From: Thalassospiraceae bacterium LMO-JJ14
GTDB lineage: Bacteria; Pseudomonadota; Alphaproteobacteria; Rhodospirillales; Casp-alpha2
Assembly (NCBI GenBank): GCA_021555105.2
Contig: CP134604.1
Location: forward strand, 558,001 to 622,000
Direction of reading: 5' to 3'
DNA: 64,000 nt
Part shown: one piece after another, positions 1-64,000 of the stretch
How the letters are laid out: each line of letters starts with the position of its first letter
How positions within the stretch are numbered: position 1 is the first letter of the stretch
The notes under the pieces: generated by a model
Seen by the model: the letters and a program-made list of their open reading frames with translations, nothing else
The model's database searches: none
What the model was told of the DNA's origin: nothing
Program-made: the position numbers and the translations under genes

Positions 1-973
1 TTTTGATTGTCGCCAGAGCGGCGACGGGGCCCACTCTTTCGGTCCAGTACGCGCTGGAGATGAACGAGCTTTGCGCCGAATCCATGACCGCGCGCTTGCC
101 GATACATGCCGCCATCGGATAACCGTTGCTCATGCATTTGGCGAAGGTCGCGACGTCCGGCGTAACCCCCATCGTCATGTGAATACCGCCCGTCGTCATG
201 CGCCAGCCCGACGTGACTTCGTCGAAAATCAGGACCGCGCCTGCTTCATCGGCAAGCCGGCGCGCTTCCTCGAGAAAACCCGGTGCCGGCGGGAGCGTGC
301 GCATCGGTTCCATGACGATGGCGGCCAACTCCGATTTTCGGGCGGCCACGATGGCGCGCAAATCTTCAATGTCGTTGTAGGCAAACGGAAATACCGTGCC
401 GCCAAGGCGGCTGGGAACACCGGCGGATGGAATGCCGGCCAACAAGTGGTTGTCGAGATTGGAGTCGTCACTGATGTTCGCCGCGACATACCAGTCGGCC
501 CAACCGTGGTATCCGCAGTAGGCCACGCCGTCACGACCTGTCGCGGCCCGGGCGATCCGCACCGCGATCGACAACACTTCCCCCCCCGTCCGGGCGAAAC
601 GCGCCATGTCCGCCCATGGATGACGATCAATGAGCAATTCGGCGAGTTCGACCTCTTCGTGGCAATTGAGCGTCGTCATCGTCCCTTTGGATATGGCCTC
701 GGCGACCGCCGCGTTTACATCCGGGTCGGCATATCCGAGTGCGGACGTGCCGACACCGCAGTGGGTGAAATCAAAGTACTTGCGCCCATCGAGATCCCAC
801 ACCTCGGCCCCGCGCGCCTTCTCGAAATATGCAGGCCATTGATCCGGCAAAAACATTTCCGGACGCTTGGAAAGCAACTGCGTGCCGCCGGGCATGATGT
901 TCCGGGCCGCGGCATACAGCGCCTGGCCCTTGCCGGTTGCGGGGGTCGTTTTGTCGTGTTTTTTTGTGCTCAT
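1..973 (-). CDS. PLP-dependent class III aminotransferase (glutamate-1-semialdehyde aminomutase-like), 3' end outside window
   Basis: I translated this frame by hand; it is open from ATG 973 to the window edge, about 324 residues. It belongs to fold-type I, class III PLP enzymes. An N-terminal stretch resembling MPGGTQLLSKRPEMF is followed by VWDLDGRKYFDFTHCGVGTS, then IFDEVTSGWRM with the PLP-contacting Asp, and ATFAKCMSNGYPMAA, whose Lys should form the Schiff base. SSAYWTERVGPVAALATIK, typical of this subgroup, is the last part visible. The start codon overlaps the stop of the cytidylyltransferase-like gene as ATGA, so the two are translationally coupled. Homologues occur in nonulosonate or flagellin-glycan clusters, which suggests transamination of a sugar precursor rather than heme synthesis; that role is inferred. 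Confidence 0.88.
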   Translation of the reverse strand, partial: MSTKKHDKTTPATGKGQALYAAARNIMPGGTQLLSKRPEMFLPDQWPAYFEKARGAEVWDLDGRKYFDFTHCGVGTSALGYADPDVNAAVAEAISKGTMTTLNCHEEVELAELLIDRHPWADMARFARTGGEVLSIAVRIARAATGRDGVAYCGYHGWADWYVAANISDDSNLDNHLLAGIPSAGVPSRLGGTVFPFAYNDIEDLRAIVAARKSELAAIVMEPMRTLPPAPGFLEEARRLADEAGAVLIFDEVTSGWRMTTGGIHMTMGVTPDVATFAKCMSNGYPMAACIGKRAVMDSAQSSFISSAYWTERVGPVAALATIK

Positions 974-1710
974 TGCCAATCCGCCATATCGACGGTTCCT
1001 TCGCGAACGAAGAATTCCGCCAGTTTCAAATCATGCATCGTATCGATCTCGATTGAGTGGAAACGGTCCATCCTGTAGCCGTAAGACTTTTCCGGATTGC
1101 CGTATATGGTGCCGGTTGATCTCATGGTGTCCCAATCGAACAGATATAACGCGCCGTTCATCGTATATTCGCTGACCATTGCCTGGCGCCGGAGTTCACT
1201 TATGCCCGAGAGCTTTTGGATGATTTGCCGGGCATTGCCGTCTTCGCTCAGGGGGCCGACAAAAACGGAATTCACTTCTGTTTCGCGCATGCCCAGCACG
1301 CATTTGGCCTGAAGCCGGTCATACATTTCGATCGCCGCATCGTAGTCCGCACTGCGCGCGAAGGGCGACGACGGCTCGAGGAGCATGATCGCATCGTAGC
1401 GGCGGTTTTCCGTCTGTTCCAAAAAATCCATGGCGTGAAGAATCACATCATTGCTTCGGGCGTCGTCCGTTGCCAGCGCCGCCGGCCGTGTAAACGGGAT
1501 GTCGACCCCATGGCGTGCCGCTTCCGCCTGTATTTCCGGATCATCCGTGGAGATCATCAAGCGCGCGCAGTATTTCGAACCCAACGCCGAACGCGCCTTA
1601 AACCCGACCAGGGACAAGCCGCCGATCTGACGCAGATTTTTTTGCGGCACGCCCCTGGAACCGCCGCGCGCCGTGATCAGAAACAAGACCTCTTTGTTTT
1701 CAGTGCGCAT
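970..1710 (-). CDS. Acylneuraminate cytidylyltransferase family protein (CMP-sugar synthase)
   Basis: A 246-residue nucleotidyltransferase of the CMP-NeuAc/CMP-Kdo synthetase fold. The N-terminal signature FLITARGGSRGVPQKNLR holds the nucleotide-binding loop (residues about 8-25). STDDPEIQAEA and LLEPSSPFARSADYDAAIE follow, and the C-terminal HSIEIDTMHDLKLAEFF carries the metal-binding Asp typical of NeuA-like proteins. ATG 1710 is chosen over the upstream in-frame ATG because AGGA sits about 8 nt before it and family homology starts there. It should activate an acidic nine-carbon or related sugar with CTP. It lies between the NusG paralogue and the aminotransferase on the same strand. The exact sugar cannot be told from sequence. 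Confidence 0.87.
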   Translation of the reverse strand: MRTENKEVLFLITARGGSRGVPQKNLRQIGGLSLVGFKARSALGSKYCARLMISTDDPEIQAEAARHGVDIPFTRPAALATDDARSNDVILHAMDFLEQTENRRYDAIMLLEPSSPFARSADYDAAIEMYDRLQAKCVLGMRETEVNSVFVGPLSEDGNARQIIQKLSGISELRRQAMVSEYTMNGALYLFDWDTMRSTGTIYGNPEKSYGYRMDRFHSIEIDTMHDLKLAEFFVREGTVDMADWQ

Positions 1711-1796
1711 ACCGATGTTCCTAAAAATGCAGCGCCGGTGGGGCTGCAAAAAATGCCCGGCGTCTGCGAGCCGTTCGGAATTTTTCCATGCTACCG

Positions 1797-1822
1797 CACT
1801 CCGGGTGAAACGACCCGGAGTG
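1797..1822 (-). promoter_or_regulatory. Perfect 10-bp hairpin between NusG paralogue and sugar gene
   Basis: CACTCCGGGT and ACCCGGAGTG pair perfectly around a 6-nt loop. On the leftward transcript it falls 33 nt after the NusG-paralogue stop and 87 nt before the CMP-sugar synthase start. No T-run follows, so it is not a textbook intrinsic terminator. It may be a pause or terminator hairpin, an RNA processing site, or an RNA element read by the adjacent NusG paralogue; the last is inference. Confidence 0.5.
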
Positions 1823-1854
1823 GGGGGATACCACAGGTGAACGCCGCCGCCGCT

Positions 1855-2358
1855 TTAAGTGGAGGCGAAGACGTCCTCTTTATTGACCTGCGCCCGGACT
1901 TGCCGGCCGAGGATACTCAGCAACACCGTGACCCGGTTCCGGTCACAGGTGGCTTCGAACAGCGCCTCGAACTCACCGAGCGCGCCGCGCAGGATGCGGA
2001 CCGGCTCGCCGGCCTTGAACATCTGCCCTTCGCTGGTTTTGATCAGGCCGTTCGCGTCCTGGCGTGCGCGGATCTCGTCCATCACGCCGGCCGGTACCGG
2101 GGCCGGCCTGTCGCCGAAGCGGATGACGTCGAAAATGCCGACCGTCGAGCGGATCGCCCGCCACGGCGAAAACGCCGGATCGATTTCGATGAACAGGTAT
2201 CCCGGGAACAGCGGACGCGGCACCCAATCAACCTTGCGGGCATGGCTGCGCCGCTTCAGGTGCTTGGGCAGCAGAACATTGAAGCCCTGACGCATCAGGT
2301 GGAAGACCGCCTTGTCCTCGGCGTTGGGCTGGGTATTGGCGACACACCAGTAGCTCAT
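1855..2358 (-). CDS. NusG-family antitermination protein (RfaH/LoaP/UpxY-like paralogue)
   Basis: 167 residues with the NGN domain of NusG: WCVANTQPNAEDKAVFHLMR at the N-terminus, RPLFPGYLFIEID in the middle (the conserved F-PGY-F motif), then VRILRGALGEFEALFE, the KOW-type loop, and a short C-terminal strand region. It is shorter than housekeeping NusG (about 175-180) and lies in a polysaccharide locus, which is typical of specialised paralogues that bind elongating RNA polymerase and prevent termination in long surface-sugar operons. Its ATG overlaps the winged-helix gene stop as ATGA, and it is followed by a hairpin and the sugar genes. Operon-specific antitermination is inferred from family and context. 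Confidence 0.9.
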   Translation of the reverse strand: MSYWCVANTQPNAEDKAVFHLMRQGFNVLLPKHLKRRSHARKVDWVPRPLFPGYLFIEIDPAFSPWRAIRSTVGIFDVIRFGDRPAPVPAGVMDEIRARQDANGLIKTSEGQMFKAGEPVRILRGALGEFEALFEATCDRNRVTVLLSILGRQVRAQVNKEDVFAST

Positions 2359-3008
2359 GGGGCGTCTCCTGGCATGACCGCGCTTTGCTTGTCGAGGCCG
2401 AGAAACGCCGGTGCCAGCACGCGTTCCCGGGCGAACAGGCCGAGCGCCGTGTCGCGCAGCTGTATCGGATCATTCATGTCGCAGACGATGACGCAGTCGT
2501 AGTCCTCAAGCTCGGCTTGCGTGCCGAGCCGCTTAAGGCCCGCCAGCGACACGTTGTGGGTGTCTGAATTGGCGAACAGTGCCAGCGTCAGATCCTTGTC
2601 GTTGGCGGACATTGCGAAGATCTCCACCAGATCGCCGTCGCCGAGAAGGACGACGCGCCGCCAGTTCTTCTCGAGACATGTACTGTAAATCTGTTCGGCC
2701 TCGTTGCGCGAGACGCGAAACAGGTTCAGCGACTGCGAAAGATAGGCCGCCGTCAGCCGGGTCTTTTCGCTGAATCCCTTCGGCGTCAGGTAATACGCAT
2801 ACCTGTTGGCGGGCGCCTGATTGACCTTGATCAGGCCTTTTTTGATGCATCTTTTGAGGTAGGTATTGGTCAGGCCGAGCGCGATCGACAGCTCAGACGC
2901 GATCGAGCGCTGCGAGACCCGCTCGTTTTCATGCACCGCATTCAACAGACCCAGCGTGATGCGGTGCTCGTTCTCAATGTGGTCGGTACCGAATTTGGCT
3001 TTTGTCAT
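2355..3008 (-). CDS. Winged-helix (MarR-like) transcriptional regulator with C-terminal sensor-like domain
   Basis: 217 residues from ATG 3008 (GGA about 8 nt upstream; in-frame codons further upstream run through the operator and are unlikely to be used). Residues about 10-80 form a winged helix-turn-helix: LLNAVHENERVSQRSIASEL, then LGLTNTYLKRCIKKGLI, then a wing with YYLTPKGFSEKTRL. The C-terminal half (VVLLGDGDLVEIFAM to DYDCVIVCDMND) looks like a Rossmann-like domain and not a known enzyme. Similar wHTH proteins precede NusG paralogues in alphaproteobacterial polysaccharide loci. It is divergent from the sugar dehydrogenase, and the inverted repeat at 3078-3116 is the obvious candidate operator. 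Confidence 0.82.
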   Translation of the reverse strand: MTKAKFGTDHIENEHRITLGLLNAVHENERVSQRSIASELSIALGLTNTYLKRCIKKGLIKVNQAPANRYAYYLTPKGFSEKTRLTAAYLSQSLNLFRVSRNEAEQIYSTCLEKNWRRVVLLGDGDLVEIFAMSANDKDLTLALFANSDTHNVSLAGLKRLGTQAELEDYDCVIVCDMNDPIQLRDTALGLFARERVLAPAFLGLDKQSAVMPGDAP

Positions 3009-3077
3009 CTGTTTTCCAGGACAGAAAGGGCGAAAAATAGATACCAGATATTGCGAAATGCTGACCTTTATTACACT

Positions 3078-3116
3078 GTTCATAATGTGAACGTCAAACG
3101 CGTTCACATTATGAAC
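3078..3116. promoter_or_regulatory. Candidate operator: perfect 16-bp inverted repeat, each arm itself dyad-symmetric
   Basis: The arms GTTCATAATGTGAACG (3078-3093) and CGTTCACATTATGAAC (3101-3116) are exact reverse complements separated by 7 nt. Inside each arm GTTCA and TGAAC form a smaller dyad, so the site reads as two adjacent operators for a dimeric regulator. It lies 70 nt upstream of the winged-helix start and 92 nt upstream of the sugar dehydrogenase start, between divergent genes. Control of both directions by the adjacent winged-helix protein is inferred. Confidence 0.65.
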
Positions 3117-3207
3117 GTTAAAAATATCGTGCATGAACAACTGACTGGCCCTAGTTTTGCGGTCGATCGTCCTGCCGGGTCGTGGACAATTCAGGGGATT
3201 CGCTTAC

Positions 3208-4485
3208 ATGACCGCACGCGCCAACGAAAAAATCGCCGTCATCGGCCTTGGATATGTCGGTCTGCCGCTGGCGCTGGCGTTGGCGCGGCATTTCCCGGTG
3301 ACCGGGTTCGATGTCTCGAAAACGCGGATTGCCGAGCTTCGCGCTGCCGTCGACCGTTCCGGCGAGGTCGACCCGGCGGTCCTCAGGTCCAGTACCATCG
3401 CGCTCAGCGACACCCCGGCCGAGCTTAAGGATGCCGGTATCTATATCGTCACCGTGCCGACGCCGGTGGATGCGGAAAACAAACCCGACCTGGGCGCACT
3501 CACGGCGGCCTGCGGGACACTCGGCAAGATTCTGAAAAAGGGCGACGTCGTCGTCTTCGAAAGCACGGTCTATCCGGGCATAACCGAGAATTTCTGCGGC
3601 CCGACCCTGGAAGCCGTCTCGGGCCTCGCCTGCGGCGAGGAATTTTTCCTCGGCTATTCGCCCGAGCGTATCAACCCCGGTGACAAGGAATACACCGTCG
3701 AGCGCATCACCAAGGTGGTCGCGGGGCAGACGCCGGAAATCGCCCGGCGTCTGGCGCATGTCTACGGCCGCGTCACCGGCGACAACATCTTCATCGCCAA
3801 GGACATCAAGACCGCCGAGGCGGCCAAGGTCATCGAAAACGCACAGCGCGACATCAACATCGCCTTCGTCAACGAACTGGCGATGATCTGCAACAAGATC
3901 GGCCTGTCGACCCACGACGTGCTGGCGGCGGCCCGGACCAAATGGAATTTCCTGCCATTCACGCCGGGCCTCGTCGGCGGGCACTGCATCGGCGTCGACC
4001 CGTACTATCTGGCGCACCTGTCGCGCAGTCTCGGACACGAACCGGAAGTGATCCTGTCGGGGCGGCGGATCAACGAAAGCATGGCCGGCTTCATCGCCGC
4101 CCAGATCGACCAGCATCTGGACACCAAGCCGTCGCGGATTCTCGTTCTCGGTCTGACCTTCAAGGAAAACGTACCGGATCTCAGGAACTCCAAATCCGCC
4201 GATCTGGTGCGCATTCTTGCCGATATGGGCCATCATGTGGATGTGCACGACCCGTGCGCCGACCCGGCGGAAGCGAAACGCGAATACGATCTTGAGCTGC
4301 ATCCGGTGATCGCCGATATCCCGCCCGCTGACTGCGTCATCGGCGCCGTCCGCCATGCGGCCTATTGCGACTATACGGCGGAAATCCTGGCGGCACAGGT
4401 TGCCGCCGGCGGGCTGATCGCCGATCTCAAGGGGATGTGGCGCGATATTGAATTGCCGGACGGCATCCGCCGCTGGGATCTTTGA
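3208..4485 (+). CDS. UDP-N-acetylglucosamine/mannosamine 6-dehydrogenase, TviB/WbpA type
   Basis: 425 residues. The N-terminal Rossmann loop IAVIGLGYVGLPLALAL binds NAD. TVPTPVDAENKPDL and VFESTVYPGITENFCGP follow. The central EAAKVIENAQRDINIAFVNE and WNFLPFTPGLVGGHCIGVDP carry the catalytic Lys/Asn and the active Cys (GGHCIGVDP). The C-terminal domain has VLGLTFKENVPDLRNSKS. These match UDP-HexNAc 6-dehydrogenases of the TviB/WbpA group, which make UDP-HexNAc uronic acids for capsules or O-antigens. ATG 3208 (MTARANEK) is preferred over 3157 because the Rossmann motif begins soon after it. It is divergent from the wHTH/NusG pair behind the inverted repeat. Confidence 0.93.
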   Translation: MTARANEKIAVIGLGYVGLPLALALARHFPVTGFDVSKTRIAELRAAVDRSGEVDPAVLRSSTIALSDTPAELKDAGIYIVTVPTPVDAENKPDLGALTAACGTLGKILKKGDVVVFESTVYPGITENFCGPTLEAVSGLACGEEFFLGYSPERINPGDKEYTVERITKVVAGQTPEIARRLAHVYGRVTGDNIFIAKDIKTAEAAKVIENAQRDINIAFVNELAMICNKIGLSTHDVLAAARTKWNFLPFTPGLVGGHCIGVDPYYLAHLSRSLGHEPEVILSGRRINESMAGFIAAQIDQHLDTKPSRILVLGLTFKENVPDLRNSKSADLVRILADMGHHVDVHDPCADPAEAKREYDLELHPVIADIPPADCVIGAVRHAAYCDYTAEILAAQVAAGGLIADLKGMWRDIELPDGIRRWDL

Positions 4486-5159
4486 TCCGCACCGATTATC
4501 CCGGCGCGGCAGTGTGCGCCGAGGCGCTGGCCGATGCGCTGGCCGATGCGCTTGGCAAGGTTCTGGCGGAAAAACCCCGTGCCACGCTGGCGCTGTCGGG
4601 CGGTCGCTCGCCCCGGACCGTACTGCCCCTGTTGGCGGCGAAGCCGATCGACTGGTCCCGCGTCGACGTGACGCTGGTCGACGAGCGCCGGGTGCACCCG
4701 GATCACCAAGACAGCAACGCAGGTTTGGTGCGCCGCTGTTTTCTCGAACGCGGTGCGCAGGCTGCCGGTTTTGTCCCGCTTTGGACGGGGACGATGCCGC
4801 TCGATGCGGCGCTTGACGCCGCGACCCGGAAACTGGCCCCGATCCTGCCCTGCGATGTCGCCTATCTCGGCATGGGGACGGACGGGCACATCGCCTCGCT
4901 GTTTTCCGCCGCCGATGCGGCGGCTTTTGAAAGCGCGACTTCGCCGGTCATTCAAAGCGCGGCGCCTTCGGCGCCCCGGGGGAGAATAAGTCTGACGCTG
5001 AGTGAACTTCTCAGGGTTCGGTATCTGTTTCTGCACGTTTCCAATGCTGAAAAACACGAGGTGCTTGAACGAGCTGAGGGACATCCCCCAAGTCCTGCCG
5101 TGCCGGTTTCATTACTTGTGCATAAAAGGCTCGATATTAAAATTTTCGCCTGTCCCTGA
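4482..5159 (+). CDS. pgl: 6-phosphogluconolactonase
   Basis: 225 residues of the DevB/Pgl family, which hydrolyses 6-phosphogluconolactone in the oxidative pentose phosphate pathway. Visible motifs are LALSGGRSPRTVLPLL near residue 40, VTLVDERRVHPDHQDSNAG, and GMGTDGHIASLF, the phosphate-binding loop. The only suitable start, TTG 4482, overlaps the dehydrogenase stop, so expression should be coupled to the sugar gene. Pgl usually sits with zwf and edd, so this position after a UDP-sugar dehydrogenase is unusual. It is slightly shorter than typical family members. Confidence 0.85.
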   Translation: MIRTDYPGAAVCAEALADALADALGKVLAEKPRATLALSGGRSPRTVLPLLAAKPIDWSRVDVTLVDERRVHPDHQDSNAGLVRRCFLERGAQAAGFVPLWTGTMPLDAALDAATRKLAPILPCDVAYLGMGTDGHIASLFSAADAAAFESATSPVIQSAAPSAPRGRISLTLSELLRVRYLFLHVSNAEKHEVLERAEGHPPSPAVPVSLLVHKRLDIKIFACP

Positions 5160-5160
5160 G

Positions 5161-5325
5161 CCCCCTCACCTGTCCTCTCCCCCGCTACGCGGAGGAGAGG
5201 GACTCACGCAGCACCATTTCCTTCGAACCGGCGAAAAGGGGAGCCGTTCGTTGCGTCAGGGTCCCTCTCCCCCATTCATGGGGGAGAGGACAGGTGAGGG
5301 GGAGAGAACAGGTGAGGGGGACAGG
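5161..5325. repeat. Extragenic inverted-repeat element between convergent genes
   Basis: A 23-bp arm at 5161-5183 has its exact reverse complement at 5280-5302, 96 nt away. Each side also folds on its own; the right side contains CTCTCCCCCAT with ATGGGGGAGAG around a 2-nt loop. A further degenerate tandem copy of GAGAACAGGTGAGGGGG follows at about 5303-5319. The element fills the gap between the convergent pgl and heparinase genes. It resembles dispersed REP/MITE-like repeats of alphaproteobacteria and probably also ends transcription from both sides; copy number elsewhere is unknown. Confidence 0.75.
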
Positions 5326-5327
5326 AT

Positions 5328-6839
5328 CTAGCTGTCGATCGCGAGGCGCCATTTGACGACGGTTTCCGCCGGCTCATGGTTTCCCAGAATGACGATTTGC
5401 TGCGCGCGGTGCTGGCGGCCGTCGAAGAAGCTGACACTGTCCTCGAGGCGCACCGGGTAATGGCAGGTGAAACGCCAGCCACGGCCGCGCGGCGGCTTCA
5501 CGATCACTTCGCCGCCGCCCGCGACCATTGAGGCACTGATATCCGGATACAGATGAAAGCGCACCGAAAACGGCTGCGAGCCTGCGCCTGAGAGTTTGTC
5601 TTCGCCGCGGATATCGCTGCCGCTGGCATCCAGATAAATGCTGCGGGTGTGCATCAGCCCGGCGGGACGCAGATAGCCGTCGTGGGTCATTTCGATCAGC
5701 CGTGCGCCTTCGTGATCGCGGCGCTGGACGTCGGCCTGCGTTACCGCACCGGCGTCGCGTGCGCCGACAATCAGGGCGCTGTGCGCGGCGGTAGAGGAAA
5801 GCGCCTCAAGCCACCCGGCGCGCTGCGCATCGGCGGCAAGACGCATGCCGCAGTTGCCGATCAGGCGGACTTTGCCGGCGCTCAGCTCGAAACTGGCGGG
5901 TGCGTGAAACGGCGCGTCTGCGGAAAGCGTACGCCCGCAGTCGCAGATCAGTGTCGTCTGCCCGGCGCGGAGGCGGTGAAACCCGGTGTGCGGCGCGCTC
6001 GCCATGGCCCGGCCCTTGCTGCCGGATGCCGCGATCACGGCATCGATCAGCGCGCCGGTGTCCGCCGTTGCGCCGGCGATCAGGGCGAAGCCGCCATCCG
6101 CATGTTGCAGCGCCTTGATAAACGGGACCATGCGGTCGAGGGCGGAAATCAGGCCCGTCGGCGGTTCTATATGATGGCCGCTGAGCGCGTCGCGGATTTC
6201 CGTCAGGATGGCCAGCACGGCCAGGGCGCGGGCCGGGGCGCGTTCGATATGACCGCCGTCGCCGGCAATCTGCCGCTCCACATCCTGACCCAGCTCGCTC
6301 AGGCGTTTTGCCAGGGTGCCTTCCAGTTCCGGCAGGGCAATGGCGGCATTGATGCGCGCCTGATGCACGAGAAACCGCCGCCACGGTGCGGTGTCGATGT
6401 TGCGAACCCGGTTCAGATGCAGGGCGCTTCTGAGAATCTCCGTCGCCCATGCGGCGCGGTCGGCGGGGTCGATGCCGATGCTGATGGCGTCATAAACCGT
6501 CAGCCAGCGCGTGAGTCGCTCGGCCAGAATATCGGCTCGCCAGGCATCGGGGGACCAGCGCCGGTGCCGGGCAATCCATGCGTCGATGGCCGGCCAGATG
6601 TCCGCCGGGTTGGCCTGGGCGGCGTCGAGGCCGCGAAAATTGTCGTCCATGACAGGGGCGTGGGCGGCGCTTTGTTTCGGTGCGGCAAGCATGTCAGCAG
6701 GCCAAGCCGATTTTGCGCCGAGGCCATGCAGGCCCTTGGGGGCGCGGATACTGGACGGAGCCCTCGACGGCAACAGCCAATCATAGATTGCCGAGCCGAA
6801 AATCAGTGTACGCAGCCGCTCGGGCATCACGTCAAACAT
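5328..6839 (-). CDS. Heparinase II/III family protein
   Basis: 503 residues. The N-terminal two-thirds are alpha-helical (WPAIDAWIARHRRWSPDAW, then ILRSALHLNRVRNIDTAPW), as in the alpha/alpha toroid of heparinase II/III and alginate lyase proteins. The C-terminal part is beta-rich with HEGARLIEMTHDGYLRP, HTRSIYLDASGSDIRGED and FSVRFHLYPDISASM, matching the C-terminal heparinase domain. There is no clear signal peptide. In alphaproteobacteria this family commonly follows rsmB, as here, 92 nt downstream on the same strand. Substrate is unknown; a role in acidic polysaccharide turnover is inferred only from the fold. Confidence 0.85.
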   Translation of the reverse strand: MFDVMPERLRTLIFGSAIYDWLLPSRAPSSIRAPKGLHGLGAKSAWPADMLAAPKQSAAHAPVMDDNFRGLDAAQANPADIWPAIDAWIARHRRWSPDAWRADILAERLTRWLTVYDAISIGIDPADRAAWATEILRSALHLNRVRNIDTAPWRRFLVHQARINAAIALPELEGTLAKRLSELGQDVERQIAGDGGHIERAPARALAVLAILTEIRDALSGHHIEPPTGLISALDRMVPFIKALQHADGGFALIAGATADTGALIDAVIAASGSKGRAMASAPHTGFHRLRAGQTTLICDCGRTLSADAPFHAPASFELSAGKVRLIGNCGMRLAADAQRAGWLEALSSTAAHSALIVGARDAGAVTQADVQRRDHEGARLIEMTHDGYLRPAGLMHTRSIYLDASGSDIRGEDKLSGAGSQPFSVRFHLYPDISASMVAGGGEVIVKPPRGRGWRFTCHYPVRLEDSVSFFDGRQHRAQQIVILGNHEPAETVVKWRLAIDS

Positions 6840-6931
6840 TCAGCCTGTTGCTCCCCATCATCACGCCCAGGCGGACAGTGCGGCGGTATTTTGTCAAATC
6901 AAAGGCACGTTTCAAGTCAAGCTGCGTGAAG

Positions 6932-8248
6932 TCACGAACGGCGGACAAGTCTGGCGGCGAAGAAACCGTCCATGCCGCCGGCGTCGGCCAGATGACACGG
7001 CAGCGTGCGCAGATCGCCCTCCGCCGTCAGGGCTTCGGCAAAGCCGCCGATGTCCGCCGCGCTCAGGGGCGCGCGTTCAAAGCCGGGCGTCTTCGCCAGA
7101 AAAGCCCGGATGACGTCGAGGCCTTCTTCGGGTTGCAAAGAACAGGTGGCGTAAAGCAGCGTGCCGCCGATGCGCACCATCCCTGCGGCGGCGTCCATAA
7201 GCGTGGTCTGTACGCCGGAAAGCTTGGCAATGTCCTCAGGGGTCTTCAGGTAGGCGATATCCGGGTGACGGCGCAGTGTGCCGGTCGACGAACACGGCGC
7301 GTCGAGCACGACAAAATCGGCAGGCGCCTTCGGCGCCCAGGTGCGGGCGTCCGCCGCCACGGTTTCCGCGACAAGTCCGGTGCGTTCAAGATTCTCCGTG
7401 AGCCGGGCGAGGCGCTTTTCGGAAATATCCAGCGCCGTTACCTGCGCCCCGGCATTGGCCAGTTCCATGGTCTTGCCGCCGGGGGCGGCGCACAGGTCGA
7501 TGACATTCTTGCCCGCAACGTCACCCAGAAGCCCGATCACCAGCCGTGCGGCAGCGTCCTGTACCCACCACGTACCGTCATCGAAGCCGGCCAGCGCGCT
7601 TACGTCGGCGGCTTCCGAAAGGCGGACCGTACCGCCGAGAATGACCGTGCCGCCCAGTTTTTCCGCCCACGCGGCGGCGTCCGATTTGACCGTCAGGTCG
7701 ACGGGCGGCGTCTGCAGGTGCATGGCGGCGATGGCATCGGCGCGATCGCGGCCATAGGCTTCGACCCAGCTTGTGCGTAACCAGTCCGGTGTGTTGAGCC
7801 GGGCGGCATCCTGTGCATCCAGCATCGCCGCGCCTTCGCGCTGCAGACGGCGCATCACGGCGTTGACGAGTTTGGCGAACGGCACCTGGCCGACGGTACG
7901 GCACAGATCGACCGTGGTGGCGACGGCGGCGTGATCGGCGGTCACCGAGAACAGCAATTGCGCGACGCCGATGCGCAACACGTCATAGACGGGCCGTGCC
8001 TTACGCGGCAGCGGATCCCTGACGCAGTGCGCGATCAGATCGTCGATCTGTCCCAGGCGCCTGAGTGCGGTGCGCGCCAGATACGCCGCGAAGGCTCTGT
8101 CCGAGCCCTTGAGGACAGCATACGCCCGGGCCGAACCCATCGCGTCGTCGAGGGCTTTTTTCCGCTTCAGGACATCTTGCAGAATCTCGAACGCGGCCAG
8201 CCGCGACATCAGCGGGTCGGGGTCATGAAGGTCGGCGGGATCGGGCAT
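6932..8248 (-). CDS. rsmB: 16S rRNA (cytosine(967)-C(5))-methyltransferase
   Basis: 438 residues with an N-terminal NusB-like RNA-binding domain (AAFEILQDVLKRKKALDDAM to about residue 145) and a C-terminal Nol1/Nop2/Sun SAM-dependent methyltransferase. VIDLCAAPGGKTMELA is the SAM loop, VVLDAPCSSTGTLRRHPDI carries the PC catalytic Cys, and LLYATCSLQPEEG the second catalytic Cys. It modifies C967 of 16S rRNA. It is transcribed ahead of the heparinase gene. Confidence 0.93.
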   Translation of the reverse strand: MPDPADLHDPDPLMSRLAAFEILQDVLKRKKALDDAMGSARAYAVLKGSDRAFAAYLARTALRRLGQIDDLIAHCVRDPLPRKARPVYDVLRIGVAQLLFSVTADHAAVATTVDLCRTVGQVPFAKLVNAVMRRLQREGAAMLDAQDAARLNTPDWLRTSWVEAYGRDRADAIAAMHLQTPPVDLTVKSDAAAWAEKLGGTVILGGTVRLSEAADVSALAGFDDGTWWVQDAAARLVIGLLGDVAGKNVIDLCAAPGGKTMELANAGAQVTALDISEKRLARLTENLERTGLVAETVAADARTWAPKAPADFVVLDAPCSSTGTLRRHPDIAYLKTPEDIAKLSGVQTTLMDAAAGMVRIGGTLLYATCSLQPEEGLDVIRAFLAKTPGFERAPLSAADIGGFAEALTAEGDLRTLPCHLADAGGMDGFFAARLVRRS

Positions 8249-8319
8249 GCTTTATCCTGGCTTTATTCCGGTCGGGCGTTTCGTTGCAGTGAAGGTGGCC
8301 ACTCATAGGCCGCCGGGCG

Positions 8320-8459
8320 TGGTGCAGCAAAGAAAAATATATTACATAGTAAATTTGTATTTACATTGTATAAAACAAGTTTATAAAGTGAATATATTGT
8401 AATGAACAAATTAAAAGTGTTTATTATAATATAATGTTAATATTAACAGTGAGATAGAA
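8320..8459. promoter_or_regulatory. AT-rich leader of the cys operon with dyad elements
   Basis: About 140 bp of strongly AT-rich DNA in an otherwise GC-rich region. It holds GTAAAT-ttgt-ATTTAC (8349-8364) and the perfect 14-bp palindrome TGTTAATATTAACA (8435-8448), which ends 11 nt before the cysH start. Any of the TATAAT-like stretches here could be the -10 element, so I do not assign one. The palindrome lies where an operator could repress transcription or translation; the regulator is unknown. Confidence 0.45.
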
Positions 8460-9155
8460 ATGGTTATCCATACATCCGATGCACTCAATGCGCGCTTCGC
8501 AACGCAATCGGCTCAGGACATCGTCGGCGTGGCGGTCACCGAGCTGTTCCCCGAGCGCATTGCCCTGGTCTCGTCTTTCGGCACGGAATCCGCGGTTCTT
8601 CTGCACATGATCGCCCGCATCGACCGGGCCACCCCTGTGTTGTTTCTCGATACCCTGAAGCATTTCAATGAAACGCTCGACTATCGTGATCGCCTGATCG
8701 CCCGGTTGCGCCTGGAAGACGTGCGCAGCATACGGCCGGCCACGAGCGATATCATCGCCCGGGACCCGGACGGCATGTTGTGGGCGCGCGATGCGGATGC
8801 CTGCTGCGATCTCCGGAAAACCCGGCCGCTGGCCGATGAAATCATGCGTTTCAAGGCGCTGTTTACCGGCCGCAAGCGCCATCATGGCGATACCCGGGCG
8901 CGGCTTGATTTTTTCGAAGACGACGGTGCGCGCATCAAGGTCAACCCGCTGGTGCACTGGCACGCCGGGGATGTCGGTGCTTATCTTGAAAAGCACGGTT
9001 TACCGGCCCACCCGCTCAGGGATCAGGGCTATCCCAGCGTCGGTTGCGCGGTTTGCACGTCCAGGGTCTCGGCAGGCGAGGATTTTCGCGCCGGGCGCTG
9101 GCGCGGCAGCGGCAAGGTCGAATGCGGGCTGCATAAAAGTCAGGACGGCAGTTGA
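8460..9155 (+). CDS. cysH: Assimilatory adenylyl-sulfate (APS) reductase, [4Fe-4S] type
   Basis: 231 residues of the PAPS/APS reductase family. SSFGTESAVLLHMI (about 38-51) is the nucleotide-binding P-loop-like motif. The paired cysteines C115-C116 and the CAVC pair C196/C199 are the iron-sulfur ligands that mark APS-using rather than PAPS-using enzymes. KVECGLH near the C-terminus holds the catalytic Cys (C222). It reduces APS to sulfite with thioredoxin. GAG a few nt upstream acts as a weak ribosome site. First gene of the cysH-cysD-cysNC operon, with a 102-nt gap to cysD. Confidence 0.93.
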   Translation: MVIHTSDALNARFATQSAQDIVGVAVTELFPERIALVSSFGTESAVLLHMIARIDRATPVLFLDTLKHFNETLDYRDRLIARLRLEDVRSIRPATSDIIARDPDGMLWARDADACCDLRKTRPLADEIMRFKALFTGRKRHHGDTRARLDFFEDDGARIKVNPLVHWHAGDVGAYLEKHGLPAHPLRDQGYPSVGCAVCTSRVSAGEDFRAGRWRGSGKVECGLHKSQDGS

Positions 9156-9257
9156 TACGCCACGCCGGCAACACCTTCCCTCATTGAATATACGGGGCAT
9201 CCTTGCTTCTGCAGTTTGTGCTTGGCCCCGGATGCGTTAGAAAGATGATCCCACACC

Positions 9258-10175
9258 ATGACCGATATCGGATTACGACGATTGAATAACCTGCAGCGCC
9301 TCGAATCGGAATCGATCCACATTCTTCGTGAAGTGGCCGCTTCGTTCGAGCGTCCGGTGTTGATGTATTCCATCGGCAAGGATTCGTCGGTGCTTTTGCA
9401 TCTGGCGATGAAGGCGTTTCATCCCGCCAAGCCGCCGTTCGCACTGTTGCACGTCGACACCACATGGAAGTTCCGCGAGATGATCGCCTTTCGCGACCGG
9501 CGGGTGCGCGAACTGGGCCTCGATCTGATCGTGCATGTCAACGAGGACGGCGTGAAACGCGGCATCTCGCCGGTGGCCAGCGGGGCGGGCGTACACACCG
9601 ACGTGATGAAGACCGAAGCGCTGAAGCAGGCCTTGGGCCTGCACAAGGTTGACTGCGCCATCGGCGGCGCACGGCGTGACGAGGAGAAATCCCGCGCCAA
9701 GGAACGCGTCATGTCGTTCCGCGATGCCAACCATGCCTGGGATCCGCGCCGGCAGCGGCCGGAACTGTGGAACCTCTATAACTGCCGGGTCGGCCCGGGC
9801 GAAAGCGTGCGCGCGTTTCCGCTGTCGAACTGGACCGAACTTGATGTGTGGCGCTATATCAAGCTTGAGGGCATTCCCGTGGTGCCGCTTTACTTCGCCG
9901 CCGAGCGCCCGGTCGTCGAGCGCGACGGGCAGTTGATCATGGCCGACGACGCACGGTTGGAACTGGCGCCGGGCGAGGAAATCCGCACCGAGAAAATTCG
10001 CTTCCGCACGCTCGGCTGTTATCCCTTGAGCGCCGCCGTGCGCTCGGACGCCGCCGATATCGACGGTATCATCGCCGAAACGCTGTCGTCCAGATCCTCG
10101 GAGCGCCAGGGACGGATCATCGATCATGATCAGACGGCCTCGATGGAAAAGAAAAAGCGCGAGGGGTATTTCTGA
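9258..10175 (+). CDS. cysD: Sulfate adenylyltransferase small subunit
   Basis: 305 residues, the full length for CysD. Near the N-terminus [15 protein letters not shown] and [19 protein letters not shown] form the PP-loop ATP pyrophosphatase fold. Internal [15 protein letters not shown] and [14 protein letters not shown] are family hallmarks, and the protein ends in the conserved [10 protein letters not shown]. With CysN it makes APS from sulfate and ATP. Its stop overlaps the cysNC start (TGATG), so the two are coupled. Confidence 0.96.
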
Positions 10176-12040
10176 TGGGTGCCGGGAACCACGACGTGGC
10201 GGATGACAAAGGCCAGCTCCGGTTTCTCACCTGCGGCAGCGTCGATGACGGCAAGTCGACACTGATCGGCCGCTTGCTGCATGACGCCGAACTGCTGGCC
10301 GACGATCAGTCGGCGGCGCTGGCTGCCGATTCGAAACGCTTCGGTACGGTCAAGGACGGTGTCGACTACGCGTTGCTCGTCGACGGGCTTGAGGCCGAAC
10401 GCGAACAGGGCATTACCATCGATGTCGCGTACCGGTATTTCCAGACCCCGGCGCGCAGCTTCATCGTCGCCGACACGCCGGGCCACGAACAGTATACCCG
10501 CAACATGGCGACCGGGGCATCGACCGCCGATCTTGCCGTGATCCTGGTCGACGCCAGAAAGGGCATCCTGCCACAGACGCGCCGCCACAGTTTCATCGCG
10601 CATCTGCTCGGCATTCGTCATGTTCTGCTGTGCGTCAATAAAATGGATCTGGTCGGCTACGCCGAAGATGTCTTCACGGGCATTGAAAACGACTTCCGGG
10701 CGTTCACCGCTACGCTCGATTTCGTCTCCGTGACGGCATTGCCGGCATCGGCGCTCAAGGGCGACAATATTACCGCTAAAAGCAGCGCAATGCCGTGGTT
10801 CAAGGGTAAATGCGTGCTCGACTATCTGGAAACCGTGCAGGTCGGTGCAGGAAAAAGCACTGCCGGGGCGCGTCTACCTGTGCAATGGGTGTGCCGCCCG
10901 GACGGTGATTTCAGGGGTTTCGCCGGGACCGTTTCCGGGGCCCAGCTGCACACCGGTGACGCCGTGGTGATCGAACCGGACGGCGTCGCAAGCACGGTTT
11001 CAGGCCTCGAAACCCTTGACGGGCCGCTCGCGTCGGCGGTCCCCGGACAGGCCGTCATGCTGACCCTCGCCGACGATGTCGACGTCGCCCGCGGCCACGT
11101 CATCCGCCACGCCGAAAGCCCGATGCAGTGCGCCGATCAGGTGCAGGCGCATCTGATCTGGATGTCCGCCGCAGCAATGATTCCGGGCCGCCACTACGCC
11201 ATCAAGCTGGCTGCCGGCAGCGCGCGGGCGTGGATCAGCGATCTGAAATATAAGATCAATGTCAATACGTTGGAACATGTTGCTGTAAAAACACTGCAGC
11301 TGAACGATGTTGCCGTCTGCAACCTCAGCTTCGATCGGCGGATTGCCGTCGATGCCTACAAGGATAACCGCGAAACCGGCGCATTCATCCTGATCGACCG
11401 CGACAGTAATGAAACCGTCGGCGCCGGGATGATCGACTTCGCGCTCATGCGGGCGACCAACCTGACGCGCCAGAAACTCAGTCTCGACAAGCAGTTGCGC
11501 GCCGAGGCCAAGCATCAGACGCCGGCCGTGCTGTGGTTTACCGGTCTTTCGGGCGCGGGCAAGTCGACTGTCGCCAATCTGGTGGATCAGAAACTGCATC
11601 GCGCCGGACGGCATACCTACATGCTCGACGGCGACAACGTGCGCCATGGCCTGAACCGCGATCTGGGCTTCACCGATGCCGACCGGGTCGAGAATATCCG
11701 TCGCATCGCCGAGGTTGCGAAACTTTTCGTCGATGCAGGCATGATCGTTCTGGTGTCGGCGATTTCGCCGTTCCGCAGCGACCGCGACATGGCCAGGGAG
11801 CTGATGCAGACGGGAGAGTTCTTCGAAATCCACGTCGATGCCAGTCTGGCGACATGCGAAGCCCGCGATCCGAAAGGCCTGTATGCCCGCGCCCGCAAGG
11901 GCGAGATCGCGAATTTCACCGGTATTTCGTCCCCGTACGAGGCACCGCCCCATCCGGAACTAAGGATCGATACGGACGCGCTCGCCCCGGAAGCGGCGGC
12001 GGACCGGATCGTCGCGCTGCTGGACGGCAAAGGCTTCTAG
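10175..12040 (+). CDS. cysNC: Bifunctional sulfate adenylyltransferase large subunit / adenylyl-sulfate kinase
   Basis: 621 residues, a fusion of CysN GTPase and CysC kinase (NodQ type). Residues about 15-430 are the GTPase: [17 protein letters not shown] (P-loop), [17 protein letters not shown] (G3) and NKMDL (G4), followed by the beta-barrel domains. From about 445 the kinase begins with [16 protein letters not shown] and continues with [16 protein letters not shown]. It couples GTP hydrolysis to APS formation and also makes PAPS. Because the partner CysH looks APS-specific, the PAPS may serve sulfotransferases or nucleotide recycling rather than assimilation; that is inference. Confidence 0.96.
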
Positions 12041-12074
12041 CGGATCCGAAGCTACGCCCTGTCGCCGATCTGGG

Positions 12075-12929
12075 CTAGCCCCAGGGACGGCCTATGCTGC
12101 CGGCCAGTTCGCGCAGCTTTTGCACACGGTTGGCGGTTTTCGGGTGGGTCGAGAATAAGCTGTCGGCGGCGCGCGCATGCAACGGATTGACGATGAACAT
12201 ATGCGCCGTTGCCGGGTTGTCTTCGGCGACGTCGTTGTCGATCGATTGCGCGCCCTGCTCCAGTTTCTGCAAAGCGCTGGCCAGCCACATCGGATTGCCG
12301 CAGATTTCCGCCCCGCCGGCATCGGCGCCGTACTCGCGGGTTCTGGAAATCGCCATTTGCACCAGCATCGCGGCGACGGGCGCCAGGATCATGACGAGGA
12401 TGGTCCCGAGTATACCAAGCGGATTGTTGCGGTTGCCGCCGAAGAACAGGGCGAAGTTGGCCAGCATCGAGAGTGCCCCGGCAACGGTTGCGGTCACCGT
12501 CATGATCAGGGTGTCGCGATTTTTGACGTGTGCCAGTTCGTGCGCCATGACGCCGGCGATCTCCTCGTGGCTGAGGATTTTCAAAAGCCCGGTGGTCGCG
12601 GCGACGGCGGCGTGATCGGGATTGCGCCCGGTGGCGAACGCGTTCGGCTGATTGTTTTCAATGATATAGACTTTTGGCATCGGCAGCCCGGCCTTGACGG
12701 CGAGCTGTTTGACGATGCCATAAAGGCCCGGCGCGGTTTCCGCCGTGACTGCGCGCGCGTTGTACATGCGCAGCACCAGCTGATCCGCGTTCCAGTAGGC
12801 GAAAAAGTTCATGACGACGGCGATCACCAACGCGATCATCATGCCGCCTTCGCCGGCCAGCAGATATCCGGCCCCCATAAACAGTGCGGTCAGGCCGGCC
12901 AGCAGGATCGAAGTCTTCAGCCAATTCAT
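12075..12929 (-). CDS. htpX: Zinc metalloprotease HtpX homologue
   Basis: 284 residues of the M48B family, an inner-membrane protease that removes damaged membrane proteins. N-terminal segments [20 protein letters not shown] and [17 protein letters not shown] are membrane helices. The catalytic zinc motif is [20 protein letters not shown] (HELAH near residue 130), and two further hydrophobic stretches follow ([15 protein letters not shown] and [17 protein letters not shown]). The third zinc ligand is expected in [13 protein letters not shown]. It is convergent with cysNC and divergent from the DUF1674 gene. Confidence 0.95.
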
Positions 12930-13040
12930 GGGTGAAACGCCTCCATACGTTTCAGGCGCGGCTTGAAGCCACCGCCTGTATGAATTATCTCAGGATAGCA
13001 GCAATTCAATCCCAGCAGCGGAAATGACGGAAATTTAATC

Positions 13041-13217
13041 ATGGCCGACGAGACACGCGATAAGCCGAACGCCCCGCAATCTGCGGCTAAAGCGGACCCC
13101 AAAATCGCGCCCGCCACCCCCGCCGCTTCGCAAACCGGAGAAACCGGCGGCCCCGAAGGTCCAGAGCCGACGCGTTACGGTGACTGGGAAAAAAAAGGCC
13201 GCTGCATCGATTTCTGA
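13041..13217 (+). CDS. DUF1674 protein, succinate dehydrogenase assembly factor 4-like
   Basis: A short gene I translated by hand: 58 residues from ATG 13041 to TGA 13215-13217. The N-terminal 35 residues are low-complexity Ala/Pro/Lys. The C-terminus [20 protein letters not shown] plus DF is the invariant tail of the DUF1674/SDHAF4 family, which in mitochondria chaperones flavinylated SdhA. Its place beside htpX agrees with gene order in other alphaproteobacteria (from memory). Bacterial function is inferred from the mitochondrial homologue. Confidence 0.87.
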
Positions 13218-13274
13218 GCCGGGATTGCGGAAACTTTTCGCCCCCCACCGCCGCCTTTTCGGGAGTTGTCAGAT

Positions 13275-13295
13275 TGCGGTCATTACAAGACCGCA
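13275..13295 (+). terminator. Possible weak terminator hairpin after DUF1674 gene
   Basis: TGCGGTC and GACCGCA pair perfectly (7 bp) around a 7-nt loop, 58 nt after the DUF1674 stop. Only a short TTATCATT follows, so if it is a terminator it is a poor intrinsic one. The rest of 13218-13426 shows no gene. Confidence 0.3.
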
Positions 13296-13426
13296 TTATC
13301 ATTGCTGATAGTTGACGATTGCGCCGGCCTTTGGGGGCGGTGAAACATAAAATTTACGTGTCGTGTAACGTTTCTCGGGGGCGGGGGCATTGCCTTTTTC
13401 AGCGGTGATGTTTCCCTGTTGCGGTA

Positions 13427-14815
13427 ATGGGTCTATTTGCCAGCATTCTTAAAAGTTTCATGCCCGGCGGGCGGCGGCGGAAGAAAAAACGTCGTGGTGC
13501 CGTCAGTGCCGGCGGCGGCTTTCGGCCGTCGGAAGCCGGCAGTGATGGCAAGGTCATGCTGGCCGAACTTTTCGGCTCCGGCGGCAAGGAAATCACCGAA
13601 CGTCTGGCCGGGATGCTGTCCACCGAGTCGGCGGTGCAAACCGTCTTTGCCGGGAAGGCATTGAAGAAAAATCTGCGCGTCGGCCTGATCGAACGACTGC
13701 TGCTCGCCGAGGAAGAAGGCCGTAACTGGCTTGAGGAAGAATCCGCGGATTTGCTGATCTGGGGTGACATGGAAGAACTGGGCACCGTCGCAAGACTGCA
13801 TTTCCTGGCGCTGGGCAGTGTGCAGGACGGCCAGCCGGGGACCTTCGGCATGACCGATACGCTGGACCTGCCGGTCCCGCTGCCCGATGACGCCGGCGCC
13901 ATTGTGCGCGCCGCGACCCTTGCCGCACTTTTGCCGGTGAGCCGGGGCGCGCGGCGGACCCTCGCCGAACAGCTGGTCACGCATCTTGGTGACGCAGGTA
14001 AAATCCTCGACAATTTACCCAAGGACATGCCCCAGGACTGCCTGATTGCCATCCACAATACGCTCGGCAATGCCTATGCGACGAGTTTTCGCTTTGGCAA
14101 CAAAAAGGCGCTGAGCGATGCGATGCAGCACTACGAGGCCGCCGACAAACTCATCGATCCGCAGAAAATCCCGATCACCTGGGCGGTGATCAATACGCAT
14201 CTTGGTCTGGTTCAGGAAGCGGCGGCGAAAGTCGACCGCAGCGCCGACACACTGATGAATGCGATCAAGCGCTATGACGGTGTCGCCAAGACGTTGAGCC
14301 GCGATACGCACGGCAACGACTGGGCGCTGGCACACATGCGGCGCGCCATGGCGTACTATAAGCTGGCGCAGCTGCAACCGGTGCAGGCACAGGCACACCT
14401 GAAGACATCCGCCGGCGCGTTCGAAGAAGCTCTCACCGTCTATGATCGGTCGAAATCGCCGAACCGCTGGGCCGAAGTGATGAACCACTACGGTGTTGCG
14501 CAGATGGCGCTGGGTGGGCATGGCAAGGCGGAAGCGATCCTGCAGCAGTCCATCGTCACGTTCCGCAAGGCCCTTGAAGTCCGCAAACGCGAAACGCAGC
14601 CGGTGCTGTGGGCGCAGACGGCAAATAATCTGGGTGCGGCATGCTTTGCCCTGGCCAAGCAGACCAAGGAAGAATACCTCCTCGAAGAAGCCGCTTATTA
14701 TTTTCAGGGCGCTGTGCAGATATACCGAAAAGCGCGCGGCCAGAAGAAAAAGGCCGAGGTCATCGCCAAGAACCTGATGCGTGTTCAGCAACTGCTCAGC
14801 GAAGACGCGGCTTAA
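13427..14815 (+). CDS. Tetratricopeptide-repeat protein of unknown function
   Basis: 462 residues. The N-terminus is strongly basic (GGRRRKKKRRGAV), then a helical region follows with LIERLLLAEEEGRNWLEEES. From about residue 200 the protein is made of TPR-like helical pairs: LIAIHNTLGNAYATSFRFGN, WAVINTHLGLVQEAAAKVDR, WALAHMRRAMAYYKLAQ, WAEVMNHYGVAQMALGGHGK and WAQTANNLGAACFALAKQTK. No catalytic motif or signal peptide is visible. Similar TPR arrays with W-A-x-x-x-x-x-L-G spacing are common in Rhodospirillales proteins of unknown role. It is followed by a bidirectional terminator and the convergent acs gene. Confidence 0.75.
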   Translation: MGLFASILKSFMPGGRRRKKKRRGAVSAGGGFRPSEAGSDGKVMLAELFGSGGKEITERLAGMLSTESAVQTVFAGKALKKNLRVGLIERLLLAEEEGRNWLEEESADLLIWGDMEELGTVARLHFLALGSVQDGQPGTFGMTDTLDLPVPLPDDAGAIVRAATLAALLPVSRGARRTLAEQLVTHLGDAGKILDNLPKDMPQDCLIAIHNTLGNAYATSFRFGNKKALSDAMQHYEAADKLIDPQKIPITWAVINTHLGLVQEAAAKVDRSADTLMNAIKRYDGVAKTLSRDTHGNDWALAHMRRAMAYYKLAQLQPVQAQAHLKTSAGAFEEALTVYDRSKSPNRWAEVMNHYGVAQMALGGHGKAEAILQQSIVTFRKALEVRKRETQPVLWAQTANNLGAACFALAKQTKEEYLLEEAAYYFQGAVQIYRKARGQKKKAEVIAKNLMRVQQLLSEDAA

Positions 14816-14819
14816 AAAA

Positions 14820-14842
14820 AAGGAGGGCCTACGGCCCCCCTT
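14820..14842. terminator. Bidirectional intrinsic terminator between TPR gene and acs
   Basis: AAGGAGGGCC and GGCCCCCCTT form a 10-bp stem with one mismatch and a 3-nt loop. An A-run precedes it on the plus strand, giving a T-run for leftward transcripts, and TTGGTGTTTT follows for rightward ones. It lies between two convergent stop codons. Confidence 0.75.
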
Positions 14843-14867
14843 GGTGTTTTCGTATCTGGTGTTTTGC

Positions 14868-16814
14868 TCAGCTCTGTTTGTTTTGTCTGTTGTCAACGAG
14901 ATCATCGACGACCGCCGGATCGGCGAGGGTCGAGGTATCGCCGAGGTTCGAGAAATCGTCTTCCGCGATCTTGCGCAGAATGCGGCGCATGATCTTGCCG
15001 GAACGGGTTTTCGGCAGACCGGGTGACCACTGCAGCCAGTCCGGCGAAGCGATCGGGCCGATTTCCTTGCGCACCCACTGCACCAGTTCCTTTTTCAGCG
15101 CGTCGCTGGCCTCAACCCCGGCGTTGAGGGTGACATAGGCATAAATACCCTGCCCTTTGATGTCATGCGGTGCACCGACCACGGCGGCCTCGGCGACGTC
15201 ATGGTGGGCGACCAGTGCGCTTTCGACTTCGGCCGTTCCCATGCGGTGACCGCTGACGTTGATCACGTCATCGACGCGCCCGGTGATCCAGTAATACCCG
15301 TCCTCGTCACGGCGGCAGCCGTCCCCGGTGAAGTATTTGCCGTGATAGGTCGAGAAGTAGGTTTGCTCGAAGCGCTCGTGATCGCCATAGACCGAGCGCA
15401 TTTGCCCCGGCCAGCTGTCGATGATGCAGAGGTTCCCCTCGGTCGCGCCCTCAAGCACGCCGCCCTCGTTATCGACGAGCTGCGGCTGAATGCCGAAGAA
15501 CGGTTTCGTTGCCGAGCCGGGTTTCAGATCGATGGCGCCCGGCAACGGCGTAATCAGGATGCCGCCGGTTTCCGTCTGCCACCAGGTATCGACGATAGGG
15601 CAGCGCGAATCGCCGACGACACGATAATACCATTCCCATGCTTCAGGGTTGATCGGCTCGCCGACCGAACCCAGCAGGCGCAACGACTTCCTGGACGTCT
15701 TGGTGACCGGGTCGTCGCCTTCGCGCATCAGCGCGCGGATCGCCGTTGGGGCGGTATAGAAGATGTTGACGTTGTGCTTGTCGCAGACATCCCAGAAACG
15801 CGACATCGACGGATAGTTCGGCACGCCCTCGAACATCAGCGTCGTCGCGCCGTTGGCAAGCGGGCCATAGACGATATAGCTGTGACCGGTGACCCAGCCC
15901 ACGTCCGCCGTGCACCAGTAAATTTCACCGTCGTGATAATCGAACACGTATTGGTGTGTCATCGACGCATAGACCATGTAGCCGCCGGTGGTATGCAGCA
16001 CGCCTTTCGGTGCGCCCGTGGACCCTGAGGTGTACAGGATGAACATCGGATCTTCGGCGTTCATTTCTTCAGGTTCGCAAACCGGATCCGCAGCCGTGCA
16101 GACGTCCTCGTACCAGACGTCGCGGCCGTCCTGCATGTTGACGTCGCCGCCGGTGCGCTTGACGACGATCACGGTGTCGACCGAAGGGCAGTCTTTGAGC
16201 GCGGCATCGGTGTTGGCTTTCAGCGGAATCTTGCGGCCGCCGCGAATGCCTTCATCGGCGGTGATGACGCAGTTGGAATCGCAGCCCTTGATGCGCGCCG
16301 AGAGACTGTCCGGCGAAAACCCGCCGAAGACGATGGAATGGATGGCGCCGATCCGCGTGCAGGCCAGCATGGCGACGGCGGCTTCGACGACCATCGGCAT
16401 ATACAGGGTTACGCGGTCGCCCTTTTTGACGCCGCGTGTCTTCATGGCGTTGGCAAGGCGGCAGACGCGCTCATGCAGGTCCTTGTAGGTAACGTGCTCG
16501 TCATCGGTCGGCTCGTCGCCTTCCCAGATGATGGCGGTCTGATCGCCGCGTTTTTCAAGATGCCGGTCGAGGCAGTTCACCGAGGCGTTCAGGGTACCGT
16601 CGTAAAACCATTTAATGGTGACGCCGGGCGTGTTGTAGTTTACGTCCTTGACCTTGGTGTATGGCTTGATCCAGTCAAGCCGCTTGCCGTGCTCGGCCCA
16701 GAAACCCTCGTTATCCTCAACCGAGGCCTTATACATCTCTTCGTACTTGGCTTTGTCGATGAGTGCGTTTTTGGCGAACTCGGCGGGAACCGGGTGTAAG
16801 TGAACTTCGCTCAT
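14868..16814 (-). CDS. acs: Acetyl-CoA synthetase
   Basis: 648 residues, the normal length for AMP-forming acetyl-CoA synthetase. The AMP-binding motif [20 protein letters not shown] lies in the first half; [20 protein letters not shown] and [19 protein letters not shown] form the acetyl/CoA pocket; and the C-terminal [16 protein letters not shown] carries the catalytic Lys that is regulated by acetylation in characterised enzymes. It turns acetate, ATP and CoA into acetyl-CoA. The sirtuin at 35783 could be a deacetylase for it, but that link is inference. Confidence 0.97.
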
Positions 16815-16970
16815 GGTGTGCCTCTCCCTGCTCTGATGCGTTTGTGTTTTCGCGTGCGGGATTAGTCCCGCTTGGGGCCGATTATCGGCAAAGAACGGTT
16901 ATATGCCAAGGGGGCTTGGCATCTTAACGGCTTGCCCGTCAGGTGCTTTACAAGCCGGCGGCTGTTTCGG

Positions 16971-17306
16971 TTACGGGGCGAGATATACGTCGCCCCCGCG
17001 CACCTCGGCATTGATCTGGGTCAAATGATCGCCGTAACACGGACCGTCGATGCATTCGCCATCCTCGATCTTGAACAATGCCGCATGGGTCGAACAGATA
17101 ATGTATTCCTTGTCGTGTGTCAGGAATTGTCCGGGCGTGAAATCGAGCGGCGCGCCGATGTGCGGGCATTCGTTCTCATAGACATAGACGGAACCGTTCT
17201 TGCGGATCGCCATCACGGCGATCTTCTTTTCGCCGAGCTCGGCGACAAACGCGGCGGAACCGTCTTCGGGAATGTCGTCGACGGCGCAAAGCCGGATATC
17301 GCTCAT
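16971..17306 (-). CDS. Rieske [2Fe-2S] domain protein
   Basis: 111 residues from ATG 17306. The two Rieske half-sites are clear: ECPHIGAPLDF (C-x-H) and CSTHAALFKIEDGECIDGPC (C-x-x-H). The single-domain form resembles NirD/ferredoxin subunits of dioxygenase systems, so it is probably a soluble electron carrier or regulator. Its ATG overlaps the EVE gene stop (ATGA). No partner oxygenase or reductase is nearby. Confidence 0.88.
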   Translation of the reverse strand: MSDIRLCAVDDIPEDGSAAFVAELGEKKIAVMAIRKNGSVYVYENECPHIGAPLDFTPGQFLTHDKEYIICSTHAALFKIEDGECIDGPCYGDHLTQINAEVRGGDVYLAP

Positions 17307-17716
17307 GCCTTGACCCCGCCCAGATTGCAAATGATCTTCCACGAAGCCGCATCGATCGGCATGACCGAAAGGCGGGACTGCTTGAGCAGCGGCAATTCGG
17401 CAAGGCGCGGATCGGCCTTGATCTCGGCCAACGTCACCGGGTTCGGCACCGGTTTCACGGTCTTGAAGTCGACCATGCCGAAGCGGCCGGACGCATCCGA
17501 CGGGTCCGGGTAATATTCCTTGCAGACCTCGACGATGCCGACGATGCGCTTTTCGTTCACCGAGTGATAAAAAAACGCCCTGTCACCCAGTTTCATCGCC
17601 TTCATGTTGTTGGCGGCCTGATAGTTGCGCACGCCGTCCCAGTGCTCGGTGCCTTTTTTGACCTGATCGTCCCAGGACCATGAGCCGGGTTCGGTTTTGA
17701 CGAGCCAGTATTTCAT
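17303..17716 (-). CDS. EVE domain-containing protein (Thy28-like)
   Basis: 137 residues, a full-length EVE/PUA-like domain: YWLVKTEPGSWSWDDQ at the start, WDGVRNYQAANNMKAMKLGD, FFYHSVNEKRIVGIVEV and KQSRLSVMPIDAASW. These proteins bind modified bases such as 5-methyl- or hydroxymethyl-cytosine; the precise bacterial role is not settled. It is translationally coupled to the Rieske gene and lies 37 nt after gpsA on the same strand. Confidence 0.92.
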   Translation of the reverse strand: MKYWLVKTEPGSWSWDDQVKKGTEHWDGVRNYQAANNMKAMKLGDRAFFYHSVNEKRIVGIVEVCKEYYPDPSDASGRFGMVDFKTVKPVPNPVTLAEIKADPRLAELPLLKQSRLSVMPIDAASWKIICNLGGVKA

Positions 17717-17753
17717 CGTGATTGTCTCCGTGCCTCCGTGGATATCGTGCGGA

Positions 17754-18743
17754 TTATTCGAACGTCAGCGGCCGGTCCATGAGCATTGCGATCGCGGTGT
17801 CGATGTCGCGGCCCTGATGAATGATGGCGTGCACGGCAGTGCAGATCGGCATGTCGATGCCGAGTTTTGCGGCAAGCTCGACGACGGAAACGGCGCTGGC
17901 GACCCCTTCGGTGACGGCAACGCGTTCGGACAGAATCTCCTCGGGAGTTTTGCCCTGCCCCAATGCATGGCCGAAGGAAAAGTTTCGCGACTGCATGGCG
18001 TTGCAGGTCAGCACCAGGTCGCCGAGCCCGGCCAGGCCCATCATGGTTTCCGTTGTCGCCCCCTTGGCGTGCCCGAGACGGACCATCTCCGCCAGGCCGC
18101 GCGTGATCAGCGCGGCGCGTGCATTGTCGCCAAGCCCCCTGCCCCCGACGATGCCACACGCAATCGCCAGCACATTCTTGACGGCGCCGCCGATTTCCGC
18201 GCCGACGATATCCGTCGACTGATAGAGCCGGAACATCTTGCTTGCCAGCGTGTCGACCAGTTGCCTGCCGAGCGCTTCGTCGGCACTGGCCAGCGTCAAC
18301 GCGACCGGTAGCGAACGCGCCACTTCGGCAGCGAACGACGGACCGGACAGCACGGCGATGGGATGGGTCGGCAGGGTTTCCTCGGCGATCTCGCTCATCA
18401 GTGCCAGCGAGCCCTGCTCGATCCCCTTGGCGGCGAGCACCACCGGCGTGTCCTTGGGCAGTATCCCGGCAAGATCGCCAGCAGTGGCGCGCAGGAACTG
18501 TGCCGGTACCACAAGAATGACGGCTTCGGCATCCGTGACGGCTTCGGCAAGATCGCTGCTGGCCAGAATACCGTCCGGCAGCACGATGTCCTTCAGGTAA
18601 ACAGGGTTGCCTTGGCCGGCGTTGATGGACTCAGCGACTTCGGTTTCGCGGGCATAAAGCCGGGTCGCGCATCCGGCACGGCGGCTGGCGGCGGCCAACG
18701 CCGTTCCCCACGCACCCGCACCGATGACCGAGATGTTTTTCAT
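17754..18743 (-). CDS. gpsA: NAD(P)-dependent glycerol-3-phosphate dehydrogenase
   Basis: 329 residues from ATG 18743 (an in-frame ATG 15 nt upstream is possible). ISVIGAGAWGTALAAASRR is the dinucleotide loop. VILVVPAQFLR, VLAAKGIEQGSL and VLSGPSFAAEVARSLP follow, and AVKNVLAIACGIVGGRGLGD holds the catalytic Lys. It makes sn-glycerol-3-phosphate for phospholipids. The order tsaD-gpsA-EVE-Rieske on one strand looks like a single operon. Confidence 0.96.
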   Translation of the reverse strand: MKNISVIGAGAWGTALAAASRRAGCATRLYARETEVAESINAGQGNPVYLKDIVLPDGILASSDLAEAVTDAEAVILVVPAQFLRATAGDLAGILPKDTPVVLAAKGIEQGSLALMSEIAEETLPTHPIAVLSGPSFAAEVARSLPVALTLASADEALGRQLVDTLASKMFRLYQSTDIVGAEIGGAVKNVLAIACGIVGGRGLGDNARAALITRGLAEMVRLGHAKGATTETMMGLAGLGDLVLTCNAMQSRNFSFGHALGQGKTPEEILSERVAVTEGVASAVSVVELAAKLGIDMPICTAVHAIIHQGRDIDTAIAMLMDRPLTFE

Positions 18744-18819
18744 GCGTTCATTTGCCATGGGACATTTGTAGGCGAAGCGCCCGGGGCTGTCACCTGCCCC
18801 AATTACCTAATCGAAGCGC

Positions 18820-19872
18820 TTAAGCCTTCACCCCGGCGAAAGCGGCGGCGGGGGCATCGGGATCCAGCGGCCAGCGCGGCCGGGCCTTGAAGTCGAGCGG
18901 ATCGGTATGTCCCAGGCGGAACCGCTCGAGCCCGGCCCAGGCGATCATGGCGCCGTTGTCGGTGCACAGTGCCGGCGCCGGTTTCACCAGTTTCATGCCG
19001 GCCTTGTCACAGAGTTTGGCGAGTGCCGTGCCAATCGCGGTATTGGCGGCGACACCGCCGGCGACGACAAGAGTGGTGATTTCAGGGTGCTTGTCGCGGG
19101 CCATTTCAATGGCGTTTTTGGTGCGCGCCACCAGTGTATCCGCGACGGCCTGCTGGAACGATGCGGCAAGATCGGGGGCGGCGTCTTCGAGCGGACGGTC
19201 CAGTGTTTCCACCGCGCGCCGCACACTGGTCTTGAGACCCGAGAACGAGAAATCGCAGCCCGGCCGGTGTGCCATCGGACGCGGGAAATCGAATTTTTGC
19301 GGATCGCCGCCTTCGGCGGCTTTTTCGATCAGCGGGCCACCGGGATAACCGAGCCCGAGCATTTTGGCGGATTTGTCAAAGGCTTCGCCCGCCGCGTCGT
19401 CGATGGTCGTGCCCAACCGCGTGTATTTGCCGACCCCTTCGACGATCAAAAGCTGACAATGCCCGCCGGACACCAAAAGCAAAAGATATGGAAACGCGAC
19501 ATCATCGGTCAGCCGCACGGTCAGCGCATGGCCCTCCAGATGATTGACGGCGACGAACGGCTTGCCGGTTGCCAGCGCAATCGCCTTGGCAGACATGGCG
19601 CCGACCAGCACACCGCCGATCAGGCCCGGGCCGGTCGTCGCTGCGATACAATCGAGATCGCTGAAGTCCAGCCCCGCGTCCTGCATCGCCTGGGCAATAA
19701 CGTGATCGGTCTTTTCCAGATGCGCGCGCGCGGCGACTTCCGGCACGACACCGCCATACGGGCGGTGATCGTCGATCTGCGACAGCACGACGTTGGATAG
19801 GATGCGGCGCGCATCGTCGACGACGGCGGCCGCCGTTTCGTCACAACTGGTTTCGATCCCCAAAACAATCAC
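18820..19872 (-). CDS. tsaD: tRNA N6-adenosine threonylcarbamoyltransferase
   Basis: 350 residues of the TsaD/Kae1 family. [18 protein letters not shown] opens the ASKHA ATPase fold; [14 protein letters not shown] carries the two metal-binding His; [13 protein letters not shown] and [13 protein letters not shown] are family motifs, and [13 protein letters not shown] is the second nucleotide motif. With TsaB, E and C it makes t6A37 in tRNAs reading ANN codons, including the tRNA-Thr of this window. It is divergent from hemC, 95 nt apart, a classical pairing in alphaproteobacteria. Confidence 0.97.
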
Positions 19873-19967
19873 GTCAAAGCCCTTTCGCTCGGCGGGGCGG
19901 GACTTTACTCTCGGGCGCAGCCGACGCCAAGGGTGCGCGGCAATGGAATTACTACAGTGATGCTATC

Positions 19968-20909
19968 ATGACCGAACAACCGCGCAGACTGATAATAGGC
20001 ACCCGTTCCAGCCCGTTGGCCATGGTGCAGACCGAAACCGCGGCGGCGGCGTTGCGCGCCGCTCATCCGCAACTGGCCGAAGACGGACGGCTGGTCATCG
20101 ATGCGGTCAAGACAACCGGCGATCTGGTGCTCGACCGGCCGCTGTCGGAAATCGGCGGCAAGGGGCTGTTCACCAAGGAACTGGACCGTGCCCTGATGGA
20201 CAGGCGTATCGACCTCGCCGTGCATTCCATGAAGGACCTGGAAACCTGGCTGCCCGATGGTATGGCCATCGGTTGCGTGTTGCCGCGCGCCGATGTGCGC
20301 GATGCCCTGATCAGCCTCAAGGCGCCGACGCTGAACGAACTGGCACCGGGCTCAAAGATAGGCACGGCATCGATCCGCAGGAAGGCGCAACTGATGTACA
20401 TGCGCCCGGACCTCGAAATCGGCGTCATTCGCGGTAACGTGCAGACACGGCTGGCGAAGCTTGAAGCCGGTGAATTCGATGCCACGTTTCTGGCACTGGC
20501 CGGGCTCGACCGGCTGGGCCGCCGCGACCTGGCGACGGAGATCATCTCGCCCGATGTTTTCCTGCCGGCCTGTGCGCAGGGCGCCATCGGCATCACCTGC
20601 CGCGCAGACGATACGCAGACACGCGAATATCTGGCGGCCCTCAATGATGTCGACTCGCATACCGCTGTGGCCTGCGAACGCGCCATGCTGGATGCGCTGG
20701 ACGGCTCGTGCCGCACGCCGATCGCAGGTCTGGCATTGATCTCAGACGGGCAGATCCGCCTGAAAGGCATGATTTTCCGTCCCGACGGCTCGGAAGTGCT
20801 GACCACCGAGCGGTCCGGCCCCGTCAGCGATGCCGTGGTAATGGGCCGCGACGCGGGCGAAGAACTGCGCCGCCGTGCCGGGCCCGGGTTTTTCGACGAG
20901 TCCCTGTAA
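19968..20909 (+). CDS. hemC: Hydroxymethylbilane synthase (porphobilinogen deaminase)
   Basis: 313 residues. RLIIGTRSSPLAMVQTE starts the first domain; KGLFTKELDRALMD and DLAVHSMKDLETWLP follow; IGTASIRRKAQL binds substrate; and LDGSCRTPIAGLALI contains the Cys that carries the dipyrromethane cofactor. It assembles four porphobilinogens into the linear tetrapyrrole. Its stop overlaps the hemD start (TAATG). Confidence 0.97.
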   Translation: MTEQPRRLIIGTRSSPLAMVQTETAAAALRAAHPQLAEDGRLVIDAVKTTGDLVLDRPLSEIGGKGLFTKELDRALMDRRIDLAVHSMKDLETWLPDGMAIGCVLPRADVRDALISLKAPTLNELAPGSKIGTASIRRKAQLMYMRPDLEIGVIRGNVQTRLAKLEAGEFDATFLALAGLDRLGRRDLATEIISPDVFLPACAQGAIGITCRADDTQTREYLAALNDVDSHTAVACERAMLDALDGSCRTPIAGLALISDGQIRLKGMIFRPDGSEVLTTERSGPVSDAVVMGRDAGEELRRRAGPGFFDESL

Positions 20910-21622
20910 TGCCCCGGCTGTTGCTGACGCGCCCCGCCGATGACGCCGAGACGCTTGTGGTGCGTTTGCGCGAGATGGGAGTCGACAGTCTTGTCGCGCC
21001 TTTGCTGGAAATCGAATATTTCAACGGCCCGCCGCTTGATGTCGACGGCGTACAGGGGTTTCTGCTGACCAGCGCCAACGGCGTCCGCGCCCTCGCGCGG
21101 AGAACGGAGAGGCGCGATATCCCCTGCTATGCGGTCGGCGACGCGACGGCCCGCCAGGCGGCGGAACAAGGATTTGAATCCGTGCAAAGCGCCGACGGCG
21201 ACGTCGATGATCTGGCCCGGCTTGTCGGTGAAGAATGCACCTCCGAGGCAGGGGCCTTGCTGCATGCCGCAGGCACGGTCAGCGCCGGGGATTTGGCGGC
21301 GCTGCTGGCGCCGGTGGGCTTCAATGTCCGCCGCGAGCGATTATATGAAGCAAGGACGGTGGATCGTCTGGCGAAGACGGCGCAAGATGCGATTGAACAT
21401 GGTGATCTGGACGGTGTCGTGCTGTATTCGCCAAGGACGGCCCGGCACTTCGTCAAGCTGGTGGCGGAAGCGGGGCTTTCTGCGGCGCTTGGCGGCCTGA
21501 CCCTTTTCGCATTGTCGGAAAATGTCGACCAGGCGGCGGCCGGGACCTGGGCAGAACGTATTGTCGCAGCGCATCCTGATCAGGAATCCTTGCTGGACGC
21601 GGTCCGGACTTGTTACTACTGA
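20909..21622 (+). CDS. hemD: Uroporphyrinogen-III synthase
   Basis: 237 residues starting MPRLLLTRPADDAETLVVRL. The family is poorly conserved, but LTRPADDAE at the start, FLLTSANGVRALA, CYAVGDATARQAAEQGF, LHAAGTVSAGDLAALLAP, RLYEARTVDRL and VVLYSPRTARHFVKLV are typical of HemD. It cyclises hydroxymethylbilane to uroporphyrinogen III. Start ATG 20909 overlaps the hemC stop, which supports this call and start. Confidence 0.93.
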   Translation: MPRLLLTRPADDAETLVVRLREMGVDSLVAPLLEIEYFNGPPLDVDGVQGFLLTSANGVRALARRTERRDIPCYAVGDATARQAAEQGFESVQSADGDVDDLARLVGEECTSEAGALLHAAGTVSAGDLAALLAPVGFNVRRERLYEARTVDRLAKTAQDAIEHGDLDGVVLYSPRTARHFVKLVAEAGLSAALGGLTLFALSENVDQAAAGTWAERIVAAHPDQESLLDAVRTCYY

Positions 21623-21657
21623 GAGGCGCCGACGAGGCGAACAGAGAGGGATAACGC

Positions 21658-22956
21658 ATGGCTGAGCCATCGGATCCGGCGAAACCGTCGGAAAAAAAGC
21701 CCGCGAAGGCGGCGAGCGATATGAAAAAGGCCGCAGATACCAAGAATGCTCCCGCAAAAGAGCCGGAGAAAGCGCCTGGGAAAGCGACTGGGAAAGCGGC
21801 AGCTGACGCCAAGGCCGACGATCAGGCTAGCGATCAGACGGGTACGAAATCAAGCTCCGTGCCGAGCGGCAGCGGCAAACCAGCAGCATCGCAGGCCCAA
21901 ACCGAAAGCTCGGGCAGCGGTGGGCGCGGCTTATTTTATCTGTTGGTGATCATTGTCCTTCTGGGCGGCGGCGCATATGTGACCCGCGATGTTTGGCTGG
22001 CCGAGGTGGAGCCGTATCTGGCGGATCTGCCCGGGTTCGGCGGCAGTGAAAGCAATGCCGTCGCTGACAATCAGCCGAGCCCGGTCGATATGTTGAGCGC
22101 ACGCCTGGCGACGCTCGAAAAGTCGCTCGCCCAATCCAGTGATGCCGCCGGCTCAGTCGATGCCGTGATGAGTGCGCTCAAGGAAGAAAAGGCGCGCACC
22201 AAGGCGGAACTCGACAAGGCGCTGGCCCGTATTGACGATCTCGAAAACAGGCTGGCCGAAGTCCGTTCCCTGGCCAGTGCGGTGACGTCGAGTTCGGGTG
22301 CCGAGGTCGATCTGGCGCCAATCCTGTCGCGTATCGACGGGCTTGAAGAAAAAGACCGCGAAACCAGCGGCGAAGTCCGGGCGTTGAGCGAGCAGGTTCA
22401 GACCATCTCATCAAAAGGGCCGGGCTCAGCCGGTTCCGGCATTGTTCTGGCGGTCGCGCAGCTGCGTGACGCCGCTCTTTCCGGGCATCCCTATGCGGCA
22501 CAACTGGACGCGCTCAAATCCGTCGCCGCGGGCAATACGGATATCATTGCCGCCGCCAGCCGACTTGCCGGTGGGGCGGACCGGGGCTTGCCGACGGTCG
22601 ATGGCCTGCAGACGAAATTTTCGGCGATCGCCGGTGACATCGTTGCGCAGGCACGGGTCGCTGGTGGTGACTGGCTGGGACAGGCGGCAGGGCGGCTTTC
22701 GGCACTGGTGTCGTTGCGACGCACCGACGGCGGTTCCGGTAATCCGGTCGAGGATGCTGTGGCCAAAATCGAACAGGACCTGGCGGCACGCGACATGGCA
22801 TCCGTCGTGAAAACCGGCGATGCCCTGGCCGACACGCTCGAAGGGGAGGCAAAGTCGACCTTTGAGCCATGGCTGCTCGATGCCAAGGCGCGGGCGACGG
22901 CGGAACGCGCACTGGATGCCATGCATTCATCCGCGCTGGCGGCGCTTGAAGGATGA
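21658..22956 (+). CDS. Mitofilin/Mic60-like inner membrane protein
   Basis: 432 residues. Residues 1-90 are low-complexity Lys/Ala/Pro/Ser and probably cytoplasmic. GRGLFYLLVIIVLLGGGAYV is the single membrane helix (about 90-110). Next comes a long coiled coil (LSARLATLEKSLAQSSDAAG, then LKEEKARTKAELDKALARID) and a C-terminal mitofilin-like helical domain ending WLLDAKARATAERALDAMHS. Alphaproteobacterial Mic60 homologues are known to lie between hemD and hemY and to shape intracytoplasmic membranes; this gene has exactly that position, architecture and length. The membrane-shaping role here is inferred. Confidence 0.85.
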   Translation: MAEPSDPAKPSEKKPAKAASDMKKAADTKNAPAKEPEKAPGKATGKAAADAKADDQASDQTGTKSSSVPSGSGKPAASQAQTESSGSGGRGLFYLLVIIVLLGGGAYVTRDVWLAEVEPYLADLPGFGGSESNAVADNQPSPVDMLSARLATLEKSLAQSSDAAGSVDAVMSALKEEKARTKAELDKALARIDDLENRLAEVRSLASAVTSSSGAEVDLAPILSRIDGLEEKDRETSGEVRALSEQVQTISSKGPGSAGSGIVLAVAQLRDAALSGHPYAAQLDALKSVAAGNTDIIAAASRLAGGADRGLPTVDGLQTKFSAIAGDIVAQARVAGGDWLGQAAGRLSALVSLRRTDGGSGNPVEDAVAKIEQDLAARDMASVVKTGDALADTLEGEAKSTFEPWLLDAKARATAERALDAMHSSALAALEG

Positions 22957-22979
22957 TCAACAGGAAGGACAGTTAAGCC

Positions 22980-24401
22980 ATGTGGCGTTGGATATTCTTC
23001 CTGACCGGGTTGTGTCTCGTCGTTGTCGGCGTTGTCTGGTTCGTGCAGAACCCGGGCGATGTGAGCCTGCAGTGGCAAGGCTGGCGACTGGATACGTCCG
23101 TCGGCGTAATGATGGCGGCGGTTCTGCTGTTCGCCGCTCTGACAGCGGCGATTTACCGGTTTTGGCGGTTTTTGCGCGCCGTGCCGGGCGAGATCGGCTC
23201 GGCAATGAAAGAGCGCCGCAAGCGTAAGGGCTATACGGCACTTTCCAGCGGCATGGTCGCTGTCGCCGCGGGCGATGCGTCGGAAGCGCGCCGTCATGCC
23301 CGCCGCGCCGAAGCTCTTTTGAGTGAATCGGCACCGCTGACGCGGCTGTTGTCGGCGCAATCGGCGCAACTGGACGGCGATGAAAAAGCCGCCGAGCGGT
23401 TTTTCACGGAAATGCTGGACGATCCGGAAACAAAGTTTCTCGGGCTGCGCGGCTTGCTGACACAGGCGGTCAAGGCAGGAAACAAGGGCCGGGCGTTGGA
23501 ACTGGCGCAATCCGCCTATCGATTGCAGCCAAAAAGCGAATGGGTGGCAGCCACCCTGTTTGATCTGCAATCGGGCAGCGGTTCATGGCTTAACGCCGCC
23601 GATACCAATGACGACATGGCGCGCAAACGCCTCCTGGCCAGGCCAGAAGCGGATCGCCGCCGCGCCGTCATTGCGTTTGAATTGGCTCGTGAAGCGGAAG
23701 CTTCCGCGAACGGGGCGCAGGCCATGAAACAATTGAAATCCGCCTGCGATCTGGCGCCCGACCTGATCCCGGCGTGCGTTGCGTTGATGCGCCGGTATGT
23801 GGCGGATGGCCAGCACCGTAAGGCGGTCGCGCTGGGTGAAAAAATATGGGCCAAGACGCCGCACCCGGATCTGCTGGACCCCTATTGGGAAGCCCGCAAG
23901 GCGCCGGACGGGCTTGTCCGGGTCAAGGCCAGTGAGAAGTTGGCATCCATCAATCCGGACCACGCGGAAAGTCACATCGCACTGGCCCGTGCCGCGCTTG
24001 GTGCCGAGCTGTGGGGCGAGGCGCGTAAGCATCTGCAGGTTGCCGGCGCCGGGGGCGGTCTTGAGCCGCAGGCGCGCATCTGCCGGATGATGGCCGAGCT
24101 TGAAGAACGCGAAAACGGCGATCTGACCAAGGCCCGCGAATGGCTGGTGCGTTCCGGCAGTGCGCCCGAGGACGAAAAATGGGTGTGTTCCGAATGCGGC
24201 AATGCCGTCGAGGTGTGGACGGCGCACTGCGGCAACTGCAATGCCTTCGACAGCTATGCCTGGCGTAAGCCGACACATATATCCGGTCTGCCCAAGCCTG
24301 TGACCGGCGCTGCCGGTCCTGCGGCGATGCATGTACATCCGACGTCCGGCACGGCGCTGGCTCCGAGCGACCCGGCAGCCGTGGTGACTTCCAAGACGTG
24401 A
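22980..24401 (+). CDS. hemY: HemY-like TPR membrane protein with C-terminal zinc ribbon
   Basis: 473 residues. Two N-terminal membrane helices (WIFFLTGLCLVVVGVVWFVQ and SVGVMMAAVLLFAALTAAIY) match the HemY_N domain. TPR-type helices fill the middle (AVAAGDASEARRHARRAEAL, LAQSAYRLQPKSEWVAATLF). The C-terminus has CSECGNAVEVWTAHCGNCNA, a four-cysteine zinc ribbon seen in alphaproteobacterial forms. The proteobacterial hemY product is not protoporphyrinogen oxidase and its biochemical role is undefined. It follows the Mic60 gene by 23 nt. Confidence 0.9.
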   Translation: MWRWIFFLTGLCLVVVGVVWFVQNPGDVSLQWQGWRLDTSVGVMMAAVLLFAALTAAIYRFWRFLRAVPGEIGSAMKERRKRKGYTALSSGMVAVAAGDASEARRHARRAEALLSESAPLTRLLSAQSAQLDGDEKAAERFFTEMLDDPETKFLGLRGLLTQAVKAGNKGRALELAQSAYRLQPKSEWVAATLFDLQSGSGSWLNAADTNDDMARKRLLARPEADRRRAVIAFELAREAEASANGAQAMKQLKSACDLAPDLIPACVALMRRYVADGQHRKAVALGEKIWAKTPHPDLLDPYWEARKAPDGLVRVKASEKLASINPDHAESHIALARAALGAELWGEARKHLQVAGAGGGLEPQARICRMMAELEERENGDLTKAREWLVRSGSAPEDEKWVCSECGNAVEVWTAHCGNCNAFDSYAWRKPTHISGLPKPVTGAAGPAAMHVHPTSGTALAPSDPAAVVTSKT

Positions 24402-25240
24402 ACGCGTCCCCGTCCGCTGCGATCCGAACATACCGTGCGTTCATGGCCGATGAGAGCGCGGCCCAGCGCCTTCGGAACGCCGCACGTGCCTGTGTAATCG
24501 CGGGTTTGTCGGCGACCCGCTCTCCGACACGGGGTTCCGGGTGGATACGGTTTCCCTATTACCACCACGTCTTCGATGACGAACGCGCAGGCTTCGAGCG
24601 GCAGCTCCGCTACTTCAGGAATATCGGCGAGATCATCGGTATCGATGACGCCGTCGCCATGATGACCGGCGGCACGCCGATCGACGGCCGTTATCTGTGC
24701 ATCACGTTCGATGACGGCTTCAAGAACTGGATCGAAAACGCGGTGCCGATTCTGGTCGGGCAACAGGCCGTCGCGGCTTTCTTCGTCGCCACCGGTTATA
24801 TCGGCACGGATGTCGAACGTGATCTGGAGAGGCTTTTGGCGTTTTACGACAATGACGGTCGGCTCATGGAATTTCTGAACTGGGACGATTGCCGTGCCAT
24901 GACCGAAGCCGGCATGACCATCGGCTCGCACAGCGAAGGACACGTGCACCTCAAGGATCTCAGCGATGACGCAGTGATGGGAGAGCTGACTCGTTCCCGC
25001 AGCATCATCGAACGCGAAACCGGCAAGCCGTGCCTGCATTTCTGTTGCCCGTTCGGTCGCGAAGGCATCGATTACGACCGGGATCGCCATCCTGAAATGG
25101 CCGCCGCGGCGGGCTATGTGTCTTTTCTGACCGGACATCGCGGCGATAACCGTGCCGGGACATCGCCGTTCGATATCCACCGCGATCACCTGCTCGCGAA
25201 CTGGGGCAATTATCAGCTCCGTTATTTTCTGGGGGCCTAG
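24398..25240 (+). CDS. Polysaccharide deacetylase family protein (NodB domain)
   Basis: 280 residues. Start GTG 24398 overlaps the hemY stop; ATG 24443 is an alternative. The NodB catalytic motifs are visible: YLCITFDDGFKNW (the DD metal/base pair), GSHSEGHVHLKDLSDD (H-x3-H metal ligands) and HFCCPFGREGIDY. It probably removes N- or O-acetyl groups from a cell-surface or exported polymer. No clear signal peptide, so a cytoplasmic substrate cannot be excluded. It is coupled to hemY upstream and followed by the GNAT-like gene with a 1-nt gap. Confidence 0.85.
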   Translation: MNASPSAAIRTYRAFMADESAAQRLRNAARACVIAGLSATRSPTRGSGWIRFPYYHHVFDDERAGFERQLRYFRNIGEIIGIDDAVAMMTGGTPIDGRYLCITFDDGFKNWIENAVPILVGQQAVAAFFVATGYIGTDVERDLERLLAFYDNDGRLMEFLNWDDCRAMTEAGMTIGSHSEGHVHLKDLSDDAVMGELTRSRSIIERETGKPCLHFCCPFGREGIDYDRDRHPEMAAAAGYVSFLTGHRGDNRAGTSPFDIHRDHLLANWGNYQLRYFLGA

Positions 25241-25241
25241 C

Positions 25242-26378
25242 ATGACGGATACCGCGAAGGGGACGTTGCGCACCGCAAGCATCGACGACGCTCCGGCGAT
25301 CACTGATTTTCTGGCCGCGCTCGGGCTGGTCATGCCGGATGGCCCCGAAGCAGTGATCCGGCATTGGCGGGGGCTTTGGGTGGATAATCCGGCCCTTTCC
25401 CATCATGCCAGGGACGTGGCGCTCGGCTGGGTGCTGGAAGACGGCGGCGCCATCAAGGGTTTTTTCGGCAATATTCCGCAGGTTTCCTGGCAGGGCGACA
25501 CGCCGGTGTTGATCTCCAGCGCGCGGGCCTGGGCCGTCGATCCCGGATACAGAACGGAAACGCCCCGGTTATGTGAAGCGTTCTTCGGCCAGACGAATGT
25601 AGACGTCGTGCTGATCTCGTCGGCGAATCCGCCGGCCGGCAAGCGCTGCCTGGCCTATGGCGGCGCAAAAATGCCGCAACCGGGCTATGCGGATATTCTG
25701 TATTGGGTGGTCGATGCGCCGGGATTCCTGAAGGCGGCGTTCCGCAAGAAGGGACGCGGCAATTTCATGGCCGGCCTGCTCGGGCTGCTGGGTTCGGTGC
25801 CGCTCGATTTCTCGATGCGGATCGCCGGCAGGCGGCCCTACGGGGCGCTCGACAAGATCACCCCGGTCGGGGTCAGTGCCATTGATGACGCTTTCGACAA
25901 TCTCTGGACACGCAGGAAAAAGCAGCTTGCCGATGTCCTGCTGGCCAGCCGCGATGCAGAAACCCTGAAGTGGTATTTTTCGCTGGGTGCGGCCAGCGAT
26001 GAGGTGCGCTTCCTGCGCTATGACGACGACGGCATGTTGAAAGGCTATGCGGTGCTGGTGCGCGAGGATGCGCCTGCAATCGGCCTGAAGCGGATGAAGA
26101 TCGCCGACATCTTTATCGACGGTGACGATCCGAAAGTGCTGCAGGCCCTGCTGGCGGGCGCCTATGAATACGCCATAGCAAAACGCTGCCATGTGCTGGA
26201 ACTGATCGGTCTGCCCGAAGGCTTGCGCGCCGAAGCCATGAAAACCAAGCCGATGTCCAGACCGATGGCGACATTCCCGTTTTTTTACAAGGCAATGAGC
26301 GGGGAAATGGCGGCTCGGCTCGGCGATCCCGCGGCCTGGTACGTGACCGCCTATGACGGCGATACATCGCTGATTTAA
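25242..26378 (+). CDS. GNAT-fold acyltransferase-like protein
   Basis: 378 residues from ATG 25242. LRTASIDDAPAITDFLAAL at the start and ALGWVLEDGGAIKGFFGNIP resemble the first GNAT strands; a second half (VRFLRYDDDGMLKGYAVLVR to YEYAIAKRCHVLELIGLPEG) looks like another GNAT unit, so a FemAB/GNAT tandem is likely. The acceptor is unknown. Coupling to a polysaccharide deacetylase suggests remodelling of acyl groups on a glycan, i.e. deacetylation followed by new acylation; this is inference. Confidence 0.6.
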   Translation: MTDTAKGTLRTASIDDAPAITDFLAALGLVMPDGPEAVIRHWRGLWVDNPALSHHARDVALGWVLEDGGAIKGFFGNIPQVSWQGDTPVLISSARAWAVDPGYRTETPRLCEAFFGQTNVDVVLISSANPPAGKRCLAYGGAKMPQPGYADILYWVVDAPGFLKAAFRKKGRGNFMAGLLGLLGSVPLDFSMRIAGRRPYGALDKITPVGVSAIDDAFDNLWTRRKKQLADVLLASRDAETLKWYFSLGAASDEVRFLRYDDDGMLKGYAVLVREDAPAIGLKRMKIADIFIDGDDPKVLQALLAGAYEYAIAKRCHVLELIGLPEGLRAEAMKTKPMSRPMATFPFFYKAMSGEMAARLGDPAAWYVTAYDGDTSLI

Positions 26379-26456
26379 GTTATGAAATAGCTGTTTCTCG
26401 ACAACTGCTTTTGACAACATTTTGCGTGTTTTTTTGACGGGTAACGGATTTTTGGC

Positions 26457-26485
26457 TTGTCCTGAAACGGCCCGTTGATTATTAG
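26457..26485 (+). promoter_or_regulatory. Candidate promoter of the tRNA-Thr gene
   Basis: TTGTCC (26457-26462) and TATTAG (26480-26485) are separated by 17 bp and end 10 nt before the tRNA 5' end, a spacing normal for stable-RNA promoters. A GC-rich stretch GGGGGCGCAG follows, as in stringent discriminators. Both boxes deviate from consensus. Confidence 0.35.
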
Positions 26486-26495
26486 GGGGCGCAGT

Positions 26496-26784
26496 GCCGC
26501 CTTAGCTCAGTTGGTAGAGCATCGCATTCGTAGTTTTAAATTGCGTCTCTGAGGGGAAACTCTTGGATGAAAACCCATCAAATTCGGGGAAACCTGTAAA
26601 ATGGCAATCCCGAGCGAAGCCCGAAAGGGAACGTGTAGAGACTTGACGGTGGGCGCCTAATCCAGCCATTTCGACTGGTATGGCGAAGAGAAAGTCCAGG
26701 CCACAAACGCCCGTTGGGCGGCAACGAAAGTTGTAGCTGGTATGAATGCGGGGGTCGGGTGTTCAAGTCACCCAGGCGGCACCA
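26496..26784 (+). tRNA. tRNA-Thr(CGU) split by a group I intron
   Basis: Exon 1 is 26496-26531 (positions 1-36) and exon 2 is 26745-26784 (37-76, CCA encoded). Joined, it folds into a standard 76-nt tRNA: acceptor GCCGCCT with AGGCGGC, D arm GCTC-AGTTGGTA-GAGC, anticodon stem TCGCA with TGCGG around loop TTCGTAA (anticodon CGT, Thr), variable GGGTC, T arm GGGTG-TTCAAGT-CACCC, discriminator A73. The intron lies between anticodon base 36 and purine 37. A normal tRNA search that assumes no intron could miss this gene. Confidence 0.93.
26532..26744 (+). ncRNA. Self-splicing group I intron (IC3-like), 213 nt, no ORF
   Basis: P1 is visible: exon CGT and intron AGTT pair with AATTGCG across loop TTA, giving the U-G pair at the 5' splice site after T36. 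The intron ends in G (26744). Core elements match the Azoarcus tRNA-Ile intron as I remember it: P at AATTCGGGGAAACCT (26581-26595), R at GTGTAGAGACTTGACGG (26633-26649) and S at AAGAGAAAGTCCAGG (26686-26700), where AGACT and AGTC make P7. No homing endonuclease is encoded. Class IC3 is inferred from the core and small size. Confidence 0.92.
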
Positions 26785-26821
26785 TTTCTCCTCCTCCACG
26801 ATCATCCCCGGGCAAAGAAAA

Positions 26822-26843
26822 ACCCCGATGCAGGCACCGGGGT
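26822..26843 (-). terminator. Intrinsic terminator of the Bax inhibitor-1 gene
   Basis: On the minus strand ACCCCG and CGGGGT form the base of a GC-rich hairpin (GATGC/GGTGC partly extends it), followed by TTTTTCTTTG. It lies 32 nt after the stop of the 26875-27609 gene. Confidence 0.75.
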
Positions 26844-26874
26844 CTTCCGTCGTTTTCTTTGCTGCGCGCGATGA

Positions 26875-27609
26875 TTATTCGCGGTTACCGAACAGGTGCA
26901 GCAGCATCATGAACATGTTGATGAAGTCGAGATATAGAGACAACGCACCCATGACGCTTTTCTTGGTCATGGTATCGGCGCTGTCGCCTTCGTAGTACAT
27001 CGACTTGATGCGTTGCGTGTCATACGCGGTCAGGCCGGCGAAGATCAGCACGCCGATCACCGAGATCGCAAAGTCCATGGCCGAACTGGCCAGGAACATG
27101 TTGACGACCATGGCGATGACCAGGCCGATCAGGCCCATCACCAGGAACGAGCCGAAACCGGTCAGATCGCGTTTTGTGGTGTAGCCGTACAGGCTGAGGC
27201 CTGCGAAGGCGCCGGCGGTGATGAAGAATACACGTGCAATTGACGCATCCGTGTAGGCGATGAAGATCGTCGACAACGACAGGCCCATGACCGAGGCAAA
27301 AGCCCAGAACATCAACTGCGTCGCCGATGCGCTCAGTTTGTTGATGCCGAAGCTCAGCACCATCACGAACGCCAGCGGTGCCAGCATTACGACCCACGCC
27401 AGACCGGTGCCGAAAATCGCCTGCATGATCGCCGGCTGCGTTGATACCACATAGGCCATCAGGCCGGTAATGGCCACGCCCAGGGTCATGTAGTTGTAGA
27501 CCCCCAGCATGTACTTGCGCAGACCCATATCGATCGAGGCGTCGTACGCCTGCGAATGGGTCATCCGCCCGGTGCGGGCACCGAAACGGTTATTGGGTCC
27601 GAGAGCCAT
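26875..27609 (-). CDS. Bax inhibitor-1/YccA family membrane protein
   Basis: 244 residues with seven hydrophobic segments, e.g. YNYMTLGVAITGLMAYVV, WVVMLAPLAFVMVLSFGI and FLVMGLIGLVIAMVVNMFLA. The family motifs FAGLTAYDTQRIKSMYYEGD and ALSLYLDFINMFMMLLHLFG near the C-terminus are diagnostic. Related proteins are pH-dependent calcium leak channels, and YccA modulates FtsH; the role here is unknown. Confidence 0.93.
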   Translation of the reverse strand: MALGPNNRFGARTGRMTHSQAYDASIDMGLRKYMLGVYNYMTLGVAITGLMAYVVSTQPAIMQAIFGTGLAWVVMLAPLAFVMVLSFGINKLSASATQLMFWAFASVMGLSLSTIFIAYTDASIARVFFITAGAFAGLSLYGYTTKRDLTGFGSFLVMGLIGLVIAMVVNMFLASSAMDFAISVIGVLIFAGLTAYDTQRIKSMYYEGDSADTMTKKSVMGALSLYLDFINMFMMLLHLFGNRE

Positions 27610-27738
27610 TTGTAACTCCTGTCAGTCAGAATATTAGTACTGTTCTAAAATAGGGTAGGAGGGGCCTTGTTTGCAACTCATACCCCCAATCCTTACGAAA
27701 ATTTCATCTTCGCCGGGGATTGCAAAAGTTCTTTATTT

Positions 27739-30270
27739 TCAGTCATTTCGAAGATACGGGGCGGTTTTCAGTCCGAGTATCCGCCACGACCCGGCAAGTC
27801 CCAGAACAATTGTTGCTGAAAGCGCCAGCGTCAGCGTCGCCAAGGCCTCGCGGGCCAGCCATGTCCAGTCGAGATGCATCAGGAACGCCGTCACTGCCCA
27901 TGCCGCCAGTGTGCCGACCGCAAAGGCGCACAGCGCCGTGATGATGCCGAGTGCGCCGTATTCAAGCACGAAAGCCAGGGCGATGCGTTTTCGCGTCGCG
28001 CCGAGCACCTTGAAAACCACGGCGTCGAAGCGCCGGCGTTGCTGTCCCGCCGCGAGAGCGCCGGCAAGGACGATGGCACCGGCAATGACGGTCAGCCCGG
28101 CGACGGCACGAATGGCAATGCTGATTCCGGCCATCAGATCACGCGCGGCGGCCAGGGCTTCACGGACATGGATCGCCGAAACATTGTCGAAAGCGTCGGT
28201 GACGGCTTTTTCCAGCGGTGCTTCGGCGGCTTCGCTGGCGCGGACGGCGGCGATATGTGTATGCGGCGCGCCTTCGAGAACGCCCGGCGACAACACCACG
28301 GCGAAGTCGAACCTGAGAGATTGCCAGTCGATATCTCGCAACGAGGCGATCTTAGCCGTGATGCGGCGACCGAGAATGTTCAGTGTCAGTGTATCGCCGA
28401 GCCCGACGCCGAACCCCTTGGCCAGACCGTCATCGAGCGAAATCAGCGGTGGGCCGGTATAGTCTGCGGGCCACCATGCGCCGGCGACGATGTCCATGTC
28501 GGGTTTCTTCGCCGCCGCCGATGTCAGCGCACGGTCGCCACGGACCGCCCACTGGCTTTCCGGCGCGATGGCGGCTTCGTTGACCGGTGTGCCGTTTATC
28601 TCGACGATGCGTCCGCGGACCACCGGTTCGCGCCTGAGGTCGCTGGTGCCCTCTACGCCACTCACGATGCGGTCGAAGTCGGCGACCTGACCGGGCTGAA
28701 TATCGATGAAGAAATAGGCCGGCGCCTCTTTCGGCAGACGTTCGTCGATCTGGCGCGTGATGTTGCCTTCGATTTGCACCACCGCGACCAACACCGCGAG
28801 ACCAAGGCCGAGCGACAGAATCACGCCCGACGTTGCCGCACCGGGCCGGTGCATATTGGCGATGACAAGTCGGGCCATGGCGTTTTTCGGATGCAATTGC
28901 CGGCTGAGACGGATCAGGATTATGCCTGCGAGCCGGAGCAGGGCCACAGTGGCAAGTGCGCCCAACACGAACCATAGTGCAAACCATTTGTCGGTAGCAC
29001 TGAGGAACACGAGCCCTATCAGCAGCGCGATGCCGATGCCGATCCACAGCAGATAAATGCGCCTGGGCGTTGCCGCGAGCGGTTCCGCCTGGGCACGGAA
29101 CAGGTCGCGTGCGGGGACTTCGCGGGCCCGGCCGAGCGGCCACAACGCCGCCGTGATCGCCGTCAGCAGCCCAAAGGCGGCGGCGATGACGAGGGCTTCC
29201 GCATGCCAGCCGAGCACAGGACGGACCGGCAGCAGGTCGGCGATGGCATACAGGGATAGGGCAGGCAGAATTACCCCGGCGAGCAGTCCGACACTCACGG
29301 CCAGTCCTGAAAGTGCCAGGACCTGCAGCAGATAAACCTGCACGATCAGTCCGGCGGGGGCGCCCAGGCATTTGAGCGTGGCGATGGTGCGGCTTTTGCT
29401 TTCAAGATAGGCGCTGACGGCCCGGGCAATGCCGACACCGCCGACCAGCAGCACCGTATAGCCGACGAAGCCCATGAACAGGGTCAGGCGTTCGATGAAC
29501 CGGCGCACGCCGGGGGCGGCTTCGTTGGCGGCACGGACGCGCCACCCGGCATCGGGGAAAGCATCCGTCAAGGCCGCGCGCCAAGACGTCGGATCGATGC
29601 CCGCTTCGAAAAGAATGCGGTAATAATAGCGGATCAGGCTGCCCGGCTGGACCAGCCCGGTGGCGTCGAGGTCGGCTTTGGCGATCATCACGCGCGGGCC
29701 GTAATTGATAACGCTTGTAACCCGGTCCGGTTCCGATTTGATCACGGCCCCGACGTGGAACTGCGCCTTGCCGATCTTAAGGATGCCGCCTTCGGCGATG
29801 CCGAGTTTCGACAGCAGGTTGGCATCGACCAGAGCGCCGGGCAGTCCGCCCTTGCCGGCGAACATTGCCTCGCGGGGTAAGGCCGGGGCGAGTTCCATTT
29901 CCCCGACGAGCGGATAGACATCATCGACGGCCTTCAGCTCGACCAGGGTGCGCGACGCATTGTCGGCGGTCGAGGCCATGGCCCTGAGCCGTATGGTTTC
30001 GGAAAGCTTCGTGCTGTTGGCGGCGAGCCAGGCGCGCTCGTCCGGACCGGCCGCGCGGTGTACCAGGCGCATCTCCATGTCGCCGCCGAGCAGCTTTCGG
30101 GCATCCGCCTCGAGACCGCCGACAACCGCGTTGGAAGTCCAGCCGACGGCGGTGATCGCTGCAACGCCCAGGGAAAGGCACAGCATGAATACGCGGAAAC
30201 CGGCGAGGCCGCCGCGCAGTTCGCGCCCGGCGATGCGCCATGCGAGTGAGAGTGAAAGTTTTCCGGACAC
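27739..30270 (-). CDS. ABC transporter permease, FtsX-like (YbbP type)
   Basis: 843 residues, the size of YbbP-type permeases. An N-terminal helix (FRVFMLCLSLGVAAITAVGW) is followed by a large periplasmic domain, then FtsX cores: LFMGFVGYTVLLVGGVGIAR, VLALSGLAVSVGLLAGVILP and, near the end, GLTVIAGAIVLAGALAAGQQ and EYGALGIITALCAFAVGTLA. It is 2 nt downstream of its ATPase gene. In many genomes this pair sits beside tesA, as it does here (divergently). The substrate is not established. Confidence 0.92.
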   Translation of the reverse strand: MSGKLSLSLAWRIAGRELRGGLAGFRVFMLCLSLGVAAITAVGWTSNAVVGGLEADARKLLGGDMEMRLVHRAAGPDERAWLAANSTKLSETIRLRAMASTADNASRTLVELKAVDDVYPLVGEMELAPALPREAMFAGKGGLPGALVDANLLSKLGIAEGGILKIGKAQFHVGAVIKSEPDRVTSVINYGPRVMIAKADLDATGLVQPGSLIRYYYRILFEAGIDPTSWRAALTDAFPDAGWRVRAANEAAPGVRRFIERLTLFMGFVGYTVLLVGGVGIARAVSAYLESKSRTIATLKCLGAPAGLIVQVYLLQVLALSGLAVSVGLLAGVILPALSLYAIADLLPVRPVLGWHAEALVIAAAFGLLTAITAALWPLGRAREVPARDLFRAQAEPLAATPRRIYLLWIGIGIALLIGLVFLSATDKWFALWFVLGALATVALLRLAGIILIRLSRQLHPKNAMARLVIANMHRPGAATSGVILSLGLGLAVLVAVVQIEGNITRQIDERLPKEAPAYFFIDIQPGQVADFDRIVSGVEGTSDLRREPVVRGRIVEINGTPVNEAAIAPESQWAVRGDRALTSAAAKKPDMDIVAGAWWPADYTGPPLISLDDGLAKGFGVGLGDTLTLNILGRRITAKIASLRDIDWQSLRFDFAVVLSPGVLEGAPHTHIAAVRASEAAEAPLEKAVTDAFDNVSAIHVREALAAARDLMAGISIAIRAVAGLTVIAGAIVLAGALAAGQQRRRFDAVVFKVLGATRKRIALAFVLEYGALGIITALCAFAVGTLAAWAVTAFLMHLDWTWLAREALATLTLALSATIVLGLAGSWRILGLKTAPYLRND

Positions 30271-30272
30271 CG

Positions 30273-30971
30273 TCAGTCGGCCGCCATCGTCATGTGCTCG
30301 TCGCTGGCGATGCGCCCGTCGGCCATTGCGACACGGCGCTTGCAGCGGACAGCGAGGCGGTCTTCGTGGGTGACGAGGATCAGGGTCGTGCCCTTGCGGT
30401 CATGAACGGCAAACATCAGGTCCATGATCTTCTCGCCGGTTTCGCCATCCAGATTGCCGGTCGGCTCGTCGGCCAGAATCAGTTTTGGTTCCGGGCCCAG
30501 CGCGCGGGCCAGGGCGACACGCTGTTGTTCGCCGCCGGAAAGCTGCCCCGGGTAATGGCTATGCCGGTGCGAAAGCCCGACCTCGTCCAACGACGCGCGG
30601 GCGCGCTCGAACGGATTATCGAGATCGGCCAGTTCCAGCGGCAGTGCGACATTTTCAAGCGCCGTCATATTCGGGATCAGGTGAAAGTCCTGAAACACGA
30701 TGCCGATGTTTTCGCCACGCAATCTGGCCAGCGCATCTTCGCTCAGGCCTTCGAAGGATACGCCGCCGACCGCGACGCGGCCTGCGGTTGCGCGTTCAAG
30801 CCCGGCGATGATCATCAGCAAGGACGTCTTGCCGGATCCGGACGGGCCGACGATGCCCAGTGTCTCACCGCCGTTCACGGCAAGGTCGATGCCGCGCAGA
30901 ATCTCGACCGGACCGGCGTCGCTCGACAGGGTCAGTTCGACGTTCTCTAGCTTGATGAGGGGAGCGGACAT
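30273..30971 (-). CDS. ABC transporter ATP-binding protein, LolD/YbbA-like
   Basis: 232 residues from ATG 30971 (ATG 30986 is also possible). [20 protein letters not shown] is Walker [21 protein letters not shown] is the ABC signature; [19 protein letters not shown] is Walker B and the D-loop; [12 protein letters not shown] holds the switch His. It powers the adjacent FtsX-like permease and belongs to the MacB/LolD-type class. Divergent from tesA with a short spacer. Confidence 0.94.
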
Positions 30972-31083
30972 GCTTTCTTCGTTCATTTGTCGACGGCCCT
31001 GCCTATATGTTACGGATGACGGTCATCGGACCAACCCCATCGAAACCGGTTCCATCAGGACCAATCAAGGGCATTCACTGGAT

Positions 31084-31743
31084 ATGTGGCTTAGACGCGC
31101 AATTGCAACAACCCTGCTCAGTTTCGCCGTGGCGGGCCTGTTTTCGCCGGCCCCGCTCAGGGCCGATGGGGCGCTTGCCCTGGTCGTTATCGGCGACAGC
31201 CTGTCCGCCGGCTATGGGTTGCCCGGCAAGGACGCCTTTCCGGTCAAACTGGAAACGGCACTGAAGACCAGGGGATATCAGGTATCGGTCGAAAACGCCG
31301 GCGTTTCCGGCGACACTACGGCCGGTGGCCGGGCACGGCTGGCATGGGCCATCGGCAGCAACCCTGGCGCGGTTATTCTTGAGCTCGGGGCAAACGATGC
31401 ACTGCGCGGTCTGGAGCCGGAGAAGGCTTATGCAAATCTTGCGGCCATGCTGGACGAACTTGCGCAAAAGAAAATCCCTGTACTGCTCGCCGGCATGAAG
31501 GCACCACCAAATATGGGTGACGAATACGCCAGTGAATTCGATGCCATCTTTATGCGCCTCGACAAGGCATACGATATAATTCTTTACCCGTTCTTTCTGG
31601 CCGGTGTGGCTGGTGACCCGTCACTCAACCAGGACGACGGCATACACCCCACTGCGCGGGGCGTCGATGTGATCGTCGAGAACATCGTGCCGTATGTCGA
31701 GCGGTTGCTTGAGCAGGCGGCCGCAGCAGCGGGGCGTAGCTGA
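31084..31743 (+). CDS. GDSL-type arylesterase/lysophospholipase TesA-like, secreted
   Basis: 219 residues from ATG 31084. A Sec signal peptide is visible (LRRAIATTLLSFAVAGLF, cleavage likely after PLRA). SGNH motifs follow: VVIGDSLSAGYGLPG (catalytic Ser), AGVSGDTTAGG, LELGANDALRG and the C-terminal QDDGIHPTARG with the catalytic Asp/His. Periplasmic esterase or lysophospholipase activity is expected. Its stop is immediately followed by the ATG of the FIST gene, with no spacer. Confidence 0.92.
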   Translation: MWLRRAIATTLLSFAVAGLFSPAPLRADGALALVVIGDSLSAGYGLPGKDAFPVKLETALKTRGYQVSVENAGVSGDTTAGGRARLAWAIGSNPGAVILELGANDALRGLEPEKAYANLAAMLDELAQKKIPVLLAGMKAPPNMGDEYASEFDAIFMRLDKAYDIILYPFFLAGVAGDPSLNQDDGIHPTARGVDVIVENIVPYVERLLEQAAAAAGRS

Positions 31744-32856
31744 ATGACTGAATTTCCGGTTGCTTACAGCGAGGCCCCGGATGCGGCGGCGGTTGCCGGC
31801 GAACTGGCGGCGGGTCTCGGCGGCGGTCTCGGTGGTGGTCTCGGGCTGCTGTATCTGACGGATATCTACGCCGAAGATTTTGCGGCCATCGTCTCCACGC
31901 TCAAGGCCAAGACCGGAATCGAGACCTGGGTCGGCACACTCGGCCTCGGCGTGATCGCCAATGCGCGCGCGGCCTTTGACAGGCCGGCGGCGGCGGCGAT
32001 GATCCTCGATATCGGTTCCGAGGCTTACCGTATGATTGGTCGCACCCCAATCCCCGACCGCTGGCCGGATGAGTTGATACGCTGGGCGGAAACCGTCAAC
32101 CCGACATGCGCGCTGGTCCATGCCGACGGCACGACACCGGGTCTCGCGAACCTGATTGAAACACTTGCCCAGCGCTCAGGCGCGTACCTCGTCGGCGGGC
32201 TGACATGCTCCAGAACCGTGCAGCATCAACTCGCAGGGGATCTCGGCGCCGGGGGTGTTTCGGGTCTGCTGTTCTCGCCTGACGTGCCGGTGACGGTCGG
32301 TCTGACCCAGGGCTGCAGCCCGCTTGGGCCGAGCCACGAGGTGACGGCGGGTGAAGGGAACATCATCATTGAAATCGACGGGCGACCTGCGCTCGAGGTG
32401 TTCAAGGAAGATATCGGCGAAATGCTGGCACGCGACCTGCAACGGGTGGCGGGCTATGTCCATGTCGCTTTTCCGGTCTCCGGCGCCGATGCCAATGCGG
32501 ATTATCTGGTCCGCAATCTGATGGCCATCGATGCTCAGAATAATTTATTGGGCGTAGCGACCGAGGTCGCACCGGGTGACAGGGTAATGTTCGTCAGGCG
32601 CGATCCGCAAAGTGCGCAAAAGGATCTGCAGCGCATGCTGAGCGACGTCAAAAAGCGGCTGCCGGGTCCTGCCCGCGGTGCAGTATATATCTCGTGTGTG
32701 GCGCGCGGCCCCGCCATGTTCGGCAGCGAATCGGCGGAAGCCGAAATGATCTCGGCCGGTCTCGGCGGCGTGCCGGTCATCGGATTTTATGCCGGCGGTG
32801 AAATATCGAACGACCGGCTGTACGGCTATACAGGCGTTTTGCTGAGCTTTGGCTGA
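31744..32856 (+). CDS. FIST domain sensor protein
   Basis: 370 residues with FIST_N and FIST_C. The first half has VGTLGLGVIANARAAFDRP, LVHADGTTPGLANLIETLAQ and YLVGGLTCSRTVQHQ; the second has GLTQGCSPLGPSHEVTAGEG, VAFPVSGADANADYLVRNL and the closing GVPVIGFYAGGEISNDRLYG. FIST proteins are thought to sense small ligands such as amino acids and usually sit near signalling genes, none of which is adjacent here. An in-frame 12-nt tandem repeat encodes GLGG three times near residue 25. Directly abuts tesA. Confidence 0.9.
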   Translation: MTEFPVAYSEAPDAAAVAGELAAGLGGGLGGGLGLLYLTDIYAEDFAAIVSTLKAKTGIETWVGTLGLGVIANARAAFDRPAAAAMILDIGSEAYRMIGRTPIPDRWPDELIRWAETVNPTCALVHADGTTPGLANLIETLAQRSGAYLVGGLTCSRTVQHQLAGDLGAGGVSGLLFSPDVPVTVGLTQGCSPLGPSHEVTAGEGNIIIEIDGRPALEVFKEDIGEMLARDLQRVAGYVHVAFPVSGADANADYLVRNLMAIDAQNNLLGVATEVAPGDRVMFVRRDPQSAQKDLQRMLSDVKKRLPGPARGAVYISCVARGPAMFGSESAEAEMISAGLGGVPVIGFYAGGEISNDRLYGYTGVLLSFG

Positions 32857-32956
32857 AGCCGCTGGAAAGCAACCGCGCTCTCCTTGACTCCCGTCCGGCC
32901 TGCCCCCCACATTTGCGGACGTAAACGCCGCCGTGCTCGCCTGAAAGGTTTCCCAA

Positions 32957-33997
32957 ATGCAATACAACGAACTTGGACGTACCGGAATTTCCGTCAGCCG
33001 GATCTGCATGGGGACCATGACCTTCGGGGGGCAGAATACCGAGGCGGAAGCCTTTCGCATGATGGATATGTGCGCCGATCACGGGGTCAATTTTTACGAC
33101 AGTGCGGAAATGTATGCATTTCCGGCCAACCCCAAGACACAGGGTCTGAGCGAGGAAATTCTCGGCAACTGGATCAAGGCGCGGGGAAACCGGGCGCAGA
33201 TGATCGTCGCCACCAAAATCACCGGGCCCGGCGGGCGGTTTCAGCATATCCGGGGCGGCGATCTGAAATTTACAAAGCAACAGGTTGCGGATGCAGTGGA
33301 CAACAGCCTGAAGCGTCTTGGGACTGATTATATCGATCTCTACCAGACCCACTGGCCGGAACGGGCGACCAATTTTTTTGCCAAACTCGGCTATGAACAC
33401 GACCCCGAGGATACGGACTGGACACCGATAGACGAGGTCGTCGATGCCATGCAGGCGCAGATCGACGCCGGCAAAATACGCGCTTTCGGCGTTTCCAACG
33501 AAACGCCGTGGGGGGTCTTGAAACATCTTGAAGCGGCCGGTGTGCGGCCGTCGCGGATTGCCGCAATTCAAAATCCGTACAACTTGCTGAACCGGACCTT
33601 CGAGGTCGGCCTGGCGGAAATCGCCGTTCGCGAAGACGTCGGCCTGTTCGCCTACTCCCCCCTCGGCTTCGGGGCGTTGACGGGCAAGTATCTCGACGGC
33701 GCCTTGCCGGAAGGCAGCCGGTTGAAGCTGTTTCCCGATTTCAAGCGTCACTTCAAGCCGCGCGGCATCGAAGCCACGGCCCGGTATGTCGCTCTGGCAC
33801 GCGAGCACGGGCTCGACCCCGCGGTCATGGCATTGGCGTTCGTGAACTCCAGGCCGTTCCTGACATCGAATATCATCGGCGCGACCAACGTCGATCAGCT
33901 TGCGGTCAACCTCGGTGCGGAAGATCTGCGGCTAAGCGCGGATGTGCTGGCCGGGATCGAGACCATCCATGCCGACATTCCGAATCCGGCCCCGTGA
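32957..33997 (+). CDS. Aldo/keto reductase (Tas-like)
   Basis: 346 residues, AKR superfamily. YNELGRTGISVSRICMGTMT opens the barrel; VNFYDSAEMYAFPANP holds the catalytic Asp and Tyr; IVATKITGP the Lys; DLYQTHWPER the His. The TPIDEVVDAMQAQIDAGKIR and GVSNETPWGV motifs match the Tas subgroup. It should reduce aldehydes or ketones with NADPH; the physiological substrate is unknown. The gap 32857-32956 has no gene. Confidence 0.93.
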   Translation: MQYNELGRTGISVSRICMGTMTFGGQNTEAEAFRMMDMCADHGVNFYDSAEMYAFPANPKTQGLSEEILGNWIKARGNRAQMIVATKITGPGGRFQHIRGGDLKFTKQQVADAVDNSLKRLGTDYIDLYQTHWPERATNFFAKLGYEHDPEDTDWTPIDEVVDAMQAQIDAGKIRAFGVSNETPWGVLKHLEAAGVRPSRIAAIQNPYNLLNRTFEVGLAEIAVREDVGLFAYSPLGFGALTGKYLDGALPEGSRLKLFPDFKRHFKPRGIEATARYVALAREHGLDPAVMALAFVNSRPFLTSNIIGATNVDQLAVNLGAEDLRLSADVLAGIETIHADIPNPAP

Positions 33998-34003
33998 CCC
34001 GCC

Positions 34004-34537
34004 ATGCGCCTGTTTGTTGCCATACCCATACCCGACGACATCCGCCAACACCTGATGGCGGCGTCATCAGGTGTGCGCGGTGCGCGCTGGGTCCGTCCCG
34101 AAGGCATGCACATTACCCTGTTCTTTTGCGGTGAAACCGACCGTGCCCAGGCCAGTGATCTGGATGCGGAATTGTCGGATATCAACATGCCGCCGTTCGA
34201 ACTCAGATGCGACGGTCTCGGATATTTTGAGCGCGGCTCGCGCATCAAATCGATCTGGGCCGGGATCGAAGGCAACACGACACTGGGCTATCTGCATGGC
34301 AGGGTAGAAAGCGCCGCCGTCAAGGCGGGGTTTGAGCGCGAAGCCCGGAAATACAAGCCGCACATTACGCTGGCGCGTCTCAAGCAAGCGCGTGCCGAGG
34401 ATGTCGGTCAGTGGATCGAGGCGCATGACGCCCTCGCCACACCATCGTTTACGGTCGACAGGTTCACGCTTTATCGCTCACACCTCGCCCGCGAAGGCGC
34501 GATGTACGAGCCGATGGTGGATTATCTACTAAGCTGA
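34004..34537 (+). CDS. thpR: RNA 2',3'-cyclic phosphodiesterase
   Basis: 177 residues of the 2H phosphoesterase family. The two HxTx motifs are HITLFFCGET (about residue 42) and HITLARLKQA (about 122), which form the active site. RLFVAIPIPDDIRQHLM at the start is typical of LigT/ThpR. It hydrolyses 2',3'-cyclic phosphate ends of RNA and can act as a ligase in vitro. It overlaps the tail of the convergent HAD gene by 9 nt. Confidence 0.93.
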   Translation: MRLFVAIPIPDDIRQHLMAASSGVRGARWVRPEGMHITLFFCGETDRAQASDLDAELSDINMPPFELRCDGLGYFERGSRIKSIWAGIEGNTTLGYLHGRVESAAVKAGFEREARKYKPHITLARLKQARAEDVGQWIEAHDALATPSFTVDRFTLYRSHLAREGAMYEPMVDYLLS

Positions 34538-35182
34538 CGCGGACAGCAGTCGGGGCAGTTGCAACATGTCGGCGAACACCATATCGGCACCGGCCTTTCG
34601 CAATATTTTTTCATCAGATGGCACGCGGTGTGCGCCGCCGATGTAGCCCAGCGCCCGCATGCCGGCTCGCTTTGCCCCTTCGATGCCAAGCGGCGTATCC
34701 TCAATCACGATGCAGTCTTCCACGCCCGCGCTCATGCGTTCGGCGGCCATCAGGAACAGGTCCGGTGCCGGCTTCGGGTGTTTCACATCCAAGGCTGAAA
34801 ACAGATACGGGTCCAGGTAGCCGATCAATCCCGTGGTCTCCAGATTGCGATGGATTTTTTCCGGGCTGCCGGAAGATGCGACGCACCGGGGGGTGCCATG
34901 CAGCCGTTCCAGTGTGGCCTGCATGCCGGGTGTCGGTTTGAGGTCGCGGGCAAAAGCCTCACTATCCCTTGCGCGCAAGGTTGCCTCGAAATCATCCGGC
35001 AGCTCAACGCCGTCCTCGGCGACCATTTTGATGACGCCGGGGATTGTGCGGCCGACGAACTTGGCGATGCATTCAGATGCGGTCAGTGGATAGCCATACC
35101 GACTGAGATGTGCGGCCAGCACCCGATTGGCGATGATCTCGCTGTCCACCAGCACGCCGTCGCAATCGAAGATGATCAGCAT
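34529..35182 (-). CDS. HAD-superfamily hydrolase, beta-phosphoglucomutase/phosphoglycolate phosphatase-like
   Basis: 217 residues. LIIFDCDGVLVDSEIIAN holds the nucleophile and acid Asp (DxD); CVASSGSPEKIHRNLE is motif II; KPAPDLFLMAAERM is motif III with the Lys; and CIVIEDTPLGIEGAKRAGMR is motif IV. A helical cap lies between residues about 15 and 85. Sugar-phosphate or phosphoglycolate phosphatase activity is possible; the substrate is not evident. Confidence 0.88.
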   Translation of the reverse strand: MLIIFDCDGVLVDSEIIANRVLAAHLSRYGYPLTASECIAKFVGRTIPGVIKMVAEDGVELPDDFEATLRARDSEAFARDLKPTPGMQATLERLHGTPRCVASSGSPEKIHRNLETTGLIGYLDPYLFSALDVKHPKPAPDLFLMAAERMSAGVEDCIVIEDTPLGIEGAKRAGMRALGYIGGAHRVPSDEKILRKAGADMVFADMLQLPRLLSASA

Positions 35183-35204
35183 CGGTTAGGTTTCCTGTCC
35201 GGCC

Positions 35205-35687
35205 TCAAAGGGTATTCAGATGTTTCTTGCGAATGTCGGCGAGCAGGCCACGCGATGCCGCGTCGATCATATCGAAGACGTCAGCGAAGCCGTCCGGTCC
35301 GCCATAATAAGGATCGGGAACATCGGATCGCCCGACCTCGGGCGCGAAGCTCAAGAACAGTTTTACCCGTTCCTTGCCGGTTTCCGGACACTGTGCCAAA
35401 AGCCGTGTGATGTTCTGATCATCCATGCCGAGCACGTAGTGGAAATTGTTGAAATCGTCTGGATGAATCTGCCTGGCGCGAAGGTCGCTCAGATCGATGC
35501 CACGCCGTTCGGCTTCTGCGCACGCGCGTTCATCCGGCGGGCCGCCGATGTGCCAGTCGCTGGTGCCGCAGGAATCGGTCTGTATCCGATCGCTCAGACC
35601 TTCACGCCGAACCAGATCGCGGAACACGCCCTCGGCGGTGGGTGAGCGGCAGATATTGCCGAGACAGACGAAAAGCACACGGATCAT
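35205..35687 (-). CDS. Low-molecular-weight protein-tyrosine phosphatase
   Basis: 160 residues from ATG 35687. The P-loop VLFVCLGNICRSPTAEGVF (CxGNxCRS) is at the N-terminus, and the general-acid motif DVPDPYYGG is near residue 125. AEVGR-type surface loops and the absence of a polysaccharide tyrosine kinase nearby leave the target open: it may regulate exopolysaccharide proteins or be a general phosphatase. 22 nt separate it from the HAD gene on the same strand. Confidence 0.95.
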   Translation of the reverse strand: MIRVLFVCLGNICRSPTAEGVFRDLVRREGLSDRIQTDSCGTSDWHIGGPPDERACAEAERRGIDLSDLRARQIHPDDFNNFHYVLGMDDQNITRLLAQCPETGKERVKLFLSFAPEVGRSDVPDPYYGGPDGFADVFDMIDAASRGLLADIRKKHLNTL

Positions 35688-35782
35688 TGTGATGGCTTCC
35701 ATGGAATTGATTGGCAATGCGGACCGCCGGATTATCATGAAGGCGGGCGCCATGAGCAAGGCGGCTTGAAAGGATTTCTAAA

Positions 35783-36508
35783 ATGAACGATGTCGATGCA
35801 TCGGCCGCGATCGTTATTCTGACCGGTGCCGGCATTTCAAAGGAGTCAGGCCTCGACACGTTTCGCGATGCCGGCGGGATCTGGTCGACCGTTCGGATCG
35901 AGGATGTGGCAACGCCCGAAGCCTTTACCCGTGACCCGGTCCGGGTGCACGCGTTTTACAACGAGCGCCGCCGGTCGCTTCTGAATAGAAACGTTCAGCC
36001 CAATGCGGCGCATATGGCACTGCAACGTCTGGAAGCCGGCTGGCCCGGGGAGGTGCTGGTTGTGACGCAAAACATCGATGACCTGCATGAGCGGGCGGGC
36101 TCGAAGAACCTCGTTCATATGCATGGTGAACTGTTGAAGTCGCGCTGCACACGATGCGGCAACATCGCCGAATGCCGGGACGATCTTTCGGTCGATCTGC
36201 CCTGCCCGACCTGCGGCGAACTGGGCTGCCTGCGTCCGCACGTGGTTTGGTTTGGTGAAATGCCGTTGGAAATGGACCGTATTGAAGCGGCGTTGTCGCG
36301 GGCCGGGCTGTTTATTTCAATCGGCACGTCAGGCAATGTCTATCCAGCGGCGGGCTTCGTCGAGATCGTGCGGCAGTTTGCGCACGGGCATACGGTCGAG
36401 CTGAATCTGGAGCCTTCGAGCAGCGCCACGTCGTTTGCGGAAAAGAAATACGGCTTGGCCGCCGAGATCGTGCCGGCCTATGTGGACCGTCTGCTGAAGG
36501 CGGTTTAG
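35783..36508 (+). CDS. cobB: NAD-dependent protein deacylase, sirtuin class III
   Basis: 241 residues. VILTGAGISKESGLDTFRD is the NAD loop; VTQNIDDLHERAGSKN holds the QNID motif; VHMHGELLKSRCTRCGN gives the catalytic His and the first zinc pair, with CPTCGELGCLRPHVVWFGE the second pair. AFYNERRR has the Y-x-x-R pair that binds succinyl or malonyl groups in SIRT5-like enzymes, so desuccinylase activity is likely besides deacetylation. Acs (14868-16814) would be a plausible substrate. Confidence 0.95.
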   Translation: MNDVDASAAIVILTGAGISKESGLDTFRDAGGIWSTVRIEDVATPEAFTRDPVRVHAFYNERRRSLLNRNVQPNAAHMALQRLEAGWPGEVLVVTQNIDDLHERAGSKNLVHMHGELLKSRCTRCGNIAECRDDLSVDLPCPTCGELGCLRPHVVWFGEMPLEMDRIEAALSRAGLFISIGTSGNVYPAAGFVEIVRQFAHGHTVELNLEPSSSATSFAEKKYGLAAEIVPAYVDRLLKAV

Positions 36509-37359
36509 TCGCGGGCGATGCGGACGCCGTCGAAACGGTCGAGGTTGTTGCGCTCCATCATGCCACGCAGGCGGGCGCCGTATTTTTCCGGGATTTCGGA
36601 ATACGCGGTCAGGAAATTCGTCATTGTACGGCCGCTCGGCGGTTGGCCCTTGGCGCGCTGGTCGGCACGAGCCCGGCGGAACTTCGCATAGGCGTTATGT
36701 GTGTTCAGATTTTTCATGTAGGCGCGGACACTGGCGGCAATGTTCTTGAAGGTCATGACCTTGAAGCCTTCGGCGGCTTTTGGATCCATACCTTTGGCGT
36801 CCTTGTTGTAGGTGCGCATGCCGAAAAAGTTGTTGCCATGTCGCGCGAATCTCGATGTGCCCCAACCACTTTCCAAGGCCGCCTGTGCCAGGACCAGTGA
36901 TGCCGGCACCACATCAACGCGTCGCAGCAGTTCTTTCACGTCACCGCTGTCGACGCCGTACTTTTCGAAAAGCTTTGCAGGGGCCTTGTCGGGGGCCGCT
37001 GTAATTTTTGCGCGTTCATCGCGAATGCGGTCATTTTCACGGGCGATATGCGGCAACATGATGCGAAAGAACGTCGCTTTCTTCTGGTCGATGTCACGGA
37101 TGCGATCCAGATTGACGTCGAGGGTATCGATGAACAGTGCCGGGACAGCCTTGCGCAATGCAACATCATCAAGGGCGTAAACGAGACCGCTATGGATTTC
37201 CGTCGCCAGAAGCGGCGGCAGGGTTGCTATTTCCCGTTCCTCGTTGGGCTGTCTTGTATCGCCGGGTATATAGAGCGCAAAGGCAACGGCTGCGGCGCCG
37301 AGAACGGCGAGGACCGCATATGTCCTGGGGTGAGGCCTTGGTTCAGAGTGTGCGCGCAT
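36505..37359 (-). CDS. Glucosaminidase domain protein (Bax-like), membrane-anchored
   Basis: 284 residues. YAVLAVLGAAAVAFALYIPG is an N-terminal membrane or signal helix. The periplasmic part ends in a glucosaminidase domain: LAQAALESGWGTSRFARHGN (catalytic Glu), NFFGMRTYNKDAKGMDPKA and SVRAYMKNLNTHNAYAKFRR. This is the layout of the E. coli Bax protein, a probable peptidoglycan hydrolase. Its stop overlaps the sirtuin gene stop (4 nt, convergent). Confidence 0.92.
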   Translation of the reverse strand: MRAHSEPRPHPRTYAVLAVLGAAAVAFALYIPGDTRQPNEEREIATLPPLLATEIHSGLVYALDDVALRKAVPALFIDTLDVNLDRIRDIDQKKATFFRIMLPHIARENDRIRDERAKITAAPDKAPAKLFEKYGVDSGDVKELLRRVDVVPASLVLAQAALESGWGTSRFARHGNNFFGMRTYNKDAKGMDPKAAEGFKVMTFKNIAASVRAYMKNLNTHNAYAKFRRARADQRAKGQPPSGRTMTNFLTAYSEIPEKYGARLRGMMERNNLDRFDGVRIARD

Positions 37360-37410
37360 GATCCAATTTACGGGTTATTCGACACCTTTGGCATATGGTA
37401 TAGAATTATC

Positions 37411-38007
37411 ATGACACAACCTGCGGAAAATCTGGACACATTGCTGACACGGGTTCGGGCGTGCGACATTTGCCGTGATCATCTGCCGCTCGGGCCGCGT
37501 CCCGTGGTCAGGATCAGCGAAACGGCAAAAATTCTGATTATCGGCCAGGCCCCCGGCACCAAAGTCCATGAGACGGGGGTTCCCTGGGATGATCCCTCCG
37601 GCGAGCGGTTGCGCGGCTGGCTGGCACTCGATGTGGATAGATTCTATGACACATCGAAAATCGCCATCATGCCGACCGGGTTCTGCTATCCGGGCCGCGA
37701 CCCCAAGGGCGGCGACCTGCCGCCACGCCCTGAATGCGCACCGGCCTGGCACGGACCGTTGCGGAAACATCTTAAGGCTGTTCAATTAACTTTGCTTGTT
37801 GGCATGCATGCGCAGGCCTTCTGCCTGGGCGACAAGCGCAAGCGGACCATGACGGAAACGGTTCGCGCCTGGCGGGAATACGCGCCGGATGTCCTCCCGA
37901 TGCCGCATCCAAGCTGGCGGACAACCGCTTGGGCCAGGAAAAACCCCTGGTTTGAAGAGGAATTGGTGCCGGAAATTCGCCGACGCGTTAAGGTGTTGAT
38001 TTTCTAG
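37411..38007 (+). CDS. Uracil-DNA glycosylase superfamily protein
   Basis: 198 residues from ATG 37411. ILIIGQAPGTKVHETGVPWD is the first UDG motif (GQAPG), SGERLRGWLALD follows, and MPHPSWRTTAW the second (HPS). CDICRDHLPLGPRP near the start resembles the Cys-bearing N-terminus of related UDGs, but only two Cys are present there and no full iron-sulfur ligand set is evident. It may excise uracil or other deaminated bases; the exact subfamily is uncertain. Confidence 0.85.
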   Translation: MTQPAENLDTLLTRVRACDICRDHLPLGPRPVVRISETAKILIIGQAPGTKVHETGVPWDDPSGERLRGWLALDVDRFYDTSKIAIMPTGFCYPGRDPKGGDLPPRPECAPAWHGPLRKHLKAVQLTLLVGMHAQAFCLGDKRKRTMTETVRAWREYAPDVLPMPHPSWRTTAWARKNPWFEEELVPEIRRRVKVLIF

Positions 38008-38146
38008 GGGTTTGGCCGGAAGTTCTTGACAGGCATTGGAAATAAGGTCATTCCTTCGATCTAAGAATATAAGATCATATAATTGACCATCTTTGTATGG
38101 TGCGGCCCCGAACCAACGGGGTTCCTGAGTGTAACCGTCGGCAGGT

Positions 38147-39598
38147 ATGAAACGGGGATTCATGCATACCATTACCGACAACGACTTGTTCCACCGGTTG
38201 GCCTTTGATAATCCCTGGTGGGAATTCAAGGACTCGACCCGTGTCGCCTTTAAAAACCCGCCGAAACGGGCTTTTTTCCCTGCATTTTATGACCGTGTTG
38301 TGAACGCCGGTACCGGCAAGGTGGTTGTCCTTGCAGGGCCGCTCAGGGCCGGTAAAACCGTCATGATGCGCCAGATGGTGGCGCAGCTTGTCGAAAAAGG
38401 CGTGAAGCCGACCAGTATTCTGTATTGCTCGCTGACCACGCCTAGTTACACGGCTGCCGATCTTGCGATCCTGTTCGAAATGTTCTGCCGCCGCTACCGG
38501 CACGGACCGGATGCGGAAATCTATGTCTTCTTCGACGAGGTGCAGTACGCTCGGGATTGGGAAAAGCAGCTCCTGACACTGGCCAAAATGCGCCCGCGCG
38601 CCAAGATTGTCGGCACCGTTTCATCCGCAGCCCCCTCCATCGTCAGCGGCACCGAAGTCATGGATGGGAAGATGGAGATTTTCGTCCTGCCGCCACTGAC
38701 GTTTCTGGAGTTTCTGCGGTTTCGCGGAACCGAGGAAAAGCTTTTCGCTGCGACCGCCAGTGACCCGCAAAAAGGCGGCATGGCGCTGGCGCCGAACGGG
38801 TTGCCGGCGCTGAATCAGGAATTTCACCGCTACGTCAATTTCGGCGGCTTCCTTGAGGGGATATTGAGCGGCAAGGATGGCGTTCCGGCACCGGCATTCA
38901 TACGTGACGGCGTTGCCGACCGCGTGCTGCATAAGGATCTCGCGTCCCTTGCCGGGGTTAACGACCCGCAGGAACTGAACCGCTTGTTCGGGCTATTGGC
39001 CTTCAATACAGCACGTGAAGTGTCGATGGATGACCTTGCCAAGGCAACCGGGATCGCCAAGAACACGCTCAGGAAGTATCTCGATTATCTGGAGCAGGCG
39101 TTTCTAATCCGCCGCATCAACCGGGTCGACCGCGACGCCAAGAAGTTTCAGCGCCAGGTTTTCTTCAAGGTTTATCTGACCAGTCCGTCACTGTATGCGG
39201 CGCTGTTTGCGCCGGTGCCACCATCGGACCAGTTCTTCCAGCGTCTTGCCGAAACGGCGCTGATATCGCAGTGGCTCGGCTCGGCAGCGATTGAAAACCT
39301 CTATTATGCGAGCTGGCGCGGTGGCTCCGTCGATCTTTTGACGCTTCATCCGGAGACCGGCCAGCCGGACCATGTTTACGATCTCGACTGGCAGAACACT
39401 TATGTTCGGACCGACACACGGCCCGATCAGATGGTCAGCTTCGTGCGCGAGAATAATCCGAAAGCGACGACATATGTGCTGACAGGAAGCGTTGCACGAA
39501 CGGCGGTTATGAAAGGCGTTGACCTGACGTTGGCGCCGGTCGCGCTTTATACGTACTGGATCGAACGCGATCCTACGCTGAAATCATTCCACGATTAG
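38147..39598 (+). CDS. AAA-type ATPase with DUF4143-like C-terminus
   Basis: 483 residues (ATG 38162 is an alternative start, with GGGGA just upstream). The N-terminal ATPase has VVVLAGPLRAGKTVMMRQMV (Walker A) and IYVFFDEVQYARDWEKQLL (Walker B). After a winged-helix-like stretch (MDDLAKATGIAKNTLRKYLD) comes the DUF4143 domain with TALISQWLGSAAIENLYYAS and a PD-(D/E)xK-like VDLLTL segment. Proteins of this build are widespread, often horizontally acquired, and of unknown function. It stands alone; the 139 bp before it have TTGACA at 38026 but no clear -10. Confidence 0.8.
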   Translation: MKRGFMHTITDNDLFHRLAFDNPWWEFKDSTRVAFKNPPKRAFFPAFYDRVVNAGTGKVVVLAGPLRAGKTVMMRQMVAQLVEKGVKPTSILYCSLTTPSYTAADLAILFEMFCRRYRHGPDAEIYVFFDEVQYARDWEKQLLTLAKMRPRAKIVGTVSSAAPSIVSGTEVMDGKMEIFVLPPLTFLEFLRFRGTEEKLFAATASDPQKGGMALAPNGLPALNQEFHRYVNFGGFLEGILSGKDGVPAPAFIRDGVADRVLHKDLASLAGVNDPQELNRLFGLLAFNTAREVSMDDLAKATGIAKNTLRKYLDYLEQAFLIRRINRVDRDAKKFQRQVFFKVYLTSPSLYAALFAPVPPSDQFFQRLAETALISQWLGSAAIENLYYASWRGGSVDLLTLHPETGQPDHVYDLDWQNTYVRTDTRPDQMVSFVRENNPKATTYVLTGSVARTAVMKGVDLTLAPVALYTYWIERDPTLKSFHD

Positions 39599-39622
39599 GC
39601 CGCTGTCATGGTGTGTCGGGGC

Positions 39623-39832
39623 TTAGCCCCGGGCGCGCTGGTCGCGAAGCGCACGAAGGATCGGTTCGAAAAAGATCGAGACCAGAATGCCGGCGATGCC
39701 GAAGCAGAGCAGCATGGCGCCGCTGCCTAGGGCTTGTATAGATCCGTTGTGAAAGAAAATACCGACGCAGACAGCGCCGCCAATGACAGAGAATCCCGAT
39801 AAAAAATAGAGCACAACTTTCAGAGCAGCCAT
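39623..39832 (-). CDS. Small two-helix membrane protein, unknown
   Basis: 69 residues. KVVLYFLSGFSVIGGAVCVG and ALGSGAMLLCFGIAGILVSI are two membrane helices, and the C-terminus is basic (LRALRDQRARG). GGGGCGG lies about 7 nt before ATG 39832. I do not recognise a family. It is between convergent neighbours and could be a real small gene; codon positions look coding. Confidence 0.55.
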   Translation of the reverse strand: MAALKVVLYFLSGFSVIGGAVCVGIFFHNGSIQALGSGAMLLCFGIAGILVSIFFEPILRALRDQRARG

Positions 39833-39902
39833 ATCCGCCCCCCTTATTCATATGGTTAACGCCACCATGAAGAAAATAGGTTCATCGGTCAACTTATAAC
39901 GC

Positions 39903-39930
39903 TAAATAGCCCGGAATACCGGGCTATTTA
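39903..39930 (-). terminator. Terminator hairpin after argG
   Basis: TAAATAGCCCGG and CCGGGCTATTTA make a perfect 12-bp stem with loop AATA, 26 nt after the argG stop on the minus strand. The AT pairs at the base supply the U-rich side (CTATTTAGCG), so termination is plausible in either direction. Confidence 0.7.
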
Positions 39931-39955
39931 GGCGCTGTGAGCGTCGTGGGATGTA

Positions 39956-41167
39956 TTAAGATTGCTTGCGGCCGAGTAGACGCAGACGCAACGCATTCAG
40001 GCGGATAAAGCCCTGCGCATCGCGCTGGTCATAGACGTCGTCTTCCTCGAAGGTCACCATCGCCTCGTCATACAGTGAATTCGGCGACTTGCGTCCGGTG
40101 ATGATGACGTTGCCCTTATAGAGCTTGAGCCGCACGGTCCCGGTAACGCGTTCGGACGCCTTGTCGATGGCGGCCTGCAGCATTTCGCGCTCGGGGGCGA
40201 ACCAGAAGCCGTTATACAGCAGTTCCGCATAACGCGGCATTATCTCGTCCTTGGTGTGCATGGCGCCCTTCTCAAGGGTGATGCTTTCCATGGCGCGGTG
40301 CGCATGGAACAGCACCGTGCCGCCGGGTGTTTCATAAACGCCGCGGGACTTCATGCCGATAAAGCGGTTTTCGACGATGTCGATGCAGCCGACGCCGTTG
40401 CGCCCACCCATCTCATTGAGCTTGGTCAACAAGGTTGCCGGGCTCATCTTTTCACCGTTGATGGCAATGGGATCGCCACGCTCGAAATCGATGGTAATTT
40501 CTTCCGGCTTATCCGGCGCCGCCATCGGCGTCACCATGCGCGACAAGATATGATCGTAATCCGGCTCAATCCAAGGATCCTCGAGGATTTTACCTTCCGA
40601 CGAAATATGCAGAAGGTTGGCGTCCTGGCTGAAAGGCGCTTCGCCGCGCTTGTCCTTGGGAACCGGAATCTGATTTTGCTCAGCATATTCGATCAGCTTT
40701 GTGCGGCTCGTCAGATCCCATTCGCGCCACGGCGCGATGATTTTTATATTGGGCTCCAGCGCATAATAGCCAAGCTCGAAACGGACCTGGTCATTGCCTT
40801 TGCCAGTTGCGCCGTGCGAGACGGCGTCGGCACCGGTTTCACGTGCAATTTCGATCTGGCGTTTGGCAATCAGCGGCCGTGCAATGGAGGTACCGAGCAG
40901 GTACGTCCCTTCATAGAGCGCACCGGAGCGAAACATCGGGAACACGTAATCGCGGACGAATTCCTCGCGCAGGTCTTCGACATAGATTTCCTTGATGCCG
41001 AGCATTTCGGCTTTCTTGCGCGCCGGTTCGACCTCTTCACCCTGGCCGAGGTCGGCGGTGAAGGTGACGACTTCGCAATTATAGGTGTCCTTGAGCCATT
41101 TCAGGATGACCGAGGTATCGAGACCGCCCGAGTATGCGAGGACTACTTTTTTGACGTCGTTGCTCAT
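39956..41167 (-). CDS. argG: Argininosuccinate synthase
   Basis: 403 residues. [20 protein letters not shown] is the PP-loop ATP site; [20 protein letters not shown] and [20 protein letters not shown] are classic ArgG motifs, as is [20 protein letters not shown]. It joins citrulline and aspartate in arginine synthesis. Monocistronic here, ended by the hairpin at 39903-39930. Confidence 0.97.
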
Positions 41168-41268
41168 GCGTGTGCGCTTTCAAAATCTGAATGTGGTGAA
41201 GCGCGCGCAGTATATTGATCCCGTCCGCTTCGTAAAGGCGGATCGGGGCGGAAAAGGAAAACCCACTA

Positions 41269-41523
41269 TCAGGCGAACGCGTAGACAGCCATCACCCGGT
41301 CGATGACCTCGTCGACCATCTGCCGCTGCGCGTCGCCCATGTAATCGAGATCACGCTCGGTCAGGCCGAACGACAGCAGTATTTGTTCGCGCTCAGGCGC
41401 GATTAGGGAAAGCGGTTCGTCGTCGGGTAACGCCGGTATGCCGGACATTGCAGCCTTGGCGGCCTTGTCGCTTCCGCACAGGCCCTCAACCAGGGCTTCG
41501 AACGTCATGGGATCCAGTAACAC
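41269..41523 (-). CDS. Small acidic helical protein, unknown
   Basis: 84 residues: an acidic N-terminal helix (FEALVEGLCGSDKAAKAAM), then EREQILLSFGLTERDLDYMG and a C-terminal helix QRQMVDEVIDRVMAVYAFA. The middle motif also occurs in the protein encoded at 42072-42560 (see findings). I recognise no named domain. An upstream GGAGAAG supports the start. Confidence 0.6.
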   Translation of the reverse strand: MLLDPMTFEALVEGLCGSDKAAKAAMSGIPALPDDEPLSLIAPEREQILLSFGLTERDLDYMGDAQRQMVDEVIDRVMAVYAFA

Positions 41524-41608
41524 GGGACTTCTCCTTCGCTCTGAAAGATAAGCTATTGAAGACCGGGCACTGTTTAGAAAAGCTTAAGTTGCAGGGAAGG
41601 TATTTTGC

Positions 41609-41986
41609 TCAGGAAATGGTGATTTCGGAACCGATATCGTAAAACGCGATGTAGCCGCTGATTTCGGCGACACCGAGAAGTGGTGCCGGATAGGACCATG
41701 CGATATTTTCAGCGCCTGTATTACCCGTCTTGAGGTGGAAGTACTCGGCCTTGCCCTTGTGCGGGCAAATGGTCGTTTTATCAGAGGGCTGCAAAAGCGC
41801 CATTTTAACGTCCAGGCGCGGAAAATAATACCGCGGCGGATATCCCGGTTCGTGCAAAACGACGGGCGCAGAGCTTTCCGCCAGCAGGGTGCCTCCGAAA
41901 TGAACGGAGACAGGCGCCGGGCTGATGGTGACGTTAATGGCGATATTTTTCGGGCTTCTGTGAGGCAAGGGCGATTTCGACTTCAA
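41609..41986 (-). CDS. DUF427 domain protein
   Basis: 125 residues, one DUF427 domain: VHFGGTLLAESSAPVVLHEP, GYPPRYYFPRLDVKMALLQP, TTICPHKGKAEYFHL with the conserved Cys/His/Lys, and AWSYPAPLLGVAEISGYIAF. The family is common in Actinobacteria and Alphaproteobacteria; it lacks an assigned biochemical function. It stands between two small genes that share a motif. Confidence 0.88.
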   Translation of the reverse strand: MKSKSPLPHRSPKNIAINVTISPAPVSVHFGGTLLAESSAPVVLHEPGYPPRYYFPRLDVKMALLQPSDKTTICPHKGKAEYFHLKTGNTGAENIAWSYPAPLLGVAEISGYIAFYDIGSEITIS

Positions 41987-42071
41987 AACAGCTTATGACC
42001 CACAAGACATACGCCGAATCCTTGAAATATTCAAAAATTGCGTATGTAAATTGCCTAAGAGGCGGCAGAAA

Positions 42072-42560
42072 TTACCCGGTCGATTCTTCCTTTTCAGCCT
42101 CATTTTTGCGGTCGGGCTCATGAGAATTGTCGAGTTCCTGCATCAGCAAAACGCCGGCGCCGAGACCGTTCGGTGCGGCACGGACCTCGTCGGCCAGGCC
42201 GTCGGCCGGACTTGCTTTACTGTTTTTATCGTCATCAAGCGTCCCCTCGGCGGCGAGGCGTTGCTGAATTTCCAACGCAATCATCTTTTCGATTTTGTTG
42301 CGCTGCTCAGGCGACATGTTTTCAAGATCACCCTCTGTAAGCCCCATGGAGGCTAGGATTTTCTCGCGCAGTTCTTCCATTTTCTTGGCGTGGATTTCAT
42401 CGGCATAGGCGCCGAAACCCTTGTCGCGGATATCATCGAGTGTGCGCCGGAAATCGCTTTTCCAGGCAGGCTCCTGATCGATCGGGGCCTTCTTGCTGCC
42501 GCTCATCGCCGGCATGGAGGTTGCGCCATAGGCATTTACATTGTCTGAATTGTCGAACAT
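42072..42560 (-). CDS. Hypothetical helical protein with repeat-motif shared with 41269-41523
   Basis: 162 residues. DQEPAWKSDFRRTLDDIRDK, then GFGAYADEIHAKKMEELREK, then ILASMGLTEGDLENMSPEQR, and an acidic low-complexity C-terminus. It resembles small alphaproteobacterial proteins with a helical core and no catalytic residues. 72 nt upstream of rlmN on the same strand, but separated by a non-coding gap. Confidence 0.6.
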   Translation of the reverse strand: MFDNSDNVNAYGATSMPAMSGSKKAPIDQEPAWKSDFRRTLDDIRDKGFGAYADEIHAKKMEELREKILASMGLTEGDLENMSPEQRNKIEKMIALEIQQRLAAEGTLDDDKNSKASPADGLADEVRAAPNGLGAGVLLMQELDNSHEPDRKNEAEKEESTG

Positions 42561-42632
42561 GGGATCTTAGCTCCTCTGTCTCTCCCCTGGAATTTGAGAA
42601 AAGAGAAGCAAGAGCGGGGCCAAAATTCCGGT

Positions 42633-43748
42633 TCAGGCGGTTTCAGCGCGATCTGAAAATTTTCGCGCCCGCTCGGAGGCCGATTTCAACTGTCCGCATG
42701 CGGCCATGATATCGCGGCCGCGCGGCGTGCGGACAGGCGAGGAATAGCCCGCATCGTTGACGATTTGCGCAAATTTGTGAATGCGGTTGTTGGACGAGCA
42801 TTCGTAAACCGTCCCTGGCCAAGGGTTGAACGGGATCAGATTGATTTTTGCCGGAATGCCCCGGACCAGTCGGACCAGTTCATGGGCGTCTGCATCGCTG
42901 TCGTTGACGCCCGCCAGCATGACATATTCGAACGTGATGCGCCGGGCATTCGACGAGGTCGGATAACGGCGGCAGGCATCCAGCAGTTCGGCAATCGGCC
43001 ACTTCTTGTTGATCGGCACCAGCTCGTCGCGCAGGTCATCGCGCACGGCATGCAGGCTGATCGCGAGGTTCACGCCAAGTTCAGCGCCGCAGCGCTCGAT
43101 CTCCGGTACGATGCCGGATGTCGATAGCGTGATACGGCGCTTGGAAAGCGCGATGCCGTCACCGTCCATGACGATGGTCAGGGCCTTGGCCACGTTCTCG
43201 TAATTGAACAGCGGTTCACCCATGCCCATCATGACGATGTTCGAAAGCTGGCGGCTGCCGTCGCTGGGCGACGGCCATTCGCCATAGCTGTCGCGCGCGG
43301 CCATGAACTGACCGACGATCTCGCCCGCCGTCAGGTTGCGCACCATCGGTTGCGTACCGGTGTGGCAGAACTTGCAGGCCAGCGTGCAGCCGACCTGGCT
43401 CGAGACGCAGACCGCGCCGCGGTCTTCCTCGGGAATGTGGACGGTTTCGACTTCTTTGCCGTCGGCAAGCCTGAACAGCCATTTCCGCGTTCCGTCGCTT
43501 GACGTCTGTTCGGTTGCAATGCCGGGCCGTGTCACCTTGTGGGTCTCGGCGATCTTGGCGCGAAAGTCCTTGGACAGCGTCGTCATTTCAGCGAAATCGG
43601 TTGCACCCTGATGATAGATCCAGTGCCACAGCTGCTTGGCACGGAACGGTTTCTCGCCAAGGCGCGTCAATTCGTCCGCCAGTTCGTCGCGGCTCAACCC
43701 GACCAGTTCGGTGCGGGGATCGTCAGGCGTGTTTATCAGTGTGCTCAT
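42633..43748 (-). CDS. rlmN: Dual-specificity 23S rRNA A2503 / tRNA A37 C2-methyltransferase
   Basis: 371 residues from ATG 43748. Radical-SAM cluster motif [13 protein letters not shown] (C-x3-C-x2-C) lies near residue 115. The [16 protein letters not shown] motif and [15 protein letters not shown] follow, and [20 protein letters not shown] is typical of RlmN. The C-terminal part contains [18 protein letters not shown] with the second methyl-carrying Cys. It is divergent from the MFS transporter. Confidence 0.96.
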
Positions 43749-43843
43749 GGGCGCGGGGTGTACACCCAAATCGGCTCAGCGCCAAGGGGGCAGGTGAGCG
43801 GCGCGGGCTTGGCGGCAGGTGGGGAATGCTCTAAAGCCATACT

Positions 43844-45079
43844 ATGGCCGTATCCGGGAACGAGCGTTCGGGGAAAGGGAAGGCGCTGATCCTGTTGGCG
43901 TTGGCCGAAGTGTTGGCGTTGTCGCTTTGGTTTTCGGCCAGCGCCGTGGTCCCGGCCCTGAAGCTCGAGGCCGGCATTTCGGATACGCAAGCATCCCTAT
44001 ACACCAGCGCCGTTTCCATCGGCTTCGTTGGCGGAACGCTGTTAAGCGCGGTGCTGGTGCTGGCGGACCGCGTGCCGCCGATCCGGCTGTTTGCGCTGTC
44101 CGCACTCGCCGCTGCCGTGTTCAATGCGGGTATTCTGTTTCTGGATCCGTCATCGTTTTCGGTGATCGTGCTGCGGTTTCTGACAGGTGTCTGCATGGCC
44201 GGAGTATATCCGGTCGGGATGAAGCTCGCGTCATCCTGGGCCCGGCGCGATCACAGGAACGATACGGGATTTTTGGTCGGGCTTCTGGTGGGCGCGCTGA
44301 CACTGGGTTCGGCATTGCCGTATCTGTTCAACGTCGCCGGCGGCGTCGACTGGCACTTCACCATTGCCGCGGCCTCCATGGCAGCGGTGCTGGCGGCGCT
44401 GCTGATATTGCAAAGCACCCCGGGGCCGGGGCTGGCCCCGGCGGCACCGTTCAATCCGGCAGCCATGCTGGATGCCTGGCGCAATCGCCCGCTGCGTCTC
44501 GCCAATCTCGGGTACTTCGGGCACATGTGGGAGCTGTATGCCATGTGGGGCTGGATCGGGTTTTACCTGAGCGCCAGCTTTACCGAGAGCGGCTTGCCCG
44601 AGCCGGTGTTCTGGGCCGGTGCGGCGACGTTCCTGGTTATTGCCGCAGGGGGTGGCGGGTCGATGGTGGGCGGATTGTTCGCCGACCGGATGGGGCGAAC
44701 GACACTGACAATCGGCGCCATGACGATCAGCGGACTGTGTGCCGCAAGCGCGGGATTTCTGTTCGGCGGTATCCCGTTGGCGATGGTCGCGTTGTGCCTT
44801 GTCTGGGGGGCGACGGTGGTCGCCGATTCGGCGCAGTTTTCGTCCTGTGTGATTGAGCTCGCCGACCCCCGCTACGTCGGCACCATGCTGACGGTGCAGA
44901 CCTGCATCGGATTTTCCCTGACGCTTCTGACGATCCACGCCTTGCCGGTATTTGCGGGACACTTCGGCTGGCAATGGGCGATGGCCCCGCTCGCCATCGG
45001 CCCGGCACTCGGTGTCGTCGCCATGGCTTTGTTGCGCGCGGACCCGGCCAGCAGCAAACTCGCGGGCGGACGCCGCTAG
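43844..45079 (+). CDS. MFS transporter
   Basis: 411 residues with about 12 hydrophobic segments. ALAEVLALSLWFSASAVVPA opens it, then LYTSAVSIGFVGGTLLSAVL and FLTGVCMAGVYPVGMKLASS; the second half has WGWIGFYLSASFTESGLPEP and GGGSMVGGLFADRMGRTTLT (G-x-x-x-D-x-x-G-R loop). The CynX/NimT-like class seems closest. Substrate unknown. Convergent with the EamA gene, whose stop is the next base. Confidence 0.87.
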   Translation: MAVSGNERSGKGKALILLALAEVLALSLWFSASAVVPALKLEAGISDTQASLYTSAVSIGFVGGTLLSAVLVLADRVPPIRLFALSALAAAVFNAGILFLDPSSFSVIVLRFLTGVCMAGVYPVGMKLASSWARRDHRNDTGFLVGLLVGALTLGSALPYLFNVAGGVDWHFTIAAASMAAVLAALLILQSTPGPGLAPAAPFNPAAMLDAWRNRPLRLANLGYFGHMWELYAMWGWIGFYLSASFTESGLPEPVFWAGAATFLVIAAGGGGSMVGGLFADRMGRTTLTIGAMTISGLCAASAGFLFGGIPLAMVALCLVWGATVVADSAQFSSCVIELADPRYVGTMLTVQTCIGFSLTLLTIHALPVFAGHFGWQWAMAPLAIGPALGVVAMALLRADPASSKLAGGRR

Positions 45080-45937
45080 TTACCCGGTCGCCAGCAACGC
45101 CACACCCGTCACAATCACAACGGCCCAGCCGAGGCGGCGCTTCAGATCGCCTTCGTGCAGCAAGATGCTGCCCATGAGCACCGTCAGTAAGACGCTGCTT
45201 TCGCGCAACGGGGCGACATAGACAACGGGGGTGAGGGTCATCGCATACAGCACCAGAATATACGCCAACGGGCTGATCGCGGCGACGACGAAGATCGCCA
45301 GTTTCTGTTCTTTCCAGAAGGTTCTGACGGTCTGTAGTCGGCGCAGACCGATCGGTGCCAGAAACAGCGCGCGGCAGATCAGCCCGGTGATTTCCAGCAC
45401 CAGCGGTGAAATCATGATCGTCGACACGGCGTGCGCGTCCCAGACCGTATAGCAACCGATGAACGTGCCCGACCCGATCCCGAACAGCAGAGATGTGCGA
45501 AAGTTGTCCGGGCGTTTGGAAAAGCCGCCGGTCAGACTGACAACGCCGATAATGATAATAACGGCGCCGACGGCCAGTTGTACTGAGATGGCTTCGCCCA
45601 GAATCAGGACGGCCATGGATACCGAAAGCAGGGGGCCGGTGGCGCGCGCCGTCGGATAGACCAGCGACAGGTCGCCGCTGCGGTAGCCGGCCTGCAACAG
45701 CAGGAAGTATCCAAGGTGAATGATCGCGCTGCCGACGACGAAGCCCAACTCGAGCCACCCGAAGGTGGGTTTTTCCATGACGAAGACGAAAATCGCCACC
45801 GGCATGTAAATGATGCTGGAGACGACGGCAAACATCCACGCCAACTCGGCACCGCCGTTCAGGCGTTTGACGAAAAAATTCCAGGTGGCGTGGCAAAAGG
45901 CGGCGGCAAGGACAAGAAGGAATGCAGTGACGGTCAT
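45080..45937 (-). CDS. EamA-family (DMT) transporter
   Basis: 285 residues with ten predicted membrane helices, in two EamA repeats. FLLVLAAAFCHATWNFFVKR is the first; ARATGPLLSVSMAVLILGEA and SVQLAVGAVIIIIGVVSLTG are characteristic, and the second repeat ends VLLTVLMGSILLHEGDLKRR. Likely exports or imports a small metabolite. 45938-46153 holds no gene I can support. Confidence 0.85.
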   Translation of the reverse strand: MTVTAFLLVLAAAFCHATWNFFVKRLNGGAELAWMFAVVSSIIYMPVAIFVFVMEKPTFGWLELGFVVGSAIIHLGYFLLLQAGYRSGDLSLVYPTARATGPLLSVSMAVLILGEAISVQLAVGAVIIIIGVVSLTGGFSKRPDNFRTSLLFGIGSGTFIGCYTVWDAHAVSTIMISPLVLEITGLICRALFLAPIGLRRLQTVRTFWKEQKLAIFVVAAISPLAYILVLYAMTLTPVVYVAPLRESSVLLTVLMGSILLHEGDLKRRLGWAVVIVTGVALLATG

Positions 45938-46153
45938 AGGGGTTCCCGCAGTTGGTTGTTAAAAGGCATGCAACAGCACGCCTCTCCAACCCCTCTAGAA
46001 TTTTCGTCCTCGGGTGTCTGCCGTACACGGCTCATGACGGCGCTCGGTCCAGGCTTGGCGCATTCAACATGTGCGCAACGGAACCCTAGCCGCACTTGGA
46101 TAGGCGGATTCAGTATAGGCTTTTATCTGAACTGGTAAAGTTCGCGGGGTCTT

Positions 46154-47053
46154 TTAAATGTCCGGCGCATCGATGCCGTTCTGGCGGCATGCGGCGACGA
46201 GGGTGTTCCTGAGCAGACATGCAATCGTCATCGGCCCGACCCCGCCGGGTACCGGCGTGATCGCGGATGCCGCCGTGGCGGCCGCGGCGAAATCGACATC
46301 GCCGACCAGCTTGGTATTGCCTTCGCCCTTTTCCGGCGCCGGTACGCGGTTGATACCGACATCGATGACGACGGCGCCAGGTTTGATCCAGTCACCCTGT
46401 ACCATTTCCGGACGGCCGACGGCGGCGACCAGAATATCGGCTTCGCGGCAACGTGCCGCAAGATCCTCGGTCCGGGAATGGGCAATGGACACGGTGCAGC
46501 TTTCGGCCAGCAAAAGAGCGGCCATCGGTTTGCCGACGATGTTGGAACGGCCCAATACAAGGGCGCGCTTACCGGACAGCTTGCCTTTGAAGTGATCCCT
46601 CAACATCAGCAGGCAGCCGTATGGCGTGCATGGCACCAGGGTTTCCTGGCCGGTCCATAAGCGGCCGACGTTGATGACGTGAAACCCGTCGACGTCCTTG
46701 TCCGGGTCGATCGTCGCCAGGACCTTGCTTTCGTCGATGTGGTCCGGCAGCGGCAGTTGTACCAGAATGCCGTTGCAGCCGGGATCGGCGTTCAGTTTTT
46801 CGATCAGCGTTAAAAGCTCGGTTTCGGGTGTCGCGGCATCGAGGCGATGCGTGACCGACGTCATCCCCGCTTCTTCGGTCTGTGTGCCCTTATTGCGGAC
46901 ATAGACCTGACTAGCCGGGTCTTCACCGACCAGAATGACGGTCAGGCAGGGCTTGATGCCATGGCCGGCGGTCAAGACCGCGACTTCCTTGGCAACCTGC
47001 TGGCGCAGGCCGGCGGCGAAGGCCTTGCCGTCAATGATGGTGGCGTCGCTCAT
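46154..47053 (-). CDS. folD: Methylenetetrahydrofolate dehydrogenase/cyclohydrolase
   Basis: 299 residues from ATG 47053. [20 protein letters not shown] and [20 protein letters not shown] are FolD signatures with the catalytic Lys/Tyr region; [20 protein letters not shown] binds [22 protein letters not shown] closes the protein. It interconverts C1-folates. It follows yggU by 13 nt on the same strand. Confidence 0.97.
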
Positions 47054-47066
47054 GTGTAAATTCCCC

Positions 47067-47429
47067 TCAACTTTTTTCGATACCGTGCAGCAGCGGGACG
47101 AGCCGCTGCATAAGTTCGTCGCCGTCGCCGGCAATCAGCAGTGTCTTGTTGCGGTCCGTCGCGCCCTGCACGATTTCAAGGTCCGACTTTCTGAGCCGCC
47201 ATGCTTTCGCCAGAAGTTTGATAACCGAAGCATTGGCGTTACCTTTCTCGGGAACGGCGGTGACGGCAATCTTGAGTGCGCCTTTTCCTTGTCCGTCGGC
47301 GACCACGCTGCCAATGGCGTCACGTGAAGCCTTGGGCGTGACGCGCAGGCGGACCTGAAGGCCGCGCGGGGTGGGCTGGAAAGGCGAGGTGGCGTCAGCC
47401 AATGCGGAGCGCGAGGCGGTATACGACAT
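47067..47429 (-). CDS. DUF167/YggU family protein
   Basis: 120 residues. [20 protein letters not shown] is the family start, with [20 protein letters not shown] and the [13 protein letters not shown] strand later. The family is small and alpha/beta, of unknown biochemical role, and often next to yggT as here. The start overlaps the yggT coding end by 35 nt; a later start without the overlap is possible. Confidence 0.85.
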
Positions 47430-47694
47430 CCTTGGCGAACCACAACAGCAAGATCAGGATCACCGGCGAAATATCGACGCCGCCGAGGTCCGGCAGGAAG
47501 CGGCGGATCGGGCCCAGAAGCGGTTCCGTCAGACGCGTCACGACATCATAGATCAAACGAACGAACTGATTCGACAAGTTGATGACGTTGAAGGCGATCA
47601 GCCAGCTCATGATGACGCCGATGATCAGCACCCAGGTATAGAGCTCGATCAGGTGATAAATGAGGGCAAGGGCCGGGCCGATGATGACGTCCAT
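47395..47694 (-). CDS. YggT family membrane protein
   Basis: 99 residues from ATG 47694. ALIYHLIELYTWVLIIGVIM and a second helix near the C-terminus ([20 protein letters not shown]) frame a short loop with EPLLGPIRRFLPDLGGVDIS, the conserved core. It is linked to osmotic stress and cell-division proteins in other bacteria. First gene of the yggT-yggU-folD group. Confidence 0.88.
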   Translation of the reverse strand: MDVIIGPALALIYHLIELYTWVLIIGVIMSWLIAFNVINLSNQFVRLIYDVVTRLTEPLLGPIRRFLPDLGGVDISPVILILLLWFAKDVVYRLALRIG

Positions 47695-47828
47695 GTACTT
47701 TCTCTCCGATGGGCGGGGCAATGCCCGCCAGAAACGACGCTAAAGGTAATTGCCTGTTCCGGATGGCGCAAGCGTCCAGCCGCCCGGTGCGTGCTCGGAG
47801 TAGAGATCGCCGGATGTCGCATAGCGTC

Positions 47829-47858
47829 TTGACAGAAATAGGCGCCGCGCCGCATATT
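47829..47858 (+). promoter_or_regulatory. Candidate promoter for tRNA-Ala
   Basis: A consensus TTGACA (47829-47834) is followed 18 bp later by CATATT (47853-47858). The tRNA begins 44 nt further on, leaving a short 5' leader. The -10 has four of six consensus bases. Confidence 0.45.
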
Positions 47859-47902
47859 CCGCGCCCGTCGGCGAGGCTATGACCCGCCGGGGAACTTGGT
47901 GC

Positions 47903-47984
<82 letters not shown>

Positions 47985-47987
<3 letters not shown>

Positions 47988-49037
47988 ATGACTTACAGCC
48001 ATTTTCAACGGTGGAGAATTTTCCACTGTGCCCGAAATGTGCCCAAATGAATTCTGGCGCTGATCGAGTACGCGGATAGCGGCCTCCTGAAATTCGGGGG
48101 CCAGGTGGGCATATCGCTGCACCATCGACAGCGACTTGTGCCCGGTGAGGTTCATCACCTCGTAGAGCGGCACGCCGCCCTGCACCAGACGCGATGCAAA
48201 CGTGTGCCGGAGATCGTGAAAGCGGAAGTTTTCTATTCCCGCCCGTTCGCAGGCTTTGGCAAACGATGACCGCATGTCCTTGACGGCCCTGCCGCCCCAC
48301 GTGAACACGGGGCCGCTTTCCTTGGGGCCAAGGGCCAGCAGGGTCCGGTAAGCGCGTTCACAGAGCCTTACAGAGCGGTCTTCGCCGTTCTTGGTTTCCA
48401 TGAACGTGACCCGCCGTGACGCCAGATCGACGTTGCGCCAGTCCAGCCCCAAAAGCTCACCCCGTCTGCCGCCGGTATCGACGGCAAAACGGATCAAAGG
48501 CTTCAAGTGCGATGCGGCTGCCATGACGAGGCGTTCTTCCTCCTCAAACGTCAGCCAGCGGTTGCGGGGCTTGGACGGTTTCAGCCTCGGAAAGTTCGGC
48601 ACGAAGTCCGTTCGTTCTTCCCGCCGTGCCATGTTGATGGCGGCACGGACGATGGCCAGATCGGCAAGGCACATGGCGGACGAGACGGACTCTAACCGTT
48701 CGTCGACAAATGCCTGTACGTTGCGGTACGTGAAGTCGGAAACGTTCCATCCTTCGAACCGTTTCGCCAGATACCGGATTCTGTATCGTGTCTTGGCCAT
48801 GAAGTTCTTCGTGTTATCCCGTTTCTTTGCCTTGGCGTATCGTAACAGGGCTTCGGAAAACGGAAGTTCGGGTTTCTTCCCGAAATGATCTTCCAGAAAA
48901 TCTTCCTGTACCCATTTGGAAACCAGCGCTTCGGCTAGCTTCCGGTCGTCAGTCCCAGTACTTCGGCGATGTCGCTTTCCGTCCTGGTTCCATGTCGCCC
49001 ACCATTGGGACGAGTTCTTGCGTTTGTAGAGTCGCAT
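47985..49037 (-). CDS. Tyrosine recombinase (phage-type integrase)
   Basis: 350 residues from ATG 49037, with GAGGAGA 9 nt before it. The N-terminus RLYKRKNSSQWWATWNQDGK is an arm-binding-like start; a SAM-like core-binding domain follows (NFMAKTRYRIRYLAKRFEGW). The catalytic residues are visible: R in DTGGRRGELLGLDW, Lys loop FMETKNGEDRSVRL, HDLRHTFASRLVQ (H-x-x-R), GHKS and MVQRYAHL (Tyr nucleophile). Its stop codon lies in the att core, and its 3' end contains two TGTGCCC sites. Confidence 0.95.
48027..48044 (+). promoter_or_regulatory. Left arm-type integrase sites (paired TGTGCCC)
   Basis: TGTGCCC starts at 48027 and 48038, 11 bp apart and in the same direction, inside the 3' end of the integrase gene about 40 bp from the att core. 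The same pair with the same 11-bp spacing occurs twice near the right end. Confidence 0.6.
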
Positions 49038-49258
49038 ATTTGCCGTCTCCTCAAATCCGAGGTTCGGGCGCTGTCGCACCGTTTAGTATCGTTGGCGTAC
49101 TGAACGATGTCCACAACGTCCCAGCGTTTTGTTCGGGGGCCGAAATCGCAAAAGGGGATGTCGAGCGTGTTGAAGGTATCGACGGACACACCCAGCCACG
49201 CCGCCGCCTCATCGCGGGCGAGGTATCGTCTGGGTGGCAGGGTCGTCTCAACTTTCAA
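48935..49258 (-). CDS. Excisionase/AlpA-like small DNA-binding protein
   Basis: 107 residues from TTG 49258. The N-terminal half RRYLARDEAAAWLGVSVDTF followed by CDFGPRTKRWDVVDIVQY is a MerR-type winged helix as in phage excisionases. It overlaps the integrase start by about 100 nt in another frame, so the two genes are co-transcribed. Direct excision control is inferred from position. The stretch after residue 60 may be poorly conserved. Confidence 0.7.
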   Translation of the reverse strand: MKVETTLPPRRYLARDEAAAWLGVSVDTFNTLDIPFCDFGPRTKRWDVVDIVQYANDTKRCDSARTSDLRRRQICDSTNARTRPNGGRHGTRTESDIAEVLGLTTGS

Positions 49259-49365
49259 ACGTACAAATCCCGTATCTGCTCGAATCGTTCCTTAAGCAGT
49301 GGATGCTTTAGGAAACCCTTGGGTTCGCGAATGGTCTAAGCGAAATGGCATTGCCGGGTCGAATG

Positions 49366-49952
49366 CCTTTAAAGGGAAATATTCCTTTAAAGGAATCCGG
49401 TCCCTTTAAAGGCAAAGAGCAATTTTATTTCGTTTTGGGATTTTCCCTTTAAAGGAAACTTTTTTAACAAACCTGTCATTTGCTCCACCTTTCATGCCAA
49501 ACCTCGAACCGCGCTAACGCGAAACCGTCTGCAATAATTCTTGCCGTATACGGAGCACATCTCAGGACCGGTTGTCGCGGTCCCGTATACGTATACGGGA
49601 ATGGTGGTCGTTTGAGTGTGTTCGGGGGCTGATTTCCGTATACGGCGATTCGCGTATACGGAACTGAATGGGGGCGTCTCGCAGGTATACGTATGGGTGC
49701 AGGAAAATGTCAGAATGATGAGTTTCTTTGATACACATGATTGAGCCTTAACCAGACACGCGAGCCTTTCCCGCAGGATGGCCCATAGTTTTACCGATCT
49801 GTAGACCGAGCCTTAAGCTTAAGCTTAGGAAACAGTGACGCCCCTTAAGCTTAAGGTGGAGCGAATCGGAATACGTAAGCTTAAAAAGCGAAATATTAAT
49901 CGGATAGACACTCGCCCAAACAACCCCTTAAGGTTGTCCCGTCTTTAAAGAC
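49366..49952. repeat. Three-block palindrome array before hsdR
   Basis: Block A: CCTTTAAAGG at 49366, 49384, 49403 and 49446 (four exact copies; the second is inside the 16-bp palindrome ATTCCTTTAAAGGAAT), plus GTCTTTAAAGAC at 49941 just before the hsdR ribosome site. Block B: CCGTATACGG at 49544 and 49636, the 20-bp palindrome TCCCGTATACGTATACGGGA at 49581, GCGTATACGG at 49652 and GGTATACG at 49684. Block C: CTTAAGCTTAAG at 49812, CCTTAAGCTTAAGG at 49843, TAAGCTTA at 49876 and CCTTAAGG at 49926. 49340-49963 has no gene. The blocks may be operators, iterons or hairpins. Confidence 0.88.
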
Positions 49953-49963
49953 GAGGGGGCTCA

Positions 49964-52723
49964 ATGCCAACGCCGGAGGATAAGGCGCGGGAGGTTATCG
50001 ACGCTCAGCTTGATGCTGCGGGTTGGGATATCCAGGATATGGATAAGTTCAACCGTAATGCCGCGTTGGGCGTGGCCGTGCGCGAATTCTCGTTACCGAG
50101 TGGCCCATGCGATTATCTTTTGTTCGTCGATGGCAAGGCGGCAGGCGTCATCGAAGCGAAAAAAGAGGGCGTCACCCTAAGCGGTGTATCGGATCAGTCC
50201 GAAAAATATATGAGCAAGCTGCCAGATCATCTGGCGCGGTGGGCCGATAGCCTGATTTTCGACTATGAAGCGACCGGCACGGAGACGTTATTCCGTGACA
50301 TGCGCGATCCAAATCCGCGTTCGCGTCGCGTCTTTGCATTTCACAGGCCGGAAACGCTTCTTGCCTGGTTGAAACAGGACAAATCCTTAAGGGCCAAGCT
50401 CACGGAAATGCCCGATTTAGACGAGCGCGGCCTTCGCGATTGTCAGGTCGATGCAATCACCGACCTTGAAAAATCACTCGCTGCCGACAAACCACGCTCT
50501 TTGATTCAAATGGCGACGGGTGCGGGGAAGACATTCACCGCGTGCACGTTCTGTTATCGGCTGATCAAGAACGCCGATGCCAAACGCATACTTTTTCTGG
50601 TCGACCGCAACAATCTGGGCGATCAAACGTTGCGCGAATTTCAGGCATTTCAGCCGCCCGGCACGGCAAACCGCTTCAGCGATACCTACATTGTGCAGCA
50701 CCTGCATGTGCGGCGAATCGATCCTGACGCCAAGATCGTGATTACGACGATCCAGCGCCTGTATTCGATGCTACGGGGCCAGGACTTGCCCGAGGAAGAC
50801 GAAGAAATCTCCGGCTTCGAGAAATGGCAGGGCGATGATGATGAAATACCGCCGCTCGCCTATAATCCCGAAATCCCTATCGAGACATTCGATTTCATCG
50901 TCACTGACGAATGCCACCGGTCCATTTACGGACTATGGCGACAGGTGCTGGAATACTTCGATGCGTCGATCATCGGCCTGACGGCGACCCCGTCAAAGCA
51001 TACGCTGGGGTTCTTCAATCAGAACCTTGTGGCCGAATATCCGTATGAACGCTCCGTCGCCGATGGCGTCAACGTCGGCTACGAAGTCTATCGAATCCGC
51101 ACCCGTGTGACCGAACAGGGCGGCAAGGTTGAAACCGAGGAGGCAGGTTTCCAGGTGCCGGTGCGTGACAAGCGCACCCGCAAGGTTCGCTATGAAACGC
51201 TTGATGCCGATCTGGAATATACCGCCAAGGAACTGGACCGATCCGTCGTCAATCCCAACCAGATCAGAACCGTGCTGCAGACGTACAAGGACAGGGTCTT
51301 TACCGAACTGTTCCCCGAACGCACGGGCGAATGGCTGCCCAAGACACTGATCTTCGCCAAGGATGACAACCATGCCGAAGAGATCGTCACCGCCGTCCGA
51401 GAAGTCTTTGGCGAGGGTAACGACTTCGCCAAGAAGATCACGTACCGCAACACGGGCGAGAAGCCGAAACAGATGATCAAGGCCTTCCGTGTTGACCCGT
51501 TCCCGCGCATTGCCGTGACCGTCGACATGATCGCAACGGGGACCGACATCAAGCCGGTCGAAGTGCTGATCTTCATGCGTGACGTTAAATCCGAAGGCTA
51601 TTACGAGCAGATGAAGGGGCGCGGTGTCCGCACCATCCCCGATGCCGATCTTCAAAGCGTCACGCCGGATGCAAAAACAAAGACCCGGTTCATTTTAATT
51701 GATGCGGTCGGGGTGTCGGAGACCAAAAAGAACGCCAGCCAGCCGCTTGAGCGCAAAAAATCCGTCAGCTTCAATGCGCTGATCGATCAGATCGCCATGG
51801 GCAGGCGGGACGAGGATGCGCTGTCGTCCCTTGCCGCGCGGCTTGCCGTGCTGGACCGTAATTTGGCCGACGAAGACCGTGCCCGTATTGCCGAGGTGAC
51901 AGGCGGCAAGACACCGCGCGATCTGGCCAACGATCTGCTGGACGCCATCGACCCGGACAAACAGGAAGCGGCCATCCGGGCCAAGTATATAATGCCGACG
52001 CAAACGGAGGAACAGCAGGTCATCGACGAGATGACGGAAACCGCCTGCCGCTCCTTCGATGACCCGGACGCGCGCAATCTGCTAAAAGACATCAAGCAGA
52101 AAACCGACATCGTGATCGACGAAATCACCACGGACGAGGTCACGGGCGCGGGCTTCGACAAGAAGCAGGCCGAAGCCACGGTCACCAGCTTCAAAAAGTT
52201 TATCGAAGACAACCGCGACGAACTGACGGCATTGCAGATTCTTTATAACCAGCCGCAGGGACGGCAGAAGTTGACCTATGCCGAGATCAGGGAGCTGGTC
52301 ACTGTCATGACGGAACGCCCCCCGCATCTGACAACGGCGACGGTCTGGCAGGCCTACAAGCGGCTTGATGCTGCCAAGGTGCGCGGCGCACCGGTTGATG
52401 AGCAACTGACGGAGGTTGTCAGTCTTGTCCGCTTCGCGCTGGGCCAGGCGGACGTCCTTGAACCTTTCGGGGCGGTCGTCGAGCAGCGCTTCAACCTGTG
52501 GATGGGGCGCGAAAAAAAAGCTGGCCGGGTATACTCAAAGGAACAGGAGGGCTGGCTTCGTGACATCGCGTCCTTTATTGCTGCCAATGCGGAAATCGCG
52601 CCGGGTGATTTTCAGGATGTACCGAGCCTCGCCGACCGGGGCGGCATCCTGCAGGCGCGCAAGGTATTGGGGCCGAACTTGAACGACATGCTGGATGATC
52701 TGCAGGGGGCGTTGGTGGCGTGA
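49964..52723 (+). CDS. hsdR: Type I restriction enzyme subunit R (EcoEI-like)
   Basis: 919 residues. The N-terminal nuclease has DYLLFVDGKAAGVIEAKKEG (E64-x-K66, PD-ExK). The helicase core has SLIQMATGAGKTFTACTFC (Walker A, about residue 182), FDFIVTDECHRSIYGLWRQV (DECH) and IIGLTATPSKHTLGFFN, and motif VI lies in MKGRGVRTIP. The C-terminal part (about 700-919) matches the EcoEI R C-terminal domain. It translocates and cuts unmodified DNA. It is the first gene of the operon, which is unusual for type I systems; GAGGGGG is its ribosome site. Confidence 0.95.
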   Translation: MPTPEDKAREVIDAQLDAAGWDIQDMDKFNRNAALGVAVREFSLPSGPCDYLLFVDGKAAGVIEAKKEGVTLSGVSDQSEKYMSKLPDHLARWADSLIFDYEATGTETLFRDMRDPNPRSRRVFAFHRPETLLAWLKQDKSLRAKLTEMPDLDERGLRDCQVDAITDLEKSLAADKPRSLIQMATGAGKTFTACTFCYRLIKNADAKRILFLVDRNNLGDQTLREFQAFQPPGTANRFSDTYIVQHLHVRRIDPDAKIVITTIQRLYSMLRGQDLPEEDEEISGFEKWQGDDDEIPPLAYNPEIPIETFDFIVTDECHRSIYGLWRQVLEYFDASIIGLTATPSKHTLGFFNQNLVAEYPYERSVADGVNVGYEVYRIRTRVTEQGGKVETEEAGFQVPVRDKRTRKVRYETLDADLEYTAKELDRSVVNPNQIRTVLQTYKDRVFTELFPERTGEWLPKTLIFAKDDNHAEEIVTAVREVFGEGNDFAKKITYRNTGEKPKQMIKAFRVDPFPRIAVTVDMIATGTDIKPVEVLIFMRDVKSEGYYEQMKGRGVRTIPDADLQSVTPDAKTKTRFILIDAVGVSETKKNASQPLERKKSVSFNALIDQIAMGRRDEDALSSLAARLAVLDRNLADEDRARIAEVTGGKTPRDLANDLLDAIDPDKQEAAIRAKYIMPTQTEEQQVIDEMTETACRSFDDPDARNLLKDIKQKTDIVIDEITTDEVTGAGFDKKQAEATVTSFKKFIEDNRDELTALQILYNQPQGRQKLTYAEIRELVTVMTERPPHLTTATVWQAYKRLDAAKVRGAPVDEQLTEVVSLVRFALGQADVLEPFGAVVEQRFNLWMGREKKAGRVYSKEQEGWLRDIASFIAANAEIAPGDFQDVPSLADRGGILQARKVLGPNLNDMLDDLQGALVA

Positions 52724-54156
52724 TGGATGTCAATCTGCCAAATGGATGGAGCATCACCTCACTTGATAAATTTACGCAAACTCGGGGAAGTTCGATCAAC
52801 CCTGCCAAATCTCCAGACGAGGTTTTCGAATTATACTCAGTGCCAAGCTATGACATAGGAATGCCCGAGAGCACACTTGGATCAGAAATAGGCTCATCCA
52901 AACAGGCCGTTACGCCTCTGAGTGTGCTCCTTTGTAAAATTAATCCTCGGATTAACAGATCGTGGGTTGTCGGAGAGGCTGCCGGTTATCGACAGATAGC
53001 CTCCACTGAATGGATAGTATTCCCGCCTTCTGATGCATATGAACCAGAATATCTTTGCTATTTTCTCCGCCAACATTCCGTAAGAGACTATTTGGCGCAA
53101 AACGTCTCTGGCGTTGGCGGCTCACTAATGCGAGTTAAAGCGTCGACGCTTAAGGATTTTCCGTTTCCAGTCGCACCGCGAGTCGAGCAGCGCCGCATCG
53201 TTGAGAAGATCGAGACGCTGTTCGCGCGTCTGGACAAGGGAGAGGAAGCGCTGCGCGAAGTGCAGAAACTTCTCGCGCGATATCGCCAGTCCGTCCTGAA
53301 GGCGGCCGTTACCGGCCAGCTTACCGCCGATTGGCGCGCTGAGAACGCTGACCGGCTGGAACATGGTCGCGATCTGCTCGCCCGCATTCTGGAAACCCGC
53401 CGCGAACAATGGTCAGGCCGGGGCAAATACAAGGACCCCGCCGAGCCAAATAATAATTATATTGTCACGCCTGATGGATGGGCGACGGCATCGCTTCAAA
53501 TGGTGTCTCATAAAGTCACTGATGGTACACACCAGTCTCCAGAGTTCGCCGATTCTGGTATCCCGTTCATCGTGATCGCGAACGTAAAAAAAGGCCGGAT
53601 AGATTGGTCTTCGGTCAACAAGTGGGTTTCCATAGAGACATATGCTGAGCTGACCCGGAATTGCATGCCCGAGAAAGGCGACATTTTATATACGGCAGTT
53701 GGTTCATATGGCATTGCGCTGCATGTAGTGGATGATCGTCCATTTGTTTTCCAAAGACACATTGCACATATCAAACCCCTAAACGGGGTCATGAATCCTG
53801 ATTTCTTGGTGCTTGTTCTCAACTCCCCGCAATCACTAAAACACGCACACCAAGTTGCGAGAGGCGTCGCTCAAAAAACGGTTACTCTTGGTGAGCTTTC
53901 TCAATTCTTGGTTCCAATTCCTTCAACGGAGGAACAAGCCCGGATCGTAGATATCGTTGCTGAAAAAACCTCGCAAAATGATGCTCTCGAAACTTGGTGC
54001 CAAGCTGAGCTAAAGCGCTCCAACGCGTTACGCCAATCCATCCTGAAAGACGCCTTTGCGGGCTGTCTCGTTCCGCAAGACCCAAACGACGAACCCGCCG
54101 CAGAACTGCTTGCACGCATCAAAGAAGAGGGTGCGCGCGGCGCAGCTCGCACGTAG
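52723..54156 (+). CDS. hsdS: Type I restriction-modification specificity subunit S
   Basis: 477 residues; ATG 52723 overlaps the hsdR stop (GTG 52720 also possible). Two target recognition domains (about 1-145 and 230-395) each end in the conserved helical spacer: VEQRRIVEKIETLFARLDKG, with LLARYRQSVLKAAVTGQLTA, and later EEQARIVDIVAEKTSQNDAL, with LRQSILKDAFAGCLVPQDPN. Both recognition domains are AT-richer than the spacers, as expected for exchanged domains. Bipartite target not deducible. Confidence 0.94.
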   Translation: MDVNLPNGWSITSLDKFTQTRGSSINPAKSPDEVFELYSVPSYDIGMPESTLGSEIGSSKQAVTPLSVLLCKINPRINRSWVVGEAAGYRQIASTEWIVFPPSDAYEPEYLCYFLRQHSVRDYLAQNVSGVGGSLMRVKASTLKDFPFPVAPRVEQRRIVEKIETLFARLDKGEEALREVQKLLARYRQSVLKAAVTGQLTADWRAENADRLEHGRDLLARILETRREQWSGRGKYKDPAEPNNNYIVTPDGWATASLQMVSHKVTDGTHQSPEFADSGIPFIVIANVKKGRIDWSSVNKWVSIETYAELTRNCMPEKGDILYTAVGSYGIALHVVDDRPFVFQRHIAHIKPLNGVMNPDFLVLVLNSPQSLKHAHQVARGVAQKTVTLGELSQFLVPIPSTEEQARIVDIVAEKTSQNDALETWCQAELKRSNALRQSILKDAFAGCLVPQDPNDEPAAELLARIKEEGARGAART

Positions 54157-54166
54157 GAAGGTCCGC

Positions 54167-54892
54167 ATGTCAGAGGCCAAAAAGATCGATCCAGAATTGT
54201 TGCCGTGGGTGTGGGCATTGCGCGAACAGATACATCTGCTTGACGGTGGCGATGGATTTTATGTCGAGCAAGCGCGAGCGGGGTGGCGGGAGCCAGCGAA
54301 CTGGCTCCCGCCGAGCGCAAGAGCGTCGAAATATTCGGGGACGGAATGGCCGTTCGATCAGTTCCTGAAGGCGTATGGGCTGAAGCGTGGTGATGCTGCG
54401 ACATTTTTTTCGGATGCGGAGAATCTCCGCGAGTTTAAACGTATTTGTGCGAATCGATTTTCTGGCCCGTTTAGCAGCCTGGATGATGCCGGACGAAGGT
54501 GGGAGGCGGCCATCAAGGACACAAAGGCTGCGAGTTGCCCAGCCAACCTCGCCTCGGCCACTTCAAAGGTCTTTTGGTGTTATCATCCGGACAAACTCTC
54601 AATGTATGATGCCTATGCCCGAGGTGCGCTAGCGCGTCGTGCAAAGGGTCGTTGGGTCAAATATCTAAAAGATCTGTCAGAGACAAATTTTATTGAGGTG
54701 TTTGAGGAATTTTTTGAAAAAGACGCCAAGCCATTCATTCAGCAAGCAGAGCATTTTTCCGACCGACATTATCCCTACCCGCGACGAGTTGCAGACAAAT
54801 TTCTATGGCTCAACGGCAGCGGCAGGCAGGATGCGATCTTGCAGCGATTTAAAGCAGGCTTGGACCAAGGGCGGTATAAGCAATGGAAATAA
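54167..54892 (+). CDS. Unknown protein embedded between hsdS and hsdM
   Basis: 241 residues from ATG 54167, with AGGAAGG before it. I do not recognise the family. Visible features: LLPWVWALREQIHLLDGGDG, WPFDQFLKAYGLKRGDAATF, SATSKVFWCYHPDKLSMYDA, RRAKGRWVKYLKDLSETNFI and a basic C-terminus. The S-K-x-x-W-x-x-x-P-x-x-x-x-x-Y-D pattern resembles segments in other defence-island proteins of unknown function (from memory). No nuclease, methylase or P-loop motif. It is AT-richer than hsdR and lies in the middle of the R-M operon, 83 nt before hsdM, so a role tied to restriction is likely but unproved. Confidence 0.75.
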   Translation: MSEAKKIDPELLPWVWALREQIHLLDGGDGFYVEQARAGWREPANWLPPSARASKYSGTEWPFDQFLKAYGLKRGDAATFFSDAENLREFKRICANRFSGPFSSLDDAGRRWEAAIKDTKAASCPANLASATSKVFWCYHPDKLSMYDAYARGALARRAKGRWVKYLKDLSETNFIEVFEEFFEKDAKPFIQQAEHFSDRHYPYPRRVADKFLWLNGSGRQDAILQRFKAGLDQGRYKQWK

Positions 54893-54975
54893 TCAAAGAT
54901 CTTTTCTGTGGGCAGTTGGCAAGGATGCCAGCCTTAGGTGGTCACGTGAAGATAACCGTAGTTAAAGTCAAGTAG

Positions 54976-56406
54976 ATGACCAACGAACAACTCGTCTCGA
55001 AAGTCTGGAACTATGCGCATGTGCTGCGCGATCAGGGTATTTCCTATGGCGATTATATCGAGCAGATCACCTATCTGCTGTTCCTGAAAATGGATCAGGA
55101 GCGTGAGGACCTGTTGGGCGAAACGTCCGCCATCCCGCCAGAATGGAGCTGGGCACAGTTGGCGAACAAGGACGGTGACGCGCTGGAACTGCAGTACCGT
55201 CACACGCTGGAAAACCTCGGCAGCGAAGAAGGGCTGATTGGCACGATCTTCAAGAAGGCGCAGAACAAGCTTTCCGATCCTGCCAAGTTGACGCGCATCG
55301 TCAGTCTGATCGACAAGGAAGGACCGTGGGTCGGTCTTGAGGTCGACGTGAAAGGCGAGATTTACGAGGGACTGCTGGAACGCAACGCATCGGAAGTGAA
55401 ATCCGGGGCCGGTCAGTACTTCACGCCACGCCCGGTGATCGAGGCCATCGTCAAATGCGTCGACCCGAAGATCGGTGAAACCGTCTGTGATCCGGCCTGC
55501 GGTACAGGCGGTTTCTTGCTCGCGGCCTACGATCATATGAAAGGTCAGTCTCAGGATCGCACCAAACTACGTGACCTGCGTCATACGGCTTTCACTGGGA
55601 TTGATATCGTCGATGAGGTTGTCCGTCTGTGCGCGATGAACCTTTACCTGCATGGCGTCGGCAATGGTGGCAGTCCGGTACACCAGGGCGATGCGTTGGC
55701 CAATGACGGTGGTGAGCGCTTCAAGGTGGTGTTGACCAATCCCCCGTTCGGCAAGAAATCCAGTTACAAGATCGTCGGTGAAGACGGATCAATCACGACC
55801 GAGACCGAAAGTTACGAACGCGAGGACTTTAAGTTCACCACATCGAACAAACAGTTCAATTTTCTGCAGCACATCATGACGATTCTGGAAGCGAACGGTC
55901 GTGCCGGTATCGTGCTGCCAGATAATGTGTTGTTCGAAGCGGGCCGTGCCGGCGAAGGTATCCGCAAACGATTATTGGAAGGCTTCAACTTCCATACGCT
56001 GCTACGCCTGCCGACCGGTATCTGGTACAGCCCTGGCGTGAAGGCGAATGTCCTTTTCTTTGACAAGCGCCCGGCGTCAAAGGACGTGCAGACTAAGGAA
56101 CTCTGGGTCTACGACTACCGCACAAATGTGCACAAAACGCTGAAAACCAAACGGCTTGCCAGCGCCGATCTGGATGATTTCGTCAAATGCTATCGCGAGC
56201 GCAAGGAAACGGAGCGCTTCAAGCGGTTTACGTATGATGAGCTCGCCAAGCGCGACAAGCTGAACCTCGATATCTTCTGGCTTAAGGACGACAGCCTCGA
56301 AGACATCGACAGCCTGCCGGAGCCGGACATCCTCGCTGCCGAAATCGTCGAGAACCTTGAAAGCGCACTGGAACAATTTCGGGGTGTCGCTGAGGAGTTG
56401 GAGTGA
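54976..56406 (+). CDS. hsdM: Type I restriction-modification methylase subunit M
   Basis: 476 residues. QYFTPRPVIEAIVKCVDPKI leads into DPACGTGGFLLAAYDHM (SAM motif I) and TGIDIVDEVVRLCAMNLYLH; VVLTNPPFGKKSSYK is the NPPF catalytic motif for N6-adenine methylation. The N-terminal HsdM helical domain (VWNYAHVLRDQGISYGDYIE) is complete. It stands after the unknown gene with an 83-nt gap and no strong ribosome site. Confidence 0.95.
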   Translation: MTNEQLVSKVWNYAHVLRDQGISYGDYIEQITYLLFLKMDQEREDLLGETSAIPPEWSWAQLANKDGDALELQYRHTLENLGSEEGLIGTIFKKAQNKLSDPAKLTRIVSLIDKEGPWVGLEVDVKGEIYEGLLERNASEVKSGAGQYFTPRPVIEAIVKCVDPKIGETVCDPACGTGGFLLAAYDHMKGQSQDRTKLRDLRHTAFTGIDIVDEVVRLCAMNLYLHGVGNGGSPVHQGDALANDGGERFKVVLTNPPFGKKSSYKIVGEDGSITTETESYEREDFKFTTSNKQFNFLQHIMTILEANGRAGIVLPDNVLFEAGRAGEGIRKRLLEGFNFHTLLRLPTGIWYSPGVKANVLFFDKRPASKDVQTKELWVYDYRTNVHKTLKTKRLASADLDDFVKCYRERKETERFKRFTYDELAKRDKLNLDIFWLKDDSLEDIDSLPEPDILAAEIVENLESALEQFRGVAEELE

Positions 56407-57476
56407 TGGCAGCGAAAAAGCCGGTGGACAAGATTGAGAAATATTTTTGCAACCCGTGCGGCCATAAAACCAAGCACTTTGTGCGCGGTGAATACTCACT
56501 CACTGAGCATGATGAGCATGAGGTCGTCAGCTTTACACAAAGGTGTTTAATCGTTGAGTGCTGCGGCTGTGAGAATTTGGCTCTGATCAAAAAAACACAT
56601 TTCTCTGAAGACGAGGACTATGCGCAAGATCCTCGTACAGGAGAATGGGAATTGTTGCCACGTTGGGAAGAGGCAATCTATCCACCTGTGACCTATCGTA
56701 ATCCTCCACCTTGGTTCGGCGATCTGCCGGATGAAATCCTCCTCAAGGTATCCGGTGAAATATATAAGTCACTTCAATCAGAATCCTATTTCTTGGCAAC
56801 CTTTGGCTCCCGAACTCTTTTGGATCGGCTGATCTTGTTGACAGTTGGAGATCAGAAAAATTTCCAGGATGGCCTGAAGGCGCTCCTGGATGAAGAAAAG
56901 ATTTCTGCAAGTGAAATGGAAATCTTAAACTCGGTGATTCAGGCTGGCCACGCGGCAGCGCATCGCGGTTGGGCGCCTTCGAAAGACCAACTTTTTACAA
57001 TTCTAGATACGGTAGAGGGTTTGATCCACCGTTTGTTGGTCCTCCCTAAACTTTCGGAAGAATTGGATGAATCGGTGCCAACGCGTGGTGGTGCTGCCAA
57101 AGTAGGCGGAGTGAAGCAGGTTGCCACTACTTTGGAGAAGATCGAGAAGGCACCGAGGACGTTGCGTGCAACCTACGAAAAACTGGCAGAGATATTAAAA
57201 GGCATGGGCGAGGATGTTTCTGTTCATCCGCAGAAACATTACATCGCGTTTCGTCGCAACCGGAACTTCGCATCAGTTCAAATCTATAACCAGAAAAAAG
57301 TCATTCGAGCTTATCTGAATCTGAATCCTGACGAGCTGGAAATTGACGAGTCGTATATGCGAGATGTGCGACAAGTCGGTCATTTCGGCACTGGTGATCT
57401 TGAAGTAACGATCCGCACGAACAGGGATATTGAGCGGTGCGTGGAACTTCTTAAAGCGAGCTACGAAGCATCGTGA
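56406..57476 (+). CDS. DUF4145 and DUF5655-like domain protein
   Basis: 356 residues; ATG 56406 overlaps the hsdM stop. A Cys-bearing N-terminus (KYFCNPCGHKTKHF, CLIVECCGCENLAL) resembles a zinc ribbon. Residues about 100-215 match the DUF4145 helical domain (YFLATFGSRTLLDRLILLTV, IQAGHAAAHRGWAPSKDQLF). The C-terminus (RRNRNFASVQIYNQKKVIRA and RQVGHFGTGDLEVTIRTNRD) matches DUF5655. DUF4145 proteins often accompany restriction and other defence operons. Function unknown. Confidence 0.82.
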   Translation: MAAKKPVDKIEKYFCNPCGHKTKHFVRGEYSLTEHDEHEVVSFTQRCLIVECCGCENLALIKKTHFSEDEDYAQDPRTGEWELLPRWEEAIYPPVTYRNPPPWFGDLPDEILLKVSGEIYKSLQSESYFLATFGSRTLLDRLILLTVGDQKNFQDGLKALLDEEKISASEMEILNSVIQAGHAAAHRGWAPSKDQLFTILDTVEGLIHRLLVLPKLSEELDESVPTRGGAAKVGGVKQVATTLEKIEKAPRTLRATYEKLAEILKGMGEDVSVHPQKHYIAFRRNRNFASVQIYNQKKVIRAYLNLNPDELEIDESYMRDVRQVGHFGTGDLEVTIRTNRDIERCVELLKASYEAS

Positions 57477-58168
57477 AGCATAAGTTTACACTAAAACTAG
57501 CGGTTGTGGTTTTGGTGACTTGCCTGCTCCCAGCATGCGCTACTGGTGTTTCAAAAAGTGGCAGTGCATGGCCGACCCAAACTTACGAGTTCGTATGTCG
57601 AAATGATCTGCCCTTTCCACCGATCTGTCTGGATGGCGCAGACTACGATGGTGGGTTTAAATATCGAGCACAATTCAAAGCATGCCGTGTCGATTTGTTG
57701 AATTTTGCGAGTGCGACAGATTTTCAAGTTCAGTGTATGGCAGATGAATTACGTTCTATTTTTAATGACCTAATCGACAAAGTGTTTAAGTCATACAACT
57801 GTTACTTAGATCATTTTCGCCAAGGCAACAAAGGTGAACCTGTTCACTGTTCGCGTGTTGAAGTGCCAAGATTCTTGGGAAGATATGCGGCCTCTGGAGT
57901 CGAGCTATATTTTGGAATTCCAGATTGCGTTAGGGCAGGAAGCACGTCGCTTTATGTGCCAAAACATGAATATGAACTGGACGACTGCAAGAAGCAGGTT
58001 GATGTGTTTACGGATAAGAGTATTTGGGGCTCTAGCTTTAAGGCAACGAGTGCACAGGAGCAGTACGACGATTATATACGAAATCTGGAGAACGAAGCTC
58101 AGGAGAACGTAAGGGAGGCAACAGATAAATTTAACTGCATTGCCGAAGGGAACCGATATTGTTTTTAA
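57473..58168 (+). CDS. Putative lipoprotein, unknown
   Basis: 231 residues from GTG 57473, overlapping the previous stop. The signal KLAVVVLVTCLLPACATG has a lipobox ending in Cys22. The mature part is Cys-rich (several paired Cys such as FKACRVDLL, VQCMADE, NCYLDHF), which suggests disulfides in an oxidising compartment. No named domain. AT-richer than its neighbours. A membrane lipoprotein at the tail of an R-M operon is unexpected. Confidence 0.7.
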   Translation: MKHKFTLKLAVVVLVTCLLPACATGVSKSGSAWPTQTYEFVCRNDLPFPPICLDGADYDGGFKYRAQFKACRVDLLNFASATDFQVQCMADELRSIFNDLIDKVFKSYNCYLDHFRQGNKGEPVHCSRVEVPRFLGRYAASGVELYFGIPDCVRAGSTSLYVPKHEYELDDCKKQVDVFTDKSIWGSSFKATSAQEQYDDYIRNLENEAQENVREATDKFNCIAEGNRYCF

Positions 58169-58232
58169 CGCAGTTAAAGCCTTCGAAACGACCCAGCATA
58201 AACAATCCGCAGCTTCTTTGCAGTTAACGCAC

Positions 58233-58320
58233 TGTGCCCAGACTGTGCCCAAATACTCCGTAATTCTCCCGGCCTTCGCATGTGAATAGCGACAGTAGAA
58301 TCTGTGCCCAAACTGTGCCC
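58233..58320 (+). promoter_or_regulatory. Right arm-type integrase sites (two pairs of TGTGCCC)
   Basis: TGTGCCC begins at 58233 and 58244, and again at 58303 and 58314: two pairs, each with 11-bp spacing, 70 bp apart, in the same orientation as the left pair. They lie about 110-195 bp from the right att core. 58169-58426 has no gene. Confidence 0.65.
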
Positions 58321-58426
58321 CGGCTATTCCATTTTAATCCCGATTATCCCCTTTTGTTCCGGTTTAGCGTGCGACAGCGCCCGAACAAGTTGCTGATATT
58401 AAAGGGTTTCTAAGTTCCCGAAGCCT

Positions 58427-58480
58427 TTCGCAATGCGAAGGTCAGGGGTTCGATTCCCCTCGGCTCCACCAATCTTTTCA
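58427..58480 (+). other. attR: second copy of the 54-bp att repeat
   Basis: Identical to 47934-47987. It carries only the 3' half of tRNA-Ala(CGC) from the anticodon loop, without a 5' half, so it is not a functional tRNA. It marks the right end of the element; motB ends 4 nt beyond it. Confidence 0.93.
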
Positions 58481-58483
58481 GAG

Positions 58484-59350
58484 TTAGCGTGCCGATCCCT
58501 TTCGTGTTTCATCGGGCGTGCGGAGCTGGATTTCGACACGCCGGTTAAGCGCACGGCCATTTTCCGTATCATTGCTGCCGATCGGCCGGCTGTCGGCATA
58601 ACCGGTGGCACCGATCCGGGCTTTGTCGATCTTGCCGCTTTTCAAAAGCATATGCACAAGAGACGCGGCCCGTGCCGATGACAAATCCCAGTTGGAACGG
58701 AAAACATCCGTCGATATTGGCACGTTATCAGTATGCCCTGAAACCAAGATCTCGCCCTCGGTTTCGGCTAGAATCGACGCAAGTTCGTTCAGCAGGCCTT
58801 CCATTGAATCGAATACATCGGCACTTCCTGAATTGAATAGAAAGTTGCTGTTGAAGCGGATCAGGACCCCGTTGGGTGACGGTTCGAACATAACCTGGCC
58901 GGCGCGCATTTCTTTGGCAAGCCGGGTCTGCAGATACTTCGCAACCTTTTCGCCGGAAGTTTCTCTGGGTACGGCTGTCGCTTCTTCCGTCATTTTGTCG
59001 GCGGGCGATTCTTCGGTATGGGGAAGTTCCGGCGGAGGTATGTCGATCATTGGTTCTGCATTGATGTCGGCGGGAGCTTCCGGCGCCGGCATTTCCGTAA
59101 CGGCGCGGTTCGGTGACGAAACATAGGCCCGGTCAGGGATACCGCCCGTTTCCGTCACGCCCAGAAGCTTTGTTTTCAGCGACAAGCCGAATGCCTGCTG
59201 CATCTCTCCGGCAATGCGTTTGAATTTCTGGGCATCCATGGTTGAGAAAGACAGCAAGAGTACGAACAGGCAGAGCAGCAACGCCATCATATCGGCGAAG
59301 GTCACCATCCATGACGGCGCACCACCGGTTGCTTGTTTTTTGCCTGCCAT
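58484..59350 (-). CDS. motB: Flagellar motor stator protein MotB
   Basis: 288 residues. GAPSWMVTFADMMALLLCLF is the plug/TM region with the ion-binding Asp in FADMMALLLC; the C-terminal OmpA-like peptidoglycan domain has GEILVSGHTDNVPISTDVF and SNWDLSSARAASLVHMLL. The shorter cytoplasmic tail and the Ala/Leu around Asp fit PomB-like subunits. Its stop lies 4 nt from the right edge of the integrative element, so the insertion did not damage it. Confidence 0.94.
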   Translation of the reverse strand: MAGKKQATGGAPSWMVTFADMMALLLCLFVLLLSFSTMDAQKFKRIAGEMQQAFGLSLKTKLLGVTETGGIPDRAYVSSPNRAVTEMPAPEAPADINAEPMIDIPPPELPHTEESPADKMTEEATAVPRETSGEKVAKYLQTRLAKEMRAGQVMFEPSPNGVLIRFNSNFLFNSGSADVFDSMEGLLNELASILAETEGEILVSGHTDNVPISTDVFRSNWDLSSARAASLVHMLLKSGKIDKARIGATGYADSRPIGSNDTENGRALNRRVEIQLRTPDETRKGSAR

Positions 59351-59353
59351 GTG

Positions 59354-60175
59354 TCAGGCCTTTGCCCCGTTTTCCTGGCCGTTCGTGTCTGTGGATGCAT
59401 GGCTTTCTGACGGGTCAGCGGCAAAGCCACGCTTGTTGTCAGGTAAATATGTTTCCAGGATTTCCGCCAGCATATGGACGCGCTGACCACTTTGAATGCC
59501 GATGACGGCATCTATGATAAGGGATTTGTTGATCCGTTCGATCTCGATCTTGTTAGCGAGTTTGTCGGCGATCGGTAGCGCGACCAGGTTGGCGATTACG
59601 GCACCGTAGAGTGTGGTCAGCAGCGCCACCGCCATTGCCGGGCCGATACTGGCAGGGTCTTCCAAGTCTGCCAGCATCTGTACCAGACCGACCAGTGTGC
59701 CGATCATGCCGAACGCCGGTGCGGAATCCCCAATGGCGCGAAAAATCCGCTCCCCCTCCTCGTTGCGTTCGATGCTGTGTTCCATTTCCTTGACCAGCAT
59801 CCCGTGCACGACCTTCGGCGGATTGCTGTCGACGCAAAGCCGGATGCCCTTGGAAAAAAACGGATCTTCGATTGTCGTGTTCTCGAGTGCCAACATCCCG
59901 TTTTTACGGGCAATCTCGGCCAGCTCCAGCGCTTTAACGACCAGGTCGCGGGGTTTGCTCTCGCGGGAGCCGCTGAATGCCGCTTTGGCGCCGACCACGA
60001 ACGCGGTCATGACGCCGGCAATCGGATAGCGTATCAAGGTTGCCGCGAAAGTTCCGGCGACGACGATCAAAAACCCAGGCAGGTTCAGAAACACCCAGAA
60101 ATCAGAGCCGGTCAGGACCGCCGCAGTAATGACAAGCAGGCCTGTCGTCAAACCGATATAAGTTGCTATATCCAA
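59354..60175 (-). CDS. motA: Flagellar motor stator protein MotA/PomA-like
   Basis: 273 residues from TTG 60175, chosen because the product then starts as LDIATYIGLTTGLLVI, like PomA, and AGGAG stands 10 nt upstream; in-frame ATGs at 60232 and 60238 would add a non-homologous stretch. LNLPGFLIVVAGTFAATLIR is TM2 and SAPAFGMIGTLVGLVQMLAD with ALLTTLYGAVIANLVALPIA are the MotA signature helices. It makes the stator with MotB, 3 nt downstream. It probably conducts sodium or protons; not decidable here. Confidence 0.93.
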   Translation of the reverse strand: MDIATYIGLTTGLLVITAAVLTGSDFWVFLNLPGFLIVVAGTFAATLIRYPIAGVMTAFVVGAKAAFSGSRESKPRDLVVKALELAEIARKNGMLALENTTIEDPFFSKGIRLCVDSNPPKVVHGMLVKEMEHSIERNEEGERIFRAIGDSAPAFGMIGTLVGLVQMLADLEDPASIGPAMAVALLTTLYGAVIANLVALPIADKLANKIEIERINKSLIIDAVIGIQSGQRVHMLAEILETYLPDNKRGFAADPSESHASTDTNGQENGAKA

Positions 60176-60341
60176 GCTCGGTAATCTCCTGCGTTTAAGC
60201 GTGGTGAAGACGTAGGGCTCAGCCCCGCCCATGCGCACGCATTCAAAATGGAGAATACTTTATTCAATCCGAAGGGCAAGTGAAGCAGGAATGCTTGAGG
60301 ATTGGACCGTTCAAGAAGCATCCATTTTACGAGCGCCGCCC

Positions 60342-62018
60342 TTACAGGTGAATCTCACCATTTTCTATGAGGCCCAGACACACTTCCGCGATCTCTGGGT
60401 CATACCGTGTGCCGGCCCCGGTGCGGATTTCCTCGGCGGCTTTCTTGATGCCGAGGCCGGGCCGGTAGGGGCGATGGCTGGCCATTGCTTCCAGTGTATC
60501 GGCGACGGCGATGATCCGGGCCTCCAGCAATATTTCTGTTCCGGCCAAGCCATCCGGGTACCCCGAGCCGTCAAAACGCTCGTGATGCTGGTGGATTATT
60601 TCGGCGATCGGCCATTCGAACTCTATATCACTCAGCAACTTGGCACCGACGGCCGGGTGCGCCTTGATCAGCGCGTATTCCTCGGGCGACAATTTAGTCG
60701 GTTTGCTGAGAATTTCCGCGGGGATCTGGATTTTTCCGACATCGTGGATCGTTGCGGCAAGCTCAAGGCCTGTCAGGCATTCAGAGGAGAGCCCCATTTT
60801 CTGTCCGATCTGGATGGATACCTCGGCCACCCGCTGCTCATGGCCGGCGGTATAAGGATCGCGTGCTTCCAATGCCGCTGAAAGAACCCGGATAGCCTGT
60901 TTCAACGCATCGGACAGTGCTTGTGCCGATTTTTTTTCAACCGTGACATCAAAAACGAGGGCATTCCAGATCGAAGCGCCGCCTTGCTGACTGCGCGGTC
61001 TGGCAAAGCCCCGAAGCCATTTTTTTTCACCCGAAGGCGTAAAAATCCGCCATTCATGCTCCCAGGCAGATGCCGTATGAGCAGACGCCATGACAGAGGT
61101 GCGTAAACCTTCGATGTCATCCGGATGTACCTTGTTCCAGACGAGGCTGGAATCACGCGCCACCTGGTCTGTTGTAACGTCCCAGATTTCCTCGCAACGT
61201 TTGTTTAAAAAGATAATTTCATCTGTATTGTCGGGATTCAGTTTGTACTGGAAAAAGGCACCCGGCAGGTTCTCTGCAATATCAAGCAATCGGTTCGCAT
61301 CCCGATGCCTGTCGGTTACGTCCTCGCCATACAGGTTGGTATAGTCCTTCCCCTCGACATGTTGAATATTAAACTCGTAACGCTTGTCGCCGACATCCAG
61401 ATCGAACCGCCCTGAAAGCTGCATGTCGGTGGCAACGGACAACATTTTCTTCCAGTTTTCCCGTTGCGCCGGTGAAGCGTCGGTCAGATCGGCAATCAGC
61501 TTTTGCGCGGCTTTGTTGGTCAGCAGTATATCGCCAAAGCAGTCTATGCGTAGAAGTGGGTACGGGTTCTCGAGCGGGAAGTTTGCAAAGTCACGAGCGC
61601 GCGCCTCGGCATTCACAAAGTCCGTGATATCGAGAATGATCCCCTGTGCTTGCAGGGCCCGTCCGCTTTTGTCACGAATGATATCCGTCCAGTCCATGAT
61701 CCACCTGGTCTCGCCCGAGCGGGTGACGATCCTGTATTTCTGCTCAAGCTTGACGGCATCGGAGTTTATTGCCTGCTCAACTTCCTGCCCGACCCGTTGC
61801 AGATCGTCCGGATGTACGATTTCCTCAAAGTCGATACTCCGGGAAAGAAATTCATCGACCGTATAGCCGAAATTTTCGATGGCTTTCGAGACGAACGCGA
61901 CCGGCCATCCTTCCGTCAATTCCCAGACGAATGCGATTGTCGGGCTGTCATCGATGATAGATATAAGCCGCTCGGTATCGGTATATGGGGCTCGGTGAGT
62001 GGCGGATTTATCATCCAT
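60342..62018 (-). CDS. PAS-PAS-HD-GYP cyclic-di-GMP phosphodiesterase-like sensor
   Basis: 558 residues. Residues 15-140 hold a PAS domain (ISIIDDSPTIAFVWELTEGW, then IMDWTDIIRDKSGRALQAQG with its PAC tail), and about 230-365 a second PAS (AENLPGAFFQYKLNPDNTDE, MFDVTVEK-like end). From about 380 is an HD-GYP domain: LELAATIHDVGKIQIPAEIL (H425-D426), HQHHERFDGSGYPDGL (GYP at about 486) and RYDPEIAEV. The catalytic metal residues are all present, so it should hydrolyse c-di-GMP, as expected next to motility genes. It follows kaiB by 27 nt. Confidence 0.9.
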   Translation of the reverse strand: MDDKSATHRAPYTDTERLISIIDDSPTIAFVWELTEGWPVAFVSKAIENFGYTVDEFLSRSIDFEEIVHPDDLQRVGQEVEQAINSDAVKLEQKYRIVTRSGETRWIMDWTDIIRDKSGRALQAQGIILDITDFVNAEARARDFANFPLENPYPLLRIDCFGDILLTNKAAQKLIADLTDASPAQRENWKKMLSVATDMQLSGRFDLDVGDKRYEFNIQHVEGKDYTNLYGEDVTDRHRDANRLLDIAENLPGAFFQYKLNPDNTDEIIFLNKRCEEIWDVTTDQVARDSSLVWNKVHPDDIEGLRTSVMASAHTASAWEHEWRIFTPSGEKKWLRGFARPRSQQGGASIWNALVFDVTVEKKSAQALSDALKQAIRVLSAALEARDPYTAGHEQRVAEVSIQIGQKMGLSSECLTGLELAATIHDVGKIQIPAEILSKPTKLSPEEYALIKAHPAVGAKLLSDIEFEWPIAEIIHQHHERFDGSGYPDGLAGTEILLEARIIAVADTLEAMASHRPYRPGLGIKKAAEEIRTGAGTRYDPEIAEVCLGLIENGEIHL

Positions 62019-62045
62019 AACGGGCCTCTGGGAATATCCGTGGAA

Positions 62046-62351
62046 TCATGGGGTTATCAGACCCAATCCAATGATGGCTTCTTCGATGTCGTTCATGTCG
62101 CCGGTTATCGACATAACGGGCTGGGGGGATCTGCGGACAATTGTCGGCGTTGCCATAATGTTATGCGCCTCTGCGGCTTTCGGGTTTTCATGAATATTTA
62201 TGATTTTGATTTCATAAGCACCGACAACGCAGATCTCTTCACACATCTTGTGTATGTTGGCGATTGCCCGCTCACCTGCAGGTGTGTTCCCGGCGATGTA
62301 AATCTCCAGTTGAAGATGGCCGCCGTTAAATCTTGGTGTATTGATTTGCAA
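62046..62351 (-). CDS. KaiB domain protein
   Basis: 101 residues, full KaiB thioredoxin-like fold: LEIYIAGNTPAGERAIANIH, then EIKIINIHENPKAAEAHNIM, ATPTIVRRSPQPVMSITGD and IEEAIIGLGLI. In cyanobacteria KaiB binds KaiC and takes part in the clock, but KaiB relatives in other bacteria work with other partners. No kaiC is in the window; the close downstream partner is the HD-GYP protein. Switching of fold or clock function is not shown. Confidence 0.9.
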   Translation of the reverse strand: MQINTPRFNGGHLQLEIYIAGNTPAGERAIANIHKMCEEICVVGAYEIKIINIHENPKAAEAHNIMATPTIVRRSPQPVMSITGDMNDIEEAIIGLGLITP

Positions 62352-63129
62352 AATCTATACAGCCTTAAAGCTTTACCGCTCTGGCGGCATATAAAAGTTG
62401 CGAAAAATGTATCCGCATTCCAGTCCACGGCATCAGGAGATCGCGTAAGTTGCAAAGTACATCTATACGCGACCGTTCTTTTTTCATTGTACTGTACACA
62501 TAGCGGTTTCTGAATTGCGTCATATACGTATGATCTGCAAAAGCAAAGGGAACCCATAAGCCCTTTGAAATGAAGGAATTAGAAGCACTTCCAGATGGTG
62601 TTCGGTTGCCGTCCACGGTCTTTCGCGTTGTCTTGCATTCGTTATCGGTCGCCATGGCTGAGGTTCCAGTTTCAAGAGTCCGAGCCGGTCGTTGTCCGGA
62701 CAGACCGCATCGGTCTGCCTTCGCTTCGCGAAACCTCGTCTTCCCTATTGAAACAACTGTCTGGGACCAGATAGCTGCAAGCGTGAGCACATTTATTCAC
62801 GAAAGCTCATCGTCAGGCTGCCATTAATATCGTTTAGCTTGCAGGCTGATAAGAAGCCAATTGCGTGATATTATTTCGTAATTATAAATACACGAACAAA
62901 ATAATGTCAATGCATGAGGTCTATTAGTTCAGTTAATATAAAAATATATTATAAAGAATTAGTATAATGATATTTTTTTATTGTAACGCAGTTTAGCCCT
63001 GCGCGTAAATTTCTTACTGTTGCATTCTTGAATAACAAGGCGGTTCCGATCAAGCGGCTTGTTGGTGTAATCGCTATTTTGTGAAGTGATGTTAGTCGTC
63101 ACAAGCAGGCATCCCGCCTAAGCTTCGCC
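62352..63129. other. Long region without a recognisable gene
   Basis: Short open frames exist on both strands but none has family motifs or a good ribosome site. CAGACCG-cat-CGGTCTG (62701-62717) is a perfect 7-bp hairpin. 62850-62990 is strongly AT-rich with TATAAT-like words and probably contains the promoter of the receiver gene. The region may also hold a decayed gene or small RNA; I cannot confirm either. Confidence 0.5.
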
Positions 63130-63510
63130 ATGTCTCATGATATGCCCCATGTTCTAATCATCGAAGACGATGAAGACCTGCGTCCTGTGCTGGCGGGTAT
63201 ATTGCGCGCGTCGGGTTTTAGCGTCACGGACGTCAACGAGGGTGTGGCGGGCCTGCAGGCGGCAGAGGCGCATCCCCCCGACATCGTCATCAGTGATATC
63301 GTCATGGAGGGGATGGAGGGTATCGCCGCCATCATGGCGTTGCGAAAGTTGATGAACGATGTGCCGATCATCGCCATTTCCGGGAGCCAGAGATATCTTG
63401 CCAGCAGCGAGAAGCTCGGTGCCGATGCGGTGCTCCTGAAACCCTTCACCCGCGAGACGATTCTGGATGCCGTGAACGGGTTGCTGGCACGAAGAACCCA
63501 GCCCGCTTGA
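63130..63510 (+). CDS. Single-domain response regulator (CheY-like)
   Basis: 126 residues, receiver only. HVLIIEDDEDLRPVLAGILR holds the acidic pair, DIVISDIVMEGMEGIAAIM the phosphoacceptor Asp (about residue 57), PIIAISGSQRYLASSEKLGA the switch Ser, and AVLLKPFTRETILDAVNGLL the Lys. No output domain. The cognate kinase is not in the window. Confidence 0.92.
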   Translation: MSHDMPHVLIIEDDEDLRPVLAGILRASGFSVTDVNEGVAGLQAAEAHPPDIVISDIVMEGMEGIAAIMALRKLMNDVPIIAISGSQRYLASSEKLGADAVLLKPFTRETILDAVNGLLARRTQPA

Positions 63511-63561
63511 CGCATCCGTTAGCGTTCAGCACCCTTGTCAGGAGGCAGGGAGGAGATCGGG

Positions 63562-63852
63562 ATGGCCGACAAGTTGAGCGATGAAGGTCGGACCAAAGCA
63601 CTGCAAGAGTTGCAGGACTGGACCGAAGTTGAAGGCCGCGATGCGATTCAGCGGACATTTAAGTTCAAGAATTTCAATCAGGCTTTCGGTTTCATGAGCC
63701 GGGTTGCGATGCAGGCCGAGAAAATGGATCACCATCCGGAGTGGTTCAACGTCTATGCGACGGTCGAGGTGACCTTGTCGACGCACGATGCCGGCGGCTT
63801 GACGGAACTTGATGTGAAACTCGCCAAATTCATGGACCGGGCGGCCAGTTAG
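63562..63852 (+). CDS. phhB: 4a-hydroxytetrahydrobiopterin (pterin carbinolamine) dehydratase
   Basis: 96 residues from ATG 63562, preceded by GGAGGAGAT. The fold is visible: [20 protein letters not shown], then [20 protein letters not shown] with the active HHPEW, and [20 protein letters not shown]. It recycles the pterin cofactor or acts as a DcoH-type dimerisation factor; no phenylalanine hydroxylase is nearby. It overlaps the tail of the gene at the window edge. Confidence 0.95.
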
Positions 63853-64000
63853 TTTACGCCGATTTTTTTGGACAGCTTTTCAAGCTCTTTCATGAATGCA
63901 GACGCTGGAACGGCAAAGCCCTTGCCGCCGATCCTGTTTTTTGTGTGTGCCGAATGGACGGCAGCTAGGCGGTATTCCTTGCCGTCGGAAAATATGATCG
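63849..64000 (-). CDS. Partial unknown gene (C-terminal end only)
   Basis: I translated 49 residues before the TAA at 63849-63851: [20 protein letters not shown] followed by [20 protein letters not shown] and KKIGVN. The start is beyond the window. The stop overlaps the phhB stop by 3 nt, convergent. Not recognised. Confidence 0.6.

Follow-up and report, generated by a model that had tools for sequence, protein, structure and literature searches.

The tRNA-Thr(CGU) gene of Thalassospiraceae bacterium LMO-JJ14, located at 26496-26784 on the + strand of the window (the whole stretch of 64,000 nucleotides that was analysed), is almost certainly a functional gene that contains a small group I intron belonging to the tRNA-intron family of alphaproteobacteria, and we infer that this intron is catalytic in vivo. 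The intron has a length of 213 nt (26532-26744) and is inserted between nucleotides 36 and 37 of the tRNA. The kind of intron is known and the host is new, and the intron stands within a natural series of re-targeted guides. The individual features are as follows:

26496..26531, + strand: 5' exon of tRNA-Thr(CGU), nucleotides 1-36, ending in the anticodon CGU (ARAGORN with introns; intact tRNA-Thr(CGU) of relatives)
26532..26744, + strand: group I intron, 213 nt, no convincing ORF (RF00028, 57.6 bits; U(-1)/terminal-G rule; intact homologues; ORF list)
26540..26545, + strand: internal guide sequence AUUGCG (pairing test; near-constant in the other Thr(CGU) introns)
26574..26579, + strand: 5' strand of P3, partner 26648-26653 (each of the six pairs kept in 43-45 of 45 relatives, with compensatory changes)
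26584..26588, + strand: 5' strand of P4, partner 26609-26613 (alignment of 45 introns; two-sided changes)
26614..26616, + strand: 5' strand of P6, partner 26632-26634 (G-C to C-G swap in relatives)
26640..26643, + strand: 5' strand of P7, GACU, partner AGUC 26693-26696, the guanosine-binding helix (paired in 45 of 45)
26654..26657, + strand: 5' strand of P8, partner 26682-26685 (paired in 44-45 of 45, many compensatory changes)
26709..26733, + strand: P9 region, two hairpins, the second capped by GAAA (alignment of 45 introns)
26744..26744, + strand: terminal guanosine of the intron (U/G boundary rule)
26745..26784, + strand: 3' exon of tRNA-Thr(CGU), nucleotides 37-76, CCA encoded (ARAGORN)

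Using ARAGORN with introns allowed we obtained a tRNA-Thr(cgt) with the exons 26496-26531 and 26745-26784 and a 213-nt intron at 36-37; without introns the program called no tRNA at 26496-26784, and a tRNA-Ala(CGC) was its only result for the window. An earlier note on this DNA had described exactly such a group I intron of 213 nt splitting tRNA-Thr(CGU) at 36/37 and had proposed a comparison with the Rfam model; the description holds, and cmscan matched RF00028 (Intron_gpI) at window positions 26526-26719 over the complete model (1-253 of 253) with 57.6 bits and an E-value of 5.3e-12, the gathering cut-off being 50 bits. No second Intron_gpI match is present in the complete 3.89-Mb genome. 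The joined exons give, as the note had expected, a complete 76-nt tRNA with the anticodon CGU in which all tRNA stems pair, and only 1 of the 76 bases, not located at the junction, separates it from the intact tRNA-Thr(CGU) of three related genomes. Because the intron and the 3' exon both begin with A, a slide of the intron by one base would be possible from the sequence alone; only 36/37 gives a U before the intron and a G at its end, and a boundary moved by one base would break this terminal-G rule. The ORF list contains nothing but short chance ORFs within the 213 nt, in agreement with the absence of an ORF noted before, and with no homing endonuclease gene among them the intron does not belong to the homing-type mobile introns.

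The gene is preceded by genes for a polysaccharide deacetylase and an unassigned 408-aa protein and followed by those for a Bax1-I family protein and an FtsX-type permease. A simple scan gave no sigma-70-like promoter, which is weak evidence in this taxon. A second tRNA-Thr(CGU) gene was not found in the complete genome, which encodes uninterrupted tRNA-Thr(UGU) and tRNA-Thr(GGU) and in which the Leu(UAA), Leu(CAA) and Arg(CCU) tRNA genes are intact as well. With tRNA-Thr(UGU) and tRNA-Thr(GGU) present, imperfect splicing may be tolerable for the cell.

At the 5' splice site the exon bases CGU pair with GCG at 26543-26545 to form P1, which AGUU/AAUU extends into the intron, and the 3' exon bases AAU form the three pairs of P10 with AUU at 26540-26542. 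This P1 contains the U-G pair (U36 with G26543) which the earlier note had recognised together with the terminal G (G26744); in the Rfam alignment P1 is placed differently from this manually drawn helix and pairs poorly. The helices P3, P4, P5, P6, P6a, P7 and P8 could all be placed on the intron and are paired in 43-45 of the 45 rows of an alignment of introns of the order Rhodospirillales, in which P2 is badly aligned and P9a is variable, with P3 and P8 showing several standard pair types across the 45 introns. The intron has the core helices P3-P8 with the P3/P7 pseudoknot by which a group I intron is recognised, and a chance match is excluded because of the E-value of the covariance model and the compensatory changes in P3, P4, P6 and P8. 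The free energy of the intron is ordinary (z -0.23, minimum-energy folding), a result that has little weight because the P3/P7 pseudoknot is beyond such folding. GAAA loops are present in L2 and L9, and P8 reads CCUAAU...UAUGG, one base away from the receptor CCUAAG...UAUGG that occurs exactly in 6 of the 45 relatives. From its size and tetraloops the intron likely belongs to subgroup IC3.

For splicing we propose that the fold of the pre-tRNA would bring the guide bases GCG onto the anticodon CGU and that a guanosine bound in P7 would attack after U36. The released 5' exon would next attack behind the terminal G while the AUU of the guide keeps the AAU of the 3' exon in place, and the product would be a normal 76-nt tRNA.

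The guide reads AUUGCG in eight of the nine Thr(CGU) introns tested and UUUGCG in the ninth. When each host's consensus junction was used to score the six bases at a fixed position, the intron's own junction was the best or joint-best fit in 46 of 47 introns, a count that is somewhat favoured because the guide position was picked as the best fit to the own host; the chosen position agrees with the sequence alignment. The summed guide fit was 229 versus a permuted mean of 162, and none out of 2000 permutations of the introns among the hosts reached a value as high. A scan over 35 positions gave the own host as best in only 27 of 48 introns because of chance pairing in P2.

An Intron_gpI match was found in 46 of 317 genomes of the order. 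After the exons had been redefined by the U/G rule, the hosts were assigned as Leu(UAA) at 34/35 (18 introns), Arg(CCU) at 36/37 (7), Thr(CGU) at 36/37 (6), Thr(GGU) at 36/37 (4), Leu(CAA) at 33/34 (3), Lys(CUU) at 35/36 (2), Thr(UGU) at 36/37 (2) and 34/35 (1), Arg(UCU) at 34/35 (1) and a Leu case that is degenerate. RF00028 and the guide-plus-exon pattern identify the same six Thr(CGU) carriers among the 317 genomes. ARAGORN with introns labels five of these six as Ile, and its labels Ile(gat), His(atg), Thr(agt) and Asp(gtc) in relatives were rejected, since the U/G rule identifies these genes as Thr(CGU), Arg(CCU), Lys(CUU) and Thr(UGU). From a scan of GTDB r220 (one genome per species) with a pattern of the guide-plus-exon type we obtained twelve hits, ten of them real; the hits in a Bradyrhizobium MAG (L100) and in Rhodoblastus (L104) are intact tRNAs and false positives of the gapped pattern. 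The ten real hits are Rhodospirillales-type records, some titled Alphaproteobacteria only, including a Magnetovibrio MAG and a Caenispirillum MAG, and five of them are, judging by equal lengths, contigs already contained in the order search. In total about eleven genomes carry the Thr(CGU) intron, i.e. about ten besides the window genome, with one copy cut by a contig end. In an even sample of the class 31 of 385 genomes showed Intron_gpI matches, and the introns with an assignable host reside mostly in Leu(UAA), Arg(CCU) or Lys genes and once in Thr(GGU), with no Thr(CGU) host outside the order among the classified introns of this sample. The numbers from the order, GTDB and class surveys are all lower bounds because the pattern and the filters are strict. 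Thus tRNA-Thr(CGU) is the uncommon host that the earlier note took it for, with the pattern in 6 of 317 genomes of the order. The suggested new insertion type has to be taken more narrowly, since 36/37 is already used by Arg(CCU) introns and about ten other genomes share the intron.

The survey also yielded additional host tRNAs of group I introns in alphaproteobacteria, with insertion sites from 33/34 to 36/37 and guides checked for those of the order. These are Lys (L074, L075, L168, L170, L180, L184), Arg UCU (L077), Leu CAA (L033, L056, L057), Thr GGU (L051, L067, L076, L079, L179) and Thr UGU (L032, L055, L060). A congener of the window's organism has a 33.6-bit intron in tRNA-Leu(UAA) with mismatched exons (L072, G062:C119), which may be a copy in decay or reflect an assembly error. 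A different group I intron of about 220 nt with another core is located in the D-loop of tRNA-Leu(CAA) (L034, G296:C51; L040, G083:C2; L044, G306:C104), where the gene reads GGAACTGGT, intron, AGACGCG... and the guide UUUGCC fits the junction between GGU and AGA. Gene finders mis-split these tRNA-Leu(CAA) genes, and to our knowledge no tRNA group I intron is known at this site.

Other DNA was also observed next to tRNA-Thr(CGU) genes in relatives. In L152 (1587-3050, G289:C7) and also in L098 a 5' half is separated from a complete intron-bearing tRNA-Thr(CGU) by a stretch of 1.4 kb with one tyrosine recombinase gene (PF00589), and this stretch is apparently an integrase element that uses the same tRNA-Thr(CGU) anticodon loop and restores the 5' half. 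In L151 (2540-2980, G054:C47) and L155 (3207-3020, G055:C139) the complete tRNA gene is preceded by units of about 187 bp, each opening with a tRNA-Thr(CGU) 5' half that ends in CGTAAGACA and having TGTGAATGATATGTGAATATA-like motifs in common; these units appear to be very small, non-autonomous kin of the integrase element.

For the history of the intron we reconstructed a tree from the introns minus their initial segment (P1 and guide). With two very long rows removed the Thr(CGU) introns form one clade (99/95), which is present in all of 200 bootstrap trees; with these rows kept, one Thr(GGU) intron falls inside the clade on a very long branch. The neighbour of the clade is, with weak support, an Arg(CCU) intron, followed by Leu(UAA) introns, and the branches that join different host groups have modest support. 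The clade contains two members of the window's family, and these do not group as sisters. In five of the seven other genomes of the window's genus tRNA-Thr(CGU) is intact and lies beside the same upstream gene; the remaining two, both incomplete genomes, gave no match. As the intron is absent from the same locus in five congeners, its patchy presence implies gain, loss or replacement of the gene, and the alternatives of vertical inheritance or help in trans offered by the earlier note are too narrow. Tentatively, the Rhodospirillales intron family may switch repeatedly among about eight tRNA hosts, endonuclease-free, by reverse splicing and a change of the six-base guide, and the Thr(CGU) clade may have been founded by one such jump out of the Leu(UAA)/Arg(CCU) group. 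A related intron residing in another tRNA of this group would once have colonised tRNA-Thr(CGU) with its guide changed and would afterwards have spread along with the locus, accompanied by repeated loss.

It is rather unlikely, though it would concern only the history and not the nature of the intron, that the intron arrived together with the whole tRNA gene or locus by transfer, possibly integrase-aided at the same anticodon loop, and not by insertion at the RNA level. Such an arrival would fit the T-arm type G[GC]GTG..CAC[GC]C common to all 15 listed intron-bearing tRNA-Thr(CGU) genes and the other tRNA bodies of the five intronless congeners, but this T-arm type also occurs in some of the family's intronless genes and may therefore be ancestral. 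In two relatives the intron-bearing gene has a tyrosine recombinase element or 5'-half repeats immediately upstream, whereas no 5'-half repeats were seen beside the window's gene and its position beside the upstream gene is conserved in the genus. That the intron has decayed, leaving a pseudogene that lost splicing and is tolerated because tRNA-Thr(UGU) can read ACG, is very improbable: although tRNA-Thr(UGU) is encoded and the distribution is patchy, all tRNA stems pair, the exons are one base from intact homologues, the core helices are intact with an RF00028 score above the cut-off, and the guide fits the host. An integrated element or spacer between two tRNA fragments, as might be suspected from the tRNA-Thr(CGU) 5' halves in related genomes, where other DNA of about 187 bp or 1.4 kb intervenes, can be dismissed, being refuted by the group I model match, the core covariation and the splice-site pairing.

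The intron-bearing tRNA-Thr(CGU) gene can be compared with several known systems. Group I introns of bacterial tRNA genes have been described in Leu(UAA), fMet, Ile(CAU) and Arg(CCU), and no earlier report of Thr(CGU) as host was found in the searchable open-access literature. The tRNA-Ile(CAU) intron of Azoarcus, the IC3 reference structure, shares the size class, the three-base pairing of guide and anticodon and the GAAA loops, and differs in its host tRNA and guide. The Leu(UAA) introns of the order are up to 82% identical to the Thr(CGU) intron, but they are inserted at 34/35 with the guide UUUGAG or AUUGAG, compared to 36/37 and AUUGCG. The alphaproteobacterial Arg(CCU) introns of Agrobacterium and Bartonella (BbgpI) are alike in being small and ORF-less, in the site 36/37 (in the numbering used here), in core sequences and class and in their sporadic occurrence; they differ in the host, in the guide (AUUGGG versus AUUGCG) and in forming a separate clade. 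BbgpI splices in vitro and in vivo (PMC7717549), and the title of Paquin 1999, cited there, describes the Arg(CCU) intron family as sporadic with evidence of transposition.

With this work tRNA-Thr(CGU) is added to the few tRNAs that are recorded as hosts of group I introns in bacteria, and intron-split tRNA genes of such kind are missed by tools in their default mode. The finding is valuable chiefly for the order's series of re-targeted guides, with about fifty homologous introns whose guides fit eight tRNA hosts. Given this natural series of guides and hosts, the arrival of ORF-less introns at new sites becomes testable by comparing cores, guides and empty sites.

Follow-up and report, generated by a model that had tools for sequence, protein, structure and literature searches.

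IncP-1 plasmids possess an operator network for KorA, KorB, and TrbA, in which the KorA operator has the sequence TTTAGCTAAA (PMC2680271). The locus described here is a gene-free stretch of about 600 bases (49366–49953) in a window of 64,000 nucleotides, the whole stretch of DNA that was analysed. It shares with the IncP-1 network short palindromes that may serve as operators at the promoters of backbone genes in mobile DNA, and related elements of the f23 host family (L043, L044, L046, and L048) use a word with the TTAGCTAA core of the KorA operator. Unlike the IncP-1 network, the window contains no TTAGCTAA word, its island has neither a recognised kor-like gene nor a recognised HTH regulator besides a xis-like protein, and several words are in use among the elements examined. 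All coordinates are positions within the window, and where elements are compared with each other "window" stands for the island inside it.

With tRNA islands carrying a tyrosine integrase and an excisionase of the RdfS/AlpA type, the island has in common the integrase, a small winged-helix protein that may be an excisionase, a tRNA target with a 54-bp repeat, and defence cargo. What sets the present family apart from them are palindrome arrays of 0.6–0.9 kb upstream of xis which switch their words, and no description of such arrays was found in the literature searched. In C-box controlled restriction-modification (R-M) systems palindromic operators are likewise located close to the restriction gene, but in the present case no C protein was recognised and the arrays track the integrase, not the restriction genes. 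A counterpart to the autoregulated operators of RHH proteins is found in a viral contig, where an RHH_1 gene has a palindrome with CCGTATACGTATACGG right at its start, whereas no RHH protein was recognised in the window island.

The Island and Its Palindromes

The palindrome region sits in an island of 10.5 kb with a 54-bp direct repeat at either end, integrated in a tRNA-Ala gene (Table 1). A PF00589 gene adjoining this tRNA and the identical flanking repeats mark it as a tRNA-integrated island of a tyrosine integrase. The leftward genes int and xis-like are followed by the palindromes and then by hsdR, hsdS, an unnamed frame, hsdM, a DUF4145-DUF5655 gene, and a last frame. According to an alignment of integrases the conserved start of int is probably the ATG at 49037. 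A relaxase, expected of an integrative and mobilizable element, was not found among the eight island proteins examined. Several TGTGCCC direct repeats at 58229–58320 near attR have counterparts close to the right ends of L035 and L041. In addition, a protein of L046 (11933–13003) resembles the DUF4145-DUF5655 protein in start and length, both being encoded behind type I restriction genes.

Table 1. Features of the island, with positions in the 64,000-nucleotide window.
Feature	Position	Strand	Remarks
tRNA-Ala(CGC), integration target	47903–47978	+	ARAGORN; Rfam RF00005
attL, left copy of 54-bp direct repeat	47934–47987	+	100% identical to 58427–58480; overlaps tRNA-Ala
Tyrosine integrase int	47985–49079	-	PF00589, 1.1e-28
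xis-like small winged-helix protein, excisionase candidate	48935–49258	-	overlaps int start
GTTCGGGCGCTGTCGCAC, 18-mer, candidate integrase arm-type site, copy 1	49062–49079	+	
Block A, four CCTTTAAAGG palindromes	49366–49455		adjoins xis start; CCTTTAAAGG starts 49366, 49384 (within 16-bp ATTCCTTTAAAGGAAT), 49403, 49446
Block B, CGTATACG palindromes	49544–49694		CGTATACG starts 49545, 49584, 49590, 49637, 49653; 49584/49590 pair forms 20-bp palindrome TCCCGTATACGTATACGGGA at 49581–49600; related ATACGTAT at block end, 49687
Block C, CTTAAGCTTAAG, TAAGCTTA, and CCTTAAGG palindromes	49811–49935		CTTAAGCTTAAG starts 49812, 49844; TAAGCTTA also 49820, 49876; CCTTAAGG 49926
Palindrome CGTCTTTAAAGACG (14 bp) at hsdR start	49940–49953		ends ten bases 5' of hsdR ATG (49964)
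hsdR, first cargo gene	49964–52723	+	PF04851, PF08463; PADLOC REase_I
hsdS	52720–54156	+	PF01420; PADLOC Specificity_I
239-aa frame	54173–54892	+	no named match
hsdM	54976–56406	+	PF02384, PF12161; PADLOC MTase_I
DUF4145-DUF5655 protein	56403–57476	+	PF13643, PF18899; PADLOC PDC-S18
Last cargo frame, 231 aa	57473–58168	+	no named match
GTTCGGGCGCTGTCGCAC, copy 2, inverted	58369–58386	-	near attR
attR, right copy of 54-bp direct repeat	58427–58480	+	

The gene-free stretch holds 18–19 perfect palindromes of at least 8 bp, where shuffled sequences have about three. Compared with dinucleotide shuffles there were 18 palindromes of at least 8 bp (mean of the shuffles 2.8), 11 of at least 10 bp (0.7), and 6 of at least 12 bp (0.2), and none of 2000 shuffles reached as many at any of these lengths. 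A repeated core is common to 16 of the palindromes, with 0.07 expected and no such case in 500 shuffles. The original prediction of four palindromes in block A, five in block B with two of them fused to 20 bp, a block C, and one more palindrome at the ribosome site of hsdR was borne out at every place. Between the copies of a word in one block the flanks are unrelated, while the word itself is repeated exactly. A consensus scan of 49200–50000 gave no sigma-70-type promoter. By eye, a frame of 30 codons with a possible ribosome site can be read through block A (49387–49479, minus strand), and it has no frameshift in L033.

It appears very improbable that hairpins or cruciforms, and not sequence-specific protein sites, are the reason why the palindromes are kept. 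The dyad does extend at least 3 bp past the repeated 8-bp core in 22 of 74 sites as compared to about 1.8% of 6895 control palindromes. A hairpin has no need, however, for exact identity of the words within a block, many sites are just 8–10 bp long and leave no room for a loop, and an Rfam search of the palindrome region yielded no RNA family.

The original prediction had also considered an origin or partition-like site. The arrays resemble iterons and lie in DNA richer in A+T than usual (46–51% G+C versus about 60%), and their stacked sites are reminiscent of iterons and centromeres. Such features would fit a site in the excised circle at which replication or transfer starts, or one that acts in partition. 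Neither a Rep nor a ParA/B gene could be recognised among the island genes, so this proposal found no support; with the relaxase missing as well among the proteins examined, and with separate blocks of different words being unusual for iterons, we regard it as improbable.

The Arrays Follow the Integrase Family

Related integrases were sought in 317 genomes of the order and in public collections, and those with at least 50% identity were taken as the family. The 750 bp upstream of int were scanned for repeated palindromic cores. Such cores were found at 13 of 17 family integrases but at only 5 of 128 others, which were mostly distant integrases among the matches listed in a contig profile search with the integrase alignment (Fisher p 1.5e-11). 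The four family members L008, L009, L011, and L015 had no repeated core. The 16-mer CCGTATACGTATACGG, which belongs to the fused palindrome of block B, was found six times when the 317 genomes were searched for it; five of these sites lie upstream of family integrases, the sixth in a provirus-like stretch of genome G166. In the genome of the window itself another integrase of the family, of more distant relationship, is encoded at G000:C1:679809–680843 (L033 from 13810) and preceded by a CGTATACG array; near L033:11880–12100 there is also part of a second xis-int start.

The cargo behind the family integrases is mostly restriction-modification, with matches to R-M models in the window, L041, L043, L046, L048, L049, and L050. 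L277 carries capH/capP-like genes, and the sole protein scanned in the cargo of L035 gave a weak CARF-like match. The array is missing from homologues of hsdR (46–48% identity) which are not accompanied by a family integrase, but present at the one homologue that follows such an integrase. A promoter feature of hsdR is thereby rejected, and a promoter layout of type I R-M systems is not supported, as the arrays track the integrase family whatever the cargo. From the original description as a region upstream of hsdR the gene-free array at this place is retained, but it is not specific for hsdR and lies between the leftward int-xis genes and a cargo which varies from element to element. The array is a component of the head module of the island, together with int and xis.

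These comparisons also make it extremely unlikely that a restriction circuit of the C-protein kind controls hsdR via these sites. Block C and the 14-bp palindrome are indeed located at the hsdR start. Among the island genes, however, none was recognised as C-protein-like or XRE-type, so that substrates of restriction control, another suggestion of the original prediction, gained no support, and hsdR homologues elsewhere do without such arrays. Moreover, the CTTAAG/AAGCTT words precede a nucleotidyltransferase-like gene in L033, as judged by reading its translation, and the capH/capP-like pair in L277.

Replacement and Conservation of the Palindrome Words

In the position of block A the words differ between elements. 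CTTTAAAG is found in the window and L035, CCTTAAGG in L277, CCCTAGGG in L049 and L050, and TTAGCTAA in L043, L044, and L048, and further elements use other words. CGTATACG words, in turn, recur across the family. Arrays with other words at the same place in related islands suggest swappable docking sites for regulators.

Within pairs of elements the palindromes are better kept than their surroundings. Between L049 and L050 identity is 133/142 (94%) in palindromes versus 261/348 (75%) outside (p 6e-7), and between the window and L033, which reside in the same genome, it is 102/114 (89%) versus 163/229 (71%) (p 1e-4). A lack of conservation in sibling elements, which would have told against the original prediction, was therefore not observed. 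The alignment of L049 and L050 runs to the last block B palindrome and diverges directly behind it, where the cargo differs.

The array does not simply follow the integrase. The int DNA of the window and L035 is 94% identical, while the array region is at 50%, near the level of shuffled sequences (44–47%). With L033 the relation is reversed, int being 59% and the array region 77% identical. A tree of the integrases joins L033 to L049 and L050 (97/92), with the window on the far side of the deepest split (100/100). Judging from these alignments changes of the array need not go along with changes of int. As a likeness of arrays exceeding that of int was seen once, for the window and L033, and was absent in the co-resident pair L044 and L046, exchange of arrays is not claimed as a rule. 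For the same reason, with one pair in favour and the other against, we do not claim that words follow the host.

In the 3.89-Mb genome CCTTTAAAGG occurs four times, always within 49366–49953, as compared to 14 copies of its reversed control word, and both copies of CTTAAGCTTAAG lie in block C. The original prediction also withstood the comparison with the rest of the genome, since the words are not equally frequent elsewhere and exact CCTTTAAAGG and CTTAAGCTTAAG are exclusive to the region. No other gene of the chromosome is therefore visibly regulated via these exact words, and a host regulator which uses identical words elsewhere is ruled out. CGTATACG is present in 52 copies versus 77 for its control word, and dense clusters of it are confined to the palindrome region and the second integrase at 679.8 kb (L033).

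Exact repetition within the blocks, unrelated flanks, conservation of the words, and words specific to the element make operators of dimeric regulators, as the original prediction had proposed, the best reading. We consider it somewhat more probable than not that the palindromes are operator arrays for such regulators in the control region of an integrative element which carries restriction genes. The absence of further exact CCTTTAAAGG and CTTAAGCTTAAG copies from the chromosome, the negative promoter scan, and the four family members with no repeated core speak against this reading. Binding of proteins, repression of xis-int, and an origin of the regulators outside the element are what we infer; in the island no regulator gene other than that of the xis-like HTH protein was recognised. 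The region would then be the control part of a head module of integrase, excisionase, and palindrome arrays in a family of small tRNA-integrated islands. Each palindrome word would probably be bound by a dimeric protein, with the sites stacked several deep. Block A, adjoining the leftward xis-int start, would keep excision off. Block B with its CGTATACG words and the fused CCGTATACGTATACGG is the part most widely common to the family and ends near the cargo start, and block C lies at the presumed cargo promoter.

Possible Sites for the Recombination Proteins

The element's own integrase and excisionase might also be the proteins that bind the block B words, or perhaps all of them, in an extended attP-type nucleoprotein region which sets the direction of recombination. 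We take this to be unlikely. In its favour, Int and Xis are the two proteins found to be common to the elements compared, and the CGTATACG words recur in their family. The xis-like protein has no Pfam match and weak PHROG matches. Its AlphaFold core has a pLDDT of about 80 and resembles the excisionases RdfS (8dgl) and Pukovnik Xis (4j2n) in Foldseek with an rmsd of 1.0–1.5, but the matches are weak, with E values of 0.13–0.26. This core is strongly conserved in 16 family members while the block A words (CTTTAAAG, CCCTAGGG, and TTAGCTAA) vary, which makes the xis-like protein an unlikely binder of block A; it is a possible binder of block B.

In addition, the arrays are more than 1 kb away from the att core, and GTTCGGGCGCTGTCGCAC, which is inverted at the two island ends, is a better candidate for the arm site. 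Its 16-base core occurs in many family loci, twice in L033, L035, L041, and L050, and in L035, L041, and L050 at both ends of the element. From this distribution GTTCGGGCGCTGTCGCAC is likely the arm-type site of the integrase.

Possible Sources of the Regulators

If the palindromes are operators, the fast evolution of the words and their change independently of int and xis indicate that the regulators are probably supplied in trans. An RHH_1 search of the window's own genome gave no match above the cut-off, which counts against operators and eliminates a host RHH protein as the regulator. One further proposal, operator piracy, is that islands with no recognised repressor stay silent by means of arrays of operators for repressors of helper replicons such as conjugative plasmids and proviruses. 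Excision would occur upon induction of the helper and the words would be exchanged as helpers change. It would account for the shared vocabulary of words including the KorA-like TTAGCTAA word, for CGTATACG palindromes in the provirus-like L295 and the CCGTATACGTATACGG palindrome at the RHH gene of L287, and for the fact that the rest of the host chromosome lacks two of the words in exact form. We consider it a quite unlikely explanation.

When similar DNA was searched in plasmids and phages no plasmid matched, and the phage matches were two records of one Gordonia phage with 32 bases at chance level. As operators in viral contigs of IMG/VR the words were not convincing, since CGTATACG pairs are so common that chance explains most of them. 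Pairs of CCTTTAAAGG were present in five contigs with no shared context visible. A literature search by palindrome word listed matches which, by their titles and the starts of their abstracts, looked unrelated.

Should the arrays be operators, this family has regulatory regions whose DNA-binding specificity switches fast, uncoupled from the recombination genes under their control, and for which no cognate regulator was recognised on the element. The family could then be used to find out directly what governs how restriction-modification islands spread, and whether these islands respond to signals from other mobile elements.

Some observations in other elements are added here. In the viral contig L287 the RHH_1 gene (378–527, minus strand) has the 32-bp palindrome AATATCCTCCGTATACGTATACGGAGGATATT, which contains CCGTATACGTATACGG, at its start. 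L295 (G166:C67:46500–66000) carries two palindromes centred on CGTATACG, GCTCCGTATACGTATACGGAGC and TTCCGTATACGGAA, with the words at 9021 and 10238; reading of its translations gave coat-protein-like and packaging-ATPase-like genes. In L051 (6787–7900) a dense CRISPR-like array of GTTGCGGATTGACCGGGATTTCTGAATAGCTACAC with differing spacers is located upstream of an integrase fragment.
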